From assembly GCA_004193555.1 (NCBI GenBank), contig RPGP01000029.1:328976-392975 (forward strand): a stretch of 64,000 nt of DNA, given 5' to 3'. Shown here piece by piece: positions 1 to 64,000 of this stretch. Made by a program: the position numbers and the translations under genes. The notes under the pieces were generated by a model, which had not been told where the DNA came from, did no database searches, and was given only the letters and a program-made list of their open reading frames with translations. This stretch comes from Desulfobacteraceae bacterium Eth-SRB1 (lineage in GTDB: Bacteria; Desulfobacterota; Desulfobacteria; Desulfobacterales; ETH-SRB1). Position 1 is the stretch's first letter, and the number at the start of each line of letters is the position of its first letter.

Positions 1-79
1 ATGATAGATCATCATCAAGCGAAGCATTCTTGTCCGCCTTTCCCCAATACCGATAAATAATATCTTCTGAACCACTCAT
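1..79 (-). CDS. 5' end of a gene cut by the left window edge; possibly a Cas3-type start
   Basis: An ATG at 79 opens a frame that stays open for 26 codons to the window edge and begins MSGSEDIIYRYWGKADK. A GGGGAAAAT stretch just upstream could act as a weak ribosome site. The RYWGKA string followed by a charged stretch resembles the first residues of some Cas3 HD-nuclease/helicases, where an aromatic-W-x-K-A/S motif precedes the HD histidines. The histidines themselves lie outside the window, so this is only a guess. No repeat array is visible next to it. Confidence 0.35.
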   Translation of the reverse strand, partial: MSGSEDIIYRYWGKADKNASLDDDLS

Positions 80-244
80 ATTTTCCCCATTTCAAGCCAG
101 TCTGTACGTTGGGCTGAGTAATGCGAAACCCAAGGCAGGATTATCTTGTAGCTGACTTTGTTCCAAGTTCCGTGCGATCGTTTTTGTTGACTTCATCTCT
201 TCAACAACTTCCTCGTTTTCTTCAATTCCTTCGCAATGAGCTTC
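80..244 (-). other. Non-coding or decayed stretch between DUF1016 remnant and edge gene
   Basis: This stretch holds no convincing gene. A 24-codon minus-strand frame (267-193, beginning MFDFSPYEKLIAKELKK) overlaps the end of the DUF1016 remnant out of frame. It looks like the C-terminal tail of a different protein, and the same frame runs on past its stop to another stop at 76-78. I read this as a recombination scar in which the 3' half of DUF1016 was replaced by unrelated coding debris. Confidence 0.3.
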
Positions 245-730
245 TCATAGGGAGAGAAATCGAACATAGGCAGACCAAGGGAGTGGAAACCGTTCTGAGA
301 TGGCCTGAACAGTCAATTCCGCTGACGGAGTCTGCGAATTGTGAGGCTGAGATTTTCCAGACGGTGTCTGGAATTTTCTGGACTTTGATTTTCCAAACGC
401 CGTCTGGAAAATATCCTGATACGTCAGATAGAAGGTCCGCATCTGGTAAAGATTGCTTTTTGCGAAGCCTCGACCAAACCGGCTCGCAAGATCTGCCGAA
501 AGTTGCTTGAGCAGAGACTCTCCATACCCAGCCCGCCGTTTCCCGCCCTGCTCGTTTTCTACAATGCGGCGACCTATCTCCCAGTAGGTTGCCGTCATGA
601 TGGCGTTGACGGTTCGTGCTGATACCAGTCGCGCCTCCTCAATGAGAGAGACCATGCCGGAAAGAGGGCCATCATACCCTTGTATGCTCACAGGCTTGTC
701 ACTCTTCCTTTTGATCGGCTTTGCCGTCAT
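245..730 (-). pseudogene. Truncated DUF1016 (YhcG-type) nuclease-family gene
   Basis: The frame encodes about 161 residues from an ATG at 730 that has a GGAGG seven bases upstream. Residues matching the DUF1016 N-terminal domain are clear (ARLVSARTVNAIMTATYWEI, GYGESLLKQLS, RGFAKSNLYQMRTFY), and it ends at FPLPWSAYVR plus four odd residues and a stop. Complete members are about 330-370 aa and carry a C-terminal PD-(D/E)XK nuclease domain. That domain is absent here, so the gene is very probably inactive. The linker before the end has three imperfect copies of a roughly 36-bp unit (FQT.SGKS type). DUF1016 proteins are often found near restriction systems and mobile DNA. The family match is firm; loss of function is inferred from the truncation. 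Confidence 0.8.
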
Positions 731-781
731 TGACACCCTCCAATCCATTCGCGGTTGACGCAATCTTAAGGACTGAAACAC

Positions 782-1354
782 TCATATCTTCCCCATCTCA
801 ATCCATATCATACCAGCAAGTTTTGCATCGTCAAGCGCTCTGTGCATCTGCATCTGATTTGCTGATTCTCCAAGCAGATACCGGCTTACTGTTTCCAGTT
901 TATGATTGGGCAGATGTGGGTATCGCTTTCTGCTCATTTTTAGTGTGCATAAAGACCGGTTATTCAGACTCATACCTAATAAAGCAAATTCATGTCTTAG
1001 AAATCCGATATCAAAGCTTGCATTGTGGGCTATTAGAATGCTTCCGGCAATGAATTTGTAAAACTCCGGCAGCACCTCATTCGGCTTGGGTTCACCTTCA
1101 AGCATTTCATTGGTTATACCATGCACCTGCTGAACTTGCCAGGGGATCATTTTGTCAACATCGATAAGGCTGCTGAATTCATCAACAATGCCATGATTCT
1201 CGATAGCAACAGCGCCGATTTCTATTACCCTGTCTCCGTTTTGGGGTGAAAAACCGGTTGTTTCCACATCCAGCGCTACATACCGATTAGTTGAGTTTAG
1301 ATGGTTATTTGACATCATTTTATTTCGCCCTGGAAAAAGTCTTGTTTTTTTCAT
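782..1354 (-). CDS. DnaQ-like 3'-5' exonuclease (DEDDh family)
   Basis: A 190-aa protein with the DEDDh exonuclease fold used by DNA polymerase III epsilon and related proofreading or repair exonucleases. Visible motifs are ExoI with D29 and E31 (VALDVETTGF), ExoII with the aspartate in HNASFDIGFL, and the ExoIII H-x4-D in HRALDDAK near residue 172. There is no C-terminal polymerase-binding extension, so this is more likely a stand-alone accessory exonuclease than the replicative epsilon subunit. The ATG at 1354 lacks a clear ribosome site; MMSNN, 12 codons in, is an alternative start. The stop lies next to the DUF1016 remnant. Confidence 0.85.
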   Translation of the reverse strand: MKKTRLFPGRNKMMSNNHLNSTNRYVALDVETTGFSPQNGDRVIEIGAVAIENHGIVDEFSSLIDVDKMIPWQVQQVHGITNEMLEGEPKPNEVLPEFYKFIAGSILIAHNASFDIGFLRHEFALLGMSLNNRSLCTLKMSRKRYPHLPNHKLETVSRYLLGESANQMQMHRALDDAKLAGMIWIEMGKI

Positions 1355-1403
1355 TCAACTGTTTCCGTCTTTTCTGAGTAATGTCCAGATGTTTCCAGCC
1401 AAA

Positions 1404-1413
1404 GGGGGGGGGG
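1404..1413. repeat. Homopolymeric G10 tract in intergenic DNA
   Basis: Ten consecutive G residues sit about 50 bp upstream of the DnaQ-like gene, in a 209-bp gap (1355-1563) that has no other feature I recognise. Such tracts are slippage-prone. It lies in the likely promoter region of the exonuclease gene, so length variation could in principle alter expression. Confidence 0.6.
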
Positions 1414-1563
1414 CAATTTGTCCCCACCCTTTAGCCAACTCAGCGTCACGCTTATGCATTTTTTAATATAGTCGGCTTCCCGGAGTCCATGCACCCCTCA
1501 CGCCGCAGGCGTAATTTTGTTTACCGCTCCGCCTGCCTATCCGTCACCTGATGCAAACAGGTC

Positions 1564-2031
1564 TTATGTAAAGGCTTCGGGCAGGCTTTTACCGTTCTGG
1601 TCTGAAAACGCCATTAATATCTTCAGTTTCAATCCTTCGCGATCCATATCATCTTCAATGACAGCGTAAATAATTTCTTTGAGCAGGTCTTTATCAATTT
1701 TCCCCGCTGCGACATGATAGCTGATATTTTCCATCTCATTGATAAATCGTTTGGTGACGAAAACATAACCGTTCAGCAATAAGAACTGGGCGCCCAATGA
1801 AATGGCGATCCGTTTGTTTCCGTCTTCAAAACAATGGAACTTGCAGGCGCCGAAAAAGAGATGGGTAAGCTTGTCTTCAAAAGCCGGATAGTAGTCATCG
1901 TTTTGGATATGGCAAAGGACACTTTCGAGCCTTCCCATATCCAATTTACCCATCGCACCGCCACCGCTGACCTCAACGGTTTTCTGATGCACTTCCATGG
2001 CTTGTTCAAGCGTAGGGTAGACAAATCCCAT
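1564..2031 (-). CDS. Fic/Doc-family protein (putative toxin)
   Basis: A 155-aa, Doc-sized protein with the Fic core motif HCFEDGNKR, matching the HxFx(D/E)(A/G)NKR pattern. Fic enzymes transfer AMP or other nucleotide groups, and Doc itself phosphorylates EF-Tu, so the likely role is modification of a host protein. The upstream LEQAMEVHQKTVE segment matches Doc-type N-termini. The gene starts 2 bp after the stop of the 339-aa DNA-binding protein gene, so the two are co-transcribed and probably translationally coupled. No Phd-like antitoxin is visible; the upstream protein is the only candidate neutraliser or repressor. The family is certain; the toxin role is inferred from size and context. 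Confidence 0.85.
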   Translation of the reverse strand: MGFVYPTLEQAMEVHQKTVEVSGGGAMGKLDMGRLESVLCHIQNDDYYPAFEDKLTHLFFGACKFHCFEDGNKRIAISLGAQFLLLNGYVFVTKRFINEMENISYHVAAGKIDKDLLKEIIYAVIEDDMDREGLKLKILMAFSDQNGKSLPEAFT

Positions 2032-2033
2032 TA

Positions 2034-3050
2034 TTAACGTTCCTTTAACCGTTTAAAAACATCTTTGGCTTCTTCCAGACGTTCTGCCAACTCCTTGCTT
2101 TTCTCCCCAAGAAAACGTTCAAATTCATCCGCTTGAACAGGTATAATATATTCTTTTAGCTGCAAATGAAGTGCATCCCTGAACGCCAGGTCACGGCTTG
2201 CCATTTTGTTTCTGGCCCTTTCAACCAGGGGTTTCCAGTGCGGCTGTTTCTCAAATTCCTCAAAAAGCCGATCTACATCCCATGAAGTCAACTTTCGATG
2301 CCATTTTGCATGTGTGGCTTCCAGCAGTTTGGCAAATCCGTATTCATAGGAGGCCACCAGATCAAGAATCTCGGAATAAAAGGTATCGCGAACTTTATCT
2401 TTTTCGTGCAGCTTCAGTATCCTGCGGTATTCTTGTGCATTTTCACGAAAGATGCTGACATAAATTTTATTGGTGTACATCGGGTATTTAAAATTACCCA
2501 TATCCACATAATCCCGCAACGCATTGGTAAATTCCTTGCGGTAATTTTCTTCCTGAAAATAGGCAATAATAAAGTCTTCGTCACGCTGATTGATGTACTT
2601 GGTACTGCCGCCGGTACGCTGATTTATCGTATCGATAACGATATCCAGAATAGTCTGTCGCAGCACGCGGGCCCGTTCACTTTCGGTCAGCAACATTGCG
2701 ATATTAAGGAACGCCCTGAAATCAAATATACCGAGAGTCGTTGTTTTGGTAATGAAATCCATTTCGTCACCAAACTGCTCAATTATAGCTTTCTTCAACT
2801 TTTTCAATCGGATACCTTGCAGCACTTCGTAACCGTTATGACGCAATTCGCTTTCATATTTGTTAAGATAATTATCGATGGTACGCGGCGTGATTTCAAA
2901 AAAAGAAGCGATCTGCTCCTTGTTTAACCAATTGCGGTCTTCAAAAAAGATGCATCGGAGGTCTACAGCTTTCTGAATTTCGGTAACTGCATAGGGGTTA
3001 TTCAGAATATTCTGGCGTTCTATCGTTGAGTTTGTAAGTTCTTTTGACAT
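2034..3050 (-). CDS. DNA-binding protein partnered with Fic/Doc gene
   Basis: A 338-aa soluble protein. Residues about 40-75 form a helix-turn-helix (WLNKEQIASFFEITPRTIDN), with a long, charged, mostly helical region after it. No catalytic motif is visible. The ATG at 3050 is preferred because AGGA lies ten bases upstream; an in-frame GTG at 3056 is possible. It sits directly upstream of the Fic gene, so a role as transcriptional repressor or antitoxin of the pair is plausible. I do not recognise a characterised homologue, so function stays open beyond DNA binding. Confidence 0.65.
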   Translation of the reverse strand: MSKELTNSTIERQNILNNPYAVTEIQKAVDLRCIFFEDRNWLNKEQIASFFEITPRTIDNYLNKYESELRHNGYEVLQGIRLKKLKKAIIEQFGDEMDFITKTTTLGIFDFRAFLNIAMLLTESERARVLRQTILDIVIDTINQRTGGSTKYINQRDEDFIIAYFQEENYRKEFTNALRDYVDMGNFKYPMYTNKIYVSIFRENAQEYRRILKLHEKDKVRDTFYSEILDLVASYEYGFAKLLEATHAKWHRKLTSWDVDRLFEEFEKQPHWKPLVERARNKMASRDLAFRDALHLQLKEYIIPVQADEFERFLGEKSKELAERLEEAKDVFKRLKER

Positions 3051-3104
3051 AGTCACGATATCCTCTGGTTTAATCCGCAGATTTCGCAGATTACACGGAT
3101 TACT

Positions 3105-3284
3105 CTAATCACTATTTAAAATGCCGGACAGCATGGCAACCTCCTGCTCAGTGAAGGCCATTGGGAGATGACGCAATCCCATTATATATTGATTGGATGT
3201 CACAATTTGTGACCTCCAATTTTTGAGCTCCTCTTTTGTAAGTTCAAACATGAAATCTTCTGTTTTGAAACAATTTAACTTCAT
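3105..3284 (-). pseudogene. ORF6N-domain fragment
   Basis: A 59-codon frame (ATG 3284 to TAG 3105) encodes EDFMFELTKEEL and MAFTEQEVAMLSGILNSD, the middle of an ORF6N domain. Both ends of the domain are missing. It matches the frameshifted ORF6N gene at 4631-5183 closely at the DNA level (compare 3112-3160 with 4876-4925), so the two are paralogous copies. The start codon is 3 bp from the KilA-N stop. The 3' end runs into an intergenic repeat (AATCCGCAGATTTCGCAGAT, around 3070-3090). It is most likely a decayed copy; a functional micro-protein is not excluded. Confidence 0.7.
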
Positions 3285-3286
3285 CT

Positions 3287-4120
3287 TTAATCTTCAAGTT
3301 TCTTTAATGATTTGTTTTTAATCATTACTTGCATCTGCCTGATAGCAATCTGATTTAATCTTTTCAATCGTGTATCTGCATCAAGCCCTTCTTTGATCAA
3401 TTCCGAATTGAAGCTTTCCAGATTGGATAAAACTACAAGCTGCTCAATAGTTGCGGCATCCCGGATGTTACCTTTTTCATTCTGGTACTCTTTTCGCCAG
3501 ATAGATGCTGTTTTATTGAAAAGAGCAAGGTTTAATAAATCCGCTTCGTCGGCGTAAACAAAGCGTTGCTTAGACTTGGATAAATCATCAGGTATAAGAT
3601 GCTCTTTGATAGCGTTGGTGTGAACCATATAATTCACTTTGGCAAGTGTTCTGGAAACGTTCCATTCAAGTTGCTGCCTGCGTGTTTCATCAGATTTCAG
3701 TCGTTGGAATTCTTTAATGAGATACAGCTTGAAAACCGGATTGATGGCTGAACAGAACTCAAAGGCAATATCTTTATGGGCATAGGTTCCGCCGTATCTG
3801 CCGGAACGAACGTACATGCCGGCAGCACTGGTCTTTTTAATCCATTGTCCCGGACTCAAAACAAAACTTGGCAGCCCTGCCTGCATTTTAAAGTGGTCGA
3901 ATTCGACCACTTTAAAATCTGGATTGTACATTTCCTCCCATGTGCCTAAAAATTCCAGAGTCGTGCGATTTCTTATCCAGTTTTTGATAATATCTGCGGC
4001 ACGAGAATCGCCCTCTTTTGCTTTTGCGATATCGGTGAGACAGATATACTTTTCATCATGTATTGTTGTGAGTGAAATAGAGATATTTTTTACTTTGATT
4101 ATTTGCGTTTTAGATCCCAT
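3287..4120 (-). CDS. KilA-N domain protein
   Basis: A 277-aa protein. The first ~110 residues form a KilA-N domain (ICLTDIAKA, DIIKNWIRNRTTLEFLGTWE, GGTYAHKDIAFEFCSAINP), a DNA-binding fold typical of phage and mobile-element antirepressor-type proteins. The C-terminal half is a helical region seen in bacterial versions. The ATG at 4120 has a strong GGGAGG nine bases upstream, which decides the start against an earlier frame opening. The ribosome site and start lie inside the 3' end of the Bro-N remnant, so KilA-N appears to have replaced that gene's C-terminal half. The domain is clear; the biological role is unknown. Confidence 0.85.
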   Translation of the reverse strand: MGSKTQIIKVKNISISLTTIHDEKYICLTDIAKAKEGDSRAADIIKNWIRNRTTLEFLGTWEEMYNPDFKVVEFDHFKMQAGLPSFVLSPGQWIKKTSAAGMYVRSGRYGGTYAHKDIAFEFCSAINPVFKLYLIKEFQRLKSDETRRQQLEWNVSRTLAKVNYMVHTNAIKEHLIPDDLSKSKQRFVYADEADLLNLALFNKTASIWRKEYQNEKGNIRDAATIEQLVVLSNLESFNSELIKEGLDADTRLKRLNQIAIRQMQVMIKNKSLKKLED

Positions 4121-4584
4121 AATATCGATCCTCCCTGATGGCGATGCCGCGCATTCGCTTCTCAATCCAGTCGTCAGAATAGCCTTCTGCTGAACCCTTA
4201 TACAGAGCGCGGGTTCTTTTGGTTGCCAGCTCTGGATCCTCTATCTCCTGTACGTGTTCATAACCGCCTTTTGCCAGCCACTGCTTGAAAGGCTCTGCCT
4301 TCGGGGATGGAATGGACTGAATAATGCGAAAAATGCCCTCGGTATCGGCGCAATCGGTTTTTCTGAACTTTCCATCAGGAGCAACCAACTTCAACCCGTG
4401 ACAAAATGTCACGGCTTCACTTCCTTCTTGTTTGAGCCTTTGTTTCAATTTTCTCCAGTATGCTCCCGGGTCAGTGCTCTTTGTTAAGACATCGCATACA
4501 TCCACAACCGAAAAACCACCACTCATTGTTGTGAATCGTCTTCCTGATTTCCTTAGTTCTAAAGACGGCTATGCTTGTTTCCAT
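4110..4584 (-). pseudogene. Bro-N (BRO family antirepressor) remnant with frameshift
   Basis: The natural start is probably the ATG at 4584 (METSIAVFRTKEIRKT then NNEWW). The frame is lost in a T5 run on the minus strand (4511-4515) and continues one base off as FSVVDVCDVLTKSTDPGAYW, GIFRIIQSIPSPKAEPFKQW and YSDDWIEKRMRGIAIR. It then breaks off into the KilA-N leader. Complete BRO proteins of this type continue for another 100-150 residues, so both a frameshift and a 3' truncation are visible. Either the gene is dead or the homopolymer carries a sequencing error, but the 3' loss cannot be a sequencing artefact. Confidence 0.75.
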
Positions 4585-4630
4585 TACCCCGCCTGTTAAT
4601 CAAGAATAAATATCTCTCTATCCCTTCGGC

Positions 4631-5183
4631 TCAGGGCTCTTGTTTCTTCTTTCCGTATTTGCTGACCTTTTCTTTAACTGTAAATCCAATCTTTTTCTTT
4701 TCCTTAACATCTACAGTCAAAAGCTGATCCAAAGTTTCAAAAACAATTTGAAAACGTTCATCTGTTTGTTCCCTCAATTCAGCAAGCTCTTGCTTTAAAT
4801 CTTCATTATCAGAAATCATGTGGCGAAGCTTCGTAAAGGTTCTCATGATTTGGATGTTAACCGCGATTGCTCTATCACTATTTAAAATACCGGATAGCAT
4901 GGCAACCCCTTGCTCAGTGAATGCATAAGGCATTTTCCGCATGCCGCCTCTGCCGGACTTTTTTGATATCACAAATTGTGATATCAAAAAATCACATTCG
5001 CTTTTTGAAAGTTGAAACATAAAATCTTCTGGAAAACGCTTGATATTTCTCCGGACAGCTTGATTTAGCACTCTTGTTTCAACCCCATAAAGCTCTGCAA
5101 GATCTCTGTCCAGCATTATCTTAACACCACGGATGAAAAAACATTTTATTGGCAACAGTCTCAATTGAAATTAACTCGGACAT
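4631..5183 (-). pseudogene. ORF6N-domain gene with 5' frameshift
   Basis: An ATG at 5183 with AGGTGG nine bases upstream begins MSELISIETVANK, the expected ORF6N start. The frame then slips in a T6 run (5136-5141) and continues as FFIRGVKIMLDRDLAELYGV, RFPEDFMFQLS and FTEQGVAMLSGILNSDRAI. The rest of the domain and a coiled C-terminal tail are intact (about 177 residues in the downstream frame). ORF6N proteins are DNA-binding, phage-associated antirepressor-like factors. If the T6 run is real the gene is inactive or needs slippage; one added T would restore a full protein of about 183 aa. Confidence 0.75.
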
Positions 5184-5267
5184 AATTTAATCCACCTTTT
5201 TTATCGCCTTAACAACTTTCAGAATATTTCTCTTTTTTCCCAAAATGGTCATGAAGTGAACAAAATG

Positions 5268-5311
5268 GACTTTTTACGAAACCATCAAATATGATGGCGC
5301 CGTAAAAAGTC
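5268..5311. repeat. Inverted repeat, terminal module of the B-type dispersed palindrome
   Basis: GACTTTTTACG at 5268-5278 and CGTAAAAAGTC at 5301-5311 form an 11-bp perfect inverted repeat around a CCATCAAATATGATGG inner palindrome. The same GACTTTTTACGA module ends the longer B elements at 29.1, 51.2 and 53.9 kb. Here it stands alone in the gap between the ORF6N gene and the XRE regulator. Confidence 0.75.
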
Positions 5312-5403
5312 GGGTTTCTCACAGAGCACTCAAAGAACACAGAGGTAACATATTGATATTATTTAAACTAACTTGGCGTTCTTTGCGGCTTTGCGCGAGA
5401 TTT

Positions 5404-6537
5404 TTATTTTTTCACCACTTTCCACTTTTCCAATATTTTTTCAATTTCAACTACTTCTTCGTGTCCTTCTTTTAATTCTTTTCCTGTCAATACCAGGTCC
5501 CACAGGCGGCCGTTGGGGGTTAAAAGTCTTCTGGAAAGGTCGGGTTCGCCGAAATCTGTTTTTCCATAATGTTTGTGAATTTTGGTTTTAAGCGGTTCGA
5601 CAAGAGAGGAATCGATCAGATTCAGTTCATCGAGCCTGTACAGGAATGCTTCGGTTGAAACGCCGAAGCGGTGCTTGATACGAAGAAGAAGGTTATATGA
5701 CCATTGCTTTTGCCGTATTCCAAGCTGTTTGACCGTGTCTATTACAGCGTCTGACGGCATGAGAAATGTTGCGGCAAAACGCCTTGCCGCTCGATGATGT
5801 GTGAAGGGCTTTTTGTCGGAAGTTTTTTGATCATCAATGTGCTTTTCCAGTATTTCCTTTTTTTGTATTGCTGCCGTCATGATCAGGAGGCTGCCAAGTT
5901 CATAAGTCAGGTGGAAAAGCTGTCTTTCAGGATTTTTTTTACTGTTAAGAAAAAAGAACGCATTCTGATTGGACGGGTCGTAGTAACAAAAACTGTCTAT
6001 TCCTTTTGGCATGGGAACTGCGACAACACGGAATCCCTGGCTTTCAAACAGTTCGAAATAGTCAAAAACAATTCCGTGTTCAATCCCCATGTAGCGGCGG
6101 ACATTAAGTGAAAGTTTTTCCATGCCCTGGTAGTCGGCTTCAAAGGGGATAAAAAGAGGTATCTTCGCATGTTTTTGAGCAGCGCAAATATCTTCCAGGG
6201 CTTGAAACCCATCGATAATATCTTTTGCCATGGATTTGAGCTTTGGAGTGAAAGGATCTTCAGTTTCTGTGGCGATCAGGAAGGGCTTTTTCTCATCCTC
6301 GAACCTGTGCAGCCTGAGAGATTCATGTTTCTCGGCAAAAATAGTATTTACAGAAACATTAAATGCCTTTGATAAACTGTATATAGCGGACGCAGAAGGA
6401 GCATTGACGCTTCTTTCTATTCTGCCCAAAGGTATTTCGCTCATCCCGGTCTTTGCTGCAAGCATAGAAAGGGTCCAGCCTCGTTCACGTCTTAAATACC
6501 GTATGTTTTTGCCGATAAATCCAAGATTGATTTTCAT
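5404..6537 (-). CDS. XRE-family regulator with ImmA/IrrE-like domain lacking the HExxH site
   Basis: A 377-aa protein. Residues 1-65 are an XRE helix-turn-helix (IRYLRRERGWTLSMLAAKTG, PLGRIERSVNAPS). A region near residues 150-300 matches the ImmA/IrrE metallopeptidase domain (FFFLNSKKNPERQLFHLTYELG, HHRAARRFAATFLMP). In active members the core reads xHELGH; here it reads TYELGS, so both zinc-binding histidines are gone. The protein therefore cannot be a canonical ImmA protease and is more likely a ligand- or DNA-responsive regulator. Inverted repeats upstream suggest autoregulation. It is convergent with nothing; uvrB lies upstream on the same strand. Confidence 0.8.
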   Translation of the reverse strand: MKINLGFIGKNIRYLRRERGWTLSMLAAKTGMSEIPLGRIERSVNAPSASAIYSLSKAFNVSVNTIFAEKHESLRLHRFEDEKKPFLIATETEDPFTPKLKSMAKDIIDGFQALEDICAAQKHAKIPLFIPFEADYQGMEKLSLNVRRYMGIEHGIVFDYFELFESQGFRVVAVPMPKGIDSFCYYDPSNQNAFFFLNSKKNPERQLFHLTYELGSLLIMTAAIQKKEILEKHIDDQKTSDKKPFTHHRAARRFAATFLMPSDAVIDTVKQLGIRQKQWSYNLLLRIKHRFGVSTEAFLYRLDELNLIDSSLVEPLKTKIHKHYGKTDFGEPDLSRRLLTPNGRLWDLVLTGKELKEGHEEVVEIEKILEKWKVVKK

Positions 6538-6551
6538 TAAAGAAAAATACC

Positions 6552-6607
6552 ATATAGTTATTTTTATGTCAATAATTATTCAAAAAGTAGATGGTTGCTA
6601 ACTATAT
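6552..6607. promoter_or_regulatory. Inverted ATATAGTTA operator-like pair upstream of the XRE gene
   Basis: ATATAGTTA at 6552-6560 and its exact reverse complement TAACTATAT at 6599-6607 sit 15-70 bp upstream of the XRE gene start, in an AT-rich 80-bp gap. The second copy is itself nearly palindromic (CTATATAG). The position suits an autoregulatory operator for the XRE protein. No experiment or homologue supports it. Confidence 0.45.
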
Positions 6608-6617
6608 AGTGCTTAAA

Positions 6618-8606
6618 CTAAAAAAGCGCTATCCTTTTCAGCTCCTTTATCTGATCACGAAGCTCCCCTGCCCTTTCAAATGCAAGCTCTTTTGCCGCCT
6701 GCTTCATTTCTCTTTCAAGAGATTTAATAATATCATCGATATTGTCTAAGGATTCGTATGCGGCAATAGCTTCCGCAACCTTATCTGTAGCAATATCATC
6801 AAGAGTATATAATGAGCCAAAGACGGATGAAATATTTTTCTTGATGGTGGTTGGTGTAATATTGTTCTTCTTGTTATAAGCTTTCTGAATTTTTCTTCGA
6901 CGGTTTGTTTCATCTATTGCCTGTTTCATCGACTTTGTTATATTGTCGGCATACATTATTACCGTTCCATGAATATTTCTGGAAGCACGGCCGCATGTCT
7001 GAATAAGCGATCTTGCTGAACGGAGAAAACCTTCCTTGTCGGCATCAAGTATTGCAACAAGTGAAACCTCAGGAATGTCAAGCCCCTCGCGAAGAAGATT
7101 TATACCGATGAGGACATCAAATTTACCGGCTCTGAGATCATTTATTATATCCACCCTTTCCAGTGTGCTTACGTCTGCATGAAGATAGCGCGCCTTTATT
7201 CCCAGGTCAGAATAGTATTCCGTAAGGTCTTCGGCCATGCGCTTTGTTAAGGTGGTTACCAGGATTCTTTCATCCTTGTTGCAGCGCATTTGTATTTCAT
7301 CATAAAGGTCGTCAACCTGATTTTTTGCTTTTCTGACATCTATTTGAGGATCTATAAGCCCGGTGGGTCTTACTATTTGTTCCGCAATAGCGTCTTTTCC
7401 TCTGTCCAACTCGTATTCAGCAGGCGTCGCGGACAGGTAGAGAACCTGCGATACCTTTGATTCGAACTCTTCGAATTTAAGGGGCCGGTTATCAAGAGCC
7501 GACGGCAGCCTGAAACCATATTCTACAAGGGTTGTCTTGCGGGACCTGTCTCCCTTGTACATGGCGCGAATCTGGGGCACGGCAATATGGCTTTCGTCAA
7601 TACATACAAGGAAATCATCCGAAAAATAATCAAAAAGGGTCGGCGGCGGTTCACCTGGGGCTCTTCCGGTTAAATGGCGCGAATAGTTCTCAATACCGTT
7701 GCAGTAGCCAAGCTCCATCATCATCTCAAGATCAAAATTTGTTCTCTCTTCGATCCGCTGGGCTTCTATCAACTTATTTTCGTTTCTGAAATAATCAACC
7801 CTCTCCTTAAGTTCACTTATAATGGCCTTAATTGCCCTTTTCAGTGTCTTCTGTTGAGTAACAAAATGGCTGGCAGGATATATGGCAGCGTTTTGCAAAC
7901 GCTTAATCACACTGCCTCTCAGCGGATCAATCTCCGCAATTCCTTCAACCTGATCTCCAAGAAAATCTATTCGAACTGCATTATCATCTTCATATGCCGG
8001 AAATATTTCAACCCTGTCCCCCCTTACTCTGAAAACTCCCCTGTGAAAATCGACATCATTTCGTTCGTAATGCATGCAAACAAGGTCTGAAAGAAGTTTG
8101 CTTCGATCAAGCTCCATATTGTTTTCAACATAAACATGCATGGAACGATAGTCTTCAGGAGCGCCAAGCCCGAAAATACATGATACACTTGCCACCACGA
8201 TAACATCTCTGCGGGTAAGCACAGATCTTGTCGCAGAATGGCGCAACTTGTCTATCATTTCGTTTATTGAGGAATCTTTCTGAATGTAGGTGTCGCTGGA
8301 AGGAATATATGCTTCCGGCTGGTAATAATCGTAGTAGCTGACAAAATATTCAACGGCATTTTCAGGAAACAGTTGCTTAAATTCGCTATAAAGCTGGGCT
8401 GCAAGTGTTTTATTGGGAGCTAAAACAAGGGTCGGTTTTTCAATCCTTTTAATAATATTGGCCACAGTAAATGTTTTGCCTGATCCTGTGACTCCGAGAA
8501 GGACGTGGTGTTTGCTGCCTGACAAAATACTGTCGGTTAATAATCTTATAGCGTTTGGTTGATCGCCTTTTGGAGTGAAATCTGAGACAAGCTTAAAGGA
8601 TGGCAT
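6618..8606 (-). CDS. uvrB: UvrABC excinuclease subunit B
   Basis: A 662-aa protein of normal UvrB length. It is the damage-verifying helicase-like subunit of nucleotide excision repair, loaded by UvrA and recruiting UvrC. Visible motifs are Walker A ([10 protein letters not shown], residues about 39-48), the beta-hairpin region ([15 protein letters not shown]), the DESH box (DESHIAVPQ), motif VI (QTCGRASRN) and a C-terminal UVR domain that binds UvrC (last ~40 residues, [20 protein letters not shown]). No neighbouring uvr gene is present, so it is probably transcribed alone. Confidence 0.98.
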
Positions 8607-8615
8607 AATACAAAA

Positions 8616-8857
8616 TGTGTTAGACGTTAAGTGTTAGGAATCTGAATAACGAATATCGAACAAGGAATTTCGAATGATGAAGTGGTTACTTCGATATTCT
8701 GCGGTTTTCTGTTTCTATTTATTTCACCACGAAGATCACGAAGGAAGCGAAGATAAAAAAATATTACAAGGGGCAAGCTCCTGTGGCTTTGATTATCAAT
8801 TAGCACGCCGAAGGCGTACCTTAACTTTAGGCACTTTAGTTCACTTTAGGCACTTAC
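8616..8857. repeat. Mixed intergenic repeat arms (B, D and A words)
   Basis: The 255-bp gap upstream of uvrB holds a B-type word (GTTAGACGTTAAGTGTTAGG, 8619-8638), D-type words (AATATCGAACAAGGAATTTC, around 8650) and, at 8821-8857, an A-type arm (CTTTAGGCACTTTAG). The A arm abuts the 3' end of cysS. No gene is visible. Confidence 0.6.
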
Positions 8858-8861
8858 AACT

Positions 8862-10301
8862 TCAATTCTTCACCTTCCAAACAGTGCCCTCAGACCTGTC
8901 TTCAATAATTATATTCATCTCTGCAAGCTCTTTTCTGATCTGATCCGCCTTTGACCAGTCTTTTGCCTTTCTTGCATCTGCCCGGTCTTTAATCATTTTT
9001 TCAATAATTTCAGGATCGATCGATTTTTCCTCAAGCCCCAGAGATTTTTTTCCGGCAAAATAGGCCTCGGGCGATTTTGTGATTATGCCAAGGATGCCGG
9101 TCATTTTATAAATATCCGCTCTATATGACAGCACGGTTTTTATTGCATCTTCAGACAGGCTTTTATTATCATCCAGCAACCGGTTGGCATTTTTGACAGC
9201 ATCATAAAGAATGCCTATGCCAAGGGCGGTATTAAAATCATCATCCATGGCCAGGCAAAATTGTTCCCAGAATGTATTTTGCAAAATATTATCATTATCT
9301 GATCTATCCCCCACCTGTTTTTCCACACGATCAAGCAGCGAATAGATCCTGTCCAGCCCTGAGCTTACCTCATACAGCGCCTGGTCTGTGAAATCTATTG
9401 GACTCCGATAATGACTTGAAAGAAGAAAAAGGCGGACAGCTTCGGGATTATATTTTTTTATTATATCCTTTATCATTAAGAAATTGCCAAGAGATTTTGA
9501 CATCTTTTCTTTATTAATATTTACAAATCCGTTGTGAATCCAGTAGTTCACAAAGGGCTTTTCAAATGCTCCTTCAGACTGGGCGATTTCATTTTCATGA
9601 TGCGGGAATATAAGATCTTTTCCTCCGCCATGTATATCAAAGGTTTCTCCTAAATATTCAATGCTCATGGCTGAACATTCAATGTGCCATCCCGGCCTTC
9701 CCTTGCCCCACGGGCTGTCCCAGGCCGGTTCTCCCGGCTTTGACGATTTCCATAAAGCAAAATCAAAAGGATTATGTTTCCTTTTATCGATTTCAACCCT
9801 GGCGCCGGCCTCCATATCTTTCAGTTTCCGACCGGAAAGTTTTCCATAGCCCTTAAACGATTCGACGGCATAATAAACATCATTGTCTATCCGGTACGCA
9901 ATTCCCTTTTCGATCAATCTCTTGATAACTTTTATTATCTGGTCAATATGATCTGTTGCCCTGGGTTCGATTGTAGCCCTTTCAACATTCAGGGCATCCA
10001 TATCCTCATAGAATTCTTTTATATATTTATCGGCAAGCACACGGGTGTCCATGCCCAGTTCATTAGCTCTGTTTATTATTTTATCATCAATGTCGGTAAA
10101 ATTTCTTACATGGGTCACATCATAGCCTTTTGCTTTTAAATACCGGACTATGACATCAAATGTAATAATCGACCTTGCATGTCCTATATGACAGGAATCA
10201 TAAACAGTAGGCCCGCACACATACATGCCTACCCTGCCCTGTTTTACAGGTTTGAAAATTTCTTTTTTCCTGTTTAATGTATTATATATTCTAAGAGTCA
10301 T
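8862..10301 (-). CDS. cysS: Cysteinyl-tRNA synthetase
   Basis: A 479-aa class I aminoacyl-tRNA synthetase that charges tRNA-Cys. The first zinc cysteine is in CGPTVYDSCHIGHARS, which also carries the HIGH motif, and KMSKSLGNF is the KMSKS loop. Other zinc ligands lie in the GWHIECSAMS and HHENEIAQSE segments. The C-terminal DALR-like domain is present. The length matches the family. It ends just before an A-type repeat arm, and its start is followed upstream by an A-type palindrome separating it from ispF. Confidence 0.98.
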   Translation of the reverse strand: MTLRIYNTLNRKKEIFKPVKQGRVGMYVCGPTVYDSCHIGHARSIITFDVIVRYLKAKGYDVTHVRNFTDIDDKIINRANELGMDTRVLADKYIKEFYEDMDALNVERATIEPRATDHIDQIIKVIKRLIEKGIAYRIDNDVYYAVESFKGYGKLSGRKLKDMEAGARVEIDKRKHNPFDFALWKSSKPGEPAWDSPWGKGRPGWHIECSAMSIEYLGETFDIHGGGKDLIFPHHENEIAQSEGAFEKPFVNYWIHNGFVNINKEKMSKSLGNFLMIKDIIKKYNPEAVRLFLLSSHYRSPIDFTDQALYEVSSGLDRIYSLLDRVEKQVGDRSDNDNILQNTFWEQFCLAMDDDFNTALGIGILYDAVKNANRLLDDNKSLSEDAIKTVLSYRADIYKMTGILGIITKSPEAYFAGKKSLGLEEKSIDPEIIEKMIKDRADARKAKDWSKADQIRKELAEMNIIIEDRSEGTVWKVKN

Positions 10302-10309
10302 GGTTTTTT

Positions 10310-10491
10310 AAAGTGCCTAAAGTATATTAAAGTGAGCTAAAGTGCCTAAAGTTAAGGAATGCGCCTCCGATTTTATATAAATTGAGGAGCGAAGCGACAT
10401 CATCATTCAAAATTCGATGTTGGACGTTCGATGTTCGACGTTCATCTTTTTCTCTTCTCATCCTCTCACTTTAGCTCACTTTAGGCACTTT
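10310..10491. repeat. A-type composite palindrome between ispF and cysS
   Basis: The left arm (10310-10352) repeats AAAGTGCCTAAAG and AAAGTGAGCTAAAG words. The right arm (10465-10491) is the inverted form (CTTTAGCTCACTTTAGGC). The centre holds a GAATGCGCC word, TTTTATATAA, GGAGCGAAGCGA and D-type words (GATGTTGGACGTTCGATG). The right arm overlaps the end of ispF and supplies its stop codon (GAA AGT GCC TAA). Confidence 0.85.
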
Positions 10492-10957
10492 CCCTGAGCA
10501 GCGCAATGCACATTGCTCCTATTCCTTCTCCTTTTCCGATCATTCCAAGCCCTTCAGAGGTAGTTGCTTTGACATTGACTCTATTCGGCTCAATTTGAAT
10601 CGCTTCTGCAATATTTTTCTGCATTGCCTCTCTATACGGAAAAAGCCTCGGGGCTTCGGCAAAAATTGTTGAATCAATATTAATTATTGTAAAACCTTTT
10701 TCTCTGACCATTTTATTGGTTCTGTCAAGAAGCTTTATACTCTCCATATCTTTGAATTCATTGTCTGTGTCCGAAAAATATAAACCTATATCACCCAAAG
10801 CGGCAGCGCCTAAAAGCGCATCACAAACGGCATGAAGCAGTACATCCGCATCCGAATGCCCTAAAAGACCCTTTTCAAAGGGAATTGTTACACCGCCAAG
10901 AACAAGTTTTCTCCCGAAAACCAGACGATGAATATCATATCCTATGCCAGTACGCAT
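10481..10957 (-). CDS. ispF: 2-C-methyl-D-erythritol 2,4-cyclodiphosphate synthase
   Basis: A 158-aa protein that converts CDP-ME-2-phosphate to MEcPP in the non-mevalonate isoprenoid pathway, with a divalent metal at the trimer interface. Metal and substrate motifs are visible: GYDIHR (Asp and His ligands), the HSDADVLLHAVCDALLGAA block, and the C-terminal KATTSEGLGMIGKGEGI motif. The ATG at 10957 gives the family's usual MRTGIGYDIHR beginning. A frame opening further upstream reads through repeat DNA. No ispD is adjacent. The last codons E-S-A-stop come from an A-type repeat arm. The 229-bp gap upstream holds only D- and H-type repeat words. Confidence 0.95.
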   Translation of the reverse strand: MRTGIGYDIHRLVFGRKLVLGGVTIPFEKGLLGHSDADVLLHAVCDALLGAAALGDIGLYFSDTDNEFKDMESIKLLDRTNKMVREKGFTIINIDSTIFAEAPRLFPYREAMQKNIAEAIQIEPNRVNVKATTSEGLGMIGKGEGIGAMCIALLRESA

Positions 10958-11186
10958 TGTTCTTTCCATATTTAAAAAACAATCACGAAAACACAAAATG
11001 AGGAAAACACGAAACAGAAAAGATTTAAGTTGCCTGATTCCCATGCTTCAGCATAAGAACCAATATCGTATGTTGGACGTTCATCTTTTTCTTATTTTTC
11101 TCTGTGCGCTCTGTGATAAATTGTACTTTTTACAAAGCCATCCAATTTCTATTTTCTAATTTCAACGTTCCATGAACGCTTATTAT

Positions 11187-13493
11187 TTACTTTATGCAGA
11201 CCTTCCTTACCTGAAGCAGATCGCAGTGCCCTGAAAAAATCTTTTCTATTCCATCCTGTTTAAGTGTAGTCATGCCGTCTTTTATAGCCTGATTACGCAA
11301 TTCTTCCATTTTCGCGTTGCTCTGGATCAACAGCTTTTGCTCATCAGTTCCCATTAACAATTCATGTATGCCCATCCGGCCCCGATATCCGGTATCGTTG
11401 CATGCCTCGCAGCCGGCAGGCTTATTCAGAGTCAGATCATCCGTATATGGAATTTTAACGTTCTTTTCAAAATCTTCATGACCATATTCCCGGACAAGTT
11501 CATCATATTCCTTTTGTGACGGATGGTATTTTTTCTTGCAGTCCTTGCAAAGCGTGCGAATCAAACGCTGGGCAAGAATGCACAAAATAGCATCCGCAAA
11601 GTTAAAAGGATCCATCCCCATGTCAAGGAGTCTGGTAATACTCTCAGGGGCGCTGTTTGTATGCAGGGTTGAAAACACAAGGTGCCCTGTCAATGAAGCT
11701 TCGATACCGATTGACGTTGTTTCCTTGTCACGCATTTCACCAACCATAATAACATCCGGGTCCGCCCTTAAAAATGCGCGCATTGCAGCGGCAAAATCAA
11801 ATCCGATCTTTGGTTTTACCTGAACCTGTCTCAAGCCGGCCTGAGTAATTTCAACAGGATCTTCGGCAGTCCAGATCTTGGTTTCAATTTTATTGATATA
11901 GCTAAGAGCTGAATGCAGTGTAGTGGTTTTACCTGAACCCGTGGGACCGCAAACAAAAACAATACCATACGGTTTTGTTATTACACTTACAAAATTTTCA
12001 TAATTTTGTTTCGAAAAACCCATTTTATCAAGCGGAATCGGCTCGCCTGCCGCAAGAATACGCATTACTATATCTTCCAGTCCACCCTGGGTTGGAACAG
12101 TCGCCACCCTGAGTTCTATGTCTAATCCGCCATATTTTTTGAATTTGATCTTCCCGTCCTGGGGCTTGCGGCGTTCCGCTATATCAAGATCCGACATAAT
12201 TTTTATACGCGACACTACCGCATTCTTATAGCTGTATGGAATGGTTTGATATAAAGAACAGGAGCCGTCAACCCTCACACGCACCCGTGTGTTTTGCTTT
12301 CCGGGATAGGGCTCTATATGAATATCTGAAGCCCCGCGATTATACGCATCAATAATAACCTTATTTACCAGTTGAACGACAGCGCTGTTTTCCTCTGAAA
12401 CAGCAGCCTCGGCCTCATCTATCTCCTCGGCCTCATCCTGAAGCTGTTGAAGAATATCGTCCATATTGGCCATCTCTTTTTCATCCTGTGTAAACAGCTT
12501 GATAAAACTTAGTATATCCTCCTTGAATGCAACGCAAAACCGGATCTGTTTTCCTGAAAAAAGAGCCTTTATTTCGTCTATCTTCTGAAGATCATACGGG
12601 TTGTTAATAGCAATTATTATTTTGCCGTCCTCGATACGTAAAGGTACCCAGCAGTTATTCCGCATAAAAGGAACCTTCAGGCCGATCAAGAGTTCTCCAG
12701 GGATAGCCGTTTTTGAATTATACTCTACGAACGGAGCATTATAATATTTGCTGTAGGATTTACCGACCTCTTTTTTTGTGATCTTAAGATCCTTTATAAA
12801 AACATTTTCTACAGGCTCTCTTCTTTGCCTCGCATCAGATATGGCTTTGTCCAGCTCTTTTTGGGTGAGAATATGATTTTCAATAAGATAGCTGAATTTA
12901 TTGGTCCTCGCTCTTGCCATCCGTTTCTGGTTATATAAGGCAATACCCAGTATTTTAGCTAATTCAGTTACAGACTCCTCATCCATTTTTGTAAATGAGC
13001 TGCCGGCTACCCTGTTTATCAGTTGAACCGCTCCAAGCAGATACTTCTTGAAAATTATCGGAACTACAAGGACCTGGGTTGTTTTAAAACCTGTTTTTTG
13101 ATCCCAGCTTTTATCAAATTTCAATGCAGAATCTATTGAAGCAAGCTCTTTATCATCATAAACATTTTTTATATTTATAAGCTTTTGTTTGAATGCAGAA
13201 TATCCGGATATACTGGTTAAAGAAACAGGAACCCGGATTTCTGCTACTTCGTCGCCGGACTTGAATCGTGACACCAGCTCCCTTTTTTTGCCATCCACAA
13301 CATACACTGTAATTCTTTCCGCCTCAAAAAGATCTGTAATTTCGTCTTTCAGATCGATTAAGATCTCGTCAATATTGGATGCAGCATATATCTTGTTGCA
13401 AATATCCTGGAGTTTTTTTCTGTATTCCACCTCCGATTCGAGGCTCTGGTCTTTTGCAGGCATGATGTTCGATGTTGCAAATTTACTTAACAT
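11187..13493 (-). CDS. GAF-domain-fused GspE/PilB-type secretion ATPase
   Basis: A 768-aa protein. Residues about 25-190 form a GAF domain (YRKKLQDICNKIYAASNIDE to TELAKILGIAL). Then comes a MshEN-type N-domain (about 200-340) and the T2SS/T4P assembly ATPase domain: Walker A GPTGSGKTTT, Asp box and Walker B (DPDVIMVGEMRD), a His box (GHLVFSTLHTN), and a zinc tetracysteine (CKDC ... CEAC). Such ATPases power type IV pilus or type II secretion assembly at the inner membrane. The N-terminal GAF sensor suggests ligand or second-messenger control. No other pilus or secretion genes are nearby, so the system it serves is unknown. The start has GGAG seven bases upstream; codons 5-10 overlap a D-type repeat word (AACATCGAACATC). 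Confidence 0.9.
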   Translation of the reverse strand: MLSKFATSNIMPAKDQSLESEVEYRKKLQDICNKIYAASNIDEILIDLKDEITDLFEAERITVYVVDGKKRELVSRFKSGDEVAEIRVPVSLTSISGYSAFKQKLINIKNVYDDKELASIDSALKFDKSWDQKTGFKTTQVLVVPIIFKKYLLGAVQLINRVAGSSFTKMDEESVTELAKILGIALYNQKRMARARTNKFSYLIENHILTQKELDKAISDARQRREPVENVFIKDLKITKKEVGKSYSKYYNAPFVEYNSKTAIPGELLIGLKVPFMRNNCWVPLRIEDGKIIIAINNPYDLQKIDEIKALFSGKQIRFCVAFKEDILSFIKLFTQDEKEMANMDDILQQLQDEAEEIDEAEAAVSEENSAVVQLVNKVIIDAYNRGASDIHIEPYPGKQNTRVRVRVDGSCSLYQTIPYSYKNAVVSRIKIMSDLDIAERRKPQDGKIKFKKYGGLDIELRVATVPTQGGLEDIVMRILAAGEPIPLDKMGFSKQNYENFVSVITKPYGIVFVCGPTGSGKTTTLHSALSYINKIETKIWTAEDPVEITQAGLRQVQVKPKIGFDFAAAMRAFLRADPDVIMVGEMRDKETTSIGIEASLTGHLVFSTLHTNSAPESITRLLDMGMDPFNFADAILCILAQRLIRTLCKDCKKKYHPSQKEYDELVREYGHEDFEKNVKIPYTDDLTLNKPAGCEACNDTGYRGRMGIHELLMGTDEQKLLIQSNAKMEELRNQAIKDGMTTLKQDGIEKIFSGHCDLLQVRKVCIK

Positions 13494-13538
13494 AGTTAAC
13501 TCCGGCTTGTTTTAATATTTACAGGTAACGCAGTGAAA

Positions 13539-13775
13539 TTATTTGTCTGGAAGTCTATAGTTATCATAAATCTTTTTTGTTCCCCCGCCTATAAGCAAAA
13601 CACCTAAAAAATAGAAACAAAATCGTATAAAAAACATTATTGATGAAAATTGTTCTATCTGTTCGATCCTGGGCATAACCTGGGGTATCCTGAAAAACAC
13701 ACCTATTCCAGCGAGAACAAGTGCTATACCCCAAACAATCTGGACAACTGTCTTATTTTTTGTCATATAATCCAT
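13539..13775 (-). CDS. Small two-helix membrane protein
   Basis: A 78-aa protein with two predicted transmembrane segments (VVQIVWGIALVLAGIGVFF and MFFIRFCFYFLGVLLIGGG) and short charged tails. The ATG at 13775 has an AAGAG ribosome site. It lies 45 bp upstream of the GAF-GspE ATPase gene on the same strand and is probably co-transcribed with it, which hints at a membrane partner of that system. I do not recognise a named family. Confidence 0.7.
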   Translation of the reverse strand: MDYMTKNKTVVQIVWGIALVLAGIGVFFRIPQVMPRIEQIEQFSSIMFFIRFCFYFLGVLLIGGGTKKIYDNYRLPDK

Positions 13776-13917
13776 CAACTCTTTTAAAACTAATTATAAA
13801 AATATAACCCAATTTGTGTGATTGTGTCAAATGATTAACTCGGGTTTTCGTTTTTGTCTTTTGCAGTCTTTGCGGCTTCACGCGGCGCAAGCGCCTGCGC
13901 TGCACGTGCGTGAGAAA

Positions 13918-15180
13918 TTAACAATGATTCTGAAAGGAATGTTTCTCCTTAAGCCTTATGGATACAGGAACCCCTATATTTTCATGGAGCTTATCCTCCA
14001 CGGTTTTCATCAACTTTTCAAGGGCTTTGATTTCATCAGAAAAAAGAGTATCATCTACTGTAATCCATACTTCAAGGCAACTTGTTTCGCCTTGCTGACT
14101 TTTGAAAAAACAATATCGGCCTGGAACAAATCCCAGTGCATCTTCAATATGTAGAAGAATCAGCTTCTGATGCACCTTAACACCATTGATTAGAAGCATA
14201 TCGTCGGTTCTTTCCTCAAACCATTCGATCCTTTTAAACGGACAACCGCAACTACAGGTGTCCTGGATAAAACGGGCTCTGTCACCGGTTTTAAACCGTA
14301 TCAGCGGGAAAGCGCGTGTAGTCAAAGCAGTAAGAATCAGTTCTCCGGTTTCACCCTCCGGAAGTAATTCTCCGGTTTCAATATCAACTATTTCAGGGAT
14401 AAAATTGTCCTCATTTACATGCAGACCTTTATGATTTTCACATTCAAATGCTATGGCGGGACCGGGGACTTCGCTTAATCCATAATGAAGCCATGTGGTT
14501 GCATGAAGCTGTTCTTCCAATAAATTTCTTGGCTCCAGGCCAGCCGGCTCTCCGACAAGAATAAGTGTCTTTAAATTCAGATCTGCCGGATTTAAATCTG
14601 TCCCTGATCCAATATGCCCGGCTAACTGAGAAGCGGAAGCAGGGGTTGTAATAAGAACCGATGTTTTATAATCTTTCAGTACTTTTAACTGTTTTTCAAT
14701 GGAAAGATGTGTGTTTGGAATAACGCTGGCTTCTATGCTTTCAGCCCCATCCTTATAATCCCTGCCCCAGTTGGCAAGACCTGGGTCAAGATTAATCTGC
14801 AAAATATCGTGAGCAGTAATTTTTGAAGCGGTTAATGCCGTGGATACCATTTCCTGCCAGACTAAAAGGTCATGCCTGGTATAGCCGCTGACTGTTGGGT
14901 TTAATGTGGTTCCGGAAGCCGTATGAATTCTTACAATATCTCTTAAAGGAACGGCGAACAGACCATAGGGATAATATTCGCCAAGATGTTTTCTTTCCAT
15001 AAAAGGAAGATTTGAAAGATCTTTTATGCTTTCAATCTGAAACCGCTCTATATCTATTGCCTCCCCTTTTCTGTTTTTACGATTTTGATGAAAAGGAACA
15101 TTCCTGTATGCACGATTTAATGTGCTCTGCAAACGTTCCAGTTGAATTTGCGTTCTTTCTTCCGGAGACAAATTATGCAT
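13918..15180 (-). CDS. Phenylacetate-CoA ligase-like AMP-forming enzyme (copy 1)
   Basis: A 420-aa member of the PaaK branch of the ANL adenylating family, which activates aryl or other carboxylates to CoA thioesters with ATP. The P-loop reads HTASGTTLNPTV rather than the usual SSGTTGxPT. The later motifs GLSEVPGPAIAFEC, TGELILTAL and RTDDMLLINGVKV are conserved, and a CSCGCPF cysteine cluster matches the zinc-site region of PaaK proteins. It is shorter at the C-terminus than copy 2. Its start abuts the livF stop directly, so it is the last gene of the liv operon. That places substrate uptake and CoA activation together; the substrate is unknown. Confidence 0.85.
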   Translation of the reverse strand: MHNLSPEERTQIQLERLQSTLNRAYRNVPFHQNRKNRKGEAIDIERFQIESIKDLSNLPFMERKHLGEYYPYGLFAVPLRDIVRIHTASGTTLNPTVSGYTRHDLLVWQEMVSTALTASKITAHDILQINLDPGLANWGRDYKDGAESIEASVIPNTHLSIEKQLKVLKDYKTSVLITTPASASQLAGHIGSGTDLNPADLNLKTLILVGEPAGLEPRNLLEEQLHATTWLHYGLSEVPGPAIAFECENHKGLHVNEDNFIPEIVDIETGELLPEGETGELILTALTTRAFPLIRFKTGDRARFIQDTCSCGCPFKRIEWFEERTDDMLLINGVKVHQKLILLHIEDALGFVPGRYCFFKSQQGETSCLEVWITVDDTLFSDEIKALEKLMKTVEDKLHENIGVPVSIRLKEKHSFQNHC

Positions 15181-15924
15181 TTATGCCCTCCCTTCATAGA
15201 ATTCGGCATAATCTTTTCCTAAATATGCCCTTTTCACCTCAACATCTGCAAGAAGGTCTGATGATGCGCCCTGCAATACTATCTTGCCTGTTTCAAGAAC
15301 ATACCCTCGATCCGATATCTTCAGCGCAGCCCTTGCATTCTGCTCCACAAGAAGTATTGTAAGCCCTTTATTCCGCAGCATAACAAGGGTTTCCAATATT
15401 TTTTCTACCAAAAGAGGAGCCAGCCCCATGGATGGTTCGTCCAGCACTAACAAACGTGGCCGTGCCATCAATGCGCGTCCTATGGCAAGCATCTGCTGCT
15501 CTCCGCCTGACAGGGTCCCAGCCTGCTGATACGCCCTCTTTCTTAAAATTGGAAAAAGCTCCATAACCATTTCCAGATCTTTTTTTACGTATTTATGTAA
15601 TTTCTTGCGATATATGGTATATGCCCCAAGTTTCAGGTTGTCTAAAGTGGTGAGTGGAGCAAATACAAGCCGTCCCTCAGGAACCATGCTTATTCCTTTT
15701 TGTACAATAGCCGGCGGGTCTAATCCTTTAAGTGAGACATCCTCAAAAGTTATTTCTCCTTCCAGCCCGGGGATAAGACCGCATATAGCCTGCAAAAAAG
15801 TGCTTTTGCCTGATCCGTTTGCTCCGATAAGTGAGATAAGCTCCCCCTTTCTAACGGACATGCTTACGCCCTTTATCGCTACAATGCGACCATAATAGCA
15901 TTTCAGATTTTTAACAAGAAGCAT
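15181..15924 (-). CDS. livF: Branched-chain amino acid-type ABC transporter ATP-binding protein LivF
   Basis: A 247-aa cytoplasmic ATPase subunit. Walker A is GANGSGKST, the signature is LSGGEQQM, Walker B is RLLVLDEPS and the switch histidine region reads LLVEQNA. LivF-type subunits lack the longer insertion of LivG. It pairs with LivG to power the LivHM permease. In this operon the flanking PaaK and ACT genes make an aromatic or branched carboxylate or amino acid a reasonable substrate. A 95-bp gap with a short GC-rich repeat word separates it from livG. Confidence 0.93.
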   Translation of the reverse strand: MLLVKNLKCYYGRIVAIKGVSMSVRKGELISLIGANGSGKSTFLQAICGLIPGLEGEITFEDVSLKGLDPPAIVQKGISMVPEGRLVFAPLTTLDNLKLGAYTIYRKKLHKYVKKDLEMVMELFPILRKRAYQQAGTLSGGEQQMLAIGRALMARPRLLVLDEPSMGLAPLLVEKILETLVMLRNKGLTILLVEQNARAALKISDRGYVLETGKIVLQGASSDLLADVEVKRAYLGKDYAEFYEGRA

Positions 15925-16019
15925 AGCTTTAATTTTGAGTTTTTAATTTTGAATGCCCGACGTGCTCGCGCCCGTCGCGGGAGGAAGAAAAAACCGTTTT
16001 TAATTAAAAATTATTCGTT

Positions 16020-16808
16020 TCACTTCCCCAGATATGCGGTCATTACCGCTTCGTTGGACTGAATCTCCCTTGGTGTTCCAACAGCAAGTATTTCCCCCTG
16101 ATCAAGGACAACAATTTTGTCTGAAATCTCCATGGTAAGACTCATATCATGTTCAACAAGAATCATGGTTACTCCACGATTCAGTATCTTTTTCAACAAT
16201 TCCCCAAGCTGCCTTGTTTCAACGGCATTTAACCCGGCAGCAGGTTCATCCAATAAAAGAAGTTTTGGTTTTGAAGCTAAAGCCCGCGCAATTTCAAGTA
16301 AACGCTGCCATCCAAACGGCAAATCGCTGCTTTTTTTATCCGCATATTTATCCAACCCCACAAAAGCAAGAAGCTCCATAGCCTCCTCCTTTGCCTTCCT
16401 TTCCTCTTTAAGTATCCATGGCAGGCTTGAAATTGCGCCAAGAAAGCCGCATTTTGTTATGACATGCTGCCCAACCATCACATTTTCGATTACGGTCATA
16501 CTTTCAAAAAGTTCAACATTTTGAAAAGTCCTTGAGATGCCGCATGTTACAAGTTCATATATCTTTTTTTTATTAATGTCTGCCCGATCAAATATTATGC
16601 GTCCCCTGCCGGGAGAATAAACACCGGCAATCAGGTTGAAAAGGGTTGTTTTCCCAGCCCCATTTGGCCCTATCAGACCCACGATAAAACCTTTTTCAAC
16701 ATCAAAGGAGACATCAAGTAAAGCCTGTACACCGCCAAATGCCTTGTAAACAGATTCGATTTTTAATAGCGGAAATTTAGCTGTTGTCTTTTTTCTTTGA
16801 ACGTTCAT
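16020..16808 (-). CDS. livG: Branched-chain amino acid-type ABC transporter ATP-binding protein LivG
   Basis: A 262-aa ATPase subunit. It has Walker A GPNGAGKTT, a signature-like LPFGWQRLLEIARALA and Walker B KLLLLDEPAAGLN, with the usual LivG insertion between them. It starts inside the livM coding region (32-bp overlap), indicating tight coupling. It works with LivF to drive LivHM. The signature reads LPFGWQR, where LivG proteins more often have LPYGxQR or LSGGxxQ, a mild variant. Confidence 0.93.
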   Translation of the reverse strand: MNVQRKKTTAKFPLLKIESVYKAFGGVQALLDVSFDVEKGFIVGLIGPNGAGKTTLFNLIAGVYSPGRGRIIFDRADINKKKIYELVTCGISRTFQNVELFESMTVIENVMVGQHVITKCGFLGAISSLPWILKEERKAKEEAMELLAFVGLDKYADKKSSDLPFGWQRLLEIARALASKPKLLLLDEPAAGLNAVETRQLGELLKKILNRGVTMILVEHDMSLTMEISDKIVVLDQGEILAVGTPREIQSNEAVMTAYLGK

Positions 16809-17766
16809 AAATATCGATAAGGCCCTTTGTCAATCCCTGAGGCAAAACAATCATTATAAGCATTAAGATTAGACCATATACTACCATCTCAAAGTCGGAA
16901 AAAGCATGAAGCCATTCAGGAAGAAGTGTCAGAAGTGAGGCTCCAAGCAGAGAACCCCATATGCTTGCCATGCCTCCAATTACAACCATAGTTACAATGC
17001 GCACCGACATCATAAAATCAAAAGAACCCGGGCTGATAAAACTGACAAGGTGGGCATATAGAAATCCGGCAAGAGCGGCAAAAGCAGCGCTTAATACAAA
17101 AACCTGTATTTTTAAATTCCTTGTGTTTATTCCGACAGCTTCTGCTGCATGGGCGCTGTCATGAATCGACCTTAAAGCTCTGCCGATACGTGAATTTACC
17201 AGTCTCTTACAAACTATAATACTTAAAAGCAACGCTGCCCAGACAAGGTAAAAGTAGTTCCGCATTGAATAAAATGAAACAGGTCCTAACTCAAGGGATG
17301 GTATCCCGACAAATCCTGATGCCCCTCCCGTAAGATCCGTCCATTCACGAAAGATAATGTTAACTATCATCCCAAAACCAAGGGTTCCCATTCCAAGATA
17401 GAATCCGGTCAGTTTCAAGGTCGGAATGCCGACAAGAAATGCTACAAAAATTGCAATGAAAATCGCACAAGGAAGGGCCAGCCATGGGGACAGGTTGTAA
17501 TGCACAGTAAGAATCGCTGTAGTATATGCCCCTATTCCATAAAAAGCCGCATGTCCCAGGGATACCTGGCCTGCATATCCCATAAGCATATTCAGGCTCA
17601 GGGCTAAAATACTGTTTATCCCGATAAAGGTTAATACCTGGAGGTAATATGAATTGCTTACAAACAGTCCTGTTAAAATAACTGCAAGCGAAAAAAATAT
17701 ATAATAGATTTTATCTCGCGGAAATCGTCCGGCAACGGTTTTTTTTATTGGCTTTATCGGTTTCAT
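16777..17766 (-). CDS. livM: Branched-chain amino acid-type ABC transporter permease LivM
   Basis: A 329-aa inner-membrane permease with about eight to ten hydrophobic segments. The family signature GYAGQVSLGHAAFYGIGAYT is visible near residue 65, along with the coupling motif region GRALRSIHDSAHAAEAVGIN that contacts the ATPases. It forms the channel with LivH. Its last 32 bp overlap livG. It is separated from livH by a 279-bp gap filled with repeat words, an unusual spacing for two permease genes of one transporter. Confidence 0.93.
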   Translation of the reverse strand: MKPIKPIKKTVAGRFPRDKIYYIFFSLAVILTGLFVSNSYYLQVLTFIGINSILALSLNMLMGYAGQVSLGHAAFYGIGAYTTAILTVHYNLSPWLALPCAIFIAIFVAFLVGIPTLKLTGFYLGMGTLGFGMIVNIIFREWTDLTGGASGFVGIPSLELGPVSFYSMRNYFYLVWAALLLSIIVCKRLVNSRIGRALRSIHDSAHAAEAVGINTRNLKIQVFVLSAAFAALAGFLYAHLVSFISPGSFDFMMSVRIVTMVVIGGMASIWGSLLGASLLTLLPEWLHAFSDFEMVVYGLILMLIMIVLPQGLTKGLIDIYERSKKKDNS

Positions 17767-17769
17767 AAA

Positions 17770-18045
17770 ACGTTTACCACAGAGATATAAATAAAAGAAG
17801 TATCCGAAAGCACGAAAAGCATATTAGTAATTGATTTTCAGGTCTTATTTCGTGTTTTCGTACTTTCGTGATTAATTTACTCCGTGTTTTCTGTGAGCTC
17901 CGTGGTGAAATATGTTTGTATTTGAATTATAAATTAAGGCTCTTTCCCCGATCAGTTAATGCAAAGCGTTCTGTGAAATCTGCGTAATCTGCGCCTGCCC
18001 TGTTAAATCTGTTTTTGCTTTTATTTAACAGGGCTAATCTGTGGA
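17770..18045. repeat. Repeat-filled gap between livH and livM
   Basis: This gap has no gene. Inverted words are visible: CACAGAGATA near 17778 with GAGCTCCGTGGTGAAAT near 17900, and CGAAAGCACGAAAAGC near 17810 with CGTACTTTCGTGATT near 17860. Words of the type AATCTGCGTAATCTGCG occur near 17977, and TAATCTGTGGATTAA at the livH end. The layout is another composite palindrome inserted within an operon. Confidence 0.6.
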
Positions 18046-18921
18046 TTAAAAACGCTGGACATCTTTGGACTGAATTATACCGCCTGGCCTGATAAACAGG
18101 ATTAATAAGAGTAGAACAAAAGCAATGGCATCCTTTAAGCTGGATGAAACAAACCCCACTCCCATAGCCTCTAATATACCGAGGATAAAACCACCTATAA
18201 GGGCTCCCCATAAACTGCCAAGACCACCAAGCATGGCAGCGCAAAAGCCTTTCAGGCCAAGCATTGTACCCATATCATAGCTGCACATTGTGATGGGTGC
18301 TATGATAAGCCCGGCAACGGCTCCCATTCCTATACTCAAAACAAATGAGAGCATAACCATTTTTCCAGAGGGAATGCCGGTAAGCCATGCCGCCTTCTTG
18401 TTAATGGCGCATGCCCGAATTGCTTTTCCTGTAAGAGTTTTGTTATAAAAGAAATACAATGCAACAACCGACAATAAAGATATTACAATAATCCATATAC
18501 TCTGAATCAAAAGCCTCGCGCCGGCAATATCTATTGGAGGATTAGATGAAAAAGGCGGGATACTGTAAGCATCTTTGCCCCATATTAACATTGCAATTCC
18601 GCGCAGAAATATTGAAGCTCCCACAGTAATAATAACGAGAACAATATGATCCGGTTTTTTTACAGTCCTTATGGCAAACCGCTCGAAGAGCAGCCCTGTT
18701 CCTGAAACCACAACAATTGTTAAAACAAAGGCCAGAGGAAGAGGAAGATGAAAAGAGCCCCACAGAGTAACAAGAGATAAGGCTCCGATCATAACAAACT
18801 CACCGTGAGCAAAATTGATGATCTCAGTTGAATTATATAACAGGGAAAAACCAACGGCAATAATGGCATAAATAGCGCCGTTGGTTATCCCTGAGAATAT
18901 ATATTGAAGTATTTCCTGCAT
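18046..18921 (-). CDS. livH: Branched-chain amino acid-type ABC transporter permease LivH
   Basis: A 291-aa permease with multiple membrane segments. It has the LivH signature SLLYNSTEIINFAHGEFVMI near residue 35 and the coupling segment GKAIRACAINKKAAWLTGI. The ATG at 18921 lies 2 bp after the livK stop; an in-frame TTG a little upstream would overlap livK and is less likely. It forms the transport channel with LivM. Confidence 0.93.
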   Translation of the reverse strand: MQEILQYIFSGITNGAIYAIIAVGFSLLYNSTEIINFAHGEFVMIGALSLVTLWGSFHLPLPLAFVLTIVVVSGTGLLFERFAIRTVKKPDHIVLVIITVGASIFLRGIAMLIWGKDAYSIPPFSSNPPIDIAGARLLIQSIWIIVISLLSVVALYFFYNKTLTGKAIRACAINKKAAWLTGIPSGKMVMLSFVLSIGMGAVAGLIIAPITMCSYDMGTMLGLKGFCAAMLGGLGSLWGALIGGFILGILEAMGVGFVSSSLKDAIAFVLLLLILFIRPGGIIQSKDVQRF

Positions 18922-18923
18922 AG

Positions 18924-20084
18924 CTATTTCAAAAGTTCCCAAGTGCCATTATGAATGCGTACCATTACAAAAGCATCCGCACCAAGACCGTTATGCTCCT
19001 CTTTCGTAAAGTTGAATACTCCGGTAACGCCAACATGTCCTTTCAACCCCTCCAGCGCCTTGCGAATTTTTTCTTTGTTACCATTGGTTCCTTTAAGGGC
19101 TTTTGCGAGTATATTCATCGCATCATAAGCATAGCCTCCAAATCCTGAAACAGATGAATTGTACTTTGTTTCAAAATTATTAATGTAATTCATAAGAGCC
19201 TTTTTCTGAATATCTTTTTCAGGTAAAAGCCTCGCTACAAGCAACTTTCCTGTGGGAAGATAAATACCTTCCGCCGACCTTCCGGCAAGCTTGATGAATT
19301 TTGGAGATGCTACTCCATGGCTCTGGTAAAGCGGAATATTTAACCCAAGCTGATCAACATTTTTAGCAACAACCGCAGGTCCCGGATTGGTCCCCCAGCA
19401 AACAATCGCATCTGGTGCGGCCTTACGTATTTTGGTAAGCTGGGCGGTCATATCTGTATCTTTATTCCCAAAGCTTTCAGTCCGAACAATTTTTATCCCG
19501 TATTCTGCAGCCTGTTTTTGAAGCTGTTGTTTGCCGCTCTCGCCAAAAGCATTTGATACCGTAATAATCCCAATTTTTTTAATGCCCTGCTTTTTCATGT
19601 GCCGATAAACTGCAGCAACTGCCAGAACATCGCTCTGGGCGGTTTTAAATACCCATGGCTTGACAGGCTGGGTTATCGCAACCCCTGCAGCACAACTGAT
19701 CAATGGAACCTTTGCCTTTTCTACAAATGGAATAACGGCAAGAGATGTAGGGGTAAGGCTCGGTCCGATTATTGCGATAACCTTATCTTTGTTAATGAGC
19801 TTACTGACGGCCATGGCAGCCTTTGTTGGATCACCTTCCGTATCATAAATAATCCCCTTTAGGAGATGACCATCGATTCCTCCTTTATCATTAATTGTTT
19901 TTATGACCATTTCCATACTCTTTTTTTCAGGATCGCCAAGAAAAGATGCCCTGCCGGTTACCGCAAAGATACCGCCGATCTTATAAACTTCCCTCGCCAT
20001 AGCAGGCAAAGAAACTATAAAGCATCCTGTCACGATTATGGCAATTAACAAAATAACTTTTTTAAATGACTTTGTTTTTAACAT
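18924..20084 (-). CDS. livK: Periplasmic binding protein of the liv-type transporter
   Basis: A 386-aa class I periplasmic-binding fold protein with a signal peptide (hydrophobic core LLIAIIVTGCFIVSL, cleavage near PAMA-RE). The ligand-binding segments IGGIFAVTGRASFLGDPEK, IIGPSLTPTSLAV and SCAAGVAITQ fit the LivJ/LivK group. It captures the substrate and delivers it to LivHM. The family also binds amides, urea and aromatic acids, so the substrate cannot be fixed from sequence. It is the first liv gene of the run. Confidence 0.92.
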   Translation of the reverse strand: MLKTKSFKKVILLIAIIVTGCFIVSLPAMAREVYKIGGIFAVTGRASFLGDPEKKSMEMVIKTINDKGGIDGHLLKGIIYDTEGDPTKAAMAVSKLINKDKVIAIIGPSLTPTSLAVIPFVEKAKVPLISCAAGVAITQPVKPWVFKTAQSDVLAVAAVYRHMKKQGIKKIGIITVSNAFGESGKQQLQKQAAEYGIKIVRTESFGNKDTDMTAQLTKIRKAAPDAIVCWGTNPGPAVVAKNVDQLGLNIPLYQSHGVASPKFIKLAGRSAEGIYLPTGKLLVARLLPEKDIQKKALMNYINNFETKYNSSVSGFGGYAYDAMNILAKALKGTNGNKEKIRKALEGLKGHVGVTGVFNFTKEEHNGLGADAFVMVRIHNGTWELLK

Positions 20085-20100
20085 AATATCCTTCCTTTTT

Positions 20101-20192
20101 TATAAGTGTTAGGTGTTAAAGGTTCACGGTTGTCGGTTCACAGTTCACGGTTTTTTCAACCGTGAACCGATAACTGTAAACCGTAAACGATT
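20101..20192. repeat. C-type palindrome with a B word upstream of livK
   Basis: A B word (AAGTGTTAGGTGTTAAAGG, 20104-20122) is followed by C words GGTTCACGG and GGTTCACAGTTCACGG. After a short centre come the inverted forms AACCGTGAACCG and GTAAACCGTAAACG. The arms can pair over most of their length. It occupies the whole gap between the ACT gene and livK. Confidence 0.8.
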
Positions 20193-20195
20193 ACC

Positions 20196-20627
20196 TTACA
20201 TCGCATAAACTTTACTGCCGTCAATTACTGTTATGCCGCCGTTTTTCAGAAGTTTTATCGCTGCATCTATATGGTCGAACCTGAAAATCATGACGGCATT
20301 ATTCCCGCTTTGCCGGACAAACGCATACATATATTCCACATTTATGTCAGATTTGTGCAGCAGGCTCAAGATCTTGCTAAGGCCTCCGGGTTTGTCCTGA
20401 ACCTCCACTGCGACCACCTCGGTTTTGCCTACAGTAAAACCTTTGCTTTTAAGGACATCTTCAGCCTTACCGTTGTCATCTACAATCAACCGTAAAACTC
20501 CAAAATCGGAAGTATCAGCAAGGGAAAGCGCCCTGATATTTACACCGGCTTCGGATAAAATCGATGTAACCTCTTCAAGACGCCCAGCCTTGTTCTCCAG
20601 AAAGATCGATATCTGTTCAACATGCAT
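20196..20627 (-). CDS. Tandem ACT-domain protein
   Basis: A 143-aa protein consisting of two ACT domains: residues 1-65 ([20 protein letters not shown]) and 70-140 ([20 protein letters not shown]). ACT domains bind amino acids and control enzymes or transcription. Stand-alone tandem ACT proteins next to phenylacetate-CoA ligase genes are common in anaerobes, where a sensor role for an aromatic or branched amino acid is presumed. It is located between paaK copy 2 and the liv genes. Confidence 0.9.
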
Positions 20628-20673
20628 TTTTTATCCTCCTTTTTTTATTTTTTAAACAAAAAACTTCTTCCTC

Positions 20674-20782
20674 ACGCAACAACGCAAAATTAATCTTTTT
20701 TCTCACGCAAAGCCGCAAAGACAATCGCTTTCTCCGGCCTCTGACCTCCGATCTCTTTCCCCTTTGCGCCTGGTGAGCCAGA
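20674..20782. repeat. E-type palindrome between paaK copy 2 and the ACT gene
   Basis: The left arm carries CTCACGCAACAACGCAAAA and CTCACGCAAAGCCGCAAAGA. The centre has CTCTGACCTCCGATCTC and the right arm CCTTTGCGCCTGGTGAGCCAG. It is a shorter version of the elements at 23.5 and 25.8 kb. Confidence 0.75.
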
Positions 20783-20803
20783 CATTAATCCCCTAATCCT
20801 ATA

Positions 20804-22105
20804 CTATATCTTCCGTTTATCAATAACGCGCACAGCTTTTCCCTGACTTCTTGCAATTACCTTAGGTTCAACAAGCTTTACCTGAGCTGAAACGCCTAAA
20901 TATTCCTTAATATTATTTGAGATTCTTTTTTCCAGATTCTGCAGAACCTTAACTTCATCGGAAAACAGGCGTTCTCCAACCTCTACCAGGACTGTAAGGG
21001 TATCCAGCTTTCCCTCTCTCTCAACAACAAGCTGATAATGAGGCTCGACTTCGTCTATTTCCATGAGAACACTTTCGATTTGTGATGGAAACACATTGAC
21101 ACCGCGAATAATAAGCATATCATCAGTACGCCCGCTTACTCTGTTCATACGGATAAGTGTGCGTCCGCATATACAGGGCTCTTTATTCAGTGACGTAATA
21201 TCCCGCGTCCTGTACCTGATAACAGGAAATGCTTCTTTTGTTATCGAAGTAAAAACCAGCTCTCCGGTTTCGCCATCAGGAAGCACCTCTCCTGTATCCG
21301 GGTCGATCACTTCAGGAATAAAGTGATCTTCAAATATGTGCAGCCCCTGTTTTGCTTCATGACATTCTATGGCAACGCCCGGTCCCATTACTTCGCTTAA
21401 ACCATATATATCCACCGCAATAATATTCAGCTTCCGTTCAATCTCATGGCGCATATTTTCCGACCATGGCTCGGCGCCGAATATGCCGAATTTAAATTTT
21501 AAATCAGTAAAATCAACCCCCATATCCTCCGCTACTTCTGCGAGGTAAAGAGCGTAAGAAGGGGTTGCTGTCAAAATTGTGGGGCCAAAATCTTTCATAA
21601 TAATAATCTGTCTTTTGGTATTTCCTCCTGAAACAGGAATAACTGATGCGCCAAGTTTTTCAGCGCCGTAGTGTGTTCCTAAACCTCCGGTAAAGAGACC
21701 ATAGCCGTAAGCATTATGAATAATATCCCCCCGAGAAGCTCCGCCCGCGGTAAGGGCGCGCGCCATAAGTTTCGCCCACATGTTTATATCTCTTGCAGTA
21801 TAGCCAACCACTGTCGGTTGACCGGTAGTGCCGGATGAAGCGTGAATTCTTACAACATTATCCATCGGCACTGCAAACATTCCAAAGGGATAATTATCAC
21901 GCAAATCCTGCTTTGTAGTAAAGGGAATACGTTTTAAGTCGTCAAGTGATTTAATATCTCCAGGTGTGATACCCGCCTTTTCAAATTGTTTATGATAAAA
22001 AGGAACTGTTGCATAAACATGTTCAAGAGTTGTCTGGAGACGACGCAACTGTATTGCCTCAAGCGCCTCCCTTGGCATGGTCTCAAATTCAATATCGTAA
22101 ATCAT
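20804..22105 (-). CDS. Phenylacetate-CoA ligase-like AMP-forming enzyme (copy 2)
   Basis: A 433-aa PaaK-family enzyme of full length. The P-loop is [16 protein letters not shown], followed by [15 protein letters not shown], a CICGRT zinc-site segment and [15 protein letters not shown]. The C-terminal lid domain ends VRVIDKRKI with the expected catalytic-lysine-bearing region. The start has GGAGG eleven bases upstream. It probably makes an aryl-acetyl-CoA or related thioester, or works in reverse in ATP-yielding degradation of aromatic amino acids. It lies first in the paaK-ACT-liv gene set, downstream of a structured leader at 22.36-22.44 kb. Confidence 0.92.
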
Positions 22106-22192
22106 TCAAGTAATCCTCCTTTCCTAATATCTTTTAGACTGTAAAAAAGTGTAACTTTTTTTAAAAAAAATCTCTGTGCGATCTGTGGTAAG

Positions 22193-22348
22193 GGTTCGCT
22201 CAAAAATAAATCGGCAATTTTAAGTGTTGAGGCGCCTGGCTGGCAAGGCGCGAAAGCGCAGGAATATCGGGCATATTCCGAGATTTCGCAACGCAGCCAG
22301 ACGGGATGCATCGGCGCTTAAAATGTTAAGTTATTTTTGAGCGAGTCC
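22193..22348. mobile_element. MITE-like long palindrome upstream of paaK copy 2
   Basis: GGTTCGCTCAAAAATAA (22193-22209) pairs with TTATTTTTGAGCGAGTCC (22331-22348), with further paired blocks inside (GGCAATTTTAAG with CTTAAAATG; CTGGCTGGC with GCAGCCAG). The centre is GGAATATCGGGCATATTCC. The word TAAG occurs immediately outside both ends (22189-22192 and 22349-22352), like a 4-bp target duplication. It shares its inner words TGGCAAGGC and TATTCCGAG with the element at 45.4 kb. It has no coding capacity. Confidence 0.65.
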
Positions 22349-22360
22349 TAAGTTTTTTAT

Positions 22361-22439
22361 AAAAAAAGGGCTGTAAGTTTGCAACCCACAGCCCTTATAA
22401 AAGAAAACCATGGATTCCATTTTTTTGTCTATCCATGGT
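22361..22439 (-). promoter_or_regulatory. Leader with two hairpins and intrinsic terminator upstream of paaK copy 2
   Basis: On the minus strand ACCATGGAT/ATCCATGGT (22407-22439) forms hairpin 1, followed by TTTTCTTTT. AAGGGCTGT/ACAGCCCTT (22396-22366) forms hairpin 2, followed by a T run, a standard intrinsic terminator. A 13-codon mini-frame MDRQKNGIHGFLL (22436-22395) runs from hairpin 1 to the terminator stem. The layout and the string TCCATGGTTTTCTTTTATAA then GGGCTGTGGG parallel the aro leader at 47.5 kb. It could instead be the terminator of the upstream crotonase gene, whose stop is about 210 bp away. No ribosome site precedes the mini-frame. Confidence 0.55.
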
Positions 22440-22647
22440 TTTTATGTTTATATCAATTTAGATTTTTCTACTTTGACAGACCATGGACAGACTCCATAAA
22501 AAGGAATCTTCCAAAATAACTAAAAAAGCAAAAATAGAAAAATCGATATGTCATAATAAGTGTTAAGTTTTAAGTGTTAAGAAAATAAAATGTTAAAGCC
22601 TCTATAGCGAATCAAGAAAATAGTGTCAAGAAAATAAATTTTAATAA

Positions 22648-23436
22648 TTATCTGAGCCTTCCTTTAAATTCAGCCTTTTTCTTTTCAATAAAAGCGGTCG
22701 TTCCTTCTTTAGCGTCCTTGCTGGCCATGCATAAAGCAAATGCATCAACTTCTATGTTGCAGCCTGAACCGAGATCCACATTCATGCCGTTGTTAATCGC
22801 CTGTTTTGCAGCGCGTAAAGACACTTTTCCCTTTGAAGCAATAATACCGGCAACCTTAAATGTTTCATCCATAAACGATTTTATGGGAAATACCCTGTTG
22901 ACAATCCCGATCTCCATAGCTTCTGCCGCTGAAAGCATCTTCCCTGTAAATATTATCTCTTTAGCCTTATTCTTTCCTATTAATCTCGGCAGCCTCTGTG
23001 TGCCTCCAAGGCCGGGAATAAGCCCAAGATTTATTTCAGGCAGACCGAACATGGCATTTTCAGATGCATAAACAAAATCGCATGCAAGAGCAATCTCACA
23101 GCCTCCGCCAAGGGCAAAGCCGTTTACTGCCGCAACAACCGGTATCGGCAATGCCTGGAATTTATTAAGGATAATATGGCCGGTTTCAGCAAAGCTCTTT
23201 GCCTGAAGTGCGTCAAACCTGACAAGTTCCTTGATGTCTGCTCCAGCGACAAATGATCTCTCACCTGCCCCTGTTAAAACGAGCACTCTTATATCTTCGT
23301 CTTCTTCAATTCCATCAAGAGCGGTTGAAAGTTCCTGAAGCAGCTCTTCATTCAACGCATTTAACACTTCCGGTCTGTTAAAAGTAATCGTTGCAATTCC
23401 ATCTTTCAGATCAAATATAATATTCTTATATTCCAT
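22648..23436 (-). CDS. Enoyl-CoA hydratase/crotonase family protein
   Basis: A 262-aa crotonase-fold enzyme. The oxyanion-hole segments VLTGAGERSFVAGADIKEL and NGFALGGGCEIALACD are intact. The two catalytic glutamates of true hydratases are present, in GGGCEIALA and LPEINLGLIPGLGGTQ. It probably hydrates short-chain enoyl-CoA such as crotonyl-CoA in beta-oxidation or amino-acid degradation. It stands alone between a leader region and an E-type palindrome; the ATG at 23436 is the only sensible start. Confidence 0.93.
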   Translation of the reverse strand: MEYKNIIFDLKDGIATITFNRPEVLNALNEELLQELSTALDGIEEDEDIRVLVLTGAGERSFVAGADIKELVRFDALQAKSFAETGHIILNKFQALPIPVVAAVNGFALGGGCEIALACDFVYASENAMFGLPEINLGLIPGLGGTQRLPRLIGKNKAKEIIFTGKMLSAAEAMEIGIVNRVFPIKSFMDETFKVAGIIASKGKVSLRAAKQAINNGMNVDLGSGCNIEVDAFALCMASKDAKEGTTAFIEKKKAEFKGRLR

Positions 23437-23454
23437 GATAATCTCCCAAAATAC

Positions 23455-23739
23455 CTCACGCAGAGGCGCTAAGGCGCTAAGATGTTAAAACTATAACCCA
23501 TTTACAACCCTTGAAATACTTTCCTATATCCATATATATTTCACCACTTGCTTTTCTGTCCTCCGACTTCTGCCCTCTAACCTCTGTTTCTTCTGCTCTT
23601 CCCATTCAATATTCGATGTCGGAGTCTGCGCTTACCTGAACGTTCGACCTGCCGCGACAGTGCGCGAGCACGGCGGGTGTTCGACGTTCATCTCTTTTCT
23701 TTCCTCTACCCCCTATCTTTGCGCCTTTGCGTGAGCCAG
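23455..23739. repeat. E-type long composite palindrome, copy 1 flanking the amidase gene
   Basis: This roughly 285-bp non-coding block begins CTCACGCAGAGGCGCTAAGG and ends CCTTTGCGTGAGCCAG, so its ends are inverted arms. Inside it carries TTTCACCACTTGCTTTTCTG, CTCCGACTTCTGCCCTCT and D-type words. The block at 25750-26005, on the other side of the amidase gene, is nearly the same sequence in the same orientation, apart from an extra GC-rich hairpin (GCGACAGTGCGCGAGCACGG) present only here. It fills the 308-bp gap 23437-23744. Confidence 0.9.
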
Positions 23740-23744
23740 CCTAT

Positions 23745-25724
23745 CTACCTGATCATTGCGGTTGGATTTGTTTCCTTAATATAGCCTCTGATTCCGTTTA
23801 CAATCGCATTGCACAAATGATTCTGATACTTTGCGTTGTTCAATCTTTTACATTCCCTGGAATTACTGATAAAGGATGTTTCTATTAATATGGACGGCAT
23901 CTGGGCTCCCAAAAGAACATAAAACGGCGCCTGTTTAACACCTTTATTCTTTATCCTGCTGTATTTCTTTTTCATATGTTTATATAAGGACTTCTGGACA
24001 TGGTATGCCAGGCTGCTCGATTCATTGATCTTGGCGTTTTGCATAAGATCGCTTAAAATAGTCTCCAGATCGCTGATGTTTTTTGTTGATGTGGCGTTTT
24101 CCCGCGCTGCCACTAAAATTGCTTCGTTATCTGTAGCAAGATTCAGAAAGTATGTTTCAATACCGTATGCCCTTCTATCCCTGGCGGCATTTGTATGTAT
24201 GGATACAAAAAGATCTGCATTCTTTGTGTTTGCTATTGCTGTCCGTTCTTCAAGGGTAAGGTATCGGTCTGAATTCCGGGTCATTATTACTTCGCATCCC
24301 AACTCTTTTCGTATTTTTTTTGCCAGTTTTTTTGCAATTTTCAGAACAATATTCTTTTCATGAACACCTCTTAGATAACCCGGAGCTCCATAATCACGTC
24401 CACCGTGCCCCGGATCAATAACAATCCTGTTTACACCAAGGGCGAGCTGCTTTGCCAAAGCGCTTGTAGTTGTTATTTTAGCGCCCGGCTTTGCTGTTAT
24501 TAGTTTCGACCCGGCAACTTGTGTCGCCTTTTTTTCTTTTCCCCACACGTCTATGACAATTCTGAAGGGATTTCTCAGGGAAAATATTTTATAGTTCTTA
24601 AAGGATTTGATATCGATAACCACCCTGACTGAACCGGAAGTATACTGACCCGCCCGGGCATTACTAAGCAGATTATCATTGATAGGGGTTGATTTTTTAG
24701 TTTCATCGCCAAGTATGCTGTTTTGCAAATCAACATATAGACGCTGTGGTTTATGTATTGAAGGGTCTTTTTTGAGCAGCCTGTGGATATATGATGCTTC
24801 TCTGTCAACGTCGATAACAATCCTGGTATAGCTTGGATTGGACCAGTAACGAAGACCTGTGACAGTGGAAATACTTTTTCCTGTTGATTTTACATTCTTT
24901 TGGATCCGCCTTTCCTTATTATAATCTTTATCTTTTGATGCAATCTTTTGAACATGTGAAGGAGAAAAAACATATAATGCCTTTTCAGCCTTATTTTTAT
25001 ACCTGCTCTTTGGAAAACGCTTAATAATTCGCTCAAATAGATCAAGCGCCTCTTTTTTGTCTGATTTCTTATATGAAAGTTTATAAAGCTCCCGGTAAAG
25101 CTTGCCGGACATATACAGCCCCGCGGCAGCCCAAGGCCCCGAAGGATCATGCCTGTAAACAGCCTGAAACTTTTCTATGCATGACAGCCAGTTATCACGG
25201 TATTTCAGTTTTTTACGGCTTTTAAGTAATTTATTATAACCGGCTTCAGCCTTTATATACTTATCTTTTGCCGTGATCTTTTTTCCATAACCAGCCTTGC
25301 CTGTCGCAGCCTTATGTTTTTTTTCCCTGGAAAAAGCACGGATCGCCTTTGAAGCCTTATATTTGTAGCTGCTCTTAGGAAAACGCTTAATAATCCGCTC
25401 AAATATATCAAGCGCTTCCTTTTTGTCGGATTTCTTATATGAAAGTTTATAAAGCTCCTGGTAAAGCTTGCCGGACATATACAGCCCCGCGGCAGCCCAG
25501 GGTCCCGAAGGATCATGCCTGTAAACAGCCTGAAACTTTTTTATGCATGACAGCCAGTTGTCCCGGTATTTCAGTTTTTTACGGCTCTTAAGTAATTTAT
25601 TATAACTGACTTCAGCCTTTATGTATTTATCTTTTGCCGTGGCCGCCGATGATATTTCCGGCTGCATCATTGCAAAAAAACAGCAAATAAAAAAACATAA
25701 TAGTATGGTTGATTTTTTACTCAA
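23745..25724 (-). CDS. N-acetylmuramoyl-L-alanine amidase (AMIN + Amidase_3) with duplicated N-terminal module
   Basis: A 659-aa secreted cell-wall hydrolase that cuts the amide bond between MurNAc and the stem peptide. It has a signal peptide (residues 1-28), two near-identical TPR-like modules at 30-130 and 152-250, an AMIN targeting domain at about 280-395 and the zinc amidase at about 430-655. Zinc ligands are the His in IDPGHGG, the Glu in VHEKN and the His in FVSIHTNA; the catalytic Glu is in LIETSFISN. The start codon is TTG with GGGA upstream; no in-frame ATG would keep the signal peptide. AmiC-type enzymes act at the septum. The 99-101-residue module copies show a recent tandem duplication. 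Confidence 0.93.
   Translation of the reverse strand: MSKKSTILLCFFICCFFAMMQPEISSAATAKDKYIKAEVSYNKLLKSRKKLKYRDNWLSCIKKFQAVYRHDPSGPWAAAGLYMSGKLYQELYKLSYKKSDKKEALDIFERIIKRFPKSSYKYKASKAIRAFSREKKHKAATGKAGYGKKITAKDKYIKAEAGYNKLLKSRKKLKYRDNWLSCIEKFQAVYRHDPSGPWAAAGLYMSGKLYRELYKLSYKKSDKKEALDLFERIIKRFPKSRYKNKAEKALYVFSPSHVQKIASKDKDYNKERRIQKNVKSTGKSISTVTGLRYWSNPSYTRIVIDVDREASYIHRLLKKDPSIHKPQRLYVDLQNSILGDETKKSTPINDNLLSNARAGQYTSGSVRVVIDIKSFKNYKIFSLRNPFRIVIDVWGKEKKATQVAGSKLITAKPGAKITTTSALAKQLALGVNRIVIDPGHGGRDYGAPGYLRGVHEKNIVLKIAKKLAKKIRKELGCEVIMTRNSDRYLTLEERTAIANTKNADLFVSIHTNAARDRRAYGIETYFLNLATDNEAILVAARENATSTKNISDLETILSDLMQNAKINESSSLAYHVQKSLYKHMKKKYSRIKNKGVKQAPFYVLLGAQMPSILIETSFISNSRECKRLNNAKYQNHLCNAIVNGIRGYIKETNPTAMIR
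24975..25637 (-). repeat. Intragenic tandem duplication in the amidase gene
   Basis: Codons 30-130 (25637-25335) and 152-250 (25271-24975) encode almost the same sequence. The shared core reads YNKLLKSRKKLKYRDNWLSC, then FQAVYRHDPSGPWAAAGLYM and SYKKSDKKEALD. The period is 366 bp. The near identity at DNA level suggests recent duplication or ongoing gene conversion. Confidence 0.9.
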
Positions 25725-25749
25725 AATCCCGGTTTATCTCCCTAAATGT

Positions 25750-26005
25750 CTCACGCAAAGGCGCAAAGACGCAAAGATTTTAAAGCTATAACCCATTGAC
25801 AACTCTGGAAATACTTTCCTCTTTCCATATATATTATTTCACCACTTGCTTTTCTGTCCTCCGACTTCTGCCCTCTGACCTCTGTTTCTTCTGCTTTTCC
25901 CATTCAGCATTCGATGTCGGAGTCTGCGCTTACCTGGACGTTCGACGTTCATCTCTTTTCTTTCCTCTATCCCCTTTAGCGTCTTAGCGCCTTTGCGTGA
26001 GCCAG
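25750..26005. repeat. E-type long composite palindrome, copy 2 flanking the amidase gene
   Basis: This block begins CTCACGCAAAGGCGCAAAGA and ends CCTTTGCGTGAGCCAG, with inner words TTTCACCACTTGCTTTTCTG, CTCCGACTTCTGCCCTCT and GATGTCGGAGTCTGCGCTTA shared with copy 1. Together the two blocks form direct repeats around the amidase gene. It fills most of the 292-bp gap 25725-26016. Confidence 0.9.
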
Positions 26006-26016
26006 ACCCTAATCCC

Positions 26017-28635
26017 TCAATCCTTCAACTCTTCCTGCAATTCATTTAAATAATTTAATGCTTCAAGCGGGGTCATTTTCGATATATCAAAATTTTGCAG
26101 TCTGTTTATTACAACAGATTTCGATTGATTAAAAAGATTGAGCTGTACAGGCTTTTTTTTTATGGAATTTTCACAATCTTCAATAACAAGGGAACCGTTT
26201 AATCTTTTTTGCCTGTTTTCAATATCAAAAAGTATCTTTTTTGCACGCTTTATAACCATGTCAGGAATACCGGCAAGACGTGCAACCTGAATTCCATAGC
26301 TTCGATTTGTTCCACCTTCAACCAGCTTTCTTAAGAAAATTATTTCATCGTTCCATTCACTGACAGCAATATTGAAATTTTTTATCCTGGGTTTTATTGC
26401 CGCAAGCTCTGTTAATTCATGATAATGGGTGGCAAAAAGTGTTTTAACTCCCTTGCCTTTTAAGTCGTGGAGGTGTTCTGCAACCGCCCATGCAATGCTA
26501 AGACCGTCAAAGGTACTGGTGCCCCTTCCGATCTCATCCATAATAATCAGACTTTGCCTCGTAGCATTGTTTAAAATATTTGCGGTCTCCTGCATCTCCA
26601 CCATGAATGTGCTTTGCCCCTGGGAAAGTTTATCAAGGGCTCCTACACGGGTAAATATCCTGTCTGTTACGCTGATTAAAGCTGTGCCTGCCGGCACAAA
26701 TGAACCCATCTGCGCCATTAAAACCAGAAGCGCTACCTGCCGCAACACCGTAGATTTGCCGGCCATATTTGGGCCGGTTATGATAAGTATCTGATTTTCA
26801 TCATTATCCATTCTGATGCTGTTTGGAACAAAACGCTCTCCAATAATCATCTTTTCCACAACCGGATGGCGTCCATCATCTATGGAAATCGATCCGTCGG
26901 ATGTGATTTCAGGTCTATGGTAATCATTCTGAGCGGCAATTTCCGCAAAATTAAGCAAACAATCAAGCCCGGCTAAAAATGATGCAATCTTTTGAATGGT
27001 TGTATTATTCTTTTTTACCTCCGCTCTTATTTTATTGAAAATCTCGTATTCAAGAGCCGCCCTCCGGTCTTCAGCGTCCAGCACCTTTTTTTCATATTCT
27101 TTAAGTTCATCTGTAATAAACCTTTCTGCGTTTACAAGGGTCTGCTTCCGGGTATAGTGTTGCGGAACAGCGTGCGCACGGCTTTTAGAAATCTCTATGT
27201 AGTAACCGAACACTTTATTATACCTTACTTTCAGGGAAGTTATACCGGTTAACTCCTTTTCTTTAACCTCTAATCCGGCAAGCCAGCCTTTGCCGTCACG
27301 ACTGATTTTAATAAATTCATCAAGCTGCCTGTTGAACCCAGTTTTGATAATACCCCCTTCATTTATTGTCGGAGGAGCATCTTCCCGTATTGCCGTTTCG
27401 ATAAGCTTTGCAAGATCTTCAATATTATCAAGAGGTTCATCCCATTGGAACAGGTCGGATTTAAAGTTTGAAAGCAGATAAAATATTTCCGGCAAACTAC
27501 TGAGGGAACGCTTTAAAGCAACAAGATCCCTTGCATTGGAATATCCCATTGTAATTTTGCTTCCAAGACGTTCAAGATCGTAAACCGATTTTAAGCTTTC
27601 CCTGATACTTTTGCGAACCTCGGTATTATCCTTTGCCTCTTCAACAGCGTCATGTCTTGACCGGATTTTTTCCATATCTAACAACGGATATCTAATCCAT
27701 GTTTTCAGAAGCCTTCCTCCCATGGAAGTAACTGTCCGGTCAATTATTTCAAGGAGTGTTCCCTCCTTGCCGCCCGTTTGTATGTTTTTGATTAGTTCCA
27801 GATTTCGACAACTTAAATCATCAACCACTAAAAAATTGGCAAGTGAATATGTTTCGATTTTTGTTACATGTTCGATTTTTTGTTTCTGTGTTTCCTGAAC
27901 ATAATATATAACTGCTCCGGCAGCGCCTATACCGGCCTGTAAATTCTCACATCCAAATCCTTCCAACGAAACGGTTTTAAATAGATCAACAAGCCTTTCA
28001 CGTCCCCTGTTATATTTAAAAATTTCGTTATCCAGGAAGGTTATAGATTTTCCGGATACTGCATTTATTATTTGCGCAAAAAACGGATCATTTTTAGATA
28101 ATTCAGGCAGGATAATTTCACTTGGAGACACGCGATGGATTTCATCAACAATTGAGCGCAAATCGGTTGATTCTGATACACGAAAAGTACCGGTTGAGAT
28201 ATCAAGATAAGACAGCCCTGCAATATCATTTTCTCGTGATAGAGAAAGAAGATAATTATTTGATTTTTCTTCTAATAATTCATTGTCGACAATCATCCCC
28301 GGGGTGATGACGCGTACAACATCCCTTTTTACCAGACCCTTTGCCATGGAAGGATCTTCCATCTGATCACATATTGCGACTTTGAAACCATTCTCAACAA
28401 GACGGAAAATATAACTCTGTGCTGCTCTGAACGGCACACCGCACATGGGCACGGGAGATTCATCCTTTTTATTTCTGGATGTTAAGGTAATTTCGAGTAT
28501 CCTCGACGCAACCTCGGCATCCTTAAAAAACATCTCATAAAAATCTCCCATACGGTAAAACAGTATTGCATCAGAGTATTTATCTTTAATCGATAAATAC
28601 TGTTTTATCATGGGGGTAATTTTAGGAAGGCTCAT
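26017..28635 (-). CDS. mutS: DNA mismatch repair ATPase MutS
   Basis: An 872-aa protein of standard MutS1 length. The mismatch-wedge motif FYRMGDFYEMF (F-x-E) lies near residue 30. Walker A is TGPNMAGKST, with the DEIGRGTSTFDG and FATHYHELTEL motifs following, and the C-terminal tail contains the helix-turn-helix dimer region. The ATG at 28635 (MSLPKITPM) lies within the last codons of lapA; an upstream TTG is less likely. It recognises mispairs and small loops and recruits MutL, which is not in the window. Confidence 0.98.
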   Translation of the reverse strand: MSLPKITPMIKQYLSIKDKYSDAILFYRMGDFYEMFFKDAEVASRILEITLTSRNKKDESPVPMCGVPFRAAQSYIFRLVENGFKVAICDQMEDPSMAKGLVKRDVVRVITPGMIVDNELLEEKSNNYLLSLSRENDIAGLSYLDISTGTFRVSESTDLRSIVDEIHRVSPSEIILPELSKNDPFFAQIINAVSGKSITFLDNEIFKYNRGRERLVDLFKTVSLEGFGCENLQAGIGAAGAVIYYVQETQKQKIEHVTKIETYSLANFLVVDDLSCRNLELIKNIQTGGKEGTLLEIIDRTVTSMGGRLLKTWIRYPLLDMEKIRSRHDAVEEAKDNTEVRKSIRESLKSVYDLERLGSKITMGYSNARDLVALKRSLSSLPEIFYLLSNFKSDLFQWDEPLDNIEDLAKLIETAIREDAPPTINEGGIIKTGFNRQLDEFIKISRDGKGWLAGLEVKEKELTGITSLKVRYNKVFGYYIEISKSRAHAVPQHYTRKQTLVNAERFITDELKEYEKKVLDAEDRRAALEYEIFNKIRAEVKKNNTTIQKIASFLAGLDCLLNFAEIAAQNDYHRPEITSDGSISIDDGRHPVVEKMIIGERFVPNSIRMDNDENQILIITGPNMAGKSTVLRQVALLVLMAQMGSFVPAGTALISVTDRIFTRVGALDKLSQGQSTFMVEMQETANILNNATRQSLIIMDEIGRGTSTFDGLSIAWAVAEHLHDLKGKGVKTLFATHYHELTELAAIKPRIKNFNIAVSEWNDEIIFLRKLVEGGTNRSYGIQVARLAGIPDMVIKRAKKILFDIENRQKRLNGSLVIEDCENSIKKKPVQLNLFNQSKSVVINRLQNFDISKMTPLEALNYLNELQEELKD

Positions 28636-28990
28636 GAATTTCTTTATTGTTTTCAACAACTTCTAACGGGATGCTCTGGGAAGATTCCAGTTTGCTTTGC
28701 AGCGCAAGTATTTCTTGCTGTTGTGAATCAACTACAGCTTTCTGCTCTTTAATAGCTTTTCTATATTTTAAACGTCCTGCAAGACCGGAAAGAAAGGCTA
28801 TAAGGAACCCGATTAAAAAGCATACAAGATAAATAACGGCATTGGGTAATTCAGGTGCATGATGCTCACCCAAAGCCATAAGGTCTAATTTAAAGTTCTG
28901 TTTTGCTGTAAATATATCCTGGTTCTGAAAAGCAAGAAGCACAAGAAATACTACAACTATTATCCAGAAAAAAACTTTAATATTTTTCAT
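28622..28990 (-). CDS. LapA-domain (DUF1049) inner-membrane protein
   Basis: A 122-aa protein with two transmembrane segments (FFWIIVVVFLVLLAFQNQ and VIYLVCFLIGFLIAFLSGLA) and a cytoplasmic coiled tail (EQKAVVDSQQQEILALQSKL). This is the LapA_dom layout, related to LapA/LapB envelope-assembly factors. The F-QN motif after helix 1 is typical. Its end overlaps the mutS start by 14 bp, so the two are co-transcribed. There is no LapB-like gene next to it. Confidence 0.8.
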   Translation of the reverse strand: MKNIKVFFWIIVVVFLVLLAFQNQDIFTAKQNFKLDLMALGEHHAPELPNAVIYLVCFLIGFLIAFLSGLAGRLKYRKAIKEQKAVVDSQQQEILALQSKLESSQSIPLEVVENNKEIHEPS

Positions 28991-29018
28991 AATAATATAT
29001 CTCCTCTATCATTATTTG

Positions 29019-29169
29019 ATGAAATCGTAAAAAGTCGAATTCATCAGGTGTTACGTGTTAGGTGTTAAGATAGGACATTTAACTGTCATATCAAGCTCTT
29101 AACACTTAACACCTGACACTTAACACAGTTCGTAAAAAGTGGTTTTTGGACTTTTTACGAGACCATCAA
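29019..29169. repeat. B-type composite palindrome upstream of lapA
   Basis: The left end carries TCGTAAAAAGTCGAATTCATC, then GGTGTTACGTGTTAGGTGTT. The core CATTTAACTGTCATATCAAG (29076-29095) is followed by CTTAACACTTAACACCTG, and the element closes with the hairpin TTCGTAAAAAGTGG/GGACTTTTTACGAG. The core is shared, in either orientation, with elements at 35.2, 47.8, 51.2 and 53.9 kb. Confidence 0.85.
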
Positions 29170-29202
29170 ATTTATTTGGCATACAATTTTACCATCTTAA
29201 AC

Positions 29203-29940
29203 TCAACACTTTTTCCCATGTATCGGCACAATTTCAAGCTTCCCCCACATGCCTATCTCATCGCCCATGATAACTATCAGACCTGCAACTCCTTTTATAC
29301 TTTTCCCGAAATCTACAGACTTTTGAATATCTGCTTTTGATCTGATCTGATTGCAAATCGAAGTTGCGGCCGCGTCTGCAAGGGAACATGATTCTGATAC
29401 AACGGATACCGCATCGGCCATTCCAAGGCTGAAAGAGTGTCCAACAGTGCCTGAAGATGTGCAAACAGAAAGAGCCTTTCTTGCTGAATCGACACGTAAC
29501 CCGATTTGCATGCTTAAAGGAGATCCGCCTGCATAAATTGCAACCGTAACCGGGCTGTCAGCCTTGATAAAAACATCTCCGCCGTTTTCAACAATAACCT
29601 CATCAGAATATGATAATAGACCATGTCCGACATGTTCGGCAATAGCGCCGGCTACTGCAGCCATCGGGCCAACACCGGCTTTTTCGCCTGCTTTTGCCAT
29701 ATTTTTTACTATAACCGGCGCAGGGCCATTTATACGCCAGGGATTAAGGGTTGTTACAAAATTTTGATGTTTCTCAATATATGCTTCTATATAACCTCTG
29801 TGCCGCAGTATAAAATCCCTTGTGATCTTCTCAAAAGGCCTTGTTGCATGCACAAAAAGATCTGTTTCTTTTACAGATGCTCTAAAAGAAACCAGATTCT
29901 CCTTTTGTGTAAGGTTGCGATATGTTCGTTTTTGATGCAT
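29203..29940 (-). CDS. UPF0280 (ApbE-like) family protein
   Basis: A 245-aa protein of the UPF0280 family, structurally related to the ApbE flavin transferase fold. Visible conserved segments are GVGPMAAVAGAIAEHVG, VIVENGGDVFI, GTVGHSFSLGMADAVSV and ADAAATSICNQI. Biochemical function is not established; related archaeal and deltaproteobacterial copies are often annotated as thiamine-biosynthesis-like without proof. It starts 1 bp after the dgt stop, so the two form a tight pair. Confidence 0.85.
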   Translation of the reverse strand: MHQKRTYRNLTQKENLVSFRASVKETDLFVHATRPFEKITRDFILRHRGYIEAYIEKHQNFVTTLNPWRINGPAPVIVKNMAKAGEKAGVGPMAAVAGAIAEHVGHGLLSYSDEVIVENGGDVFIKADSPVTVAIYAGGSPLSMQIGLRVDSARKALSVCTSSGTVGHSFSLGMADAVSVVSESCSLADAAATSICNQIRSKADIQKSVDFGKSIKGVAGLIVIMGDEIGMWGKLEIVPIHGKKC

Positions 29941-29941
29941 T

Positions 29942-31093
29942 TTAACAGAACTGCGGCTCAGGTTTCATGGCTTGAGGACACTGCCTCAAAAAATACTGAT
30001 CTGTCATACCGGCTATAAAATCCCTTACAATCTCCTCTTTGCAATGATTGTCAATATATTCTTCAGACATATCCTGTAAAAATTTTGTAAAAATTACCGA
30101 AGAGCGGTTTTTATTTTCAATATCTTTAAGATACCTTTCAAAAAGCATCTCAACTATCTGTTTTATTGCATTTAAATGCTTTTTTATTTTAGGATTCATA
30201 TAGATATATTCGAGATTGAAATCTTTCAGCCTTTTCAAAGCTGCTGAGACTTCTCCGCTAAAGGAAATACAGCTCTTCTGATAGCTGTTGTTAATGATAT
30301 CTGTTACAAGATTATATACGATTGTACCGTTTGTATTTCCCAGCAGTTTTACGCTTTCATCCGGGATATCAGTCCTTTTAATTATATTCAGCCGGATGGC
30401 ATCCTCAATATCACGTCCAATATAACTTATTGTATCTGCCATCCGAACAACACATCCTTCCATTGTCATCGGTATTAATTGAATCTCGGGGTCAACTTTT
30501 TTTGCTATTATTTCTTTATCAAGTGTTTCAAATGTCTTATCACCTTCAGGTTCAAGTATTTGATTATGTATTTCACCGTCATGGCAAAGAATTCCATCAA
30601 GGGTCTGGAGGCACAGATTCCATCCTTTTCCTTTGCGTTCAACCTTGTCCAAGAACTGAACGCTTTGAACACTATGCTGGAAGTATCCGATATTATGAAC
30701 TCTGCAAAGCCCGGACAACAGTTTTTCCCCATCATGACCAAATGGAGTATGACCGATATCATGCCCTATGGCAATTGCCTCAATAAGATCCTCGTTTAAT
30801 CTCAAAAAACGTCCAATAGTTCTGGCTATTTTCGACACAAGCTGGACATGAAGCATCCTGTGAGTAATATGGTCATTTTTGATAAGATAAAAGACCTGGG
30901 TTTTGTCGATATATCGCGTATAGGCTCGGGAATGGAGAATCCTGTCAACATCCTGAGAAAATGCCTGGCGATAACCTGTTTTTAGACGTTCTTCGTTTGT
31001 ACGGCGCAAAGCATATGAACTTAGAGTGGCTGAGTTTGAGAATATGTCAGTCTCTCTCTTGTTTAAAAAATCTTTAATTGTTTGTAGTGTCAC
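29942..31093 (-). CDS. dgt: Deoxyguanosinetriphosphate triphosphohydrolase-like protein
   Basis: A 383-aa HD-domain dNTPase of the Dgt-like group that hydrolyses dNTPs to nucleosides plus tripolyphosphate. Metal ligands lie in ITHRMLHVQLV (His), AIAIGHDIGHTPFGH (His-Asp) and MADTISYIGRDIED (Asp). The start codon is GTG with GAGG seven bases upstream. It is followed at once by the UPF0280 gene. It acts in nucleotide-pool control and sometimes in phage restriction. Confidence 0.92.
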   Translation of the reverse strand: MTLQTIKDFLNKRETDIFSNSATLSSYALRRTNEERLKTGYRQAFSQDVDRILHSRAYTRYIDKTQVFYLIKNDHITHRMLHVQLVSKIARTIGRFLRLNEDLIEAIAIGHDIGHTPFGHDGEKLLSGLCRVHNIGYFQHSVQSVQFLDKVERKGKGWNLCLQTLDGILCHDGEIHNQILEPEGDKTFETLDKEIIAKKVDPEIQLIPMTMEGCVVRMADTISYIGRDIEDAIRLNIIKRTDIPDESVKLLGNTNGTIVYNLVTDIINNSYQKSCISFSGEVSAALKRLKDFNLEYIYMNPKIKKHLNAIKQIVEMLFERYLKDIENKNRSSVIFTKFLQDMSEEYIDNHCKEEIVRDFIAGMTDQYFLRQCPQAMKPEPQFC

Positions 31094-31237
31094 ATTCAGA
31101 CCTCTTTGGATTTATGATTTATGATTGTCGATTGTTGGAATCGCTTCGCTCTATCTTTTCTTACGCCCTACGCCTTTTCCCTTCGCAGCTGAAAGCCACT
31201 CCCACTCGACCACTCAACAATCATAAATCGACAATCT

Positions 31238-32032
31238 TCAATCCATGGGGTTTAATACAAATACAGAAGGTGAAACCGATATGTCTGCCCAGTACCTTTG
31301 GATATCCAGTTGAAATCTGTTCCCATTACCGCCCAAAAATACCAGTCGTAAAGGAACATCGTAACCGTTTATAGTCTGCATCCTGTCAAATACAACGCTA
31401 TATAACAGGGAGCCGGTATCATCAAACACCTCAACCTTACGAACATTATTTTTGCTGCCGTCAACGTATATTTTTTCAATAATATTTCCCCATCTCTTTT
31501 TTAAAATAAGGAGATATCCATTTTCGGGGTCATCTTTTATTATAGATTCAACCTCATGTTTATAAACCGGAATGCGACCGGCTAACAGGGAGAGGATATC
31601 ACATGCTTTGATGGGTATGGAAATGATTTTTTTCAGATTTGATTTGGTGGAACGTTTTTTATAATATCGCTGCTGGACATGAGAAACAAAATAAAGCCAC
31701 CTGCCGTCACTTGAAAATGTGACTATAGGTTGCCATGAAACGTTTCTAATGACAATACGAAGCATGTCCGGCTCCGATCCCACCCAGACCGCGTTTGTTA
31801 TTATGTCCTTTTTATCATTTTTCCAGAATGTTATCTTTCCGATGCCCTTGAAGGTTTTCAGGTTTATATTTCTATTTTGCAAAGATAAAAGCAGATCGCG
31901 TGCTTCATATAAATCTTCAGAAGTTTTTGCCTTTAAAGATTTATCTGAAACCGTTCCGGTGAGGCTGCTGCAGGCAGAAAGAAAAAAAGCAGCAGCAAAA
32001 AGGATAATTGCATATTTCATTGCCAAATTCAT
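31238..32032 (-). CDS. DUF4292-like/LolB-fold outer-membrane lipoprotein
   Basis: A 264-aa lipoprotein with a signal peptide and lipobox FLSAC (Cys about 21). The remaining beta-rich domain (TFKGIGKITFWKNDKKD, MLRIVIRNVSWQPIVTFSSD, RKVEVFDDTGSLLYSVVFDR) fits the LolA/LolB-type lipid-binding fold of DUF4292 proteins. It probably sits at the periplasmic face of the outer membrane. The start at 32032 is one of two close ATGs; the other is 32020. GAGGAA just upstream comes from the end of an E-type repeat. It lies downstream of the TPR lipoprotein gene. Confidence 0.75.
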   Translation of the reverse strand: MNLAMKYAIILFAAAFFLSACSSLTGTVSDKSLKAKTSEDLYEARDLLLSLQNRNINLKTFKGIGKITFWKNDKKDIITNAVWVGSEPDMLRIVIRNVSWQPIVTFSSDGRWLYFVSHVQQRYYKKRSTKSNLKKIISIPIKACDILSLLAGRIPVYKHEVESIIKDDPENGYLLILKKRWGNIIEKIYVDGSKNNVRKVEVFDDTGSLLYSVVFDRMQTINGYDVPLRLVFLGGNGNRFQLDIQRYWADISVSPSVFVLNPMD

Positions 32033-32036
32033 TTCC

Positions 32037-32175
32037 TCACGCAAAGACGCTAAGATTTTAAAACTATAATACATTAATGACAACCAGAGCATAAAGAATT
32101 CAAATAGCCTAATACCTCAACCCACTAAATCTCTCCGACCTCTGATCTCTTTCCCCTTAGCGCCTTTGCGTGAGC
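32037..32175. repeat. E-type palindrome between the TPR and DUF4292 lipoprotein genes
   Basis: CTCACGCAAAGACGCTAAGA at the left pairs with CTTAGCGCCTTTGCGTGAGC at the right, with TTTTAAAACTATAAT beside the left arm and CTCTCCGACCTCTGATCTC near the right. It is the same family as the blocks around the amidase gene, but without the long middle. Confidence 0.85.
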
Positions 32176-32188
32176 CAACTCTGAACCC

Positions 32189-33901
32189 CTATTCGCCAAT
32201 CAGCTCATGGATCTTTTTTTCAAGAATTGTTTTATCATTTTTCTTGTGCCGCAAAGATCGTTTATATAATTTTATTGCATTTTTCTTCTCATTAATCTTC
32301 ATATAGGCATCTCCAAGATGTTCCAGAATAATAGGGTCATCAGGAACAAGGCCGGCAGCCTTTTCCAGGAGTTTTACGGCTTTTCTGAAATACCCTTTTT
32401 TGAAATATACCCATCCAAGACTGTCTGTAATATAACCGTCATCAGGCTTGTATTTTAATGCCTCCTTGATAAGCTGCTCAGCCTCATCAAGGTTCTCTCC
32501 CAATTCAACATATGTATAGCCAAGATAATTCAAGGCATTGGCATTTTTCGGCTCGAGTTTTATCACGGTCTTCATGGCTTCAATGCAGGCCTTTTTATTG
32601 CTCCACTTATCATATACCACTCCGAGACGAAAATGGAGCTTAGCATCATCAGGATCGATTTCAATGCCCTGCTTAAAGAGCTGTATGGCTTTTTCAAATT
32701 CCTCTGTCTCTTCATAAAAGGTTCCAAGATAGAGCATATATTCAGGATTGTCCGGAAAGTTTTTTACTATTTTTTTTAAAAAGTTTATTGCCTCCCCGAT
32801 TTTTTTCTGCTCCTGATATAAAAATGCAATATGAATTACAGAGTTCTGATAGAATCTTGAATCCGGCGCCACCTTTTTAAAACTGACTATGGCTGCGTCT
32901 TTATCCTTTTTTATATCGTATACAATTCCAATAACATAATGAAGATCAGAGCTGTCCGGCGCGCCTTTAAGCATCCCTTCAAGAATTATTGAGGCCGCGT
33001 TATATTTCTTTTTATCAATGTAGCGCTCAGAAACCTCTAATATGATATCCGGATCTGATATACTCCTTGCGCCCAGATCCTTTAAAAGTTTTGCGGAATC
33101 CTTTTTCATCCCTTTTTTATTATAATAATAACCAAGCTCCATGGCAGCCTGGCTGTTTTCGGGATTTCTTTCCAGTATATCTCTGTATATCTGAGGAATC
33201 TTTTTCGCATCCCCTGTTTTTTCATATAGTTTTATTAACTCTAAACGGGGCTCCTCAAGCGCTGGCTCCAGTTCTGATGTTTTTAGAAATTCCCTTTCAG
33301 CATCAGCAACATTGCCCTGTTTTGCATGAATTTTGCCGATATAAAAATGCCCTGCATATGAATCGGGAAACTTCTCGACCAACTTTTCATATAACTCCAT
33401 GGCTCTATACATGTCCCCTTCTTCCATATAAAGTCCGCCAAGAAGCAAATATATTTTTCTCTGTTCTGGATCAGCACCAATAATTTTTTCATATGCATCC
33501 TTAGCTGAATTAAAATCCTTCAGATTCTGTTTTATACCTCCATACATGATAAGAGCTTTAATGTTGTCCGGCTCCTTTTCTAAAATACTTTCAATAACAC
33601 TTAATGCCTTCTGATGATCCTTATAGCCAAGGTAAAGTATTGCAAGCTCTCTCTTCAGGTATGATGAATCAGGATCGCTTTTAATCGCTTCCCGAAGATA
33701 ATATATAGCCTTATCCGAATTTCCCTTTTTTCTTTGCAGTTGTGCCTCTGTAAAATTGTAATACCGGCTTTCAGGCCTTGTAGAAACCACAGGCTTAATA
33801 TCGGTCGGCTGGGCTGTCTTTTTAGTTGCAGCGCAGCCTGAACAAAAAAGGATGAACATAATTAGATAAATAGACGTTTTTTTAATCAAAACAACTCTCA
33901 T
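32189..33901 (-). CDS. TPR-repeat lipoprotein
   Basis: A 570-aa protein with a lipoprotein signal (YLIMFILFCSGC, Cys about 23) followed by about fourteen tetratricopeptide repeats from residue 50 to 560 (for example NSDKAIYYLREAIKSDPDSS and IQLFKQGIEIDPDDAKLHFR). TPR superhelices serve as protein-docking scaffolds. As an outer-membrane lipoprotein upstream of the DUF4292 gene it may take part in envelope assembly, but no partner is identified. A second copy of this gene type is not in the window. Confidence 0.88.
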   Translation of the reverse strand: MRVVLIKKTSIYLIMFILFCSGCAATKKTAQPTDIKPVVSTRPESRYYNFTEAQLQRKKGNSDKAIYYLREAIKSDPDSSYLKRELAILYLGYKDHQKALSVIESILEKEPDNIKALIMYGGIKQNLKDFNSAKDAYEKIIGADPEQRKIYLLLGGLYMEEGDMYRAMELYEKLVEKFPDSYAGHFYIGKIHAKQGNVADAEREFLKTSELEPALEEPRLELIKLYEKTGDAKKIPQIYRDILERNPENSQAAMELGYYYNKKGMKKDSAKLLKDLGARSISDPDIILEVSERYIDKKKYNAASIILEGMLKGAPDSSDLHYVIGIVYDIKKDKDAAIVSFKKVAPDSRFYQNSVIHIAFLYQEQKKIGEAINFLKKIVKNFPDNPEYMLYLGTFYEETEEFEKAIQLFKQGIEIDPDDAKLHFRLGVVYDKWSNKKACIEAMKTVIKLEPKNANALNYLGYTYVELGENLDEAEQLIKEALKYKPDDGYITDSLGWVYFKKGYFRKAVKLLEKAAGLVPDDPIILEHLGDAYMKINEKKNAIKLYKRSLRHKKNDKTILEKKIHELIGE

Positions 33902-34144
33902 AATAATTTTAATAATGGTAACAGGTTACGGTTAAAGCCTCCGGCTCGTAGAGCCTGCGCCACGGAGAGGTTTTTACGGTTGGCCGCCAAGCCCCTGCCC
34001 GCTCGCCGAGCTTGCGAGGCAAACGGGTCAATATTTTTAACACGTTTAATTCTCATCGTTTTTTAACCGTGAACTGTGAACCGTGAACCCAACAACCTGA
34101 GTAGTTACTTTAATTCAAAATTAGTTAAAGTTACTTTAGGCGCT
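33902..34144. repeat. Repeat-filled gap between the sigma-factor and TPR genes
   Basis: This gap has no gene. It holds a GC-rich hairpin (CCTGCCCGCTCGCCGAGC with GCGAGGCAAACGGG, about 34006-34027), C-type words (AACCGTGAACTGTGAACCG, 34070-34088), the word CCTGAGTAGTTACTTT (34097-34112, also at 61.44 kb) and an A-type end (TTTAGGCGCTTTAG) that overlaps the sigma-factor stop codon. Confidence 0.65.
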
Positions 34145-35107
34145 TTAGATATATGAATCAAAGTCCGGTAGTTCCCGTTTAAAATATTCTTTCATCTTCT
34201 TTAAAATGTTTTTTTCAACCTGGCGGACACGCTCCCTTGATATCTCGTAACGGTTGCCAAGCTCCTGTAATGTAACAGAGGAATCAGAAAAAATGCGCTG
34301 GTCAAATATCTCAAGCTCCCTTTTTGTCAATTTTTTCCTGAATTCAGCAATTTTATCATGAAGAAGGGATTCCATTTCCTTCTTTGCTACCTGCTCCTCT
34401 ATGGATTCTGATTCCGTTTGTAAAACCTCAACCCTTTCCGTGTCGGAATCTTCCTTTATTGGCGCATCAAGAGATACATCCCAGCCATTAAGCCGCTGGT
34501 CCATATCCACTATTTCTCGTTCAGACACACCCAATCTCTGTGAAAGCAGTTTAGGCTTCGGATCAAACCCCTCATCAATAAGCTTCTGCTTTTCCTTTTT
34601 TAATTTAAAAAAAAGTTTTCTCTGTCCCTGGGTGGTTCCAATCTTCACAAGACGCCAGTTATCCATTATAAATTTAAGGATATAAGCCTTTATCCAGAAG
34701 GATGCATAATATGAAAACTTAACATTCTTATACGGATCAAACTTTCTTACAGCCTGCATAAGCCCTACATTACCTTCCTGGATCAGGTCTAAAAGATTCT
34801 GCATCCATACTCTCTGAAATTCCAGCGCTATTTTTACAACAAGCCTGAGATTGGAAGTTACCATAATGTAGGCGGAGTCCCTGTCGTCATGCTCATAAAC
34901 CTCTATAGCAAGCTTTCTTTCTTCCTCTCTCGTTAGAAGATTATACCGGCTTATCTCCGTAAGATATCGCTGAACCGGATCATACTTTACAAGAGAGTTG
35001 TCAGAAGATTTTCCAGCAGGCTTTTTAATATATCTCTTTGGATCGGAAGTATCTATTTTATCCTGACCAACCTTGGATTTTTTATTTTTATCTTTTCTTT
35101 TTTTCAT
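34145..35107 (-). CDS. rpoH: RpoH-like sigma-70 family factor
   Basis: A 320-aa group 3-like sigma factor with regions 1.2 (VQRYLTEISRYNLLTREEE), 2 (LLDLIQEGNVGLMQAVRKFD, SYYASFWIKAYILKFI), 3 and 4 (VTLQELGNRYEISRERVRQV). Just after region 2 the string QRKLFFKLKK matches the RpoH box QRKLFFNLR closely, which favours a heat-shock sigma. The acidic linker VSLDAPIKEDSDTERVEVLQ fits as well. The ATG at 35107 begins MKKRKDK after a B-type repeat; an upstream TTG opening is rejected. The stop codon lies in an A-type repeat word. Confidence 0.85.
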   Translation of the reverse strand: MKKRKDKNKKSKVGQDKIDTSDPKRYIKKPAGKSSDNSLVKYDPVQRYLTEISRYNLLTREEERKLAIEVYEHDDRDSAYIMVTSNLRLVVKIALEFQRVWMQNLLDLIQEGNVGLMQAVRKFDPYKNVKFSYYASFWIKAYILKFIMDNWRLVKIGTTQGQRKLFFKLKKEKQKLIDEGFDPKPKLLSQRLGVSEREIVDMDQRLNGWDVSLDAPIKEDSDTERVEVLQTESESIEEQVAKKEMESLLHDKIAEFRKKLTKRELEIFDQRIFSDSSVTLQELGNRYEISRERVRQVEKNILKKMKEYFKRELPDFDSYI

Positions 35108-35116
35108 AATAACGTT

Positions 35117-35222
35117 GATGGTGTCGTAAAAAGTCAAAAAAACTACTTTTTGCGAACAGTGTTAAGGGTCAACTGTTTGATATGACAATTAAATGTTTTA
35201 TCTTAACACCTAACACTTAATC
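35117..35222. repeat. B-type composite palindrome between rpoH-like gene and tRNA-Arg
   Basis: GTCGTAAAAAGTC and ACTTTTTGCGAAC form the left hairpin. The core TTGATATGACAATTAAATG (35177-35195) follows, then CTTAACACCTAACACTTAA. It ends beside the tRNA promoter, so one terminal module is missing or replaced. Confidence 0.8.
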
Positions 35223-35225
35223 AAT

Positions 35226-35253
35226 TTGATTTTTTATAGACACTTTGTATAAT
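35226..35253 (+). promoter_or_regulatory. Sigma-70-type promoter for tRNA-Arg
   Basis: TTGATT at 35226-35231 and TATAAT at 35248-35253 are separated by 16 bp, a good housekeeping promoter. It would start transcription near 35260, about 20 bp before the tRNA. It begins right at the end of the B-type palindrome. Confidence 0.65.
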
Positions 35254-35278
35254 ATCTGCTAAATAAATCCACTCATGT

Positions 35279-35355
<77 letters not shown>

Positions 35356-35393
35356 AAAATCTAAATATACATTTTATTAGTGAAAATTTCAAT

Positions 35394-35436
35394 AAAAAAA
35401 GCCATGAAATGGATATACCCATAATCACGGCTTTTG
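35394..35436. terminator. Hairpin between tRNA-Arg and fcl (likely bidirectional terminator)
   Basis: AAAAAAAGCCATGA and TCACGGCTTTT pair with one mismatch around an 18-nt loop, flanked by A and T runs on the two strands. It lies 40 bp after the tRNA and 37 bp before the fcl stop, where convergent transcription should end. Confidence 0.65.
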
Positions 35437-35472
35437 CAGCGAGACCTTTGCAAAACGCCCCTAAAATCCTGG

Positions 35473-36573
35473 TCAGATTTTTTTAAAACTATCGTAGGTG
35501 CTGCTGATTCCCTCTTTAAGCGAAATCTTCGGTTCCCATCCTAAGCCGGTTATTTTTGAAACATCTAACAGTTTTTTTAGCATACCGTCCGGCCTGGTAT
35601 CATCAAATATAATTTCGCCATCAAATCCGACAATATTCTTAATCACCAGTGATAATTCATTAATAGATATTTCTCTGCCGGACCCTATATTTATTAAAGC
35701 AGGGATGTCCATGGCAAGCAGAGATCTGTAAACTTTTTCATTTAGATTTATTATAAAGACACAGGCGTCCGCGAGATCGTCCACATGAAGAAACTCACGG
35801 CAGGGCGCGCCTGTCCCCCACATGGTTATACCAGGAGATAGATCTGAAGCTGAGGTAAAAGATTTAAATGAATCAGGGATTAGACGCCCATAATATTGAG
35901 CAATCGCGGCCAGATTGGCCATAATATCTTCCGGAATAGCGCCGAATTTTTGCCCGTCCTTTATTATTCCATCCCAATCTCCTTTAGCCGCAAGTTTGGC
36001 AAGATGAGATTTTCGGATCATGGCAGGAAGAACGTGACTGGTTTCCAGATTAAAATTATCATTAGGCCCATAAAGATTGGTCGGCATAACTGAAATGAAG
36101 TTTGTGCCATACTGACGATTATATGATTGACACATCTTGATACCTGCGATCTTGGCAACTGCATATGGTTCATTTGTAGGTTCAAGTGGACCGGTAAGAA
36201 GATATTCCTCTTTCATCGGCTGGGGACATTCTCCGGGATAAATGCAGGAAGATCCTAAAAAAAGCAAACGCTTTACTCCTGTTCTCCATGCCGCATGAAT
36301 AATATTGGTTTGAATAACAATGTTGCTGTAAATAAAATCAGCCGGAAAAGTATCGTTGGCTAATATTCCACCAACCTTTGCCGCAGCCAAAAACACATAC
36401 TCAGGTTTTTGTTCCTGGAAAAAAGCCTCCACGTCTGCCTGCCGGGTTAAATCCAGCTCTGCATGGCCGCAAGTAATCAGGTTTGAAAAACTTTCCGCCT
36501 TTAATTTACGAATTATGGCGGAACCGACAAGGCCTGTATGGCCTGCCACATATATTGAAGAATTTTTTTTCAT
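35473..36573 (-). CDS. fcl: GDP-L-fucose synthase
   Basis: A 366-aa short-chain dehydrogenase/reductase that epimerises and reduces GDP-4-keto-6-deoxymannose to GDP-L-fucose. It has an N-terminal Rossmann motif (VAGHTGLVGSAIIRKL), the LFLGSSCIYP strand and the catalytic Y-x3-K in EPYAVAKIAG. It is about 45 residues longer than the usual 310-325 aa; the extra piece (around residues 205-250, KFGAIPEDIMANLAAIAQYY) is an insertion in the substrate domain. gmd lies upstream on the same strand, completing the GDP-mannose to GDP-fucose route. Confidence 0.93.
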   Translation of the reverse strand: MKKNSSIYVAGHTGLVGSAIIRKLKAESFSNLITCGHAELDLTRQADVEAFFQEQKPEYVFLAAAKVGGILANDTFPADFIYSNIVIQTNIIHAAWRTGVKRLLFLGSSCIYPGECPQPMKEEYLLTGPLEPTNEPYAVAKIAGIKMCQSYNRQYGTNFISVMPTNLYGPNDNFNLETSHVLPAMIRKSHLAKLAAKGDWDGIIKDGQKFGAIPEDIMANLAAIAQYYGRLIPDSFKSFTSASDLSPGITMWGTGAPCREFLHVDDLADACVFIINLNEKVYRSLLAMDIPALINIGSGREISINELSLVIKNIVGFDGEIIFDDTRPDGMLKKLLDVSKITGLGWEPKISLKEGISSTYDSFKKI

Positions 36574-36617
36574 TTAAAATAACAGCTCTGCCAGACGCAA
36601 AGACACTAAGATTATAA

Positions 36618-36824
36618 GTTACCGTTCACGGTTTACGGTTGATCAAAACATAAAAGCAATCAATCGTTGCATAGTTCATTGAACTGCGACAGTGAGTGCA
36701 TTCCCTGCAGCTTGTCGAAACGGAAGCGAATATCCAGCTTATACGGGGCTGCAGGATTCTTCAAAAAAGTGTAAACTGTAAACCGACAACCGTGAACCGT
36801 AAACTGATAACCGTGAACGGTTAC
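36618..36824. repeat. C-type composite palindrome between gmd and fcl
   Basis: GTTACCGTTCACGG with GTTTACGGTTGATCAAAACA forms the left arm. AACTGTAAACCGACAACCG, AACCGTAAACTG and CCGTGAACGGTTAC form the right arm. The middle (TGCAGCTTGTCGAAACGG) shows no coding signal. It fills most of the 305-bp gap 36574-36878. Confidence 0.85.
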
Positions 36825-36878
36825 GATTATAATATAATTCTCTCTTTGTGCCTGGTGGCTAAATTATTACAATTTAAG

Positions 36879-38033
36879 TTACATGTCCGCTTCACAACTT
36901 GATGGAAGCGGAAACCCGTTTCGCCGGCAAATTGCTTCTCGTGTTGCTTCATCAAGATCGTGGAGGACCATTTCCCGTATCATGCTGTCAAAGGAAATTT
37001 TCGGCTTCCATCCAAGCTTTTCCTTTGCCTTGGCAGGGTCTCCAACAAGTGTCTCCACCTCAGCTGGCCGGAAATAGCCGGGATCAACGGAAATCACCAC
37101 CTGTCCCTGTTTCAATCTCTGTATCTCGCTGTGAGTATCGTACTTTTCCATAAGCGCCGAAGGCTGCACACCGGCAATAATACCTTTTTCATCTTTACCC
37201 TTGCCCTGCCAATTAAGTCTTATACCGGTTTCAGCAAAAGCCAGTTCGCAAAATTCTCTTACAGAATGCTGCTCACCGGTGGCAATAACAAAATCATCAG
37301 GTTCGTCCTGCTGGAGAATGAGCCATTGTACACGCACAAAATCTTTAGCATGCCCCCAGTCACGCCTGGCGCCAAGATTGCCAAGGTAAAGCTGATCTTG
37401 CAAGCCAAGCGCTATGCGTGCGGCAGCCCTGGTTATCTTGCGTGTAACAAAGGTTTCGCCGCGCAATGGAGACTCATGGTTAAAAAGAATACCGTTACAT
37501 GCATAAATGCCGTAAGCTTCCCTATAGTTCACCGTGCACCAGTAAGCATAGAGCTTGGCGCAGGCATAAGGGGAGCGGGGATAGAACGCAGTATTCTCGT
37601 TTTGAGGAGTTTCCCTTACCTTACCGTAGAGTTCAGATGTGGACGCCTGATAAAATCTGGTTCTTTTTTCAAGTCCAAGCATACGTATAGCTTCAAGAAC
37701 CCGTAATGTCCCCAGCGCGTCAGTATTTGCTGTATATTCCGGGGCTTCAAAAGAAACCATCACATGACTCTGGGCGGCCAGATTGTAAATTTCATCTGGC
37801 TGGATTTCCTGGATAATGCGGATAATGTTTGCGGCGTCGGTGAGATCCCCGTAATGAAGTATAAATTTAAGCTCCTTTTCATGAGGATCCTGGTAAAGAT
37901 GATCTATTCTTTGGGTATTAAATAGAGAAGAGCGTCTTTTGATTCCGTGCACTTCATACCCTTTGTTTAAAAGAAATTCCGCAAGATAAGCGCCGTCCTG
38001 ACCGGTAATTCCTGTTATTAATGCTTTTTTCAT
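36879..38033 (-). CDS. gmd: GDP-mannose 4,6-dehydratase
   Basis: A 384-aa SDR enzyme that converts GDP-D-mannose to GDP-4-keto-6-deoxy-D-mannose. The Rossmann motif [15 protein letters not shown], the NLAAQSHV segment, catalytic Thr and Glu in QASTSELYG and Y-x3-K in [10 protein letters not shown] are intact, as is [14 protein letters not shown]. It is longer at the C-terminus than E. coli Gmd by about 10 residues. It forms a two-gene unit with fcl and probably feeds surface polysaccharide synthesis. Confidence 0.97.
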
Positions 38034-38614
38034 TTTTGTATGCCAAAGTAAGTGTTAAGATCAGGTGTTCACCACAGACGCACACGGGCGTAAACAAGAA
38101 AAGCGAAACCTGAAATTTTGATGAACTCGTAAAATATAACAAACTCTAAAAAATGTGATAATATAAAACAAATGATGGTTTACTGTCAAGGCAAACCAAA
38201 AGTAAAATTCCTTGACGAAACATATAAAATATTTAAAATTAACAAATTACCTGATTCCTGCCTGCGCTGCTGACATACCGGGCATTTTATTTTATTGTTC
38301 TTTTTAATTATTCAGCCACAGATTCGCTCAGACCTGCCTGCCACTGCGAGGCACGAGCGGGCAGGTGAACACACGGTCGATATCAATAATGCCTGAGAAA
38401 TGTGCCCCAATATTTATGATTTGTCTGCTTTTGGGGAAGATGATAAACTTTTTGTGATATAAATCATAAATACTGGATGACTACGCAACTCTGTGCAAAA
38501 TGATAAAGATATCTCCTTAGAAAATGTTTACTTTAATAAAGTGTTACTAAAAATTATATTATAATCTTTGTGACTTTGCGGCTGAACTATTAGAATAAAA
38601 GGAGTTATGAGAAA
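38034..38614. other. 581-bp regulatory gap between divergent gmd and small-protein gene
   Basis: No gene longer than 40 codons is supported. It holds a partial B word near 38050, a GC-rich hairpin (CCTGCCTGCC with GGGCAGG, 38333-38365) and a TTGACG/TATAAAAT-type AT-rich stretch near 38211. An exact 11-bp inverted pair ATTTATGATTT (38412-38422)/AAATCATAAAT (38461-38471) lies inside, next to CCCCAA/TTGGGG (38406/38431). These look like promoter and operator sequences for one or both flanking genes. Confidence 0.45.
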
Positions 38615-38824
38615 ATGGCTGAGATAAAAGATACTATTACGGTTCATTTGAATGTGGAGATGACAACACGATCTCTGGAAACGATTGTTGAAAATGTCAA
38701 AAAAAAAGTTGGCCGTGATAAAAATGGTGTTTATCGTGTTGATACGGCTGACAGTGTCAGCAAAATGGTATCCCGTTTTCTTCTTGAAAAAGACTTTGAA
38801 GGTTATGTGAAGAAAACGGACTAA
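38615..38824 (+). CDS. Small conserved-looking protein of unknown function
   Basis: A 69-aa soluble, mixed-charge protein (starts MAEIKDTITVHLNVEMTTRS). It has a beta-strand-like start and two amphipathic helices. AAGGAG lies eleven bases upstream of the ATG. Codon use resembles the neighbours and the frame ends cleanly before D-type repeat words. I do not recognise the family; the size and the TVENV/VSRFLLEKDF helices would suit a small regulatory or partner protein. Confidence 0.7.
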   Translation: MAEIKDTITVHLNVEMTTRSLETIVENVKKKVGRDKNGVYRVDTADSVSKMVSRFLLEKDFEGYVKKTD

Positions 38825-38826
38825 AA

Positions 38827-39049
38827 TATGAACATCGAACATCGAACGTCCAACATCGAATGATGAATAATGATGTCGCTTCGCTCTTCAATTTGGAAAA
38901 ACAACAACTTTTGAACCTTGCGTTCTGCATTCCCAGGCAAAGCTTGGGAACGAGCAAACCGTGAACTGCAAACCGACAACCGTAAACTGTTAACGGCATT
39001 TATTTTATCAATTTCTTAACACCTGACACTTAACACCTAACACTATTTA
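38827..39049. repeat. Mixed D, C and B repeat words downstream of tyrA
   Basis: D words (ATGAACATCGAACATCGAAC, 38828-38847), TGATGTCGCTTCGCTC, C words (AACCGTGAACTGCAAACCG) and B words (CTTAACACCTGACACTTAA, 39013-39031) are strung together between the small gene and tyrA. This fills the gap; no gene is seen. Confidence 0.75.
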
Positions 39050-39876
39050 TCATAAAGATCATTTATAATTTTATTGCTCTCATTAAGACCATGCCGGCAA
39101 AAATCCCCTAAAAAGCCGCGTATATTTTCCAGACAGGCAATCTTATCTCTATCCATTCCGGATAAAAGAGATTCCTTTCCTTCCTCCATCGCAGCCATAA
39201 AGGTTTTCAGCGCCTCCTTAACATGCCTGTTTTTGCCTATCAGATCCGCATAAAGCTCAGTATCCTGCGAAAAGAGACGTCCTATTAGATCAATATTTAT
39301 CCTGAAAACCGGGGTTGAATAGAATATGGCTTTGTCAGGCGTCATATTCATCTTCTGCAGCGTCCTTCCCATGCATATGGTCAAAAAGTGTGTAAGTCCC
39401 TGTACAACTGCCATATTCCTGTCATGTGTGACCGGATCCATACGGGTTACAACGGCTTCTTCTGCGCGCAACATTTCTTCGAGCCACTTAAGCATGCCTG
39501 TTCCTCTACCGGGGCATATTAGTATATTTTGCCCTTTTATTGCATTGGTAAAAGGTCCAAACAGTGGATGTGTGCCGACAACTTGAGCAGATGTATAACT
39601 TATCATGCTTTCCATAATATTTTCTTTAAGTGAGCATAAATCCATCAGGAGCTGATCCTCACTCAGAAGCGGGCCTATCTCCCGGGAAAGAGATATGGCT
39701 GCATCAAGGGGAACGCTTAAGACAACAACATCGCACTTTCCCGCAATATCTCTAAAAGAAATTTTTGTTTTACGTCCGGAGATTAAAACATTGTGCCCTG
39801 CCCCGGCAAAGAATCGCTCAAACCAGCGGCCCATACTGCCAGTTCCGCCTATTATGCCTATAGTAGTACCGCTCAT
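39043..39876 (-). CDS. tyrA: Prephenate dehydrogenase
   Basis: A 277-aa NAD-dependent enzyme that makes 4-hydroxyphenylpyruvate for tyrosine. The dinucleotide motif GIIGGTGSMGRWF is at residues 7-19. VVGTHPLFGP contains the conserved catalytic-site histidine, and QGLTHFLTICMGR gives the second conserved block. It has no ACT or chorismate mutase domain; the mutase is fused to PheA in this operon. The start overlaps the aroC end by 4 bp. It is the last gene of the aromatic operon. Confidence 0.92.
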   Translation of the reverse strand: MSGTTIGIIGGTGSMGRWFERFFAGAGHNVLISGRKTKISFRDIAGKCDVVVLSVPLDAAISLSREIGPLLSEDQLLMDLCSLKENIMESMISYTSAQVVGTHPLFGPFTNAIKGQNILICPGRGTGMLKWLEEMLRAEEAVVTRMDPVTHDRNMAVVQGLTHFLTICMGRTLQKMNMTPDKAIFYSTPVFRINIDLIGRLFSQDTELYADLIGKNRHVKEALKTFMAAMEEGKESLLSGMDRDKIACLENIRGFLGDFCRHGLNESNKIINDLYDK

Positions 39877-40925
39877 TGAATTGCCCTTTGCCTTAAAAGA
39901 TGGTCTGCAAGCACAAAGCTTACCATTGCCTCACACACAACATTGATACGCGGTATTGCGGAAACATCATGACGCCCTTTTATTGAAATGGTTGCCGGGT
40001 TTCCAAAACGATCAACTGTCTTTTGCTCAATAGCTATGGAAGGAATCGGCTTTACCGCCGCGCTTATCAGAATATCATCCCCGTTAGATATGCCCGCAAG
40101 TATGCCGCCGGCATTGTTTGTGGAAAATCCCTGTGGAGTTATCCGATCATTATTTTCAGATCCGGTCATTGCCGCAGATTTAAAACCTGCACCGATCTCT
40201 ACTCCCTTCACTGCCCCAATGCTCATCAAAGCCTTTGCCATGTCTGCATCAAGTTTGTCAAATACAGGCTCACCCAATCCCCGGGAAACCCCTTTTGCCA
40301 GGATTTCAATAATTCCGCCTATTGAATCTCCCTTTTTTTTTATATCTATTACACGCTTCTTCATCTTTTCCGCAGCATCCATATCAGGGCAACAAAACAT
40401 GTTTCTATCCATTACTCCCAGATCACGCTTATTTACCCTGACCCCGCCAAGCTCAACAGTATATGCAAAAACCTCTATCTTTTCCATGTCAAGAAGCGCT
40501 TTTGCAACAGCGCCTGCTGCTACTCTTGCCGCAGTTTCCCTCGCAGATGCACGACCACCGCCACGCCAGTCCCGTATTCCATACTTGGCCTGGTATGTTA
40601 TATCGCCGTGGCCGGGCCGAAACACGTCAGCATAAGGCTCATAAGCTTTTGAATCGGCATCCTTGTTGTATATCATAATCATAACAGGTGTGCCTGTTGT
40701 CATTCCATTAAAAACGCCGGACATGATAACCGGTTCGTCCGGTTCCCTGCGACCGGTACTTGCCGGGGAAGTTCCCGGACGTCTGCGATCCAGCATTGAT
40801 CTGATAACATCTTCATTAAGAGGTATCTTTGGGGGACATCCGTCAATGACAACGCCAACTCCTTTTCCATGGGATTCACCCCATGTTGTAATTTTAAATA
40901 ATGTTCCAAAGCTGCTGCCTGGCAT
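39873..40925 (-). CDS. aroC: Chorismate synthase
   Basis: A 350-aa FMNH2-dependent lyase converting EPSP to chorismate. The signatures GESHGKGVGVVIDGCPP (start), RGGGRASARETAARVAAGA and GISNGDDI are clear, with both conserved active-site histidines (GESHG, RHDVSAIPR). It is of normal length. It follows aroK across an A-type palindrome and is coupled to tyrA by an ATGA overlap. Confidence 0.97.
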   Translation of the reverse strand: MPGSSFGTLFKITTWGESHGKGVGVVIDGCPPKIPLNEDVIRSMLDRRRPGTSPASTGRREPDEPVIMSGVFNGMTTGTPVMIMIYNKDADSKAYEPYADVFRPGHGDITYQAKYGIRDWRGGGRASARETAARVAAGAVAKALLDMEKIEVFAYTVELGGVRVNKRDLGVMDRNMFCCPDMDAAEKMKKRVIDIKKKGDSIGGIIEILAKGVSRGLGEPVFDKLDADMAKALMSIGAVKGVEIGAGFKSAAMTGSENNDRITPQGFSTNNAGGILAGISNGDDILISAAVKPIPSIAIEQKTVDRFGNPATISIKGRHDVSAIPRINVVCEAMVSFVLADHLLRQRAIQ

Positions 40926-40938
40926 ATTTACTCCTTAT

Positions 40939-41119
40939 AAAGTGCCTAAAGAAAGAAGTGCCTGAAGTAAGCTAAAGTGCCTAACATGCCTAAAGTTAAG
41001 GAATGCGCCTTTGGCGCAGCCAGTTTTATATAAAAAGGTGGAGCAAAGCGACTCATTAACTTTAGCTCACTTTAGGCACTTTAGTTCACTTGTAACTTAT
41101 CTTTTACTTTAGGCACTTT
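40939..41119. repeat. A-type composite palindrome between aroK and aroC
   Basis: Left-arm words are AAAGTGCCTAAAG and GAAGTAAGCTAAAGTGCC. The core reads GGAATGCGCCTTTGGCGCAG, TTTTATATAAAAAGG, then GGAGCAAAGCGACTCATTAA. The right arm is CTTTAGCTCACTTTAGGC. The core is nearly the same as in the element at 42991-43131. The right arm runs into the aroK 3' end. Confidence 0.9.
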
Positions 41120-41626
41120 CAGTTCTCCCATGATCTTACCACATATATCGTCTATGCTGCGATCGTCCGTATCTACAGAAAAATTCATTGCGTTTTCATA
41201 GAGTGGCTTCCGATCCAGAAGAATTTCTTCAATCTCTTCAACTAATCCTTTTGAAGATAATGATGGGCGAAAATCTCCGGTTGTTTTATCCAGCAAAATT
41301 CTTTTTTTAACTGTTTCCGGAGCTGCCCTCAACCAGACAACCACCCCGCTTTTTTTCATATTTTTAACATTCTCATTATCAAGAACAACGCCACCTCCTG
41401 TGGCAACCACAAGTTTATCAAGACCGCAGATTTTTTTTAGAATCTCTTTTTCCTTTTCACGAAAAGAATCCCATCCCTGCTTTGATACAATATCATTAAT
41501 AGTCATGGAATATGTTTCAACCAGCTCTTTATCAGCATCAATAAATGACCATCCAAGCTTCATTGCAAGGGTTTTACCCACAGAAGTCTTGCCCGTACAT
41601 CTATATCCTGTCAAAAATATGTTCAT
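41081..41626 (-). CDS. aroK: Shikimate kinase
   Basis: A 181-aa P-loop kinase phosphorylating shikimate at O3. Walker A is GYRCTGKTSVGKT at residues 6-18. The shikimate-binding aspartate is in FIDADKELVE and VVATGGGVVL carries the Walker B GGG. The LID arginine follows TTGDFRPSL. The ATG at 41626 gives the standard MNIFLTG start; an upstream in-frame ATG reads through a repeat word. The last 12 codons (KVPKVKDKLQVN) come from an A-type repeat arm, so the natural C-terminus has been extended. Confidence 0.93.
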   Translation of the reverse strand: MNIFLTGYRCTGKTSVGKTLAMKLGWSFIDADKELVETYSMTINDIVSKQGWDSFREKEKEILKKICGLDKLVVATGGGVVLDNENVKNMKKSGVVVWLRAAPETVKKRILLDKTTGDFRPSLSSKGLVEEIEEILLDRKPLYENAMNFSVDTDDRSIDDICGKIMGELKVPKVKDKLQVN

Positions 41627-41716
41627 AGTTTCACTGTTCAACGGTTTTGTGTTCTGACCTCCGACCTCCGGCATTTATTGTTTTCGTACTTTCGTGATTG
41701 TTATTTAATTCTTTTT

Positions 41717-42979
41717 TCAATTATACAATTTTTCAAAAACACTCCAGAAATCGGGGAAAGACTTTTCAACGCATTTTTCATTTTTGATGACAATGCCTGA
41801 AACCACAAGACCTGCAAGCGCAAAGCTCATGGCTATCCTATGATCGCCGTAAGTGTTTATTTCGGCGCCACAAGGATTTCCGCCCTTAATAATCATACCG
41901 GAATCGGTGCAACTTGCTTCTATGCCCATTCTTGAAAGCTCATTTACAACAGAACTTAAACGATCACTCTCCTTTGCCTTCAAATGAGCTACATTTTTTA
42001 TAAGAGTTCTGCCTTTGGCAAAGGCTGCAACAACGGCCAGAGTTGGAACTATATCCGGCATATCGGCCATATCGACCTCAACAGCAGAGAGAGGCCCGCC
42101 TGAAACAACAATTCCATCATTTTCATGAAATACCATGCACCCCATAGATTCAAGCACCTCTGTAAAACGGACATCACCCTGCCTCGATGCCCCTGTAATC
42201 CCCTTAACCTTGATCCTTGAACCTGTTATGGCGCCGGCAGCCCAGAAATATCCCGCCTGCGAACAGTCCGGCTCCACCATATACGAGCCAGCCCGATACG
42301 CCTGCCTGCCATGAATCGTAAATCTTCTGTATCCATCACGCATGACCTTAACGCCAAACCTCGTCATTATATCAATGGTCATATCTATATATGGTCTGGA
42401 AACAGGCCCCTCTGTAACCGTTATTTCAAGGCCATCTTCTGTATATGGCGCTATTAAAAGAAGCGAAGAAAGATACTGGCTGCTTACTTTGCATTTCAGC
42501 GACAAAGCCCCGCCCTTTACTTTTTCTCCTCTTATCTCAATTGGAGGGCATCCGTTCTTGTTAACACTTCCGGCAAAAACTCCGATCTGATTCAAACCGT
42601 CTAAAAGATCCTGAATCGGTCTTTCGGACATGCGCTCTGTACCTGTAAGAGTATACATACCGTCTCCTAACGCCGCTACTCCGGTTAAAAGACGCATGGA
42701 TGTTCCGGAATTTCCAAGATAGACAGGATCGCTGCACGGTTTTAATATGCCGTTTGTCCCGTACACTACTATCCTGTCATCGCAATCATCTATCCTGACA
42801 CCGAATTGCCTGAGAGCGCTCATAGTAAATAGAGTGTCTTCACTTTTCAGACAATTCTCTATGGTGCAGACTCCGTCAGACAGGGCCGCCGCAATCAGAA
42901 TTCTGTGCGTATAGCTCTTTGATCCTGGAACCGTGATCTCAACGCTCTTTTTTATCTTTTGCGCTTTTATCTCGATCAT
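41717..42979 (-). CDS. aroA: 3-phosphoshikimate 1-carboxyvinyltransferase (EPSP synthase)
   Basis: A 420-aa enzyme joining PEP to shikimate-3-phosphate. The phosphate-binding motif PGSKSYTHRILIAAAL starts at residue 18. LGNSGTSMRLL, MSERPIQDLLDGL and LKAKESDRLSSVVNELSRMG follow, with EINTYGDHRIAMSFAL near the end. It is of normal length. It lies between aroE and aroK in the operon. Confidence 0.97.
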   Translation of the reverse strand: MIEIKAQKIKKSVEITVPGSKSYTHRILIAAALSDGVCTIENCLKSEDTLFTMSALRQFGVRIDDCDDRIVVYGTNGILKPCSDPVYLGNSGTSMRLLTGVAALGDGMYTLTGTERMSERPIQDLLDGLNQIGVFAGSVNKNGCPPIEIRGEKVKGGALSLKCKVSSQYLSSLLLIAPYTEDGLEITVTEGPVSRPYIDMTIDIMTRFGVKVMRDGYRRFTIHGRQAYRAGSYMVEPDCSQAGYFWAAGAITGSRIKVKGITGASRQGDVRFTEVLESMGCMVFHENDGIVVSGGPLSAVEVDMADMPDIVPTLAVVAAFAKGRTLIKNVAHLKAKESDRLSSVVNELSRMGIEASCTDSGMIIKGGNPCGAEINTYGDHRIAMSFALAGLVVSGIVIKNEKCVEKSFPDFWSVFEKLYN

Positions 42980-42990
42980 TATTCCTCAAG

Positions 42991-43131
42991 TTACAAGTGC
43001 CTAAAGTGAGCTAAAGTGCCTAAAGTTAAGGAATGCGCCTTTGGCGCAACCAATTTTATATAAAAAGATGGAGCAAAGCGACTCATTAACTTTAGGCATT
43101 TTAGGCACTTTAGCTCACTTTAGGCACTTTT
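42991..43131. repeat. A-type composite palindrome between aroE and aroA
   Basis: AAGTGCCTAAAGTGAGCTAA on the left mirrors CTTTAGCTCACTTTAGGCAC on the right, and the centre is GGAATGCGCCTTTGGCGCAA, TTTTATATAAAAAG, GGAGCAAAGCGACTCATTAA. The arms pair almost perfectly for about 40 bp. It fills the gap between the two coding regions. Confidence 0.92.
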
Positions 43132-43133
43132 TC

Positions 43134-43961
43134 TTAGACAGCGCCCTTTCCGAGTGCATCCAGCACAGTTCTTCTCATTATATCGACAGGCGCTTTCTCT
43201 CCGGTCCACATTTCAAACTGAGCAGCTCCCTGATAGACAAACATCGAAGCTCCATCTACGGTGATGCAGCCGATATCTTCGGCTTCCTTTAAAAGACGGG
43301 TTTTTATTGGATTGTAAACAATATCCATGACAACCATATCTTTGCTTAAACCTTCTTTTTGTACCGGCATTGCTTTTGTATTTGGTGTCATCCCAACAGG
43401 AGTTGCATTTATCAATATCCGGCAATCAATATTCTTAAACGCTGAAGCATGGTAATATGCAACCCCAAGGTCCCTTGCCAGATTTTCTCCTTCATCCTTT
43501 AAAACACCTAAAATGGTTAATTTTCCACCCTCTGCTACTATTCCAAAGCCTATTGCGCGTGCAGCTCCGCCGGAGCCAAGAATAACCACATCCTTATCTT
43601 TGATATCTGTCTTCTCCAATAATGCATGCGTAGCGCCAAGACAATCCGTATTATAACCAAAAAGTTTTCCGTCTCTGTTAACAATAGTATTGACAGCGCC
43701 GATCTTTAAAGCCTCTTCATCTATACTGTCAAGAAACTTCATCACTTCTACCTTATGAGGTATGGTGACGCTGGCGCCCTTTATGCCCAGAGCCCTTATT
43801 CCGCTTATCGCGGGAGCCAGATCTCTATCCTTTACATTAAATGCAAGATATGCTCCGTTGTAGCCTGTGTAAGCAAAAGCGCTATTATGCATAACAGGGC
43901 TCAAACTGTGGGATATCGGATCTCCAAGCACTGCATATAAAGATGTGTTTGAATCAATCAT
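43134..43961 (-). CDS. aroE: Shikimate dehydrogenase
   Basis: A 275-aa NADP-dependent reductase of 3-dehydroshikimate. The substrate site LGDPISHSLSPVMHNSAF, the catalytic Lys in SVTIPHKVEVM, the Asp in NTDCLGA and the dinucleotide motif ILGSGGAARAIGFG are all present. It is not fused to a dehydroquinate dehydratase, and no aroD or aroQ is in the window, so that step must be encoded elsewhere. Confidence 0.96.
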   Translation of the reverse strand: MIDSNTSLYAVLGDPISHSLSPVMHNSAFAYTGYNGAYLAFNVKDRDLAPAISGIRALGIKGASVTIPHKVEVMKFLDSIDEEALKIGAVNTIVNRDGKLFGYNTDCLGATHALLEKTDIKDKDVVILGSGGAARAIGFGIVAEGGKLTILGVLKDEGENLARDLGVAYYHASAFKNIDCRILINATPVGMTPNTKAMPVQKEGLSKDMVVMDIVYNPIKTRLLKEAEDIGCITVDGASMFVYQGAAQFEMWTGEKAPVDIMRRTVLDALGKGAV

Positions 43962-44187
43962 TTGTAAAAAGCCTTTTAAGTATATAAGTGTTAGGTGTTA
44001 AGAAAAAACTTTTAATGCTTTAATCCTTAATCCCCTAATCCTCTCTCTGACTTCTGATTACTGGATCGGGCAGGCACATAGGCTGGCCCCTACATCCGAC
44101 CTCTGACCTCTTTGGATTTATGATTGTTGTCCCGCATAGTCGGGATTCGCTTTGTCTTTTCAATCATCAATCAACAATCATCAATCC
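43962..44187. repeat. Repeat words between pheA and aroE
   Basis: A B word (AAGTGTTAGGTGTTAAG, 43986-44002), CTCTCTGACTTCTGATTACTG and CATCCGACCTCTGACCTCT words, and inverted TTTATGATTGTTG/CAACAATCATCAATC near the pheA end. No gene is seen. This is another intra-operon repeat insertion. Confidence 0.6.
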
Positions 44188-45288
44188 CTACACTCTTGGA
44201 TACGACCCAAGACACTTGAGGTACATGCAAAGACTCTTCATCTTTGCCAGAGTCTCCTCTACATTGGGATCTTCAATGTGACCTTCAATATCGACAAAAA
44301 AGAAGTAGTTCCAGTTTTCATATTTAGTGGGACGCGACTCAAGCTTTACCATGTTTATTCCCGCTCTGGCAATAGGCTCTAAAGCATTGTACAAAGCGCC
44401 TGGCACGTGAGCTGTGACAAACATTATTGAAGTTTTATCCTTTCCGGTCCTGTGCATCTCATCGCGTCCGATTACCAGGAATCTTGTTACATTTCTCGAA
44501 AAGTTTTCGATCCCTGAAGCAACAACCTTCAGATCGTACATATGGGCTGCTTCTATAGCGGCGATTGCCGCCGATTCCGGTTTCTCCGTTGCTTTTTGTG
44601 CGGCGCGAGACGTGCTTCTACATTCCTCAAGCACAGATTCGGGAAGATGTTTCCTAAGCCACCTGCGGCACTGAGCAAAGGCATGAGGATGCGAATAGAT
44701 TGTTTTAATATCTTTCATAATGCCTGTCTTTGATAAAAGATCATGCGATATAGTATGGTATATCTCTGCGCAAATTTTCAAGTCAGATTCAAAAAAAAGA
44801 TCTAAAGTATAATTTACAGTGCCTTCAATCGAATTTTCCACCGGAACCACGCCATAATTGCATGCCCCTTTTTCGACTTCACGGAATACGTCACGGATAC
44901 TCGGCTGGGGAAGAAATGAAACAGAATGTCCAAAATGGTTCATAGCGGCAATATGAGTGAATGTGGCATTGGGGCCAAGGTATGTAACAATATCTTTTTT
45001 CTGAATACTGCGGGATGAAGCAATTATTTCGGTGTATATATGACGGAGCGCTTCTTTGCTTAAAAGACCCTTATTAAGTTCTAAAAGCCTTCGAATGATT
45101 ATGCTCTCACGAGCGCTGTCAAACACCTGCCCACTGTATTCTTCCTTGATTTTTCCGATCTCCTTTGCAAGGAGAAGTCTCCTGTTGATCAGATCAAGAA
45201 GCTTCTCGTCGATCTCATCTATGGATTTTCTTAAGGGGATGATACGAGAATCTGAATTATCTATTTTATTTTTATCGCTATCTGACAT
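44188..45288 (-). CDS. pheA: Bifunctional chorismate mutase/prephenate dehydratase (P-protein)
   Basis: A 366-aa fusion. Residues 15-95 are an AroQ-type chorismate mutase (LRKSIDEIDEKLLDLINRRL). Residues 100-280 are prephenate dehydratase (YLGPNATFTHIAA, GVVPVENSIEGTVN with the catalytic Thr region, SRNVTRFLVIG). Residues 290-366 form an ACT domain with the ESRP motif for feedback by phenylalanine. It routes chorismate to phenylpyruvate. It is separated from aroB' by the palindrome at 45316-45460. Confidence 0.97.
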   Translation of the reverse strand: MSDSDKNKIDNSDSRIIPLRKSIDEIDEKLLDLINRRLLLAKEIGKIKEEYSGQVFDSARESIIIRRLLELNKGLLSKEALRHIYTEIIASSRSIQKKDIVTYLGPNATFTHIAAMNHFGHSVSFLPQPSIRDVFREVEKGACNYGVVPVENSIEGTVNYTLDLFFESDLKICAEIYHTISHDLLSKTGIMKDIKTIYSHPHAFAQCRRWLRKHLPESVLEECRSTSRAAQKATEKPESAAIAAIEAAHMYDLKVVASGIENFSRNVTRFLVIGRDEMHRTGKDKTSIMFVTAHVPGALYNALEPIARAGINMVKLESRPTKYENWNYFFFVDIEGHIEDPNVEETLAKMKSLCMYLKCLGSYPRV

Positions 45289-45315
45289 TGTTTTCCTGAA
45301 TCCTGTATATTAGTT

Positions 45316-45460
45316 AGTGTCCATCCACAAGTGGTAGATTTTGGTTCATGGCAAGGCTCGAGCGTTTTTGCAACCGCAGGCATAGTGCGACTATTCCGAG
45401 GATTGCAAAAAAGTAAGAACGCCGCCAGGGGCCGAAAGATGCCATTTGTGGATGGACACT
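45316..45460. mobile_element. MITE-like long palindrome between aroB' and pheA
   Basis: AGTGTCCATCCACAAGTGG (45316-45334) and CCATTTGTGGATGGACACT (45442-45460) form 19-bp terminal inverted repeats with one mismatch. The inside shares ATGGCAAGGCTCG and CTATTCCGAGGATTGCAA with the element at 22.2-22.35 kb. One end is 2 bp from the aroB' stop codon. It is non-coding; RNA folding of the whole length is expected. Confidence 0.75.
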
Positions 45461-45462
45461 GG

Positions 45463-46455
45463 TTACTTTTCCGTTATCGTTTCATCTATCTTATGACCAA
45501 AGTGCCTGCCGCATTCCTCAAGAGCTATCAGCACCTTGTCTCCGGCGACAAGATTTACAACCGACACAGGCTTGCCTTCCGGATCGGTAAGACGGATAGT
45601 CTCCGCATTTTGAAGGATAGTCGTGACCTCCCGTCCGCCGGCCAGCGCCCTTATAAGCATTAAAGGACGTTTTTCGATCTTTAACCGCCCAACAGTGCCG
45701 GTCGTTGTGTTGCCCTCAAAATCAAGAATTAATACCTGGTCGCCTGCCGAAAGCTCGGAAAGATATCTGGTCTTCCCGCCGGGAACCCTTGTGTATGCAT
45801 GAACAGGTCCTGCATTGACCCTGAAAGGTCTTGGAGCTACATAAGGATTTGAAACGCTTTCCGCATGAACAAGGAATAAAGCGCTGCTGCTGTTTCCAAC
45901 CAGCATCCCCTGACCAGTAGTCATTGATGTGCAGGTGTCCACACAAACCCTGTCTCCCATCCCGACTGGAATGATATCTACAATTTTGGCTTGTTCAAGA
46001 ACTGTTTTATCCTCCACTGAAGCGATTAACGCTAATGTCTTTTTCAAATCCATTACATCTGTTGTATGAATCAGGATATGATCAACTCCCTTTTCCAGAA
46101 TGCCGAAAGCGGTCTGTGCATCCTTAAAACTATGGACCTCGGCAATAACGTCAGCGCCTTTTGCTATAAGATTTTCAAGAGGTATAATTGTCCAGTCGCT
46201 GCATTGAAGTACTACTCTCTTATCTTTACAAAGCTTTACAATTTCATCTTCGTCTTCACCGCTTTTTATTGTAAAAAAAAGCACATCTTTTCCAGGCTTT
46301 AAATCTCCATCTTCGGAAATTGTTTGTATTCTGCCCAATTCCTTGACCTTTTTAGAATATCCCTTTGGAACCATTATGCCTTCCGCTCCTCCTTCAAGGG
46401 CGGTTGTCACTAATTTTTTGTCCCATGGATCCACCTTTACCCAGATTTTTTGCAT
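45463..46455 (-). CDS. aroB': 3-dehydroquinate synthase II (archaeal type)
   Basis: A 330-aa NAD-dependent enzyme that oxidatively deaminates ADH (2-amino-3,7-dideoxy-threo-hept-6-ulosonate) to 3-dehydroquinate. The family strings WVKVDPWDKKLVTTALE, TVGRLKIEKRPLMLI, PFRVNAGPVHAYTRVPGGKT and GDRVCVDTCTSM are clear. The ATG at 46455 has GGGGA eight bases upstream; earlier openings read a C-type repeat. It replaces the usual AroB. It is paired with the ADH synthase gene upstream. Confidence 0.93.
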   Translation of the reverse strand: MQKIWVKVDPWDKKLVTTALEGGAEGIMVPKGYSKKVKELGRIQTISEDGDLKPGKDVLFFTIKSGEDEDEIVKLCKDKRVVLQCSDWTIIPLENLIAKGADVIAEVHSFKDAQTAFGILEKGVDHILIHTTDVMDLKKTLALIASVEDKTVLEQAKIVDIIPVGMGDRVCVDTCTSMTTGQGMLVGNSSSALFLVHAESVSNPYVAPRPFRVNAGPVHAYTRVPGGKTRYLSELSAGDQVLILDFEGNTTTGTVGRLKIEKRPLMLIRALAGGREVTTILQNAETIRLTDPEGKPVSVVNLVAGDKVLIALEECGRHFGHKIDETITEK

Positions 46456-46474
46456 AGCATATATCCCCATTGTT

Positions 46475-46586
46475 TGGTTCACGGTTTACAGTTAACGGTT
46501 GATCAAAACATATCAGCCAGAGGCTGACAAGAAGCAAAAGGTTCAGTTGTGAGAACTGTAAACCGACAACCGTGAACCGTGAACGC
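46475..46586. repeat. C-type composite palindrome between aroA' and aroB'
   Basis: GGTTCACGGTTTACAG and TTAACGGTTGATCAAAACAT form the left arm. GAGAACTGTAAACCGACAAC and CGTGAACCGTGAACG form the right. The word GGTTGATCAAAACATA also marks the C element at 36.6 kb. Confidence 0.85.
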
Positions 46587-46607
46587 TTACCTATATCACG
46601 TAGCCGG

Positions 46608-47405
46608 TTATTGCAAAAACTTAATTGCCTCATCCACACCCATCCCCTCATTTACAATGCCTGAAATGGCCCTTACCATACTCTCAGGATCTTTGTGCTG
46701 GAATACGTTACGGCCTATGGAAACGCCGGCGCCGCCGGCATCAATAGCTCCCTTTACCATTTCCAGAATTTCCATGTCCGAATCCATTTTTTCGCCGCCG
46801 GCAATCACAACCGGAACAGAACAGCCAGCCACAACCTCTTTAAAGGTCTCCATTGATCCGGTGTAGGAAACCTTGACAATGTCCGCTCCCATTTCATCCC
46901 CAAGACGGGCCGCATGTTTGATTACTTTTACATCATACTCGTCTTTGATTTTCTCACCCCTTGGATAAATCATTGCAAGAAGGGGCATTCCCCATGTGCG
47001 CGCTTCATAGCTTACCCTGCCAAAATCATTCAACATCTCTTTTTCACCGCCGTTGCCAAGATTTACATGAATGGACACCGCGTCAGCGCCCAGTTTGAGC
47101 GCCTCTTCAACCGAGCAAACCAGTGTTTTGGCGTTCGGATAAGGAGACAGACTTGTTGATGCGGACAAGTGCAGGATCAAACCTATGTCCATTCCGCCTC
47201 CACGATGCCCTTCTCCAACAAGCCCTTTGTGTTCAACAATGGCATTTGCGCCACCATTTGCCACCTTTTGTATTATCCCCTTCATATCCAGCAGGCCGTC
47301 AATAGGGCCCACCGAAACACCGTGATCCATTGGAACAATTACGGTTTTGCCTGTGTTTCTGTTAATGATACGTTCCATCCGGATTCTTTTTCCTAAAATA
47401 GTCAT
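46608..47405 (-). CDS. aroA': 2-amino-3,7-dideoxy-D-threo-hept-6-ulosonate synthase (class I aldolase-like)
   Basis: A 265-aa class I aldolase-family enzyme that makes ADH from aspartate semialdehyde and a 6-deoxy-5-ketofructose phosphate, the first step of the archaeal-type route to 3-dehydroquinate. Conserved strings are [17 protein letters not shown], the Schiff-base lysine in [10 protein letters not shown] and the phosphate site VVIAGGEK. The ATG at 47405 has AGGAGG ten bases upstream. It heads the aromatic operon, right after the attenuator-like leader. The neighbouring DHQ synthase II makes this assignment firm rather than a generic aldolase. Confidence 0.93.
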
Positions 47406-47413
47406 CTCTCACA

Positions 47414-47516
47414 TCCTCCTTTTGCGCAAAAAGGCCGTGACAAGTTATCCACCCACAGCCCCCCCTTAGAAACAAAAAAAGCCGTGGAATTTATATCTGT
47501 CCACGGCTTTTTGCAT
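47414..47516 (-). promoter_or_regulatory. Attenuator-like leader of the aromatic operon with Phe/Tyr-rich mini-ORF
   Basis: On the minus strand: segment 1 GCCGTGGA (47507-47500), segment 2 TCCACGGC (47488-47481), segment 3 GGCTGTG (47460-47454) and segment 4 CACGGCC (47439-47433), followed by TTTTT. Segments 1:2, 2:3 (CCACGGC/GCTGTGG) and 3:4 are all complementary, the classic attenuator arrangement. A 16-codon frame MQKAVDRYKFHGFFCF (47516-47466) with four Phe and one Tyr spans segments 1-2 and stops just before segment 3. Terminator 3:4 ends about 28 bases before the aroA' start. A further CCTTTT/AAAAGG pairing could mask the ribosome site. No Shine-Dalgarno is visible for the mini-ORF. Confidence 0.65.
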
Positions 47517-47558
47517 TTAATAATTTTTTAGTTTATTCAACGCACCACAGGCAGACCG

Positions 47559-47572
47559 GTATTATAATACCA
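47559..47572. promoter_or_regulatory. Perfect 14-bp palindrome GGTATTATAATACC upstream of the aro leader
   Basis: GGTATTATAATACC is an exact palindrome containing TATAAT, about 45 bp upstream of the leader mini-ORF and flanked by further GGTATT words. It may combine a -10 box and an operator for the aromatic operon. No -35 match at normal spacing is convincing. Confidence 0.4.
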
Positions 47573-47777
47573 AAAATACCAATATATTCTGCCTGAAAAA
47601 TTTTGCGTCATTTAATTACCTTAAAATACCTTGTTCTATAATTATTTAACTATCAGTATAATTAAATATATTTTCAAATTGTAAATGTCAAGATATTTTT
47701 TGTATTATGCATTCACACGCTGGAGCATGGGAACGAGAAAATGCGTTCTGGATGCCGGATCAAGTCCGGCATGACGA

Positions 47778-47879
47778 TTTTTCGAGTTTTCACGAAACGT
47801 GTTAAGAGCTTGATAAGACAGATAATTGCTTTAACTTAACACCTAACACTTGATGAATTCGAGTTTTTATGAATTCATT
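47778..47879. repeat. B-type composite palindrome downstream of manA
   Basis: TTCGAGTTTTCACGAAACG, GTGTTAAGAGCTTGATAAGA (core variant), then AACTTAACACCTAACACTT and GATGAATTCGAGTTTTTATG. The right end overlaps the manA stop codon region. The rest of the 472-bp gap 47406-47877 holds the aro leader and AT-rich DNA with no gene. Confidence 0.75.
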
Positions 47880-49083
47880 ATACAGGAACCGAAGCCTTAT
47901 AAAGTGTGCCTTTACCTTTAATGCCATATCTTTCTACAGAAGCAGGAATAACACACGATGCTCCCCTGACAAGGGTAACAGAAACATTTTTACCGATATC
48001 GTTTATTGCTGCTTCTCCATCAAAACAAAGGATTATCTCAATGCTCCTTTTTTCAGAACTTGTATAGTCTATACTTTTGTTATCAATAATTACAGACAGT
48101 TCAAACTCATCTGCCGGGGTTAAATATACATACTCATAATCACTGCTTTTCTGTGCTGAAAGTATATTTATCTCCCTTTCTTCAAAGTTGAGAACCTTTA
48201 AAAGCTCAGGGACATCTACATGCTTTGGTGTAAGTCCGCCCCTCAACACATTATCCGAGTTTGCCATCAATTCTATTCCCACTCCATCAAGATAAGCATG
48301 AAGTTCTCCTGCCGGAAGAAACATGGCCTGACCCGGCTCAAGGCAAATCAGGTTTAATATTACAGGAGAAAAAATTCCGATATCTTCCTGATACTCATTG
48401 TGCAGATTAACCATCCACTCAAAGACTTGATCATGTCCTGAAAGCTTTTGCGCATTTTTTACCGCATCATCTATAAGAAGCTTTTGTCGATTGGAATCCA
48501 TTGTCATTAGATCATTAAAAAATCTTTTTAAGCCCACGTGATCGGGCTGATTTCGAAAATCATCGAGCTCCTTTTTAAAATTTTGCGGGCAGATTTTCTC
48601 CATAAGTGAAAGAATAACTGATATTCTGCGAAAACCGTTCAATGCCCAGAAAGGGGTCAAAGCACAAATACACTCCGGCTTGTGATTATCATCCTTATAG
48701 TTCCTGTTAAAGGCATTCAGTGGAATCCCAAGCCTGTTTTCCCTCTCAAATCCGGCAGAGGCCTGCTTCAGACTGGGATGGGCCTGAATGGAAAGAGGTT
48801 TTGCCGCCGCAAGTACCTTTAAAAGATACGGAAGCCTGTTGCTGTATCTATCTGCCACCTGTTTTCCAAGAATATCTATTGGATTATTTTCGATTAACTC
48901 AATTAAAGATATCCATTTCCCTTCACAATTAACCATTGATGGAGCCTTTGGGTGCGCACCCATCCAGAGTTCCGCCTGGGGTCTATTTGAAGGTGAATCT
49001 TTTCCCAAAAGTTCAGGGATGGCTGTATAAGATCCCCATGCATATTCCTGCACAGTATTTTTAAGAAGACCTATTGTTTTCAT
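47878..49083 (-). CDS. manA: Mannose-6-phosphate isomerase, class I
   Basis: A 401-aa zinc enzyme interconverting fructose-6-P and mannose-6-P. The start YAWGSYTAIPELLGKD, the zinc motif SIQAHPS, KPECICALTPFWALNGFR and the signature LEPGQAMFLPAGELHAYLDGVGIELMA (split here as PAGELHAYL plus flanks) are present. It supplies mannose-6-P, which ultimately feeds the GDP-mannose used by gmd and fcl. It is transcribed away from queE. Confidence 0.95.
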   Translation of the reverse strand: MKTIGLLKNTVQEYAWGSYTAIPELLGKDSPSNRPQAELWMGAHPKAPSMVNCEGKWISLIELIENNPIDILGKQVADRYSNRLPYLLKVLAAAKPLSIQAHPSLKQASAGFERENRLGIPLNAFNRNYKDDNHKPECICALTPFWALNGFRRISVILSLMEKICPQNFKKELDDFRNQPDHVGLKRFFNDLMTMDSNRQKLLIDDAVKNAQKLSGHDQVFEWMVNLHNEYQEDIGIFSPVILNLICLEPGQAMFLPAGELHAYLDGVGIELMANSDNVLRGGLTPKHVDVPELLKVLNFEEREINILSAQKSSDYEYVYLTPADEFELSVIIDNKSIDYTSSEKRSIEIILCFDGEAAINDIGKNVSVTLVRGASCVIPASVERYGIKGKGTLYKASVPV

Positions 49084-49089
49084 TTAATT

Positions 49090-49154
49090 TAGGTGTTAAG
49101 TGTTAGGTGTTAAGCAATTATATATTTTATCAATCACTTAACACTTAACACTGT
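49090..49154. repeat. B-type palindrome between divergent manA and queE
   Basis: AGGTGTTAAGTGTTAGGTGT and CACTTAACACTTAACACTG pair across an AATTATATATTTTATCAAT centre. It has no terminal TCGTAAAAAGT modules. It occupies the manA-queE promoter region. Confidence 0.85.
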
Positions 49155-49188
49155 TTTTTATACAAAGTCAACTTAGAAGAAAACCGCC

Positions 49189-49830
49189 ATGTCCCTTTTA
49201 ATTAACGAAATATTTTACAGCATACAGGGTGAATCTATTCATAATGGTCGTCCCTGCGTATTTGTCAGGCTCACCGGTTGCAATCTAAGATGTTCATACT
49301 GTGACACCAGGTATGCTTATGATAATGGTTCGGAAATGGAAATTGCGGCAATTCTCAATCGTGTTGCAACTTACAATTGTCCCCTTATTGAAATTACAGG
49401 AGGAGAACCGCTGGTCCAGCAAGAGACCCCGGATTTAATATACTGCCTCCTCGAAAAGGGATACGAAGTATTGATAGAAACAAACGGGAGTTTTGATATA
49501 AGTATAGTTGACAACCGATGCATTAAAATAGTTGACATCAAATGCCCGACAAGCGGCGAAAGTGATGAAAATGATCTAAACAATCTTAAAAAACTCGACC
49601 CAAAAGACCAGGTCAAATTTGTTATTGGAAGCCGTGGGGATTATGACTTTGCCATAGAAATCATCAAGTTAATCCGCCCTGAATTTCCAGCAGACCACAT
49701 CCTCTTTTCTCCTGTGTCTGCAAAAATGGAATATGCAAAATTAGCAAAGTGGATACTTGAAGATAATCTAAAGGTCCGACTCCACCTTCAATTGCATAAG
49801 ATAATATGGCCTGATAAACAACGGTGTTAG
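49189..49830 (+). CDS. queE: 7-carboxy-7-deazaguanine synthase
   Basis: A 213-aa radical SAM enzyme contracting CPH4 to CDG in the preQ0/queuosine pathway. The cluster motif GCNLRCSYCDTRYAY (C-x3-C-x2-C) and ITGGEPLVQ are conserved, as is the start INEIFYSIQGE. The stop codon at 49828-49830 is immediately followed by the left arm of an E-type palindrome. queC is the next que gene, beyond the GxxExxY cassette. Confidence 0.95.
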   Translation: MSLLINEIFYSIQGESIHNGRPCVFVRLTGCNLRCSYCDTRYAYDNGSEMEIAAILNRVATYNCPLIEITGGEPLVQQETPDLIYCLLEKGYEVLIETNGSFDISIVDNRCIKIVDIKCPTSGESDENDLNNLKKLDPKDQVKFVIGSRGDYDFAIEIIKLIRPEFPADHILFSPVSAKMEYAKLAKWILEDNLKVRLHLQLHKIIWPDKQRC

Positions 49831-50288
49831 CTCACGCAAAGGCGCAAAGATATAAAACAATATAAAAGAAAATTATGACTGAGAATGAAATTGCAAAGAT
49901 AATTGTTGATGCAGCATTTCACGTTCATAAAAATTTGGGACCAGGGCTTCTCGAAAGCGTTTATGAAGTTATTCTTACACACGAATTGAAGAAGAGAGGG
50001 TTGATGGTTAAACGACAAGTGCCTGTTCCAATTATTTTTGACGAAATAAAATTTGATGAGGCGTTCAGGGCGGATCTGATTGTAGAAGAGAAAGTCATTG
50101 TAGAGCTCAAGTCTGTTGAAAAAGTTAGCCGTGTACACAAAAAGCAGTTGTTGACGTATCTGAGGCTGGCTGACAAAAGGTTGGGATTGTTAATTAATTT
50201 TGGAACTGAGTTAATTCGCGATGGTATCTCAAGAGTCGCTAATGTGTTATAATTTTAAAATCTTGGCGTCTTGGCGCCTTTGCGTGAG
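49831..50288 (+). mobile_element. E-type palindrome carrying a GxxExxY gene, inserted between queE and queC
   Basis: CTCACGCAAAGGCGCAAAGA (49831-49850) and CTTGGCGCCTTTGCGTGAG (50270-50288) are inverted arms enclosing exactly one gene. The right arm, read inward through TTTTAAAATTATAAC (to about 50246), matches the left arm of the empty E block at 25750 over roughly 43 bp. The unit starts directly after the queE stop codon. It looks like a gene-bearing version of the E palindromes found empty elsewhere in the window. Confidence 0.65.
49875..50252 (+). CDS. GxxExxY-type PD-(D/E)XK superfamily protein
   Basis: A 125-aa protein of the GxxExxY family (PDDEXK_3). The naming motif is GPGLLESVYE at residues 22-31. 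The nuclease-like core follows: a strand ending FRADLIVE (Asp), then VIVELKSVEKV with the E-x-K pair, then a helix QLLTYLRLADKRLGLLINFG. The fold belongs to restriction-type nucleases, but no activity has been shown for this family as far as I know. It lies inside inverted E-type repeat arms between queE and queC, unrelated to queuosine synthesis. Confidence 0.88.
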   Translation: MTENEIAKIIVDAAFHVHKNLGPGLLESVYEVILTHELKKRGLMVKRQVPVPIIFDEIKFDEAFRADLIVEEKVIVELKSVEKVSRVHKKQLLTYLRLADKRLGLLINFGTELIRDGISRVANVL

Positions 50289-50321
50289 ATATTTTTTTGA
50301 AAAAAGGATTAATGAAAAAAT

Positions 50322-51029
50322 ATGATTGAAAGAAAAAAGGCTGTCGTCCTGCTTAGCGGCGGTGTCGATTCCGCTACTGTTATGGGAATTGCAAAACATG
50401 AAGGTTTTGAAATACACTGTTTAAGTTTTTTTTATGGACAGCGCCACTCCATTGAACTATCTGCGGCTAAAAGGATAGCCGATACGATCGGTGCGGCAAA
50501 GCATCTGATAACGAATATAGACCTTGCAAATATCGGCCATTCAGCCCTGACTGACAACATAGATGTCCCTAAAAACAGGAACATACGGAATGTTGCAAAA
50601 GAGATACCTGTCACATATGTTCCGGCAAGAAACACCATATTCCTGTCATACGCTCTTGCGCTGGCAGAAGTTATCGGGTCATCCGACATTTTTATCGGTG
50701 TAAACGCTATTGATTACAGCGGATATCCTGACTGCAGGCCTGAATATATCGCCGCTTTTGAACATATGGCAAATCTGGCCACAAAGGCAGGCGTTGAAGG
50801 CATAACAAAAATAAAAATCAGGGCTCCGCTAATCAATATGACTAAAGCGGAAATCATTAAAAAAGGTATTGAACTTGGGGTGGATTATTCGTTAACTCAT
50901 AGCTGCTACGATCCATCTCCAGGCAATCTGGCATGCGGCCGTTGCGATAGCTGTCTTTTGAGAAAACAGGGTTTTAAAGAAGCGGGCATAATGGATCCAA
51001 CAAAATATGGTAACTACTCAGGTGGATAG
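50322..51029 (+). CDS. queC: 7-cyano-7-deazaguanine synthase
   Basis: A 235-aa ATP-pyrophosphatase-type enzyme making preQ0 from CDG and ammonia. The PP-loop [10 protein letters not shown] is at residues 10-19, [14 protein letters not shown] follows, and the zinc cluster is [19 protein letters not shown]. The start ATG at 50322 follows the E palindrome. The last codons (GNYSGG-stop) coincide with an F-type repeat word (GGTAACTACTCAGGTGGATA) that occurs inverted at 61.4 kb. Confidence 0.95.
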
Positions 51030-51078
51030 GCTGAAGGCTGAAGACTGTTAGGGAAAAGCGCATTTTGAAGCCATGTTT
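51007..51078. repeat. F-type arm overlapping the queC 3' end
   Basis: GGTAACTACTCAGGTGGATA, then GGCTGAAGGCTGAAGACTG and AAGCCATGTTTGGTTC. The same words occur in reverse order and complement at about 61369-61452 beside atpQ. The queC stop codon lies within it. Confidence 0.8.
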
Positions 51079-51096
51079 GGTTCACGGTTCACGGTT

Positions 51097-51240
51097 GATG
51101 AATTCGTAAAAATCGAATTTATCAACCGTCAGGTGTTAAGATGAAACATTTAACTGTCATATCAAGCTGTTAACACTTAACACCTGACACTTAACACTGT
51201 TCGTAAAAAGTAGCTTTTCGACTTTTTACGAGGCCATTAA
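51097..51240. repeat. B-type composite palindrome between queC and the purF-like gene
   Basis: GATGAATTCGTAAAAATCG, CAGGTGTTAAGATG, core CATTTAACTGTCATATCAAG (51147-51166), CTTAACACCTGACACTTAA, and the closing hairpin TTCGTAAAAAGTAG/CGACTTTTTACGAGG. It is a full-length B element. Confidence 0.9.
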
Positions 51241-51325
51241 ACATAGACCTTGATTATTATTATTCCTTAAAGTATCTGTAATATTTTTCTATGAGTTGTA
51301 ATGATAACCACTGGAAGGAGTTATT

Positions 51326-52729
51326 ATGGGAGGATTTTTTGGAGTGGTTTCTAAAGAGGATTGCGTTAATGACCTCTTTTATGGAACCGATTATCATTCA
51401 CATCTCGGGACAAAACGGGCCGGTCTTTCTGTAAACAATTCTAAAGGACATATAAGATTCATTCATAATATCGAAAACAATTATTTCAGAACAAAATTTG
51501 AAGATAATCTTCCTTACCTGAATGGACATAAAGGGATTGGAGTTATCAGTGATAATGATTCTCAGCCATTAATTATCGGCTCTCATTTAGGCACATTCAG
51601 CATAGCCACAGTCGGCAAGATAAACAACATCGAAGAGCTGGCAAAAAAAGCATACAGCAAAAAAATGCATTTTTCAGAAACAAGCGGCGGCACAACAAAT
51701 CCTACAGAATTGATTGGAATGCTTATTTGTGAAAAAGGGTCCTTTGAAGAAGGAATTATTAGTGTTCAGAATGCTATTAAAGGTTCCTGTTCCATGCTTC
51801 TACTTACCAAACACGGCATTTACGCCGCAAGAGATAAATTAGGCAGAACCCCGATAGTAATCGGCAAAAAAAAACGTGCCTATGCCGCATCCTCTGAAAC
51901 ATGCGCCCTGCCAAACCTGGGCTTTGAGATCGATAAATATCTTGGTCCCGGTGAAATTGTTTTTATCACCGCTGACGGACATGAGCAGAGAAAAAAACCA
52001 GGCGACAGGATGCAGATTTGTTCATTCCTGTGGGTATATTATGGCTATCCTGCCTCAGACTACGAAGAAATAAATGTTGAAACAGTGCGCTATAGATGCG
52101 GCAGAGCCCTTGCAAGAAATGACAATATTAATATTGATGTTGTTGCGGGCATTCCTGATTCAGGAATCGGACATGCCCTTGGTTATGCTAACGAAAAACA
52201 TATTCCATATATCAGACCTTTTGTAAAATATACACCTACATGGCCCAGGAGTTTTATGCCTCAGGAACAAAGCCTGAGAGATCTTGTTGCAAAAATGAAA
52301 CTAATTCCAGTCAAAGCATTGATAGAGGGCAAAAAAATACTTTTTTGTGACGACTCAATAGTAAGAGGCACGCAGCTACAGGAGAATGTTCAAATATTAT
52401 TCGACTACGGGGCATTGGAGGTTCATATGAGAACCGCATGCCCTGCCCTGCTGTATCCATGTGAATTTCTCAATTTTTCAACATCACGATCAACACTGGA
52501 TCTTGCCGGACGTAAAGCAATAGCAGAACTTGAAGGCGGCGCTGAAAAAAGGATAGATGAATACGCTATGGCAGGATCGGAAAAAAACGGAGCAATGGTA
52601 GATAAAATACGGCGCAGATTAAGGCTTACTTCTTTAACATATCAAAAACTGGAAGATGTTGTAGAAGCAATTGGTTTGCCAAAAGATAAATTGTGTACAC
52701 ATTGCTGGGATGGGTCCGGTTATTTTTAA
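51326..52729 (+). CDS. PurF-like amidophosphoribosyltransferase paralog lacking the glutaminase cysteine
   Basis: A 467-aa protein with the PurF layout: Ntn-type glutaminase domain (1-230) and phosphoribosyltransferase domain (240-467). The PRPP loop ILFCDDSIVRGTQL is intact, as are GIPDSGIGHALGYA and the C-terminal CTHCWDGSGYF. The protein begins MGGFFGV where PurF enzymes begin MCGI or have a propeptide before Cys, so the catalytic nucleophile is replaced by Gly. It may use free ammonia, act on another nucleophile or be regulatory. AAGGAG precedes the ATG. A true PurF is presumably elsewhere. Confidence 0.85.
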   Translation: MGGFFGVVSKEDCVNDLFYGTDYHSHLGTKRAGLSVNNSKGHIRFIHNIENNYFRTKFEDNLPYLNGHKGIGVISDNDSQPLIIGSHLGTFSIATVGKINNIEELAKKAYSKKMHFSETSGGTTNPTELIGMLICEKGSFEEGIISVQNAIKGSCSMLLLTKHGIYAARDKLGRTPIVIGKKKRAYAASSETCALPNLGFEIDKYLGPGEIVFITADGHEQRKKPGDRMQICSFLWVYYGYPASDYEEINVETVRYRCGRALARNDNINIDVVAGIPDSGIGHALGYANEKHIPYIRPFVKYTPTWPRSFMPQEQSLRDLVAKMKLIPVKALIEGKKILFCDDSIVRGTQLQENVQILFDYGALEVHMRTACPALLYPCEFLNFSTSRSTLDLAGRKAIAELEGGAEKRIDEYAMAGSEKNGAMVDKIRRRLRLTSLTYQKLEDVVEAIGLPKDKLCTHCWDGSGYF

Positions 52730-52833
52730 AACAACAATCCTCTCCATATGAAAATCCAAACAAGAAAAGTAAAACCGTACTGGATTGCAGTGACATTGGC
52801 CGGTTTGCTTTTTATAAAGATAAGAGGTTAATT

Positions 52834-53433
52834 ATGAATAGAATAAAATCGTTAATTAAAACCTCATTCCTTGGAGGCTTGATTGTAATTCTGCCGGTTG
52901 CTATTCTGGTTCTCGTTTTCAAGTGGATCTTTGGCATGGTTGCACGTATAATTCAACCCTTGACATATCTTATCCTGATAAAATCAAACCTTCGTGAGAT
53001 AATGGCGGATTTGCTGGCAGTGGCCATTATCATAACAGCCTGTTTTGTTGTCGGTGCCATTGTAAAGACACAAATCGGCAGATTCATTCACACCAGCCTT
53101 GAAAATTCAATTCTTAAGTTTGCTCCGGGTTATTCTCTTATCAAAGAGACCGTAATGCAATTTCTTGGGCGGAAAAAATCCCCCTTCTCTTCCGTAGCCC
53201 TGGTTCAGGTCTTTGGAAACGAGACTATGTTGACGGCATTTGTAACTGATGAGCATTCAGACGGCAGTTATACAGTATTTGTTCCCACAGGACCCAATCC
53301 AACCTCAGGCAACATCTATCATCTTGAAGGCAGATTTGTTCATCAGGTGGATGTGTCGGTGGAAGATGCGATGAGGTCGATCATTAGCTGCGGCGCTGGC
53401 TCCACAAGGCTTATCGATGCCCATAGAAAATAG
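52834..53433 (+). CDS. DUF502 family membrane protein
   Basis: A 199-aa protein with two N-terminal transmembrane segments (FLGGLIVILPVAILVLVFKW and LLAVAIIITACFVVGAIVKT) and a cytoplasmic beta domain (VFVPTGPNPTSGNIYHLE). This is the DUF502 pattern. The ATG at 52834 (MNRIKSLIK) has AAGAGG upstream; a longer opening inside the preceding gene's end is not used. Function is unknown; DUF502 proteins are inner-membrane and sometimes associate with envelope or light-response genes. Confidence 0.85.
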   Translation: MNRIKSLIKTSFLGGLIVILPVAILVLVFKWIFGMVARIIQPLTYLILIKSNLREIMADLLAVAIIITACFVVGAIVKTQIGRFIHTSLENSILKFAPGYSLIKETVMQFLGRKKSPFSSVALVQVFGNETMLTAFVTDEHSDGSYTVFVPTGPNPTSGNIYHLEGRFVHQVDVSVEDAMRSIISCGAGSTRLIDAHRK

Positions 53434-53603
53434 ATAAACACAGATTGTGCGTCTTCTCTTTAGCTGTCTTTTCTAATCGTTCTTGACAATCATATAAAAT
53501 TTATAATATTTTCTGTTTTGAGCAATTTTTTTTCTAATAAACCGATTATTGTCTATGAATTTTTTAACCGGTTTTTGTAAACTTCTATAAAAGGAGGAAA
53601 ATT

Positions 53604-53819
53604 ATGCCTGACAGTGTTTATAAGATTATTGAACTTGTAGGAACAAGTGATGTTTCATGGGAAGACGCAGCTAAAAATGCTGTGGAGGCTGCCGGCAAAA
53701 GCCTTAAAAACTTAAGAATCGCAGAAATTACTAAACTTGACATGAAGGTTGAAGACGGAAAAGTTGTCGCATACCGCGCCAGAGTGCATCTATCCTTTAA
53801 ATATGAACCACGCAAATAA
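53604..53819 (+). CDS. Dodecin
   Basis: A 71-aa flavin-storage protein forming hollow dodecamers. It has the family pattern YKIIELVGTSDVSWEDAAKN with the flavin-stacking Trp at about 20, and YRARVHLSFKYE at the end. AAAGGAGG lies eight bases upstream. TTGACA (53483) and TATAAT (53502) lie upstream but only 13 bp apart, so the promoter is uncertain. The stop is followed at once by a B-type palindrome. Confidence 0.93.
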   Translation: MPDSVYKIIELVGTSDVSWEDAAKNAVEAAGKSLKNLRIAEITKLDMKVEDGKVVAYRARVHLSFKYEPRK

Positions 53820-53971
53820 TGATCAACTCGTAAAAAGTCCAAAAACCACTTTTTACGAACAGTGTTAAGTGGCAGGTGTTAAGTGTTAAGAGCTTGATAT
53901 GACAGTTAAATGTTTTATCTTAACACCTAACACTTAACACCTGATGAATTCGACTTTTTACGAATTCATCA
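53820..53971. repeat. B-type composite palindrome downstream of dodecin
   Basis: CTCGTAAAAAGTCC/CTTTTTACGAAC hairpin, GTGTTAAGTGGCAGGTGTT, core GAGCTTGATATGACAG (53890-53905), CTTAACACCTAACACTTAA, closing GATGAATTCGACTTTTTACG. It is full length and in the opposite orientation to the copies at 29.1 and 51.2 kb. Confidence 0.9.
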
Positions 53972-54061
53972 ATAATGGGTTGTGCAAAATAACTTCCCGT
54001 CCTCATTCCGTTACCGCAAAATCCATCCGGCTTTCAAAAGTCTCAATACTGGAATAAGTAA

Positions 54062-54547
54062 ATGAACAAGTCCAATACCCAATTAAAAACAGATCATAAA
54101 TTTACCGATTATATTTACTGGAATCTTGTTGCGGCAGTGCCTGTTGTTACCGTTTGTGTTGCAATTGTAAAAGATTCTGTTGCCTGGCTGATCCTTTATT
54201 TAATTTTATGCATCTTAACTGTTATTCTTGCATATAAGTTTTACTGCTCACACTGCCCTCATTACATTAAAGGCGCAACCACTACAAAATGCATGTTTTT
54301 CTGGGGAATTCCAAAATTTTTTAAATCAAAACCAGGGCCTTTAAACCTGTATGAAAAGGCTGTGTGCGTTATTGCGCCAATAATAATACTATTGCCTCCC
54401 CTCTATTGGCTGAGATTGCAGCCAGGTTTGCTGATAATATATTTTCTTTCTCTAACAGTACTGGTCACGACAATAAGAAAAAATGAATGTTGCCGTTGCA
54501 TATATTTTCATTGCCCGGCAAATTGTGTGCCGGAAGATATAACCTAA
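54062..54547 (+). CDS. Cys-rich inner-membrane protein of unknown function
   Basis: A 161-aa protein with four predicted transmembrane segments (about 20-40, 42-60, 100-120, 123-140). Cysteine clusters face one side: CSHCPHYIK after the second helix, KCMFFWG, and a C-terminal ECCRCIYFHCPANCVPE. The clusters could bind Fe-S or zinc, as in membrane redox or heavy-metal proteins. The family is not recognised. It is placed between dodecin and the PGK-like gene with its own short upstream space. Confidence 0.65.
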   Translation: MNKSNTQLKTDHKFTDYIYWNLVAAVPVVTVCVAIVKDSVAWLILYLILCILTVILAYKFYCSHCPHYIKGATTTKCMFFWGIPKFFKSKPGPLNLYEKAVCVIAPIIILLPPLYWLRLQPGLLIIYFLSLTVLVTTIRKNECCRCIYFHCPANCVPEDIT

Positions 54548-54765
54548 AGTGATCGGTTCAAGGTTCAGGGTTCAATGGTTATAATTTATTGACATCTATC
54601 ACTTTATAGCACAACACCCAGATTAACCTCTTTCACCCATTGGGTGAAACATGCGTGTTATCCCTATTGAGGGGTATCATCTTTTTGATATCAGACAGTT
54701 ATGGCTTTTCAACCGTGAACCGTGAACGTTGAACCGCTTAACCCAAGTATTAAGGAAAAGAAACC
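54548..54765. repeat. Gap with C words and a TTTCACCC hairpin upstream of the PGK-like gene
   Basis: TTTCACCCATTGGGTGAAA (54639-54657) is a perfect hairpin. AACCGTGAACCGTGAACG (54712-54729) is a C-type arm whose partner GTTCAAGGTTCAGGGTTC lies near 54557. No gene is seen. Confidence 0.6.
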
Positions 54766-56091
54766 ATGACTAATATGGACATAGACCCCCGCCTGCCCCT
54801 TATTCAGAACGCTGACTTGAAAGATAAAATCGTTCTGGTTAGAGTAGATCATAATGTGGTCAAAAAAGGTATAATCAGGGATCCGTACCGGATAGACGCT
54901 ACCCTGGGAACTCTATACAACATCGTTGAAAGGGGTGGCAGGCCCATACTTATGACCCACGTGGGCCGAACACGGGACAAGAAAACAGGTAAAATCAAAG
55001 TTGAAGATCATACTTCGGTTCAGCCTGTTGTCGAATACCTTGAACGGAAACTGCACACAAAATTTTCCGTGCCTGAATTTCCGGTCGATCCAGATGCCGG
55101 CATTAAACAGATCGACACCTCCATCAACTGGCATATACGTGATCTGCGCTCCCATCGGACAGGAGGCATTTATCTTCCCAACACACGGTGGTTTGAAGGA
55201 GAAGAAGCCACAGGCGATATCAGAGAACGTTTTGCCTTGCAACTTGCCGGCCTTGCCGATGTCTTTGTCAACGACGCTTTTGGCTCATGGCAGCCCCATG
55301 CTTCCACCTGTGATATAACGAGGTATCTGCCCAGTTTTGCCGGTTTCCTCATGCAAAGGGAAATAGCTTACCTGAGAAGGGTTCTGGAACCAAAAAGACC
55401 TTTTGTAGCGGTTGTGGCCGGGGCGAAATACGACACCAAAATCGGGCCGCTAAACGAGATTTACAAGAAGGTTGATCACCTGCTGCTTGGCGGAATCATC
55501 TATAATACCTTTTTATGCGCCAAATACGATATTCGAGTGACAGGTGTGAGTGAATCGGACATTAATGCGGCCAAAGTACTTGTTAAGCAGGACCAGGAGG
55601 ACAAAAAGATCGTTGAACTGCCATTCCTGGTTGAGTCGGATACTATTGAGGGGCGTGTTAAAGGAAAATTCAGAACACTCAACATCATGGATTTTAAGCC
55701 CGGAAACAAATATGGATACTTCCTTGACGTTGCCCCTGAGTCTTTCGACGTTCCAGAGGTTACTGAGGTTATCGGTTCGGCAAAAACCATCCTTGTCAAT
55801 GCTGTCATGGGCTTTACACCGCACTTTTTCGAAGGTTCTGAAAAACTTGACCGTACAATTGATCAGAATACACAAGCTCAAAAGCTTTACGGCGGCGGAG
55901 ATACCCTCCAGGAATTTAAAAATCTCAGCCCTGGCCTGTATCTGGCAGCCATGGACAACGCCCAGTATTTCTTCTTCACCGGAGGCGGCACAGTGCTTAA
56001 GGCTATAGAAGAAGGCACCCCTTACGGCCTCGAACCGGTCAAAGCTCTTATGGAAAATGGGGGAAAACATCCGTCTGACATAAGTGCCTAA
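54766..56091 (+). CDS. pgk: Divergent phosphoglycerate kinase
   Basis: A 441-aa PGK-family protein (usual 390-400 aa). Family strings are recognisable but altered: VLVRVDHNVVKKG (canonical RVDFNVP), LMTHVGRTRDK (canonical SHLGRP), VNDAFGSWQPHAS (canonical NDAFGTAHR), AGAKYDTKIG (canonical GGAKVSDKI) and FTGGGTVLKAIEEG. The key Asp, Asn, Arg and Lys positions appear kept. It may be the only PGK or a paralog with changed specificity. The ATG at 54766 follows TAAGGAAA. The last codons (DISA-stop) come from an A-type repeat arm. Confidence 0.85.
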   Translation: MTNMDIDPRLPLIQNADLKDKIVLVRVDHNVVKKGIIRDPYRIDATLGTLYNIVERGGRPILMTHVGRTRDKKTGKIKVEDHTSVQPVVEYLERKLHTKFSVPEFPVDPDAGIKQIDTSINWHIRDLRSHRTGGIYLPNTRWFEGEEATGDIRERFALQLAGLADVFVNDAFGSWQPHASTCDITRYLPSFAGFLMQREIAYLRRVLEPKRPFVAVVAGAKYDTKIGPLNEIYKKVDHLLLGGIIYNTFLCAKYDIRVTGVSESDINAAKVLVKQDQEDKKIVELPFLVESDTIEGRVKGKFRTLNIMDFKPGNKYGYFLDVAPESFDVPEVTEVIGSAKTILVNAVMGFTPHFFEGSEKLDRTIDQNTQAQKLYGGGDTLQEFKNLSPGLYLAAMDNAQYFFFTGGGTVLKAIEEGTPYGLEPVKALMENGGKHPSDISA

Positions 56092-56360
56092 AGTGAGCTA
56101 AAGTGCCTAAAATGCCTAAAGTTCCCGCCTGCCTCGCCTGAGCAAGTCAACGAAAGGACGAAGAGTGAGCATGGCTCGCGATGGCGGGCAGGATGGTACG
56201 CCTTCGGCGTGCTATAGATTTTCAGGGCTTGGTTATAAGTTAAGATAGAAACAAAGTGAGCAAAGTTGTATGGTGAAAAAAAATTAAAATCAGCAGCGCC
56301 GAAGGCGCATTCCTTAACTTTAGGCACTTTAGGCACTGTCTTTTCTACTTTAGGCACTTT
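56081..56360. repeat. A-type composite palindrome between the PGK-like gene and atpG
   Basis: AAGTGCCTAAAGTGAGCTAA on the left and CTTTAGGCACTTTAGGCAC on the right. Between them lie GC-rich words (CCCGCCTGCCTCGCC with GGCGGGCAGG), GCCTTCGGCGTGC and GCGCCGAAGGCGCATTCC. It fills the convergent gap 56092-56376 and could terminate both transcripts. Confidence 0.85.
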
Positions 56361-56376
56361 TTACTCATCTATACTA

Positions 56377-57246
56377 TCATTTTAGCGCCTCAAAACCTGC
56401 AACAATGTCTAATAGTTCTTCTGTAATAGAGGTATGTCTTTCCTGGTGAAATTGAAAGTTCAGCTCGTCCAGACGCTCTTCAATATTCCTTTCAGCCGCC
56501 TGCATGGATGCAAGACGGCTGGCATTTTCGCTGCACATGGATTCGGCAAAAGCTCGAAAAACCGACACAAACAGATGCTGCCGGATCAATGACGAAAACA
56601 GCCGGTTCCAATCCATAGTAAAAAGCGGCAAAGAATGCGAGGGCCATGGCCTGCTTTTCAGCCCTTGAAACCATTTATAATCAACCGGCAGCAACTGGAG
56701 CCTGTGGGGTCTATAAGATGCGCCAGCCGTCCTGTTATAAAAGATAACGATCTGATCGACTTGCTGTTCAAAGCGCCACGCCTCCATCTTCAGCACAATA
56801 TCCTGCACCACCGGCGCAATAGCGGTTATTGAGCCTGGCAGAGAAAGGCAGTCTTCAACAGGCTGGCCGGCATCTTCAAGACAGGACATAGCTCGCAGCC
56901 CAACAGCTATAACTGTATGGTTTTCCTGTCTTACCTTGAATGTATTTATTTCTTCAGCCGCATAATGAGCTATCACTTCATTAAACTGACCAACCATGCC
57001 CTGGTCGGAGCCAAAAATAATGACGCCGAGTCTTTCTTTTAAAACAGGTTTGACTGTCGGAATTTCACCGGGTCTATGTTTTAGAACGGCCTGCAATCCG
57101 AACTCAATAGACCGATTGTATTCGTCAAGGGACTCAACCGCCTTTTCATACTGCTGAATGCTGACGGCCGCAAGAACCTTCATTGTTTTCACGACAGACA
57201 GCAAATCTTCAGCGCTCCTGGTTTTACGTTTCAGCAATTCAAGCAT
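56377..57246 (-). CDS. atpG: N-ATPase subunit gamma
   Basis: A 289-aa gamma (rotor shaft) subunit. The N-terminal coiled helix LLSVVKTMKVLAAVSIQQYE and C-terminal partner EERLDELNFQFHQERHTSIT are recognisable, as is GVIIFGSDQGMVGQFNE. It differs from canonical F-type gamma (RRIxSVKNTxKITxAM) in the way described for N-ATPases. It is the last gene of the atp operon, separated from atpA by a D-type palindrome. Confidence 0.92.
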   Translation of the reverse strand: MLELLKRKTRSAEDLLSVVKTMKVLAAVSIQQYEKAVESLDEYNRSIEFGLQAVLKHRPGEIPTVKPVLKERLGVIIFGSDQGMVGQFNEVIAHYAAEEINTFKVRQENHTVIAVGLRAMSCLEDAGQPVEDCLSLPGSITAIAPVVQDIVLKMEAWRFEQQVDQIVIFYNRTAGASYRPHRLQLLPVDYKWFQGLKSRPWPSHSLPLFTMDWNRLFSSLIRQHLFVSVFRAFAESMCSENASRLASMQAAERNIEERLDELNFQFHQERHTSITEELLDIVAGFEALK

Positions 57247-57288
57247 AACAGGTAATTATTCAGTCGCCGGCAGTCAGGCTAAAAGGCT

Positions 57289-57411
57289 ATGAACATCGAA
57301 CATCGAACGTCCAACATTGAATGTTGAATAAGGTATTCTGCCAATTTATAAACTGGCGGAGCGAAGCGATTTCATTATTCGATGTTCAACGTTCGATGTT
57401 CGATGTTCAAA
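57289..57411. repeat. D-type composite palindrome between atpA and atpG
   Basis: ATGAACATCGAACATCGAAC and CCAACATTGAATGTTGAATA on the left, GGCGGAGCGAAGCGATTTC in the core, and GATGTTCAACGTTCGATGTT on the right. It sits inside the atp operon. Confidence 0.88.
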
Positions 57412-57500
57412 AGAATTTTTACTCGGCCGTTCAATATTTTCTTATCATAAACATATTATATACCTTGGTGTCTTAGAGCCTTTGTGCCTGAACTATTATG

Positions 57501-59033
57501 TTACTCTTTACGCTCGTTTTCAACAGCTTTACTGGCAACAATCAAGATAGCCTCTTGATCCTCATCCTTTAATTGACCGCCGGCTTCGATTTGTTCGCAA
57601 AGATGGGATAGTTGAATTCTGACCTCTTTGCGTATAAGCCGCTCAACATGTAGAATCTGATCAAGGGGAAACTCATCAAAGACACCTCCGTTTATTGCCA
57701 CAAACACAGCTATCTGCTCTGCAACCGGTATAGGTTGATATTGAGGCTGTTTGAGAATTTCTCTGACCCGGCTCCCCCGCTCCAGTCTTTTTTTTGTTTC
57801 CTCATCCAGCCGGGCAACAAAACGGGAAAAGGTCTCAAGTTCTTCAAACTGCGAGTAAGAAAGGCGCAAATCAGCGGCAATCGCACGATATGCGGCCAAT
57901 TGTGTTTTGCCGCCCACCCTTGACACAGATTTTCCAACATCCACTGCCGGAAGCACACCCTTTTGAAAAAGCTCTGGTGAAAGATAGATCTGACCGTCGG
58001 TGATTGAGATAATGTTTGTCGGAATATATGCGGATATGTTTTGCGCCTCTGTTTCGACAATAGGCATAGCGCTCAATGAGCCGCCTCCAAGCTCCTCTCG
58101 AAGATGGGTTGAGCGTTCAAGAAGCCGTGAATGGATATAGAAAATGTCGCCGGGGAAAGCCTCCCTGCCGGGAGGTCTGCGCAACAGAAGCGAAAGCTCA
58201 CGATAAGCCCTGGCATGATGCGTCAGGTCGTCGTATATAATCAATACATCTCTTCCCTGTTCCATAAAAAACTCCGCCATTGACGTAGCCGCATAGGGAG
58301 CAATAAACTGCATCCCAGGGGTGCTTTCCCCTTCTGCTACCACGATGATGGAATAATTTATGGCATCATGCTTTCGGAGCTCATTAATAAGTTTTGCCAC
58401 TGATGAACTTCTCTGCCCAATTGCGCAATAAACGCACAGAACATCCTTTTTCTTTTGATTAATTATCGTATCAAGCGCAATAGCTGTCTTGCCTGTTTGC
58501 CGGTCGCCAAGAATGAGCTCTCGCTGCCCGCGCCCTATCGGAATTAAGGTATCAACGACCTTCAGGCCTGTCTGTAACGGCACGAAAACAGGAGCCCTGT
58601 CCATAATCTCGGGAGCCTCACGTTCAACAGGGCGCCGCTCCGACGTTTTCACAGGGCCAAGATCGTCCAGAGGGCGTCCCATAGGATCCACAAAGCGTCC
58701 TATCAGCGCATCACCAACCGGAACATTCAAAACCTGTCCTGTGCGCTGCACCTCGGAACCTGCTTCTATCTCCTTGCTTTCGCCAAAAAGAATAACTCCC
58801 ACCTCTGAAATATCGATATTAAAAACCATGCCGGGGATATTGCCGGGGAATCGGAGCAGCTCCTCAGATTTAACCCCGGACAAACCATCAACGCGGGCAA
58901 TTCCCTGGCCAACATACGTCACTATTCCAACTTCCCGGCCTTTCAGCTCATATGCGTGTTTGTCAAGAACTTGATCAAACAGCATGAATGTGTCATCAAG
59001 AAAGGATTTAGATGTAGTATTATTCTCAGTCAT
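57501..59033 (-). CDS. atpA: N-ATPase subunit alpha
   Basis: A 510-aa non-catalytic nucleotide-binding subunit. Walker A is [13 protein letters not shown] (about 170), preceded by [17 protein letters not shown]; the arginine-finger region and [16 protein letters not shown] are present. N-ATPase features include the short N-terminal extension. The ATG at 59033 is chosen over the adjacent GTG. It is separated from atpF by an F-type palindrome. Confidence 0.96.
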
Positions 59034-59049
59034 CACGTGTCTGTGTTCA

Positions 59050-59157
59050 GGTTGTTTAGGCTGTAGGCATTTAGGCTGTAGGCTGTTAGGCTGTTAGTTA
59101 TAAGCTGAAAAGGTATCTTGCCTAACAGCCTATAGCCTATCTACCTACAGCCTAACC
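59050..59157. repeat. F-type palindrome between atpF and atpA
   Basis: GGTTGTTTAGGCTGTAGGC and GGCTGTAGGCTGTTAGGCTG are mirrored by CCTAACAGCCTATAGCC and CTACAGCCTAACC. The atpF stop codon TAG lies in the right arm. Confidence 0.85.
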
Positions 59158-59913
59158 ACTTGCCTCAATTGTTGCGCGCATACTTTCCTCAAATGACTCC
59201 AGATAATCGGCTATATTCCAGGAAATTTTGCGGCCATGAAGTTTTACTTCAATGCCGCAGATAAGCTCCGGTAAAATCTCAAACCGCACGTCAACAGGAT
59301 CGGTTGTCAGATTTTGTAAAAGCTGCGCAATTTTTTTTGCCGATTCTCCTGGAATTTCAAAGGAGCTGTTTACTTTGATTCCTTCCGTAGAATGTTGAAC
59401 AGCCTGCGCAAGCGCTTCTCGCTCATTTTTATCTATGTTTTGGAGACGCTCGATAAATATGCTCGTAATGCGATTCTCAAGATCGGCATTCGACAGATCC
59501 TTTATTGCCCTGCCAACAATAGCGCAGGTATGCCTCGCCACACGCTTGCGAATGTCCTGGAGAAAGGTCTCTTTCTCTTTCCGGATAGCCCCGTACCATC
59601 TATCCATATCAGCATCAACCCGGCTGCGAGCCTCCTTTATGAGTTCTGCTTTAGCGGCTTCAACCTCCTTTTTGATCTGAAAAAGCATCTCTTCATGCCT
59701 GGCATCAAATTTCCTGTTTTTTTGAAGAAAAAGCTCGGCCTCCTGCCCTGCCTCCTCCTTTTTTTTGCGCGCTTCTTTTAGACGAAGAGCGATCTTCTCC
59801 TGTCGCTTGTCCATCGCCTTAATAATGGGACCGTAAAGAAAACGCTTCAGAAGATAAACAAGCACCAGAAAATTGATTATCTGAGCAATTACTGTAAACC
59901 AATCAATTAGCAC
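59152..59913 (-). CDS. atpF: N-ATPase subunit b with delta-like C-terminus
   Basis: A 253-aa stator subunit, far longer than the usual ~160 aa b subunit. Residues 1-30 are a membrane anchor (IAQIINFLVLVYLLKRF), then a long charged coiled coil (about 30-150). The C-terminal ~90 residues (LPELICGIEVKLHGRKISWN, IADYLESFEES) resemble the delta subunit's end, which normally reads GGxxxxIGDxxIDxSIRxRL. N-ATPase operons lack atpH, and this b/delta fusion fills the gap. The start is GTG with GGAGG seven bases upstream. Confidence 0.9.
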   Translation of the reverse strand: MLIDWFTVIAQIINFLVLVYLLKRFLYGPIIKAMDKRQEKIALRLKEARKKKEEAGQEAELFLQKNRKFDARHEEMLFQIKKEVEAAKAELIKEARSRVDADMDRWYGAIRKEKETFLQDIRKRVARHTCAIVGRAIKDLSNADLENRITSIFIERLQNIDKNEREALAQAVQHSTEGIKVNSSFEIPGESAKKIAQLLQNLTTDPVDVRFEILPELICGIEVKLHGRKISWNIADYLESFEESMRATIEASG

Positions 59914-59916
59914 AGA

Positions 59917-60195
59917 TTATCCTCCGGCTTTAGATATAAAATAATTCCAGAACGGGTTTGCAAAAATCAGAATCATGGATACCACAAAACAGTAAATAGC
60001 CGTTGATTCCACCATTGCCATACCCACAAAAAGGGTGCGTGTGATTGTATTGGCCTCATCAGGCTGTTGCGCAATAGAACTCAAAGCCTGGGCCAATGCC
60101 CGCCCCTCTCCAACCGCAGGACCAATCGAACCGATGCCTATGGTCAGTCCCGACGCAAGAATGGATATAGCTCCAATAATACCGACGTTATCCAT
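59917..60195 (-). CDS. atpE: N-ATPase subunit c with Na+-binding motif
   Basis: A 92-aa two-helix rotor subunit. Helix 1 contains GPAVGEG and helix 2 contains MVESTAIY. The E-S-T-x-x-Y of helix 2 matches known Na+-binding c rings, and the GEG glutamate takes the place of the Gln of Ilyobacter (GQG), giving two carboxylates as in Fusobacterium and N-ATPases. The ATG at 60195 has AAAGGAGAGG upstream; earlier residues are not used. The ring couples ATP hydrolysis or synthesis to ion flow, probably Na+. Confidence 0.95.
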   Translation of the reverse strand: MDNVGIIGAISILASGLTIGIGSIGPAVGEGRALAQALSSIAQQPDEANTITRTLFVGMAMVESTAIYCFVVSMILIFANPFWNYFISKAGG

Positions 60196-60196
60196 A

Positions 60197-60904
60197 TTAT
60201 ACCTCTCCTTTCTTGTTTTGCAGGCTGGCATCTATTTTGTTTTGCCGCACACGAGAGCCTGCCGCAATGTAAACCATCGCCAAAATTGCAAATATATATG
60301 CCTGGATCAATCCGATTAATAGTCCAAAAGCCTGCATTATAACCGGAAATATAAGGGGCGCAATGGAAAGCAGAATGGCGGCAATTATCGTGCCGCTCAT
60401 TATATTTCCAAAAAGGCGCATAGCCAATGCAATTGTGCGTGATACCTCGCCTATAATATTAAACGGCAACATCAATAGCGAAGGTTTGGCGTACTGTTTA
60501 AAATAAGCTAAACCTTTTTGAGTAATGCCGTATATGGGAACCGCAATAAACACACAAACAGCAAGCGCTGTGGTTGTTGAAAGTGAACCGGTCGGCGGGG
60601 TATATCCGGGAATGATACTTAAAAGATTTGAAACCGCAATGAATAAAAAGAGTGTGCCCACAAAGGACAGGTATCTGCCCGGATCCTGTCCGCTGATCTC
60701 ACGAATCTCATCTCTTATGCCGGTTACCAGTACTTCAAGAAGGTTCTGCCATCGAGACAGCCGTGTTGTTGAAGAAAGCTTTCTCGTCACAAGCCATGAC
60801 CCGACAGTCATCAACGCCATTATGCACCATGTAAACAGTATGGTCGCATTCAAAGAAACAGGTCCTAATTGAAATAAAATTATTGAATCAGGAGTTATAT
60901 GCAT
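60197..60904 (-). CDS. atpB: N-ATPase subunit a
   Basis: A 235-aa membrane subunit with five to six helices. The essential arginine is in the penultimate helix, EVSRTIALAMRLFGNIMSG. The start MHITPDSIILFQLGPVSLNA fits N-ATPase a subunits, which are shorter than E. coli AtpB. It forms the ion half-channels against the c ring. Its stop abuts atpE. Its upstream end lies in repeat DNA. Confidence 0.95.
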   Translation of the reverse strand: MHITPDSIILFQLGPVSLNATILFTWCIMALMTVGSWLVTRKLSSTTRLSRWQNLLEVLVTGIRDEIREISGQDPGRYLSFVGTLFLFIAVSNLLSIIPGYTPPTGSLSTTTALAVCVFIAVPIYGITQKGLAYFKQYAKPSLLMLPFNIIGEVSRTIALAMRLFGNIMSGTIIAAILLSIAPLIFPVIMQAFGLLIGLIQAYIFAILAMVYIAAGSRVRQNKIDASLQNKKGEV

Positions 60905-60908
60905 ATTT

Positions 60909-60962
60909 CTCGTTACTCGTTGCCGGTTACTCGTTACTGGTTGCTCGTCACTCGTTGCTGGT
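60909..60962. repeat. G-type words at the atpR 3' end
   Basis: CTCGTTACTCGTTGCCGG, GTTACTCGTTACTGGTTGC and TCGTCACTCGTTGCTGG are tandem 9-10-bp variants. They encode the last codons of atpR (NQQRVTSNQ) in reverse. Only one arm orientation is visible here. Confidence 0.75.
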
Positions 60963-61251
60963 TCTCTGATTTCTGACCTCCGATCCCTGGCCCCCAGACA
61001 CGAACAAGAATTCCCCGCATTACTAAAAAACCGATCATACATACTATTATCCGTTCCCAATGACCGTCCATGATGAGATAAAATCCAAAAAGAATTATCC
61101 CAAGGCGCCCAAAAAAGCTGCATATACTCAAAAGCGCCGGCTTTCTGACCTTGGGAAGCCGCTTAACGGTCAGCCACAAGCCTCCAAAGTAAAATGCGCC
61201 GAGACCCATGCCTGCGGCAAAAGCCATTATGAGGATTACCACTTCACTCAT
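60934..61251 (-). CDS. atpR: N-ATPase subunit AtpR
   Basis: A 105-aa membrane protein with three helices (VVILIMAFAAGMGLGAFYFG, FGRLGIILFGFYLI, IIVCMIGFLVMRGILV) and membrane-embedded arginines. AtpR is specific to N-ATPase operons and has been proposed to contact the extra glutamate of the c subunit. The ATG at 61251 follows GAGAGAAAGA. The C-terminal residues after GPGIGG are encoded by G-type repeat words, so the tail looks extended. Confidence 0.88.
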   Translation of the reverse strand: MSEVVILIMAFAAGMGLGAFYFGGLWLTVKRLPKVRKPALLSICSFFGRLGIILFGFYLIMDGHWERIIVCMIGFLVMRGILVRVWGPGIGGQKSENQQRVTSNQ

Positions 61252-61272
61252 TCTTTCTCTCTCTTTATCGTG

Positions 61273-61451
61273 ACTACTCACGTAGTCAGGCTGAAGCTGT
61301 TTAGACTGAAGGCTGAAGGGGTCAGAAGAGCACGATTGCCGTACTTTGGCGAAAATATCTGATTCTTGCACCAAACATGGCTTCAAAATGCTCCGTATTT
61401 TTGCTTTTTCCTAACAGTCTTCAGCCTTCAGCCTATCCACCTGAGTAGTTA
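61273..61451. repeat. F-type composite palindrome between atpQ and atpR
   Basis: GACTACTCACGTAGTCAGGC and GACTGAAGGCTGAAGGGG on the left. The right carries CCTAACAGTCTTCAGCC, TTCAGCCTATCCACCTGAGT and CCAAACATGGCTTCAAAATG words shared with queC's 3' end. It fills the 197-bp gap. Confidence 0.8.
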
Positions 61452-61753
61452 CTTTTTATTAATCATCTTTCGCTCAGATACTATCCATAACCATGCGTTT
61501 AAACAACCTAAAATAACGCCGATGATGAGAAGCATCAATGTCCATGAATAGCGGCTCGGCCATTTTATATCTATCCATATGCCCAGCCCAATGCCAAGCA
61601 AGGTAGGAATAACTACCGACCATCCAATGACGCCGAACATACCCAGCCCGAACCAGACAACCCTCTCCTTCTCACGACGCGCTTTGATCTTGCGAACCTC
61701 TTTGGCCCCCACTGTTTCGCTGAATTTATCACCTGGCTGTCGCTGCTTTTTAT

Positions 61754-61757
<4 letters not shown>
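61449..61757 (-). CDS. atpQ: N-ATPase subunit AtpQ (AtpI-like)
   Basis: A 102-aa two-helix protein (GMFGVIGWSVVIPTLLGIGL, WTLMLLIIGVILGCLNAWLW) of the AtpI/AtpQ type, thought to help c-ring assembly or bind divalent cations. The start codon is GTG whose GTGA overlaps the atpC stop TGA, so translation is coupled. It is preceded by a highly basic N-terminus. Confidence 0.88.
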
Positions 61758-63599
<1,842 letters not shown>

Positions 63600-63600
63600 T

Positions 63601-63709
63601 TAGGCTATAGGGATTTAGGCTGTAGGCTGTTAGTTTTTTTGGTCATTACTTTGCAGTGACTGCAATTTTTTCCTGCAGCCTAACAGCCTACAGCCTAAAC
63701 AACCTAAAT
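63601..63709. repeat. F-type palindrome upstream of the atp operon
   Basis: TAGGCTATAGGGATTTAGGC and GTAGGCTGTTAG are mirrored by CCTAACAGCCTACAGCCT and AAACAACCTAAATA. It lies in the divergent atpD/trkH promoter region, 348 bp with no gene. Confidence 0.82.
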
Positions 63710-63744
63710 ACCGATTACAATGGATAGTTGATATTGTCAAGATT

Positions 63745-63850
63745 GATGAACTCGTAAAAAAACGAATTCATCAGGTGTTAAGTGTTATGTTAAAGCAATT
63801 GCCTGTTTAATCATATTCTTAACACTTAACACAGTTCGCAAAAAGTCGGG
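63745..63850. repeat. B-type composite palindrome upstream of the TrkH-like gene
   Basis: GATGAACTCGTAAAAAAACG, GGTGTTAAGTGTTATG, centre AAAGCAATTGCCTG, then CTTAACACTTAACACAG and TTCGCAAAAAGTCGGG. The core differs from the other full B elements. Confidence 0.8.
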
Positions 63851-63896
63851 TATAAATGCTGAGTAGATAATAAATGCCAATCCGTCGACATTGAAA

Positions 63897-64000
63897 ATGA
63901 CAAGCCTGTTTAAAAAACCCACATCCATGCAGTTGATTGTGGCTGGATTTCTTTTTCTGATTTTTATCGGCGCTTTTCTTCTAACCCTGCCGTCTGCCTC
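63897..64000 (+). CDS. TrkH/KtrB-type K+ transporter, 5' end only
   Basis: An open frame from the ATG at 63897 runs to the window edge (34 codons, starting MTSLFKKPTSMQLIVAGFLF). The PTSxQLIVAGFLFLIFIGAF and LLTLPSA strings match the first helix of Trk/Ktr potassium-transporter membrane subunits. A K+ or Na+ transporter next to a Na+-type ATPase is a sensible pair. Only the first membrane segment can be judged. Confidence 0.7.
   Translation, partial: MTSLFKKPTSMQLIVAGFLFLIFIGAFLLTLPSA

Follow-up and report, generated by a model that had tools for sequence, protein, structure and literature searches.

A predicted GxxExxY nuclease gene enclosed by matching inverted arms between queE and queC: a candidate small selfish DNA element

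The question raised by this locus is what a single small gene, closely enclosed by inverted arms, represents when it is found between the host genes queE and queC, and whether gene and arms belong to one element. In the stretch of DNA analysed here (64 kb, referred to as the window, from a draft genome of 52 contigs) queE (49189..49830, + strand; matched by the radical SAM family PF04055 and by QueE-family NCBIfam models) and queC (50322..51029, + strand; PF06508, E=4.6e-76) run in the same direction, and a GxxExxY open reading frame (ORF; 49875-50252, + strand) lies between them within 23-nt inverted arms at 49828-49850 and 50269-50291, which are 91% complementary and 418 nt apart. The left arm proper (49831..49850, + strand) consists of the period-8 units CGCAAAGG CGCAAAGA and the right arm (50269..50288, - strand) is its complement, the whole cassette of arm, predicted nuclease gene and inverted arm measuring approximately 460 bp. 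The stop codon of queE ends at 49830 and abuts the left arm, which starts at the next base, 49831. These arms and coordinates, together with the family matches of the gene product given below, bear out the sequence-only reading of this DNA, according to which inverted arms enclose exactly one gene, of the GxxExxY type, in a unit that begins directly after the queE stop and splits queE from queC. A chance origin of the arms was rejected on the basis of the flanking enrichment described below and of their number, as the window holds 10 copies of CTCACGCAAAGGCGC (at most 2 mismatches) where 0.08 would be expected, and the genome 54 of CTCACGCAAAGRCGC (at most 1 mismatch), a reversed control giving 0. 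Neighbouring arms of this kind, here called E-type, that lie no more than 500 bp apart form 16 inward-facing pairs genome-wide, 5 same-direction pairs and no outward-facing pair. E-type arms also occur in same-direction arrays at G000:C40:135343-137902, with a spacing of 73-88 bp, unlike the usual inward pairs.

The enclosed gene specifies a protein of 125 aa which is predicted to be a minimal PD-(D/E)XK nuclease. It matched PF13366 (E=9.7e-42; 142.5 bits as compared to a cut-off of 22) and, as a full-model family match, TIGR04256 (E=4.9e-43; 146.2 bits as compared to a cut-off of 35); these were the only Pfam and NCBIfam matches, no recognised transposase domain being present among them and no Cas4 family being found in either collection at E<=0.001. 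Residues E27, D67, E77-x-K79 and Q91-xxx-Y95 are invariant across 22 aligned homologues, and in a second set of 40 aligned homologues D67, E77 and K79 were invariant in 40/40 and Y95 nearly so. The protein accordingly carries the D ... (D/E)-x-K residues of the PD-(D/E)XK superfamily, from which nuclease activity is predicted, and the family matches and invariant D67, E77 and K79 agree with the sequence-only description of a PD-(D/E)XK-like gene. A pattern of D, E-x-K and Q-xxx-Y marks the Cas4/RecB group. The predicted structure model (pLDDT 94.8) had SSO0001, which we take to be a Cas4, as its top Foldseek match at E=2e-3, with MGME1, AdnA and the LHK and lambda exonucleases below it and no match at E<=0.001, while VIA-align Z-scores were 9.3 for SSO0001 (the best), 6.8 for the Holliday-junction resolvase Hjc, 6.6 for a structure titled Cas4 and 5.8 for the fdxN-element excision factor, values below 8 being such as may reflect merely a common arrangement. 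Sequence searches against solved structures returned none at E<=1 for the protein and one at E=0.63 for its profile, and the Cas4 matches obtained with PADLOC were weak, the best (E=6e-4) covering residues 57-105 only. The dN/dS ratio was 0.06-0.16 in all 15 pairs among 6 window-type genes (NG86 method), and on these estimates the window-type GxxExxY gene is under purifying selection.

If gene and arms belong together, GxxExxY genes elsewhere should be flanked by arms more often than other ORFs, a check that had been proposed from the sequence and whose outcome was positive. Each ORF was given an arm score, defined as the best ungapped inverted repeat between the 300 bp upstream and the 300 bp downstream, with the other ORFs of the same fetched regions serving as controls; ORFs with less than 300 bp of flank were dropped (3/66 GxxExxY ORFs in relatives, 9/78 in named genomes and 1 four-helix ORF), and the enrichment figures exclude L175, L191 and L270, which duplicate other loci. 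The sample from relatives comprised 60 regions, these being the listed stronger GxxExxY matches away from contig ends (approximately 23 further matches of at least 100 bits lie outside the set), and the sample from named genomes comprised the best 80 of 569 GxxExxY loci. At a score of at least 16, arms were found at 27/63 GxxExxY genes in relatives as compared to 19/334 controls (9/211 for controls not adjacent to the target), and in the named genomes (best 80 of 569 loci) at 34/67 as compared to 8/503, or 1/370 for non-adjacent controls (p=8.5e-31). With a score of 12 the figures were 42/63 versus 30/334 for relatives and 47/67 versus 29/503 for the same best 80 of 569 named loci. At a score of at least 16, 36/63 GxxExxY genes in relatives and 33/67 in the named genomes (best 80 of 569 loci) had no arm pair. 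A reading of the arms as a Rho-independent terminator was rejected, since 418 bp separate the arms and the score sets the two flanks of a gene against each other, a result that a terminator does not give.

This architecture is widespread. The 52 named loci with arms (from the best 80 of 569) fall under 15 phylum labels, taken by hand from record titles, one of which is 'unclassified bacterium', and among loci found via window-like proteins the window-type arms themselves are recognisable in a Nostoc, an Akkermansia-labelled bin, a Planctomycetota bin and a Flavobacterium. A search for inverted repeats of score 18 spaced 200-800 bp apart gave 119 pairs; a GxxExxY gene lies within 58 of them, a four-helix-bundle gene within 25, some other ORF of at least 89 aa within 10 and none of these within 26. 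The regions had been chosen for the first two families and therefore provide a biased census. GxxExxY genes scoring over the family cut-off are present in 39/58 relatives and four-helix-bundle genes in 47/58, often in several copies each. Genes of the two families were often seen within a few kb of one another (L092, L100, L105, L116 and L117).

The arms differ between GxxExxY genes, and they do so in step with the protein. Four of the 6 GxxExxY genes in this genome (5 intact, 1 broken) are situated inside inverted repeats of three different sequences, while no arms were found at 2 of the 5 intact genes or at 3 weak partial matches. The sequence-only reading has to be corrected in that CACGCAAAG arms are one type of several, and other GxxExxY paralogues in the genome carry others. 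At a score of at least 16 the left and right arms of one locus matched each other in 67/138 cases, as compared to 43/1104 for arms taken from different loci, a far better fit which implies that both arms change together. Arm similarity correlated with protein similarity (Spearman 0.335 for n=92 distinct gene-arm sets; the maximum of 500 permutations was 0.20), and in the named genomes (best 80 of 569 loci) the correlation was 0.19 overall, a value reached by 6/1000 permutations, and 0.20 for pairs from different phyla, reached by 4/1000; such a correlation could reflect plain co-inheritance of gene and arms. Autocorrelation of 93 GxxExxY arms peaked at lag 8. In enrichment, in arm-arm covariation and in arm-protein correlation, comparative analysis thus shows that gene and arms go together. 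A four-helix-bundle gene at L272:6453-6825 is enclosed by arms resembling the GxxExxY type, and the arm code is thus not strictly tied to protein family.

The window also contains palindromes that hold no intact gene, reported in the sequence-only reading as empty arms at 20.7, 23.5, 25.8 and 32.0 kb. Three of these stood, at 23.45-23.74, 25.75-26.00 and 32.03-32.18 kb (elements 23453..23737, 25731..26016 and 32034..32176, all + strand), while that at 20.7 kb (20702..20785, + strand) has a good left arm and, by eye, a weak, degenerate right arm; what is probably another degenerate palindrome, its right arm of the E type, was seen by eye at 5318..5400 (- strand). The reported match of about 43 bp between the right arm of the cassette and the copy at 25.75 kb is real and extends into the gene, such that this 'empty' copy retains the 3' end of a GxxExxY gene. 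The same 3' end is kept in the 23.5-kb palindrome, 227/248 aligned bases of which are identical to the 25.7-kb copy in differing flanks; both remnants read ESISRVVNGL-stop on the minus strand, next to the left arm, and the window gene ends in DGISRVANVL-stop. Elsewhere in the genome the pair at C40:418870 keeps both gene ends, and C29:304648 keeps a whole but broken GxxExxY gene. Fifteen pairs were studied, these being the 16 inward-facing pairs minus C29:239052; among the 10 gene-free pairs that could be tested for a remnant, 3 scored above all 300 shuffles against the gene and 7 did not, 3 more being too short. The 32.0-kb palindrome is one of the 7, and its link to a cassette rests on orthology with the sister genome. 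The reading of the gene-free palindromes as targets or offspring of the enzyme needs correction in part; to judge from the remnants and the sister orthology, at least some of them are evidently full cassettes which have lost the gene by internal deletion. Each of two gene-free families is present in three dispersed copies, near-identical in one and more diverged in the other, and since these copies have approximately 10 bases in common beyond the arms, copying of the gene-free forms themselves is suggested.

Several other repeats were observed in the same part of the genome. A segment of about 75 bp within the 23.5-kb palindrome (23638-23713) has many other matches at 88-97% in the sister genome, elements thus being nested in elements, and a multicopy nested palindrome at 29013-29165, whose ends are CGTAAAAAGTCG and whose inner arms are of the AGGTGTTAAG type, is missing from the corresponding site of the sister genome, where many copies at 70-92% exist elsewhere. 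By eye, another palindrome with the ends of the 29.0-kb element lies downstream of queC (51090-51240), and a repeat of about 165 bp at 22187-22353, with four copies at approximately 90% in the sister genome, appears unrelated to the E arms.

Comparison with this sister genome (G001), which is of the same genus as the window genome, established that gene and arms can part company. The 32.0-kb site, gene-free here, holds an intact GxxExxY cassette in the sister, and at queE-queC the situation is the opposite, with an intact gene in the window and the same arms, empty, in the sister; these reciprocal states imply gene loss inside the arms in both directions. At 25.7 kb the sister lacks the whole element, which in the window is bounded by 6-bp AATCCC direct repeats. 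This element is therefore present or absent as a unit, and either a gain here or a loss in the sister could account for it, while the AATCCC repeat, coming from the one vacant E-type site examined closely, may not be a true target duplication. The possibility that a queE-gene-queC order is conserved without the arms was likewise checked in 13 genomes of the family and was not borne out, the sister carrying only the arms at this place and most of the other genomes a different sequence, so that the sequence-only reading withstood both of the refutation checks proposed with it. The queE-queC spacer (L255-L267) has a repeat array of some kind in most of these 13 genomes, often a differing one, and by eye appears to be a hot spot; in G004 it apparently contains a broken four-helix-bundle gene.

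Such a hot spot would be expected if the GxxExxY protein served a host or defence function, for example in repair or in the trimming of ends, as with Cas4, and such genes simply landed and survived at palindromic hot spots. The weak PADLOC matches to Cas4, the closeness of the fold to SSO0001 and the presence of a titled Cas4 among the structural matches are in agreement with that explanation, which we nonetheless consider unlikely, as the two arms of a locus vary together and follow the protein even between phyla, some copies of the cassette are broken or internally deleted, and arms flank GxxExxY genes far more often than the neighbouring genes of the same regions.

The cassette gene also seems to have moved between genera. 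Between the window gene and its counterpart in G007, a member of another genus, dS was 0.31 (0.24 for a second copy), as compared to 1.79 for queC and 1.26 for queE, and a dS so far below that of the host genes strongly suggests that the gene was transferred between the lineages of the window genome and G007 after the genera split. G007 was alone in its low dS among the three genomes whose genes were set against that of the window; for G011 and G014 the values (1.28 and 1.12) are like those of host genes and require no transfer. Carriage by phages or plasmids was rejected, as 0/50,697 phage records and 8/72,556 plasmid records matched at E<=1e-5.

Interspersed palindromes of bacteria are well known from the REP elements, and it might be supposed that those described here are REP-like and owe their spread to a Y1 (RAYT-type) transposase encoded elsewhere in the genome, with the GxxExxY gene as a passenger. 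The genome does contain 14 Y1_Tnp matches, 13 of them over the family cut-off, and PMC3733652 states that long terminal inverted repeats with no relation to the GTAG repeats may also flank RAYT genes. GTAG or CTAC is, however, found at the foot of 0/15 arm pairs, and an E-type arm pair at 0/14 Y1 loci within about 1.5 kb on either side, where a single E-type word with one mismatch was found at 3 loci and a word of another type at 1. A Y1-driven origin moreover leaves the arm-protein correlation across phyla unexplained. With neither tag nor enzyme found together with the arms this candidate was rejected, and we hold it to be very improbable.

A second family follows the same plan. Four-helix-bundle (PF05635) genes have 16 matches in this genome, 9 of them with inverted repeats of score at least 12, and in relatives, for which 40 regions were fetched from a longer list, arms at a score of at least 16 flank 22/39 four-helix-bundle ORFs as compared to 5/209 controls. 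Their arms repeat at period 7, and arm and protein similarity correlate at 0.19, a value reached by 2/1000 permutations. The four-helix-bundle genes therefore appear, from these comparisons, to be a second lineage of the same architecture built on an unrelated protein. Read on the gene strand, 32 four-helix arm pairs contain 41 G.U as compared to 17 A.C mismatches (p=0.002). According to PMC4990558 the 23S rRNA intervening sequence of Coxiella ends in inverted repeats, is excised by RNase III and contains an S23 ORF preceded by tandem heptamers, and the S23 protein is suggested not to be made in vivo.

The mismatch bias and the Coxiella precedent, as well as the placement of the cassette between two genes of the same direction, lend themselves to an alternative in which the arms act at the RNA level, RNase III removing the long stem from the transcript as in the 23S rRNA intervening sequences so that the insert is more or less harmless, and the DNA moving by other means. 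The GxxExxY arms do not have this bias (42 G.U versus 58 A.C mismatches, p=0.13), and RNA-level selection on them was rejected owing to the absence of a G.U excess; the bias of the four-helix arms could stem from transcription-linked cytosine deamination, and in the Rfam scan of the window only a tRNA reached gathering score. We regard action at the RNA level as an improbable explanation of the cassette.

The explanation that we prefer, and to which we attach modest confidence as the probable one, is that arms and gene together make up a palindromic cassette, one copy of a small selfish DNA element in which a nuclease drives the spread of its cognate arms and gene-free copies are moved in trans. 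The arms of tandem units would fold into a hairpin or cruciform, and the GxxExxY protein, as a minimal Cas4/RecB-like nuclease, would recognise its cognate arms and cut or trim the folded DNA, upon which host repair would copy the palindrome, with or without the gene, into new intergenic sites; gene-free copies would then be MITE-like passengers, moved in trans. The sequence-only reading had drawn an analogy to REP elements and their RAYT transposases, and its anatomical part is upheld in that there are cognate arms, gene-free derivatives and a copy present in one sister and absent from the other. Its second part, that the protein processes or spreads the palindromes, is a matter of inference, as arm number is only weakly tied to the gene: the 6 genomes of the family with an E-type gene have 54, 8, 16, 4, 22 and 9 E-type arm hits and the 11 others 2, 6, 7, 14, 0, 18, 5, 6, 13, 0 and 2 (p=0.03, in a test that is partly circular because E-type status was judged from the gene's own arms). 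G008 has 18 E-type arm hits and no GxxExxY match, which together with the weakness of the tie argues against a simple trans model. Outside the family, some genomes also have many E-type hits (23 in G043, 19 in G027).

A broader and more tentative proposal, which we consider possible and rather short of probable, is that the element is part of a superclass of palindromic single-gene cassettes. Each lineage of these would combine hairpin arms of 7- or 8-bp tandem units, with an arm code of its own, and a tiny protein, either a Cas4-like nuclease or a four-helix bundle, with no classical transposase; some of the interspersed palindromes found in environmental bacteria would derive from the superclass, and the 23S rRNA intervening sequences would be a branch which landed in rRNA. 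We know of no assigned role for GxxExxY or four-helix-bundle proteins outside rRNA inserts and diversity-generating elements. In a literature search covering mostly sources other than subscription journals and preprints, no description of such cassettes was found by title or abstract start among the matches listed, and the arm sequences, 'PDDEXK_3', and the combination of 'four helix bundle protein', 'inverted repeats' and 'intergenic' were without match in that scope. The findings point to an apparently undescribed kind of selfish DNA element in many bacterial phyla. The arm-protein pairing provides a directly testable role, that of a nuclease with its cognate hairpin, and if the proposal is true it would account for where some of the interspersed palindromes in environmental bacteria come from, place the 23S rRNA intervening sequences within a family of related elements, and add to the mobile systems a possible one that relies on a PD-(D/E)XK nuclease of 125 residues.

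Among known systems, the REP/RAYT pairs (REPtrons, REPINs) resemble the cassettes in having interspersed palindromes, a cognate gene for a DNA-processing enzyme and gene-free copies that outnumber the gene copies, as well as, for some RAYT genes, the long terminal inverted repeats noted above (PMC3733652). They differ in that RAYT is an HUH tyrosine transposase and the enzyme of the cassette is of the PD-(D/E)XK type, and in that the cassette arms lack the GTAG tag (0/15 pairs) and are period-8 tandem units set close round the gene and differing between paralogues. The 23S rRNA intervening sequences likewise hold one small gene within terminal inverted repeats, with tandem heptamers before the ORF (PMC4990558) to which the period-7 arms of four-helix genes outside rRNA may be compared; the cassette protein is, however, unrelated to theirs, the insertion is between the protein genes queE and queC and not in 23S rRNA, the GxxExxY arms give no sign of RNA-strand selection, and purifying selection on the GxxExxY gene contrasts with an S23 protein suggested, in the Coxiella account, not to be made in vivo. 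With transposons bounded by terminal inverted repeats and their MITEs the cassettes share a gene between such repeats, internally deleted gene-free copies and presence or absence at orthologous sites; unlike these, they have no transposase domain in Pfam or NCBIfam and their terminal repeats differ among the paralogues of one genome, a possible target duplication being the 6-bp AATCCC at the one vacant E-type site examined closely. Finally, Cas4 carries an iron-sulphur cluster, whereas the cassette protein is a single domain of 125 aa with zero cysteines, although it resembles the Cas4/RecB nucleases in predicted fold and in the motifs D, E-x-K and Q-xxx-Y.
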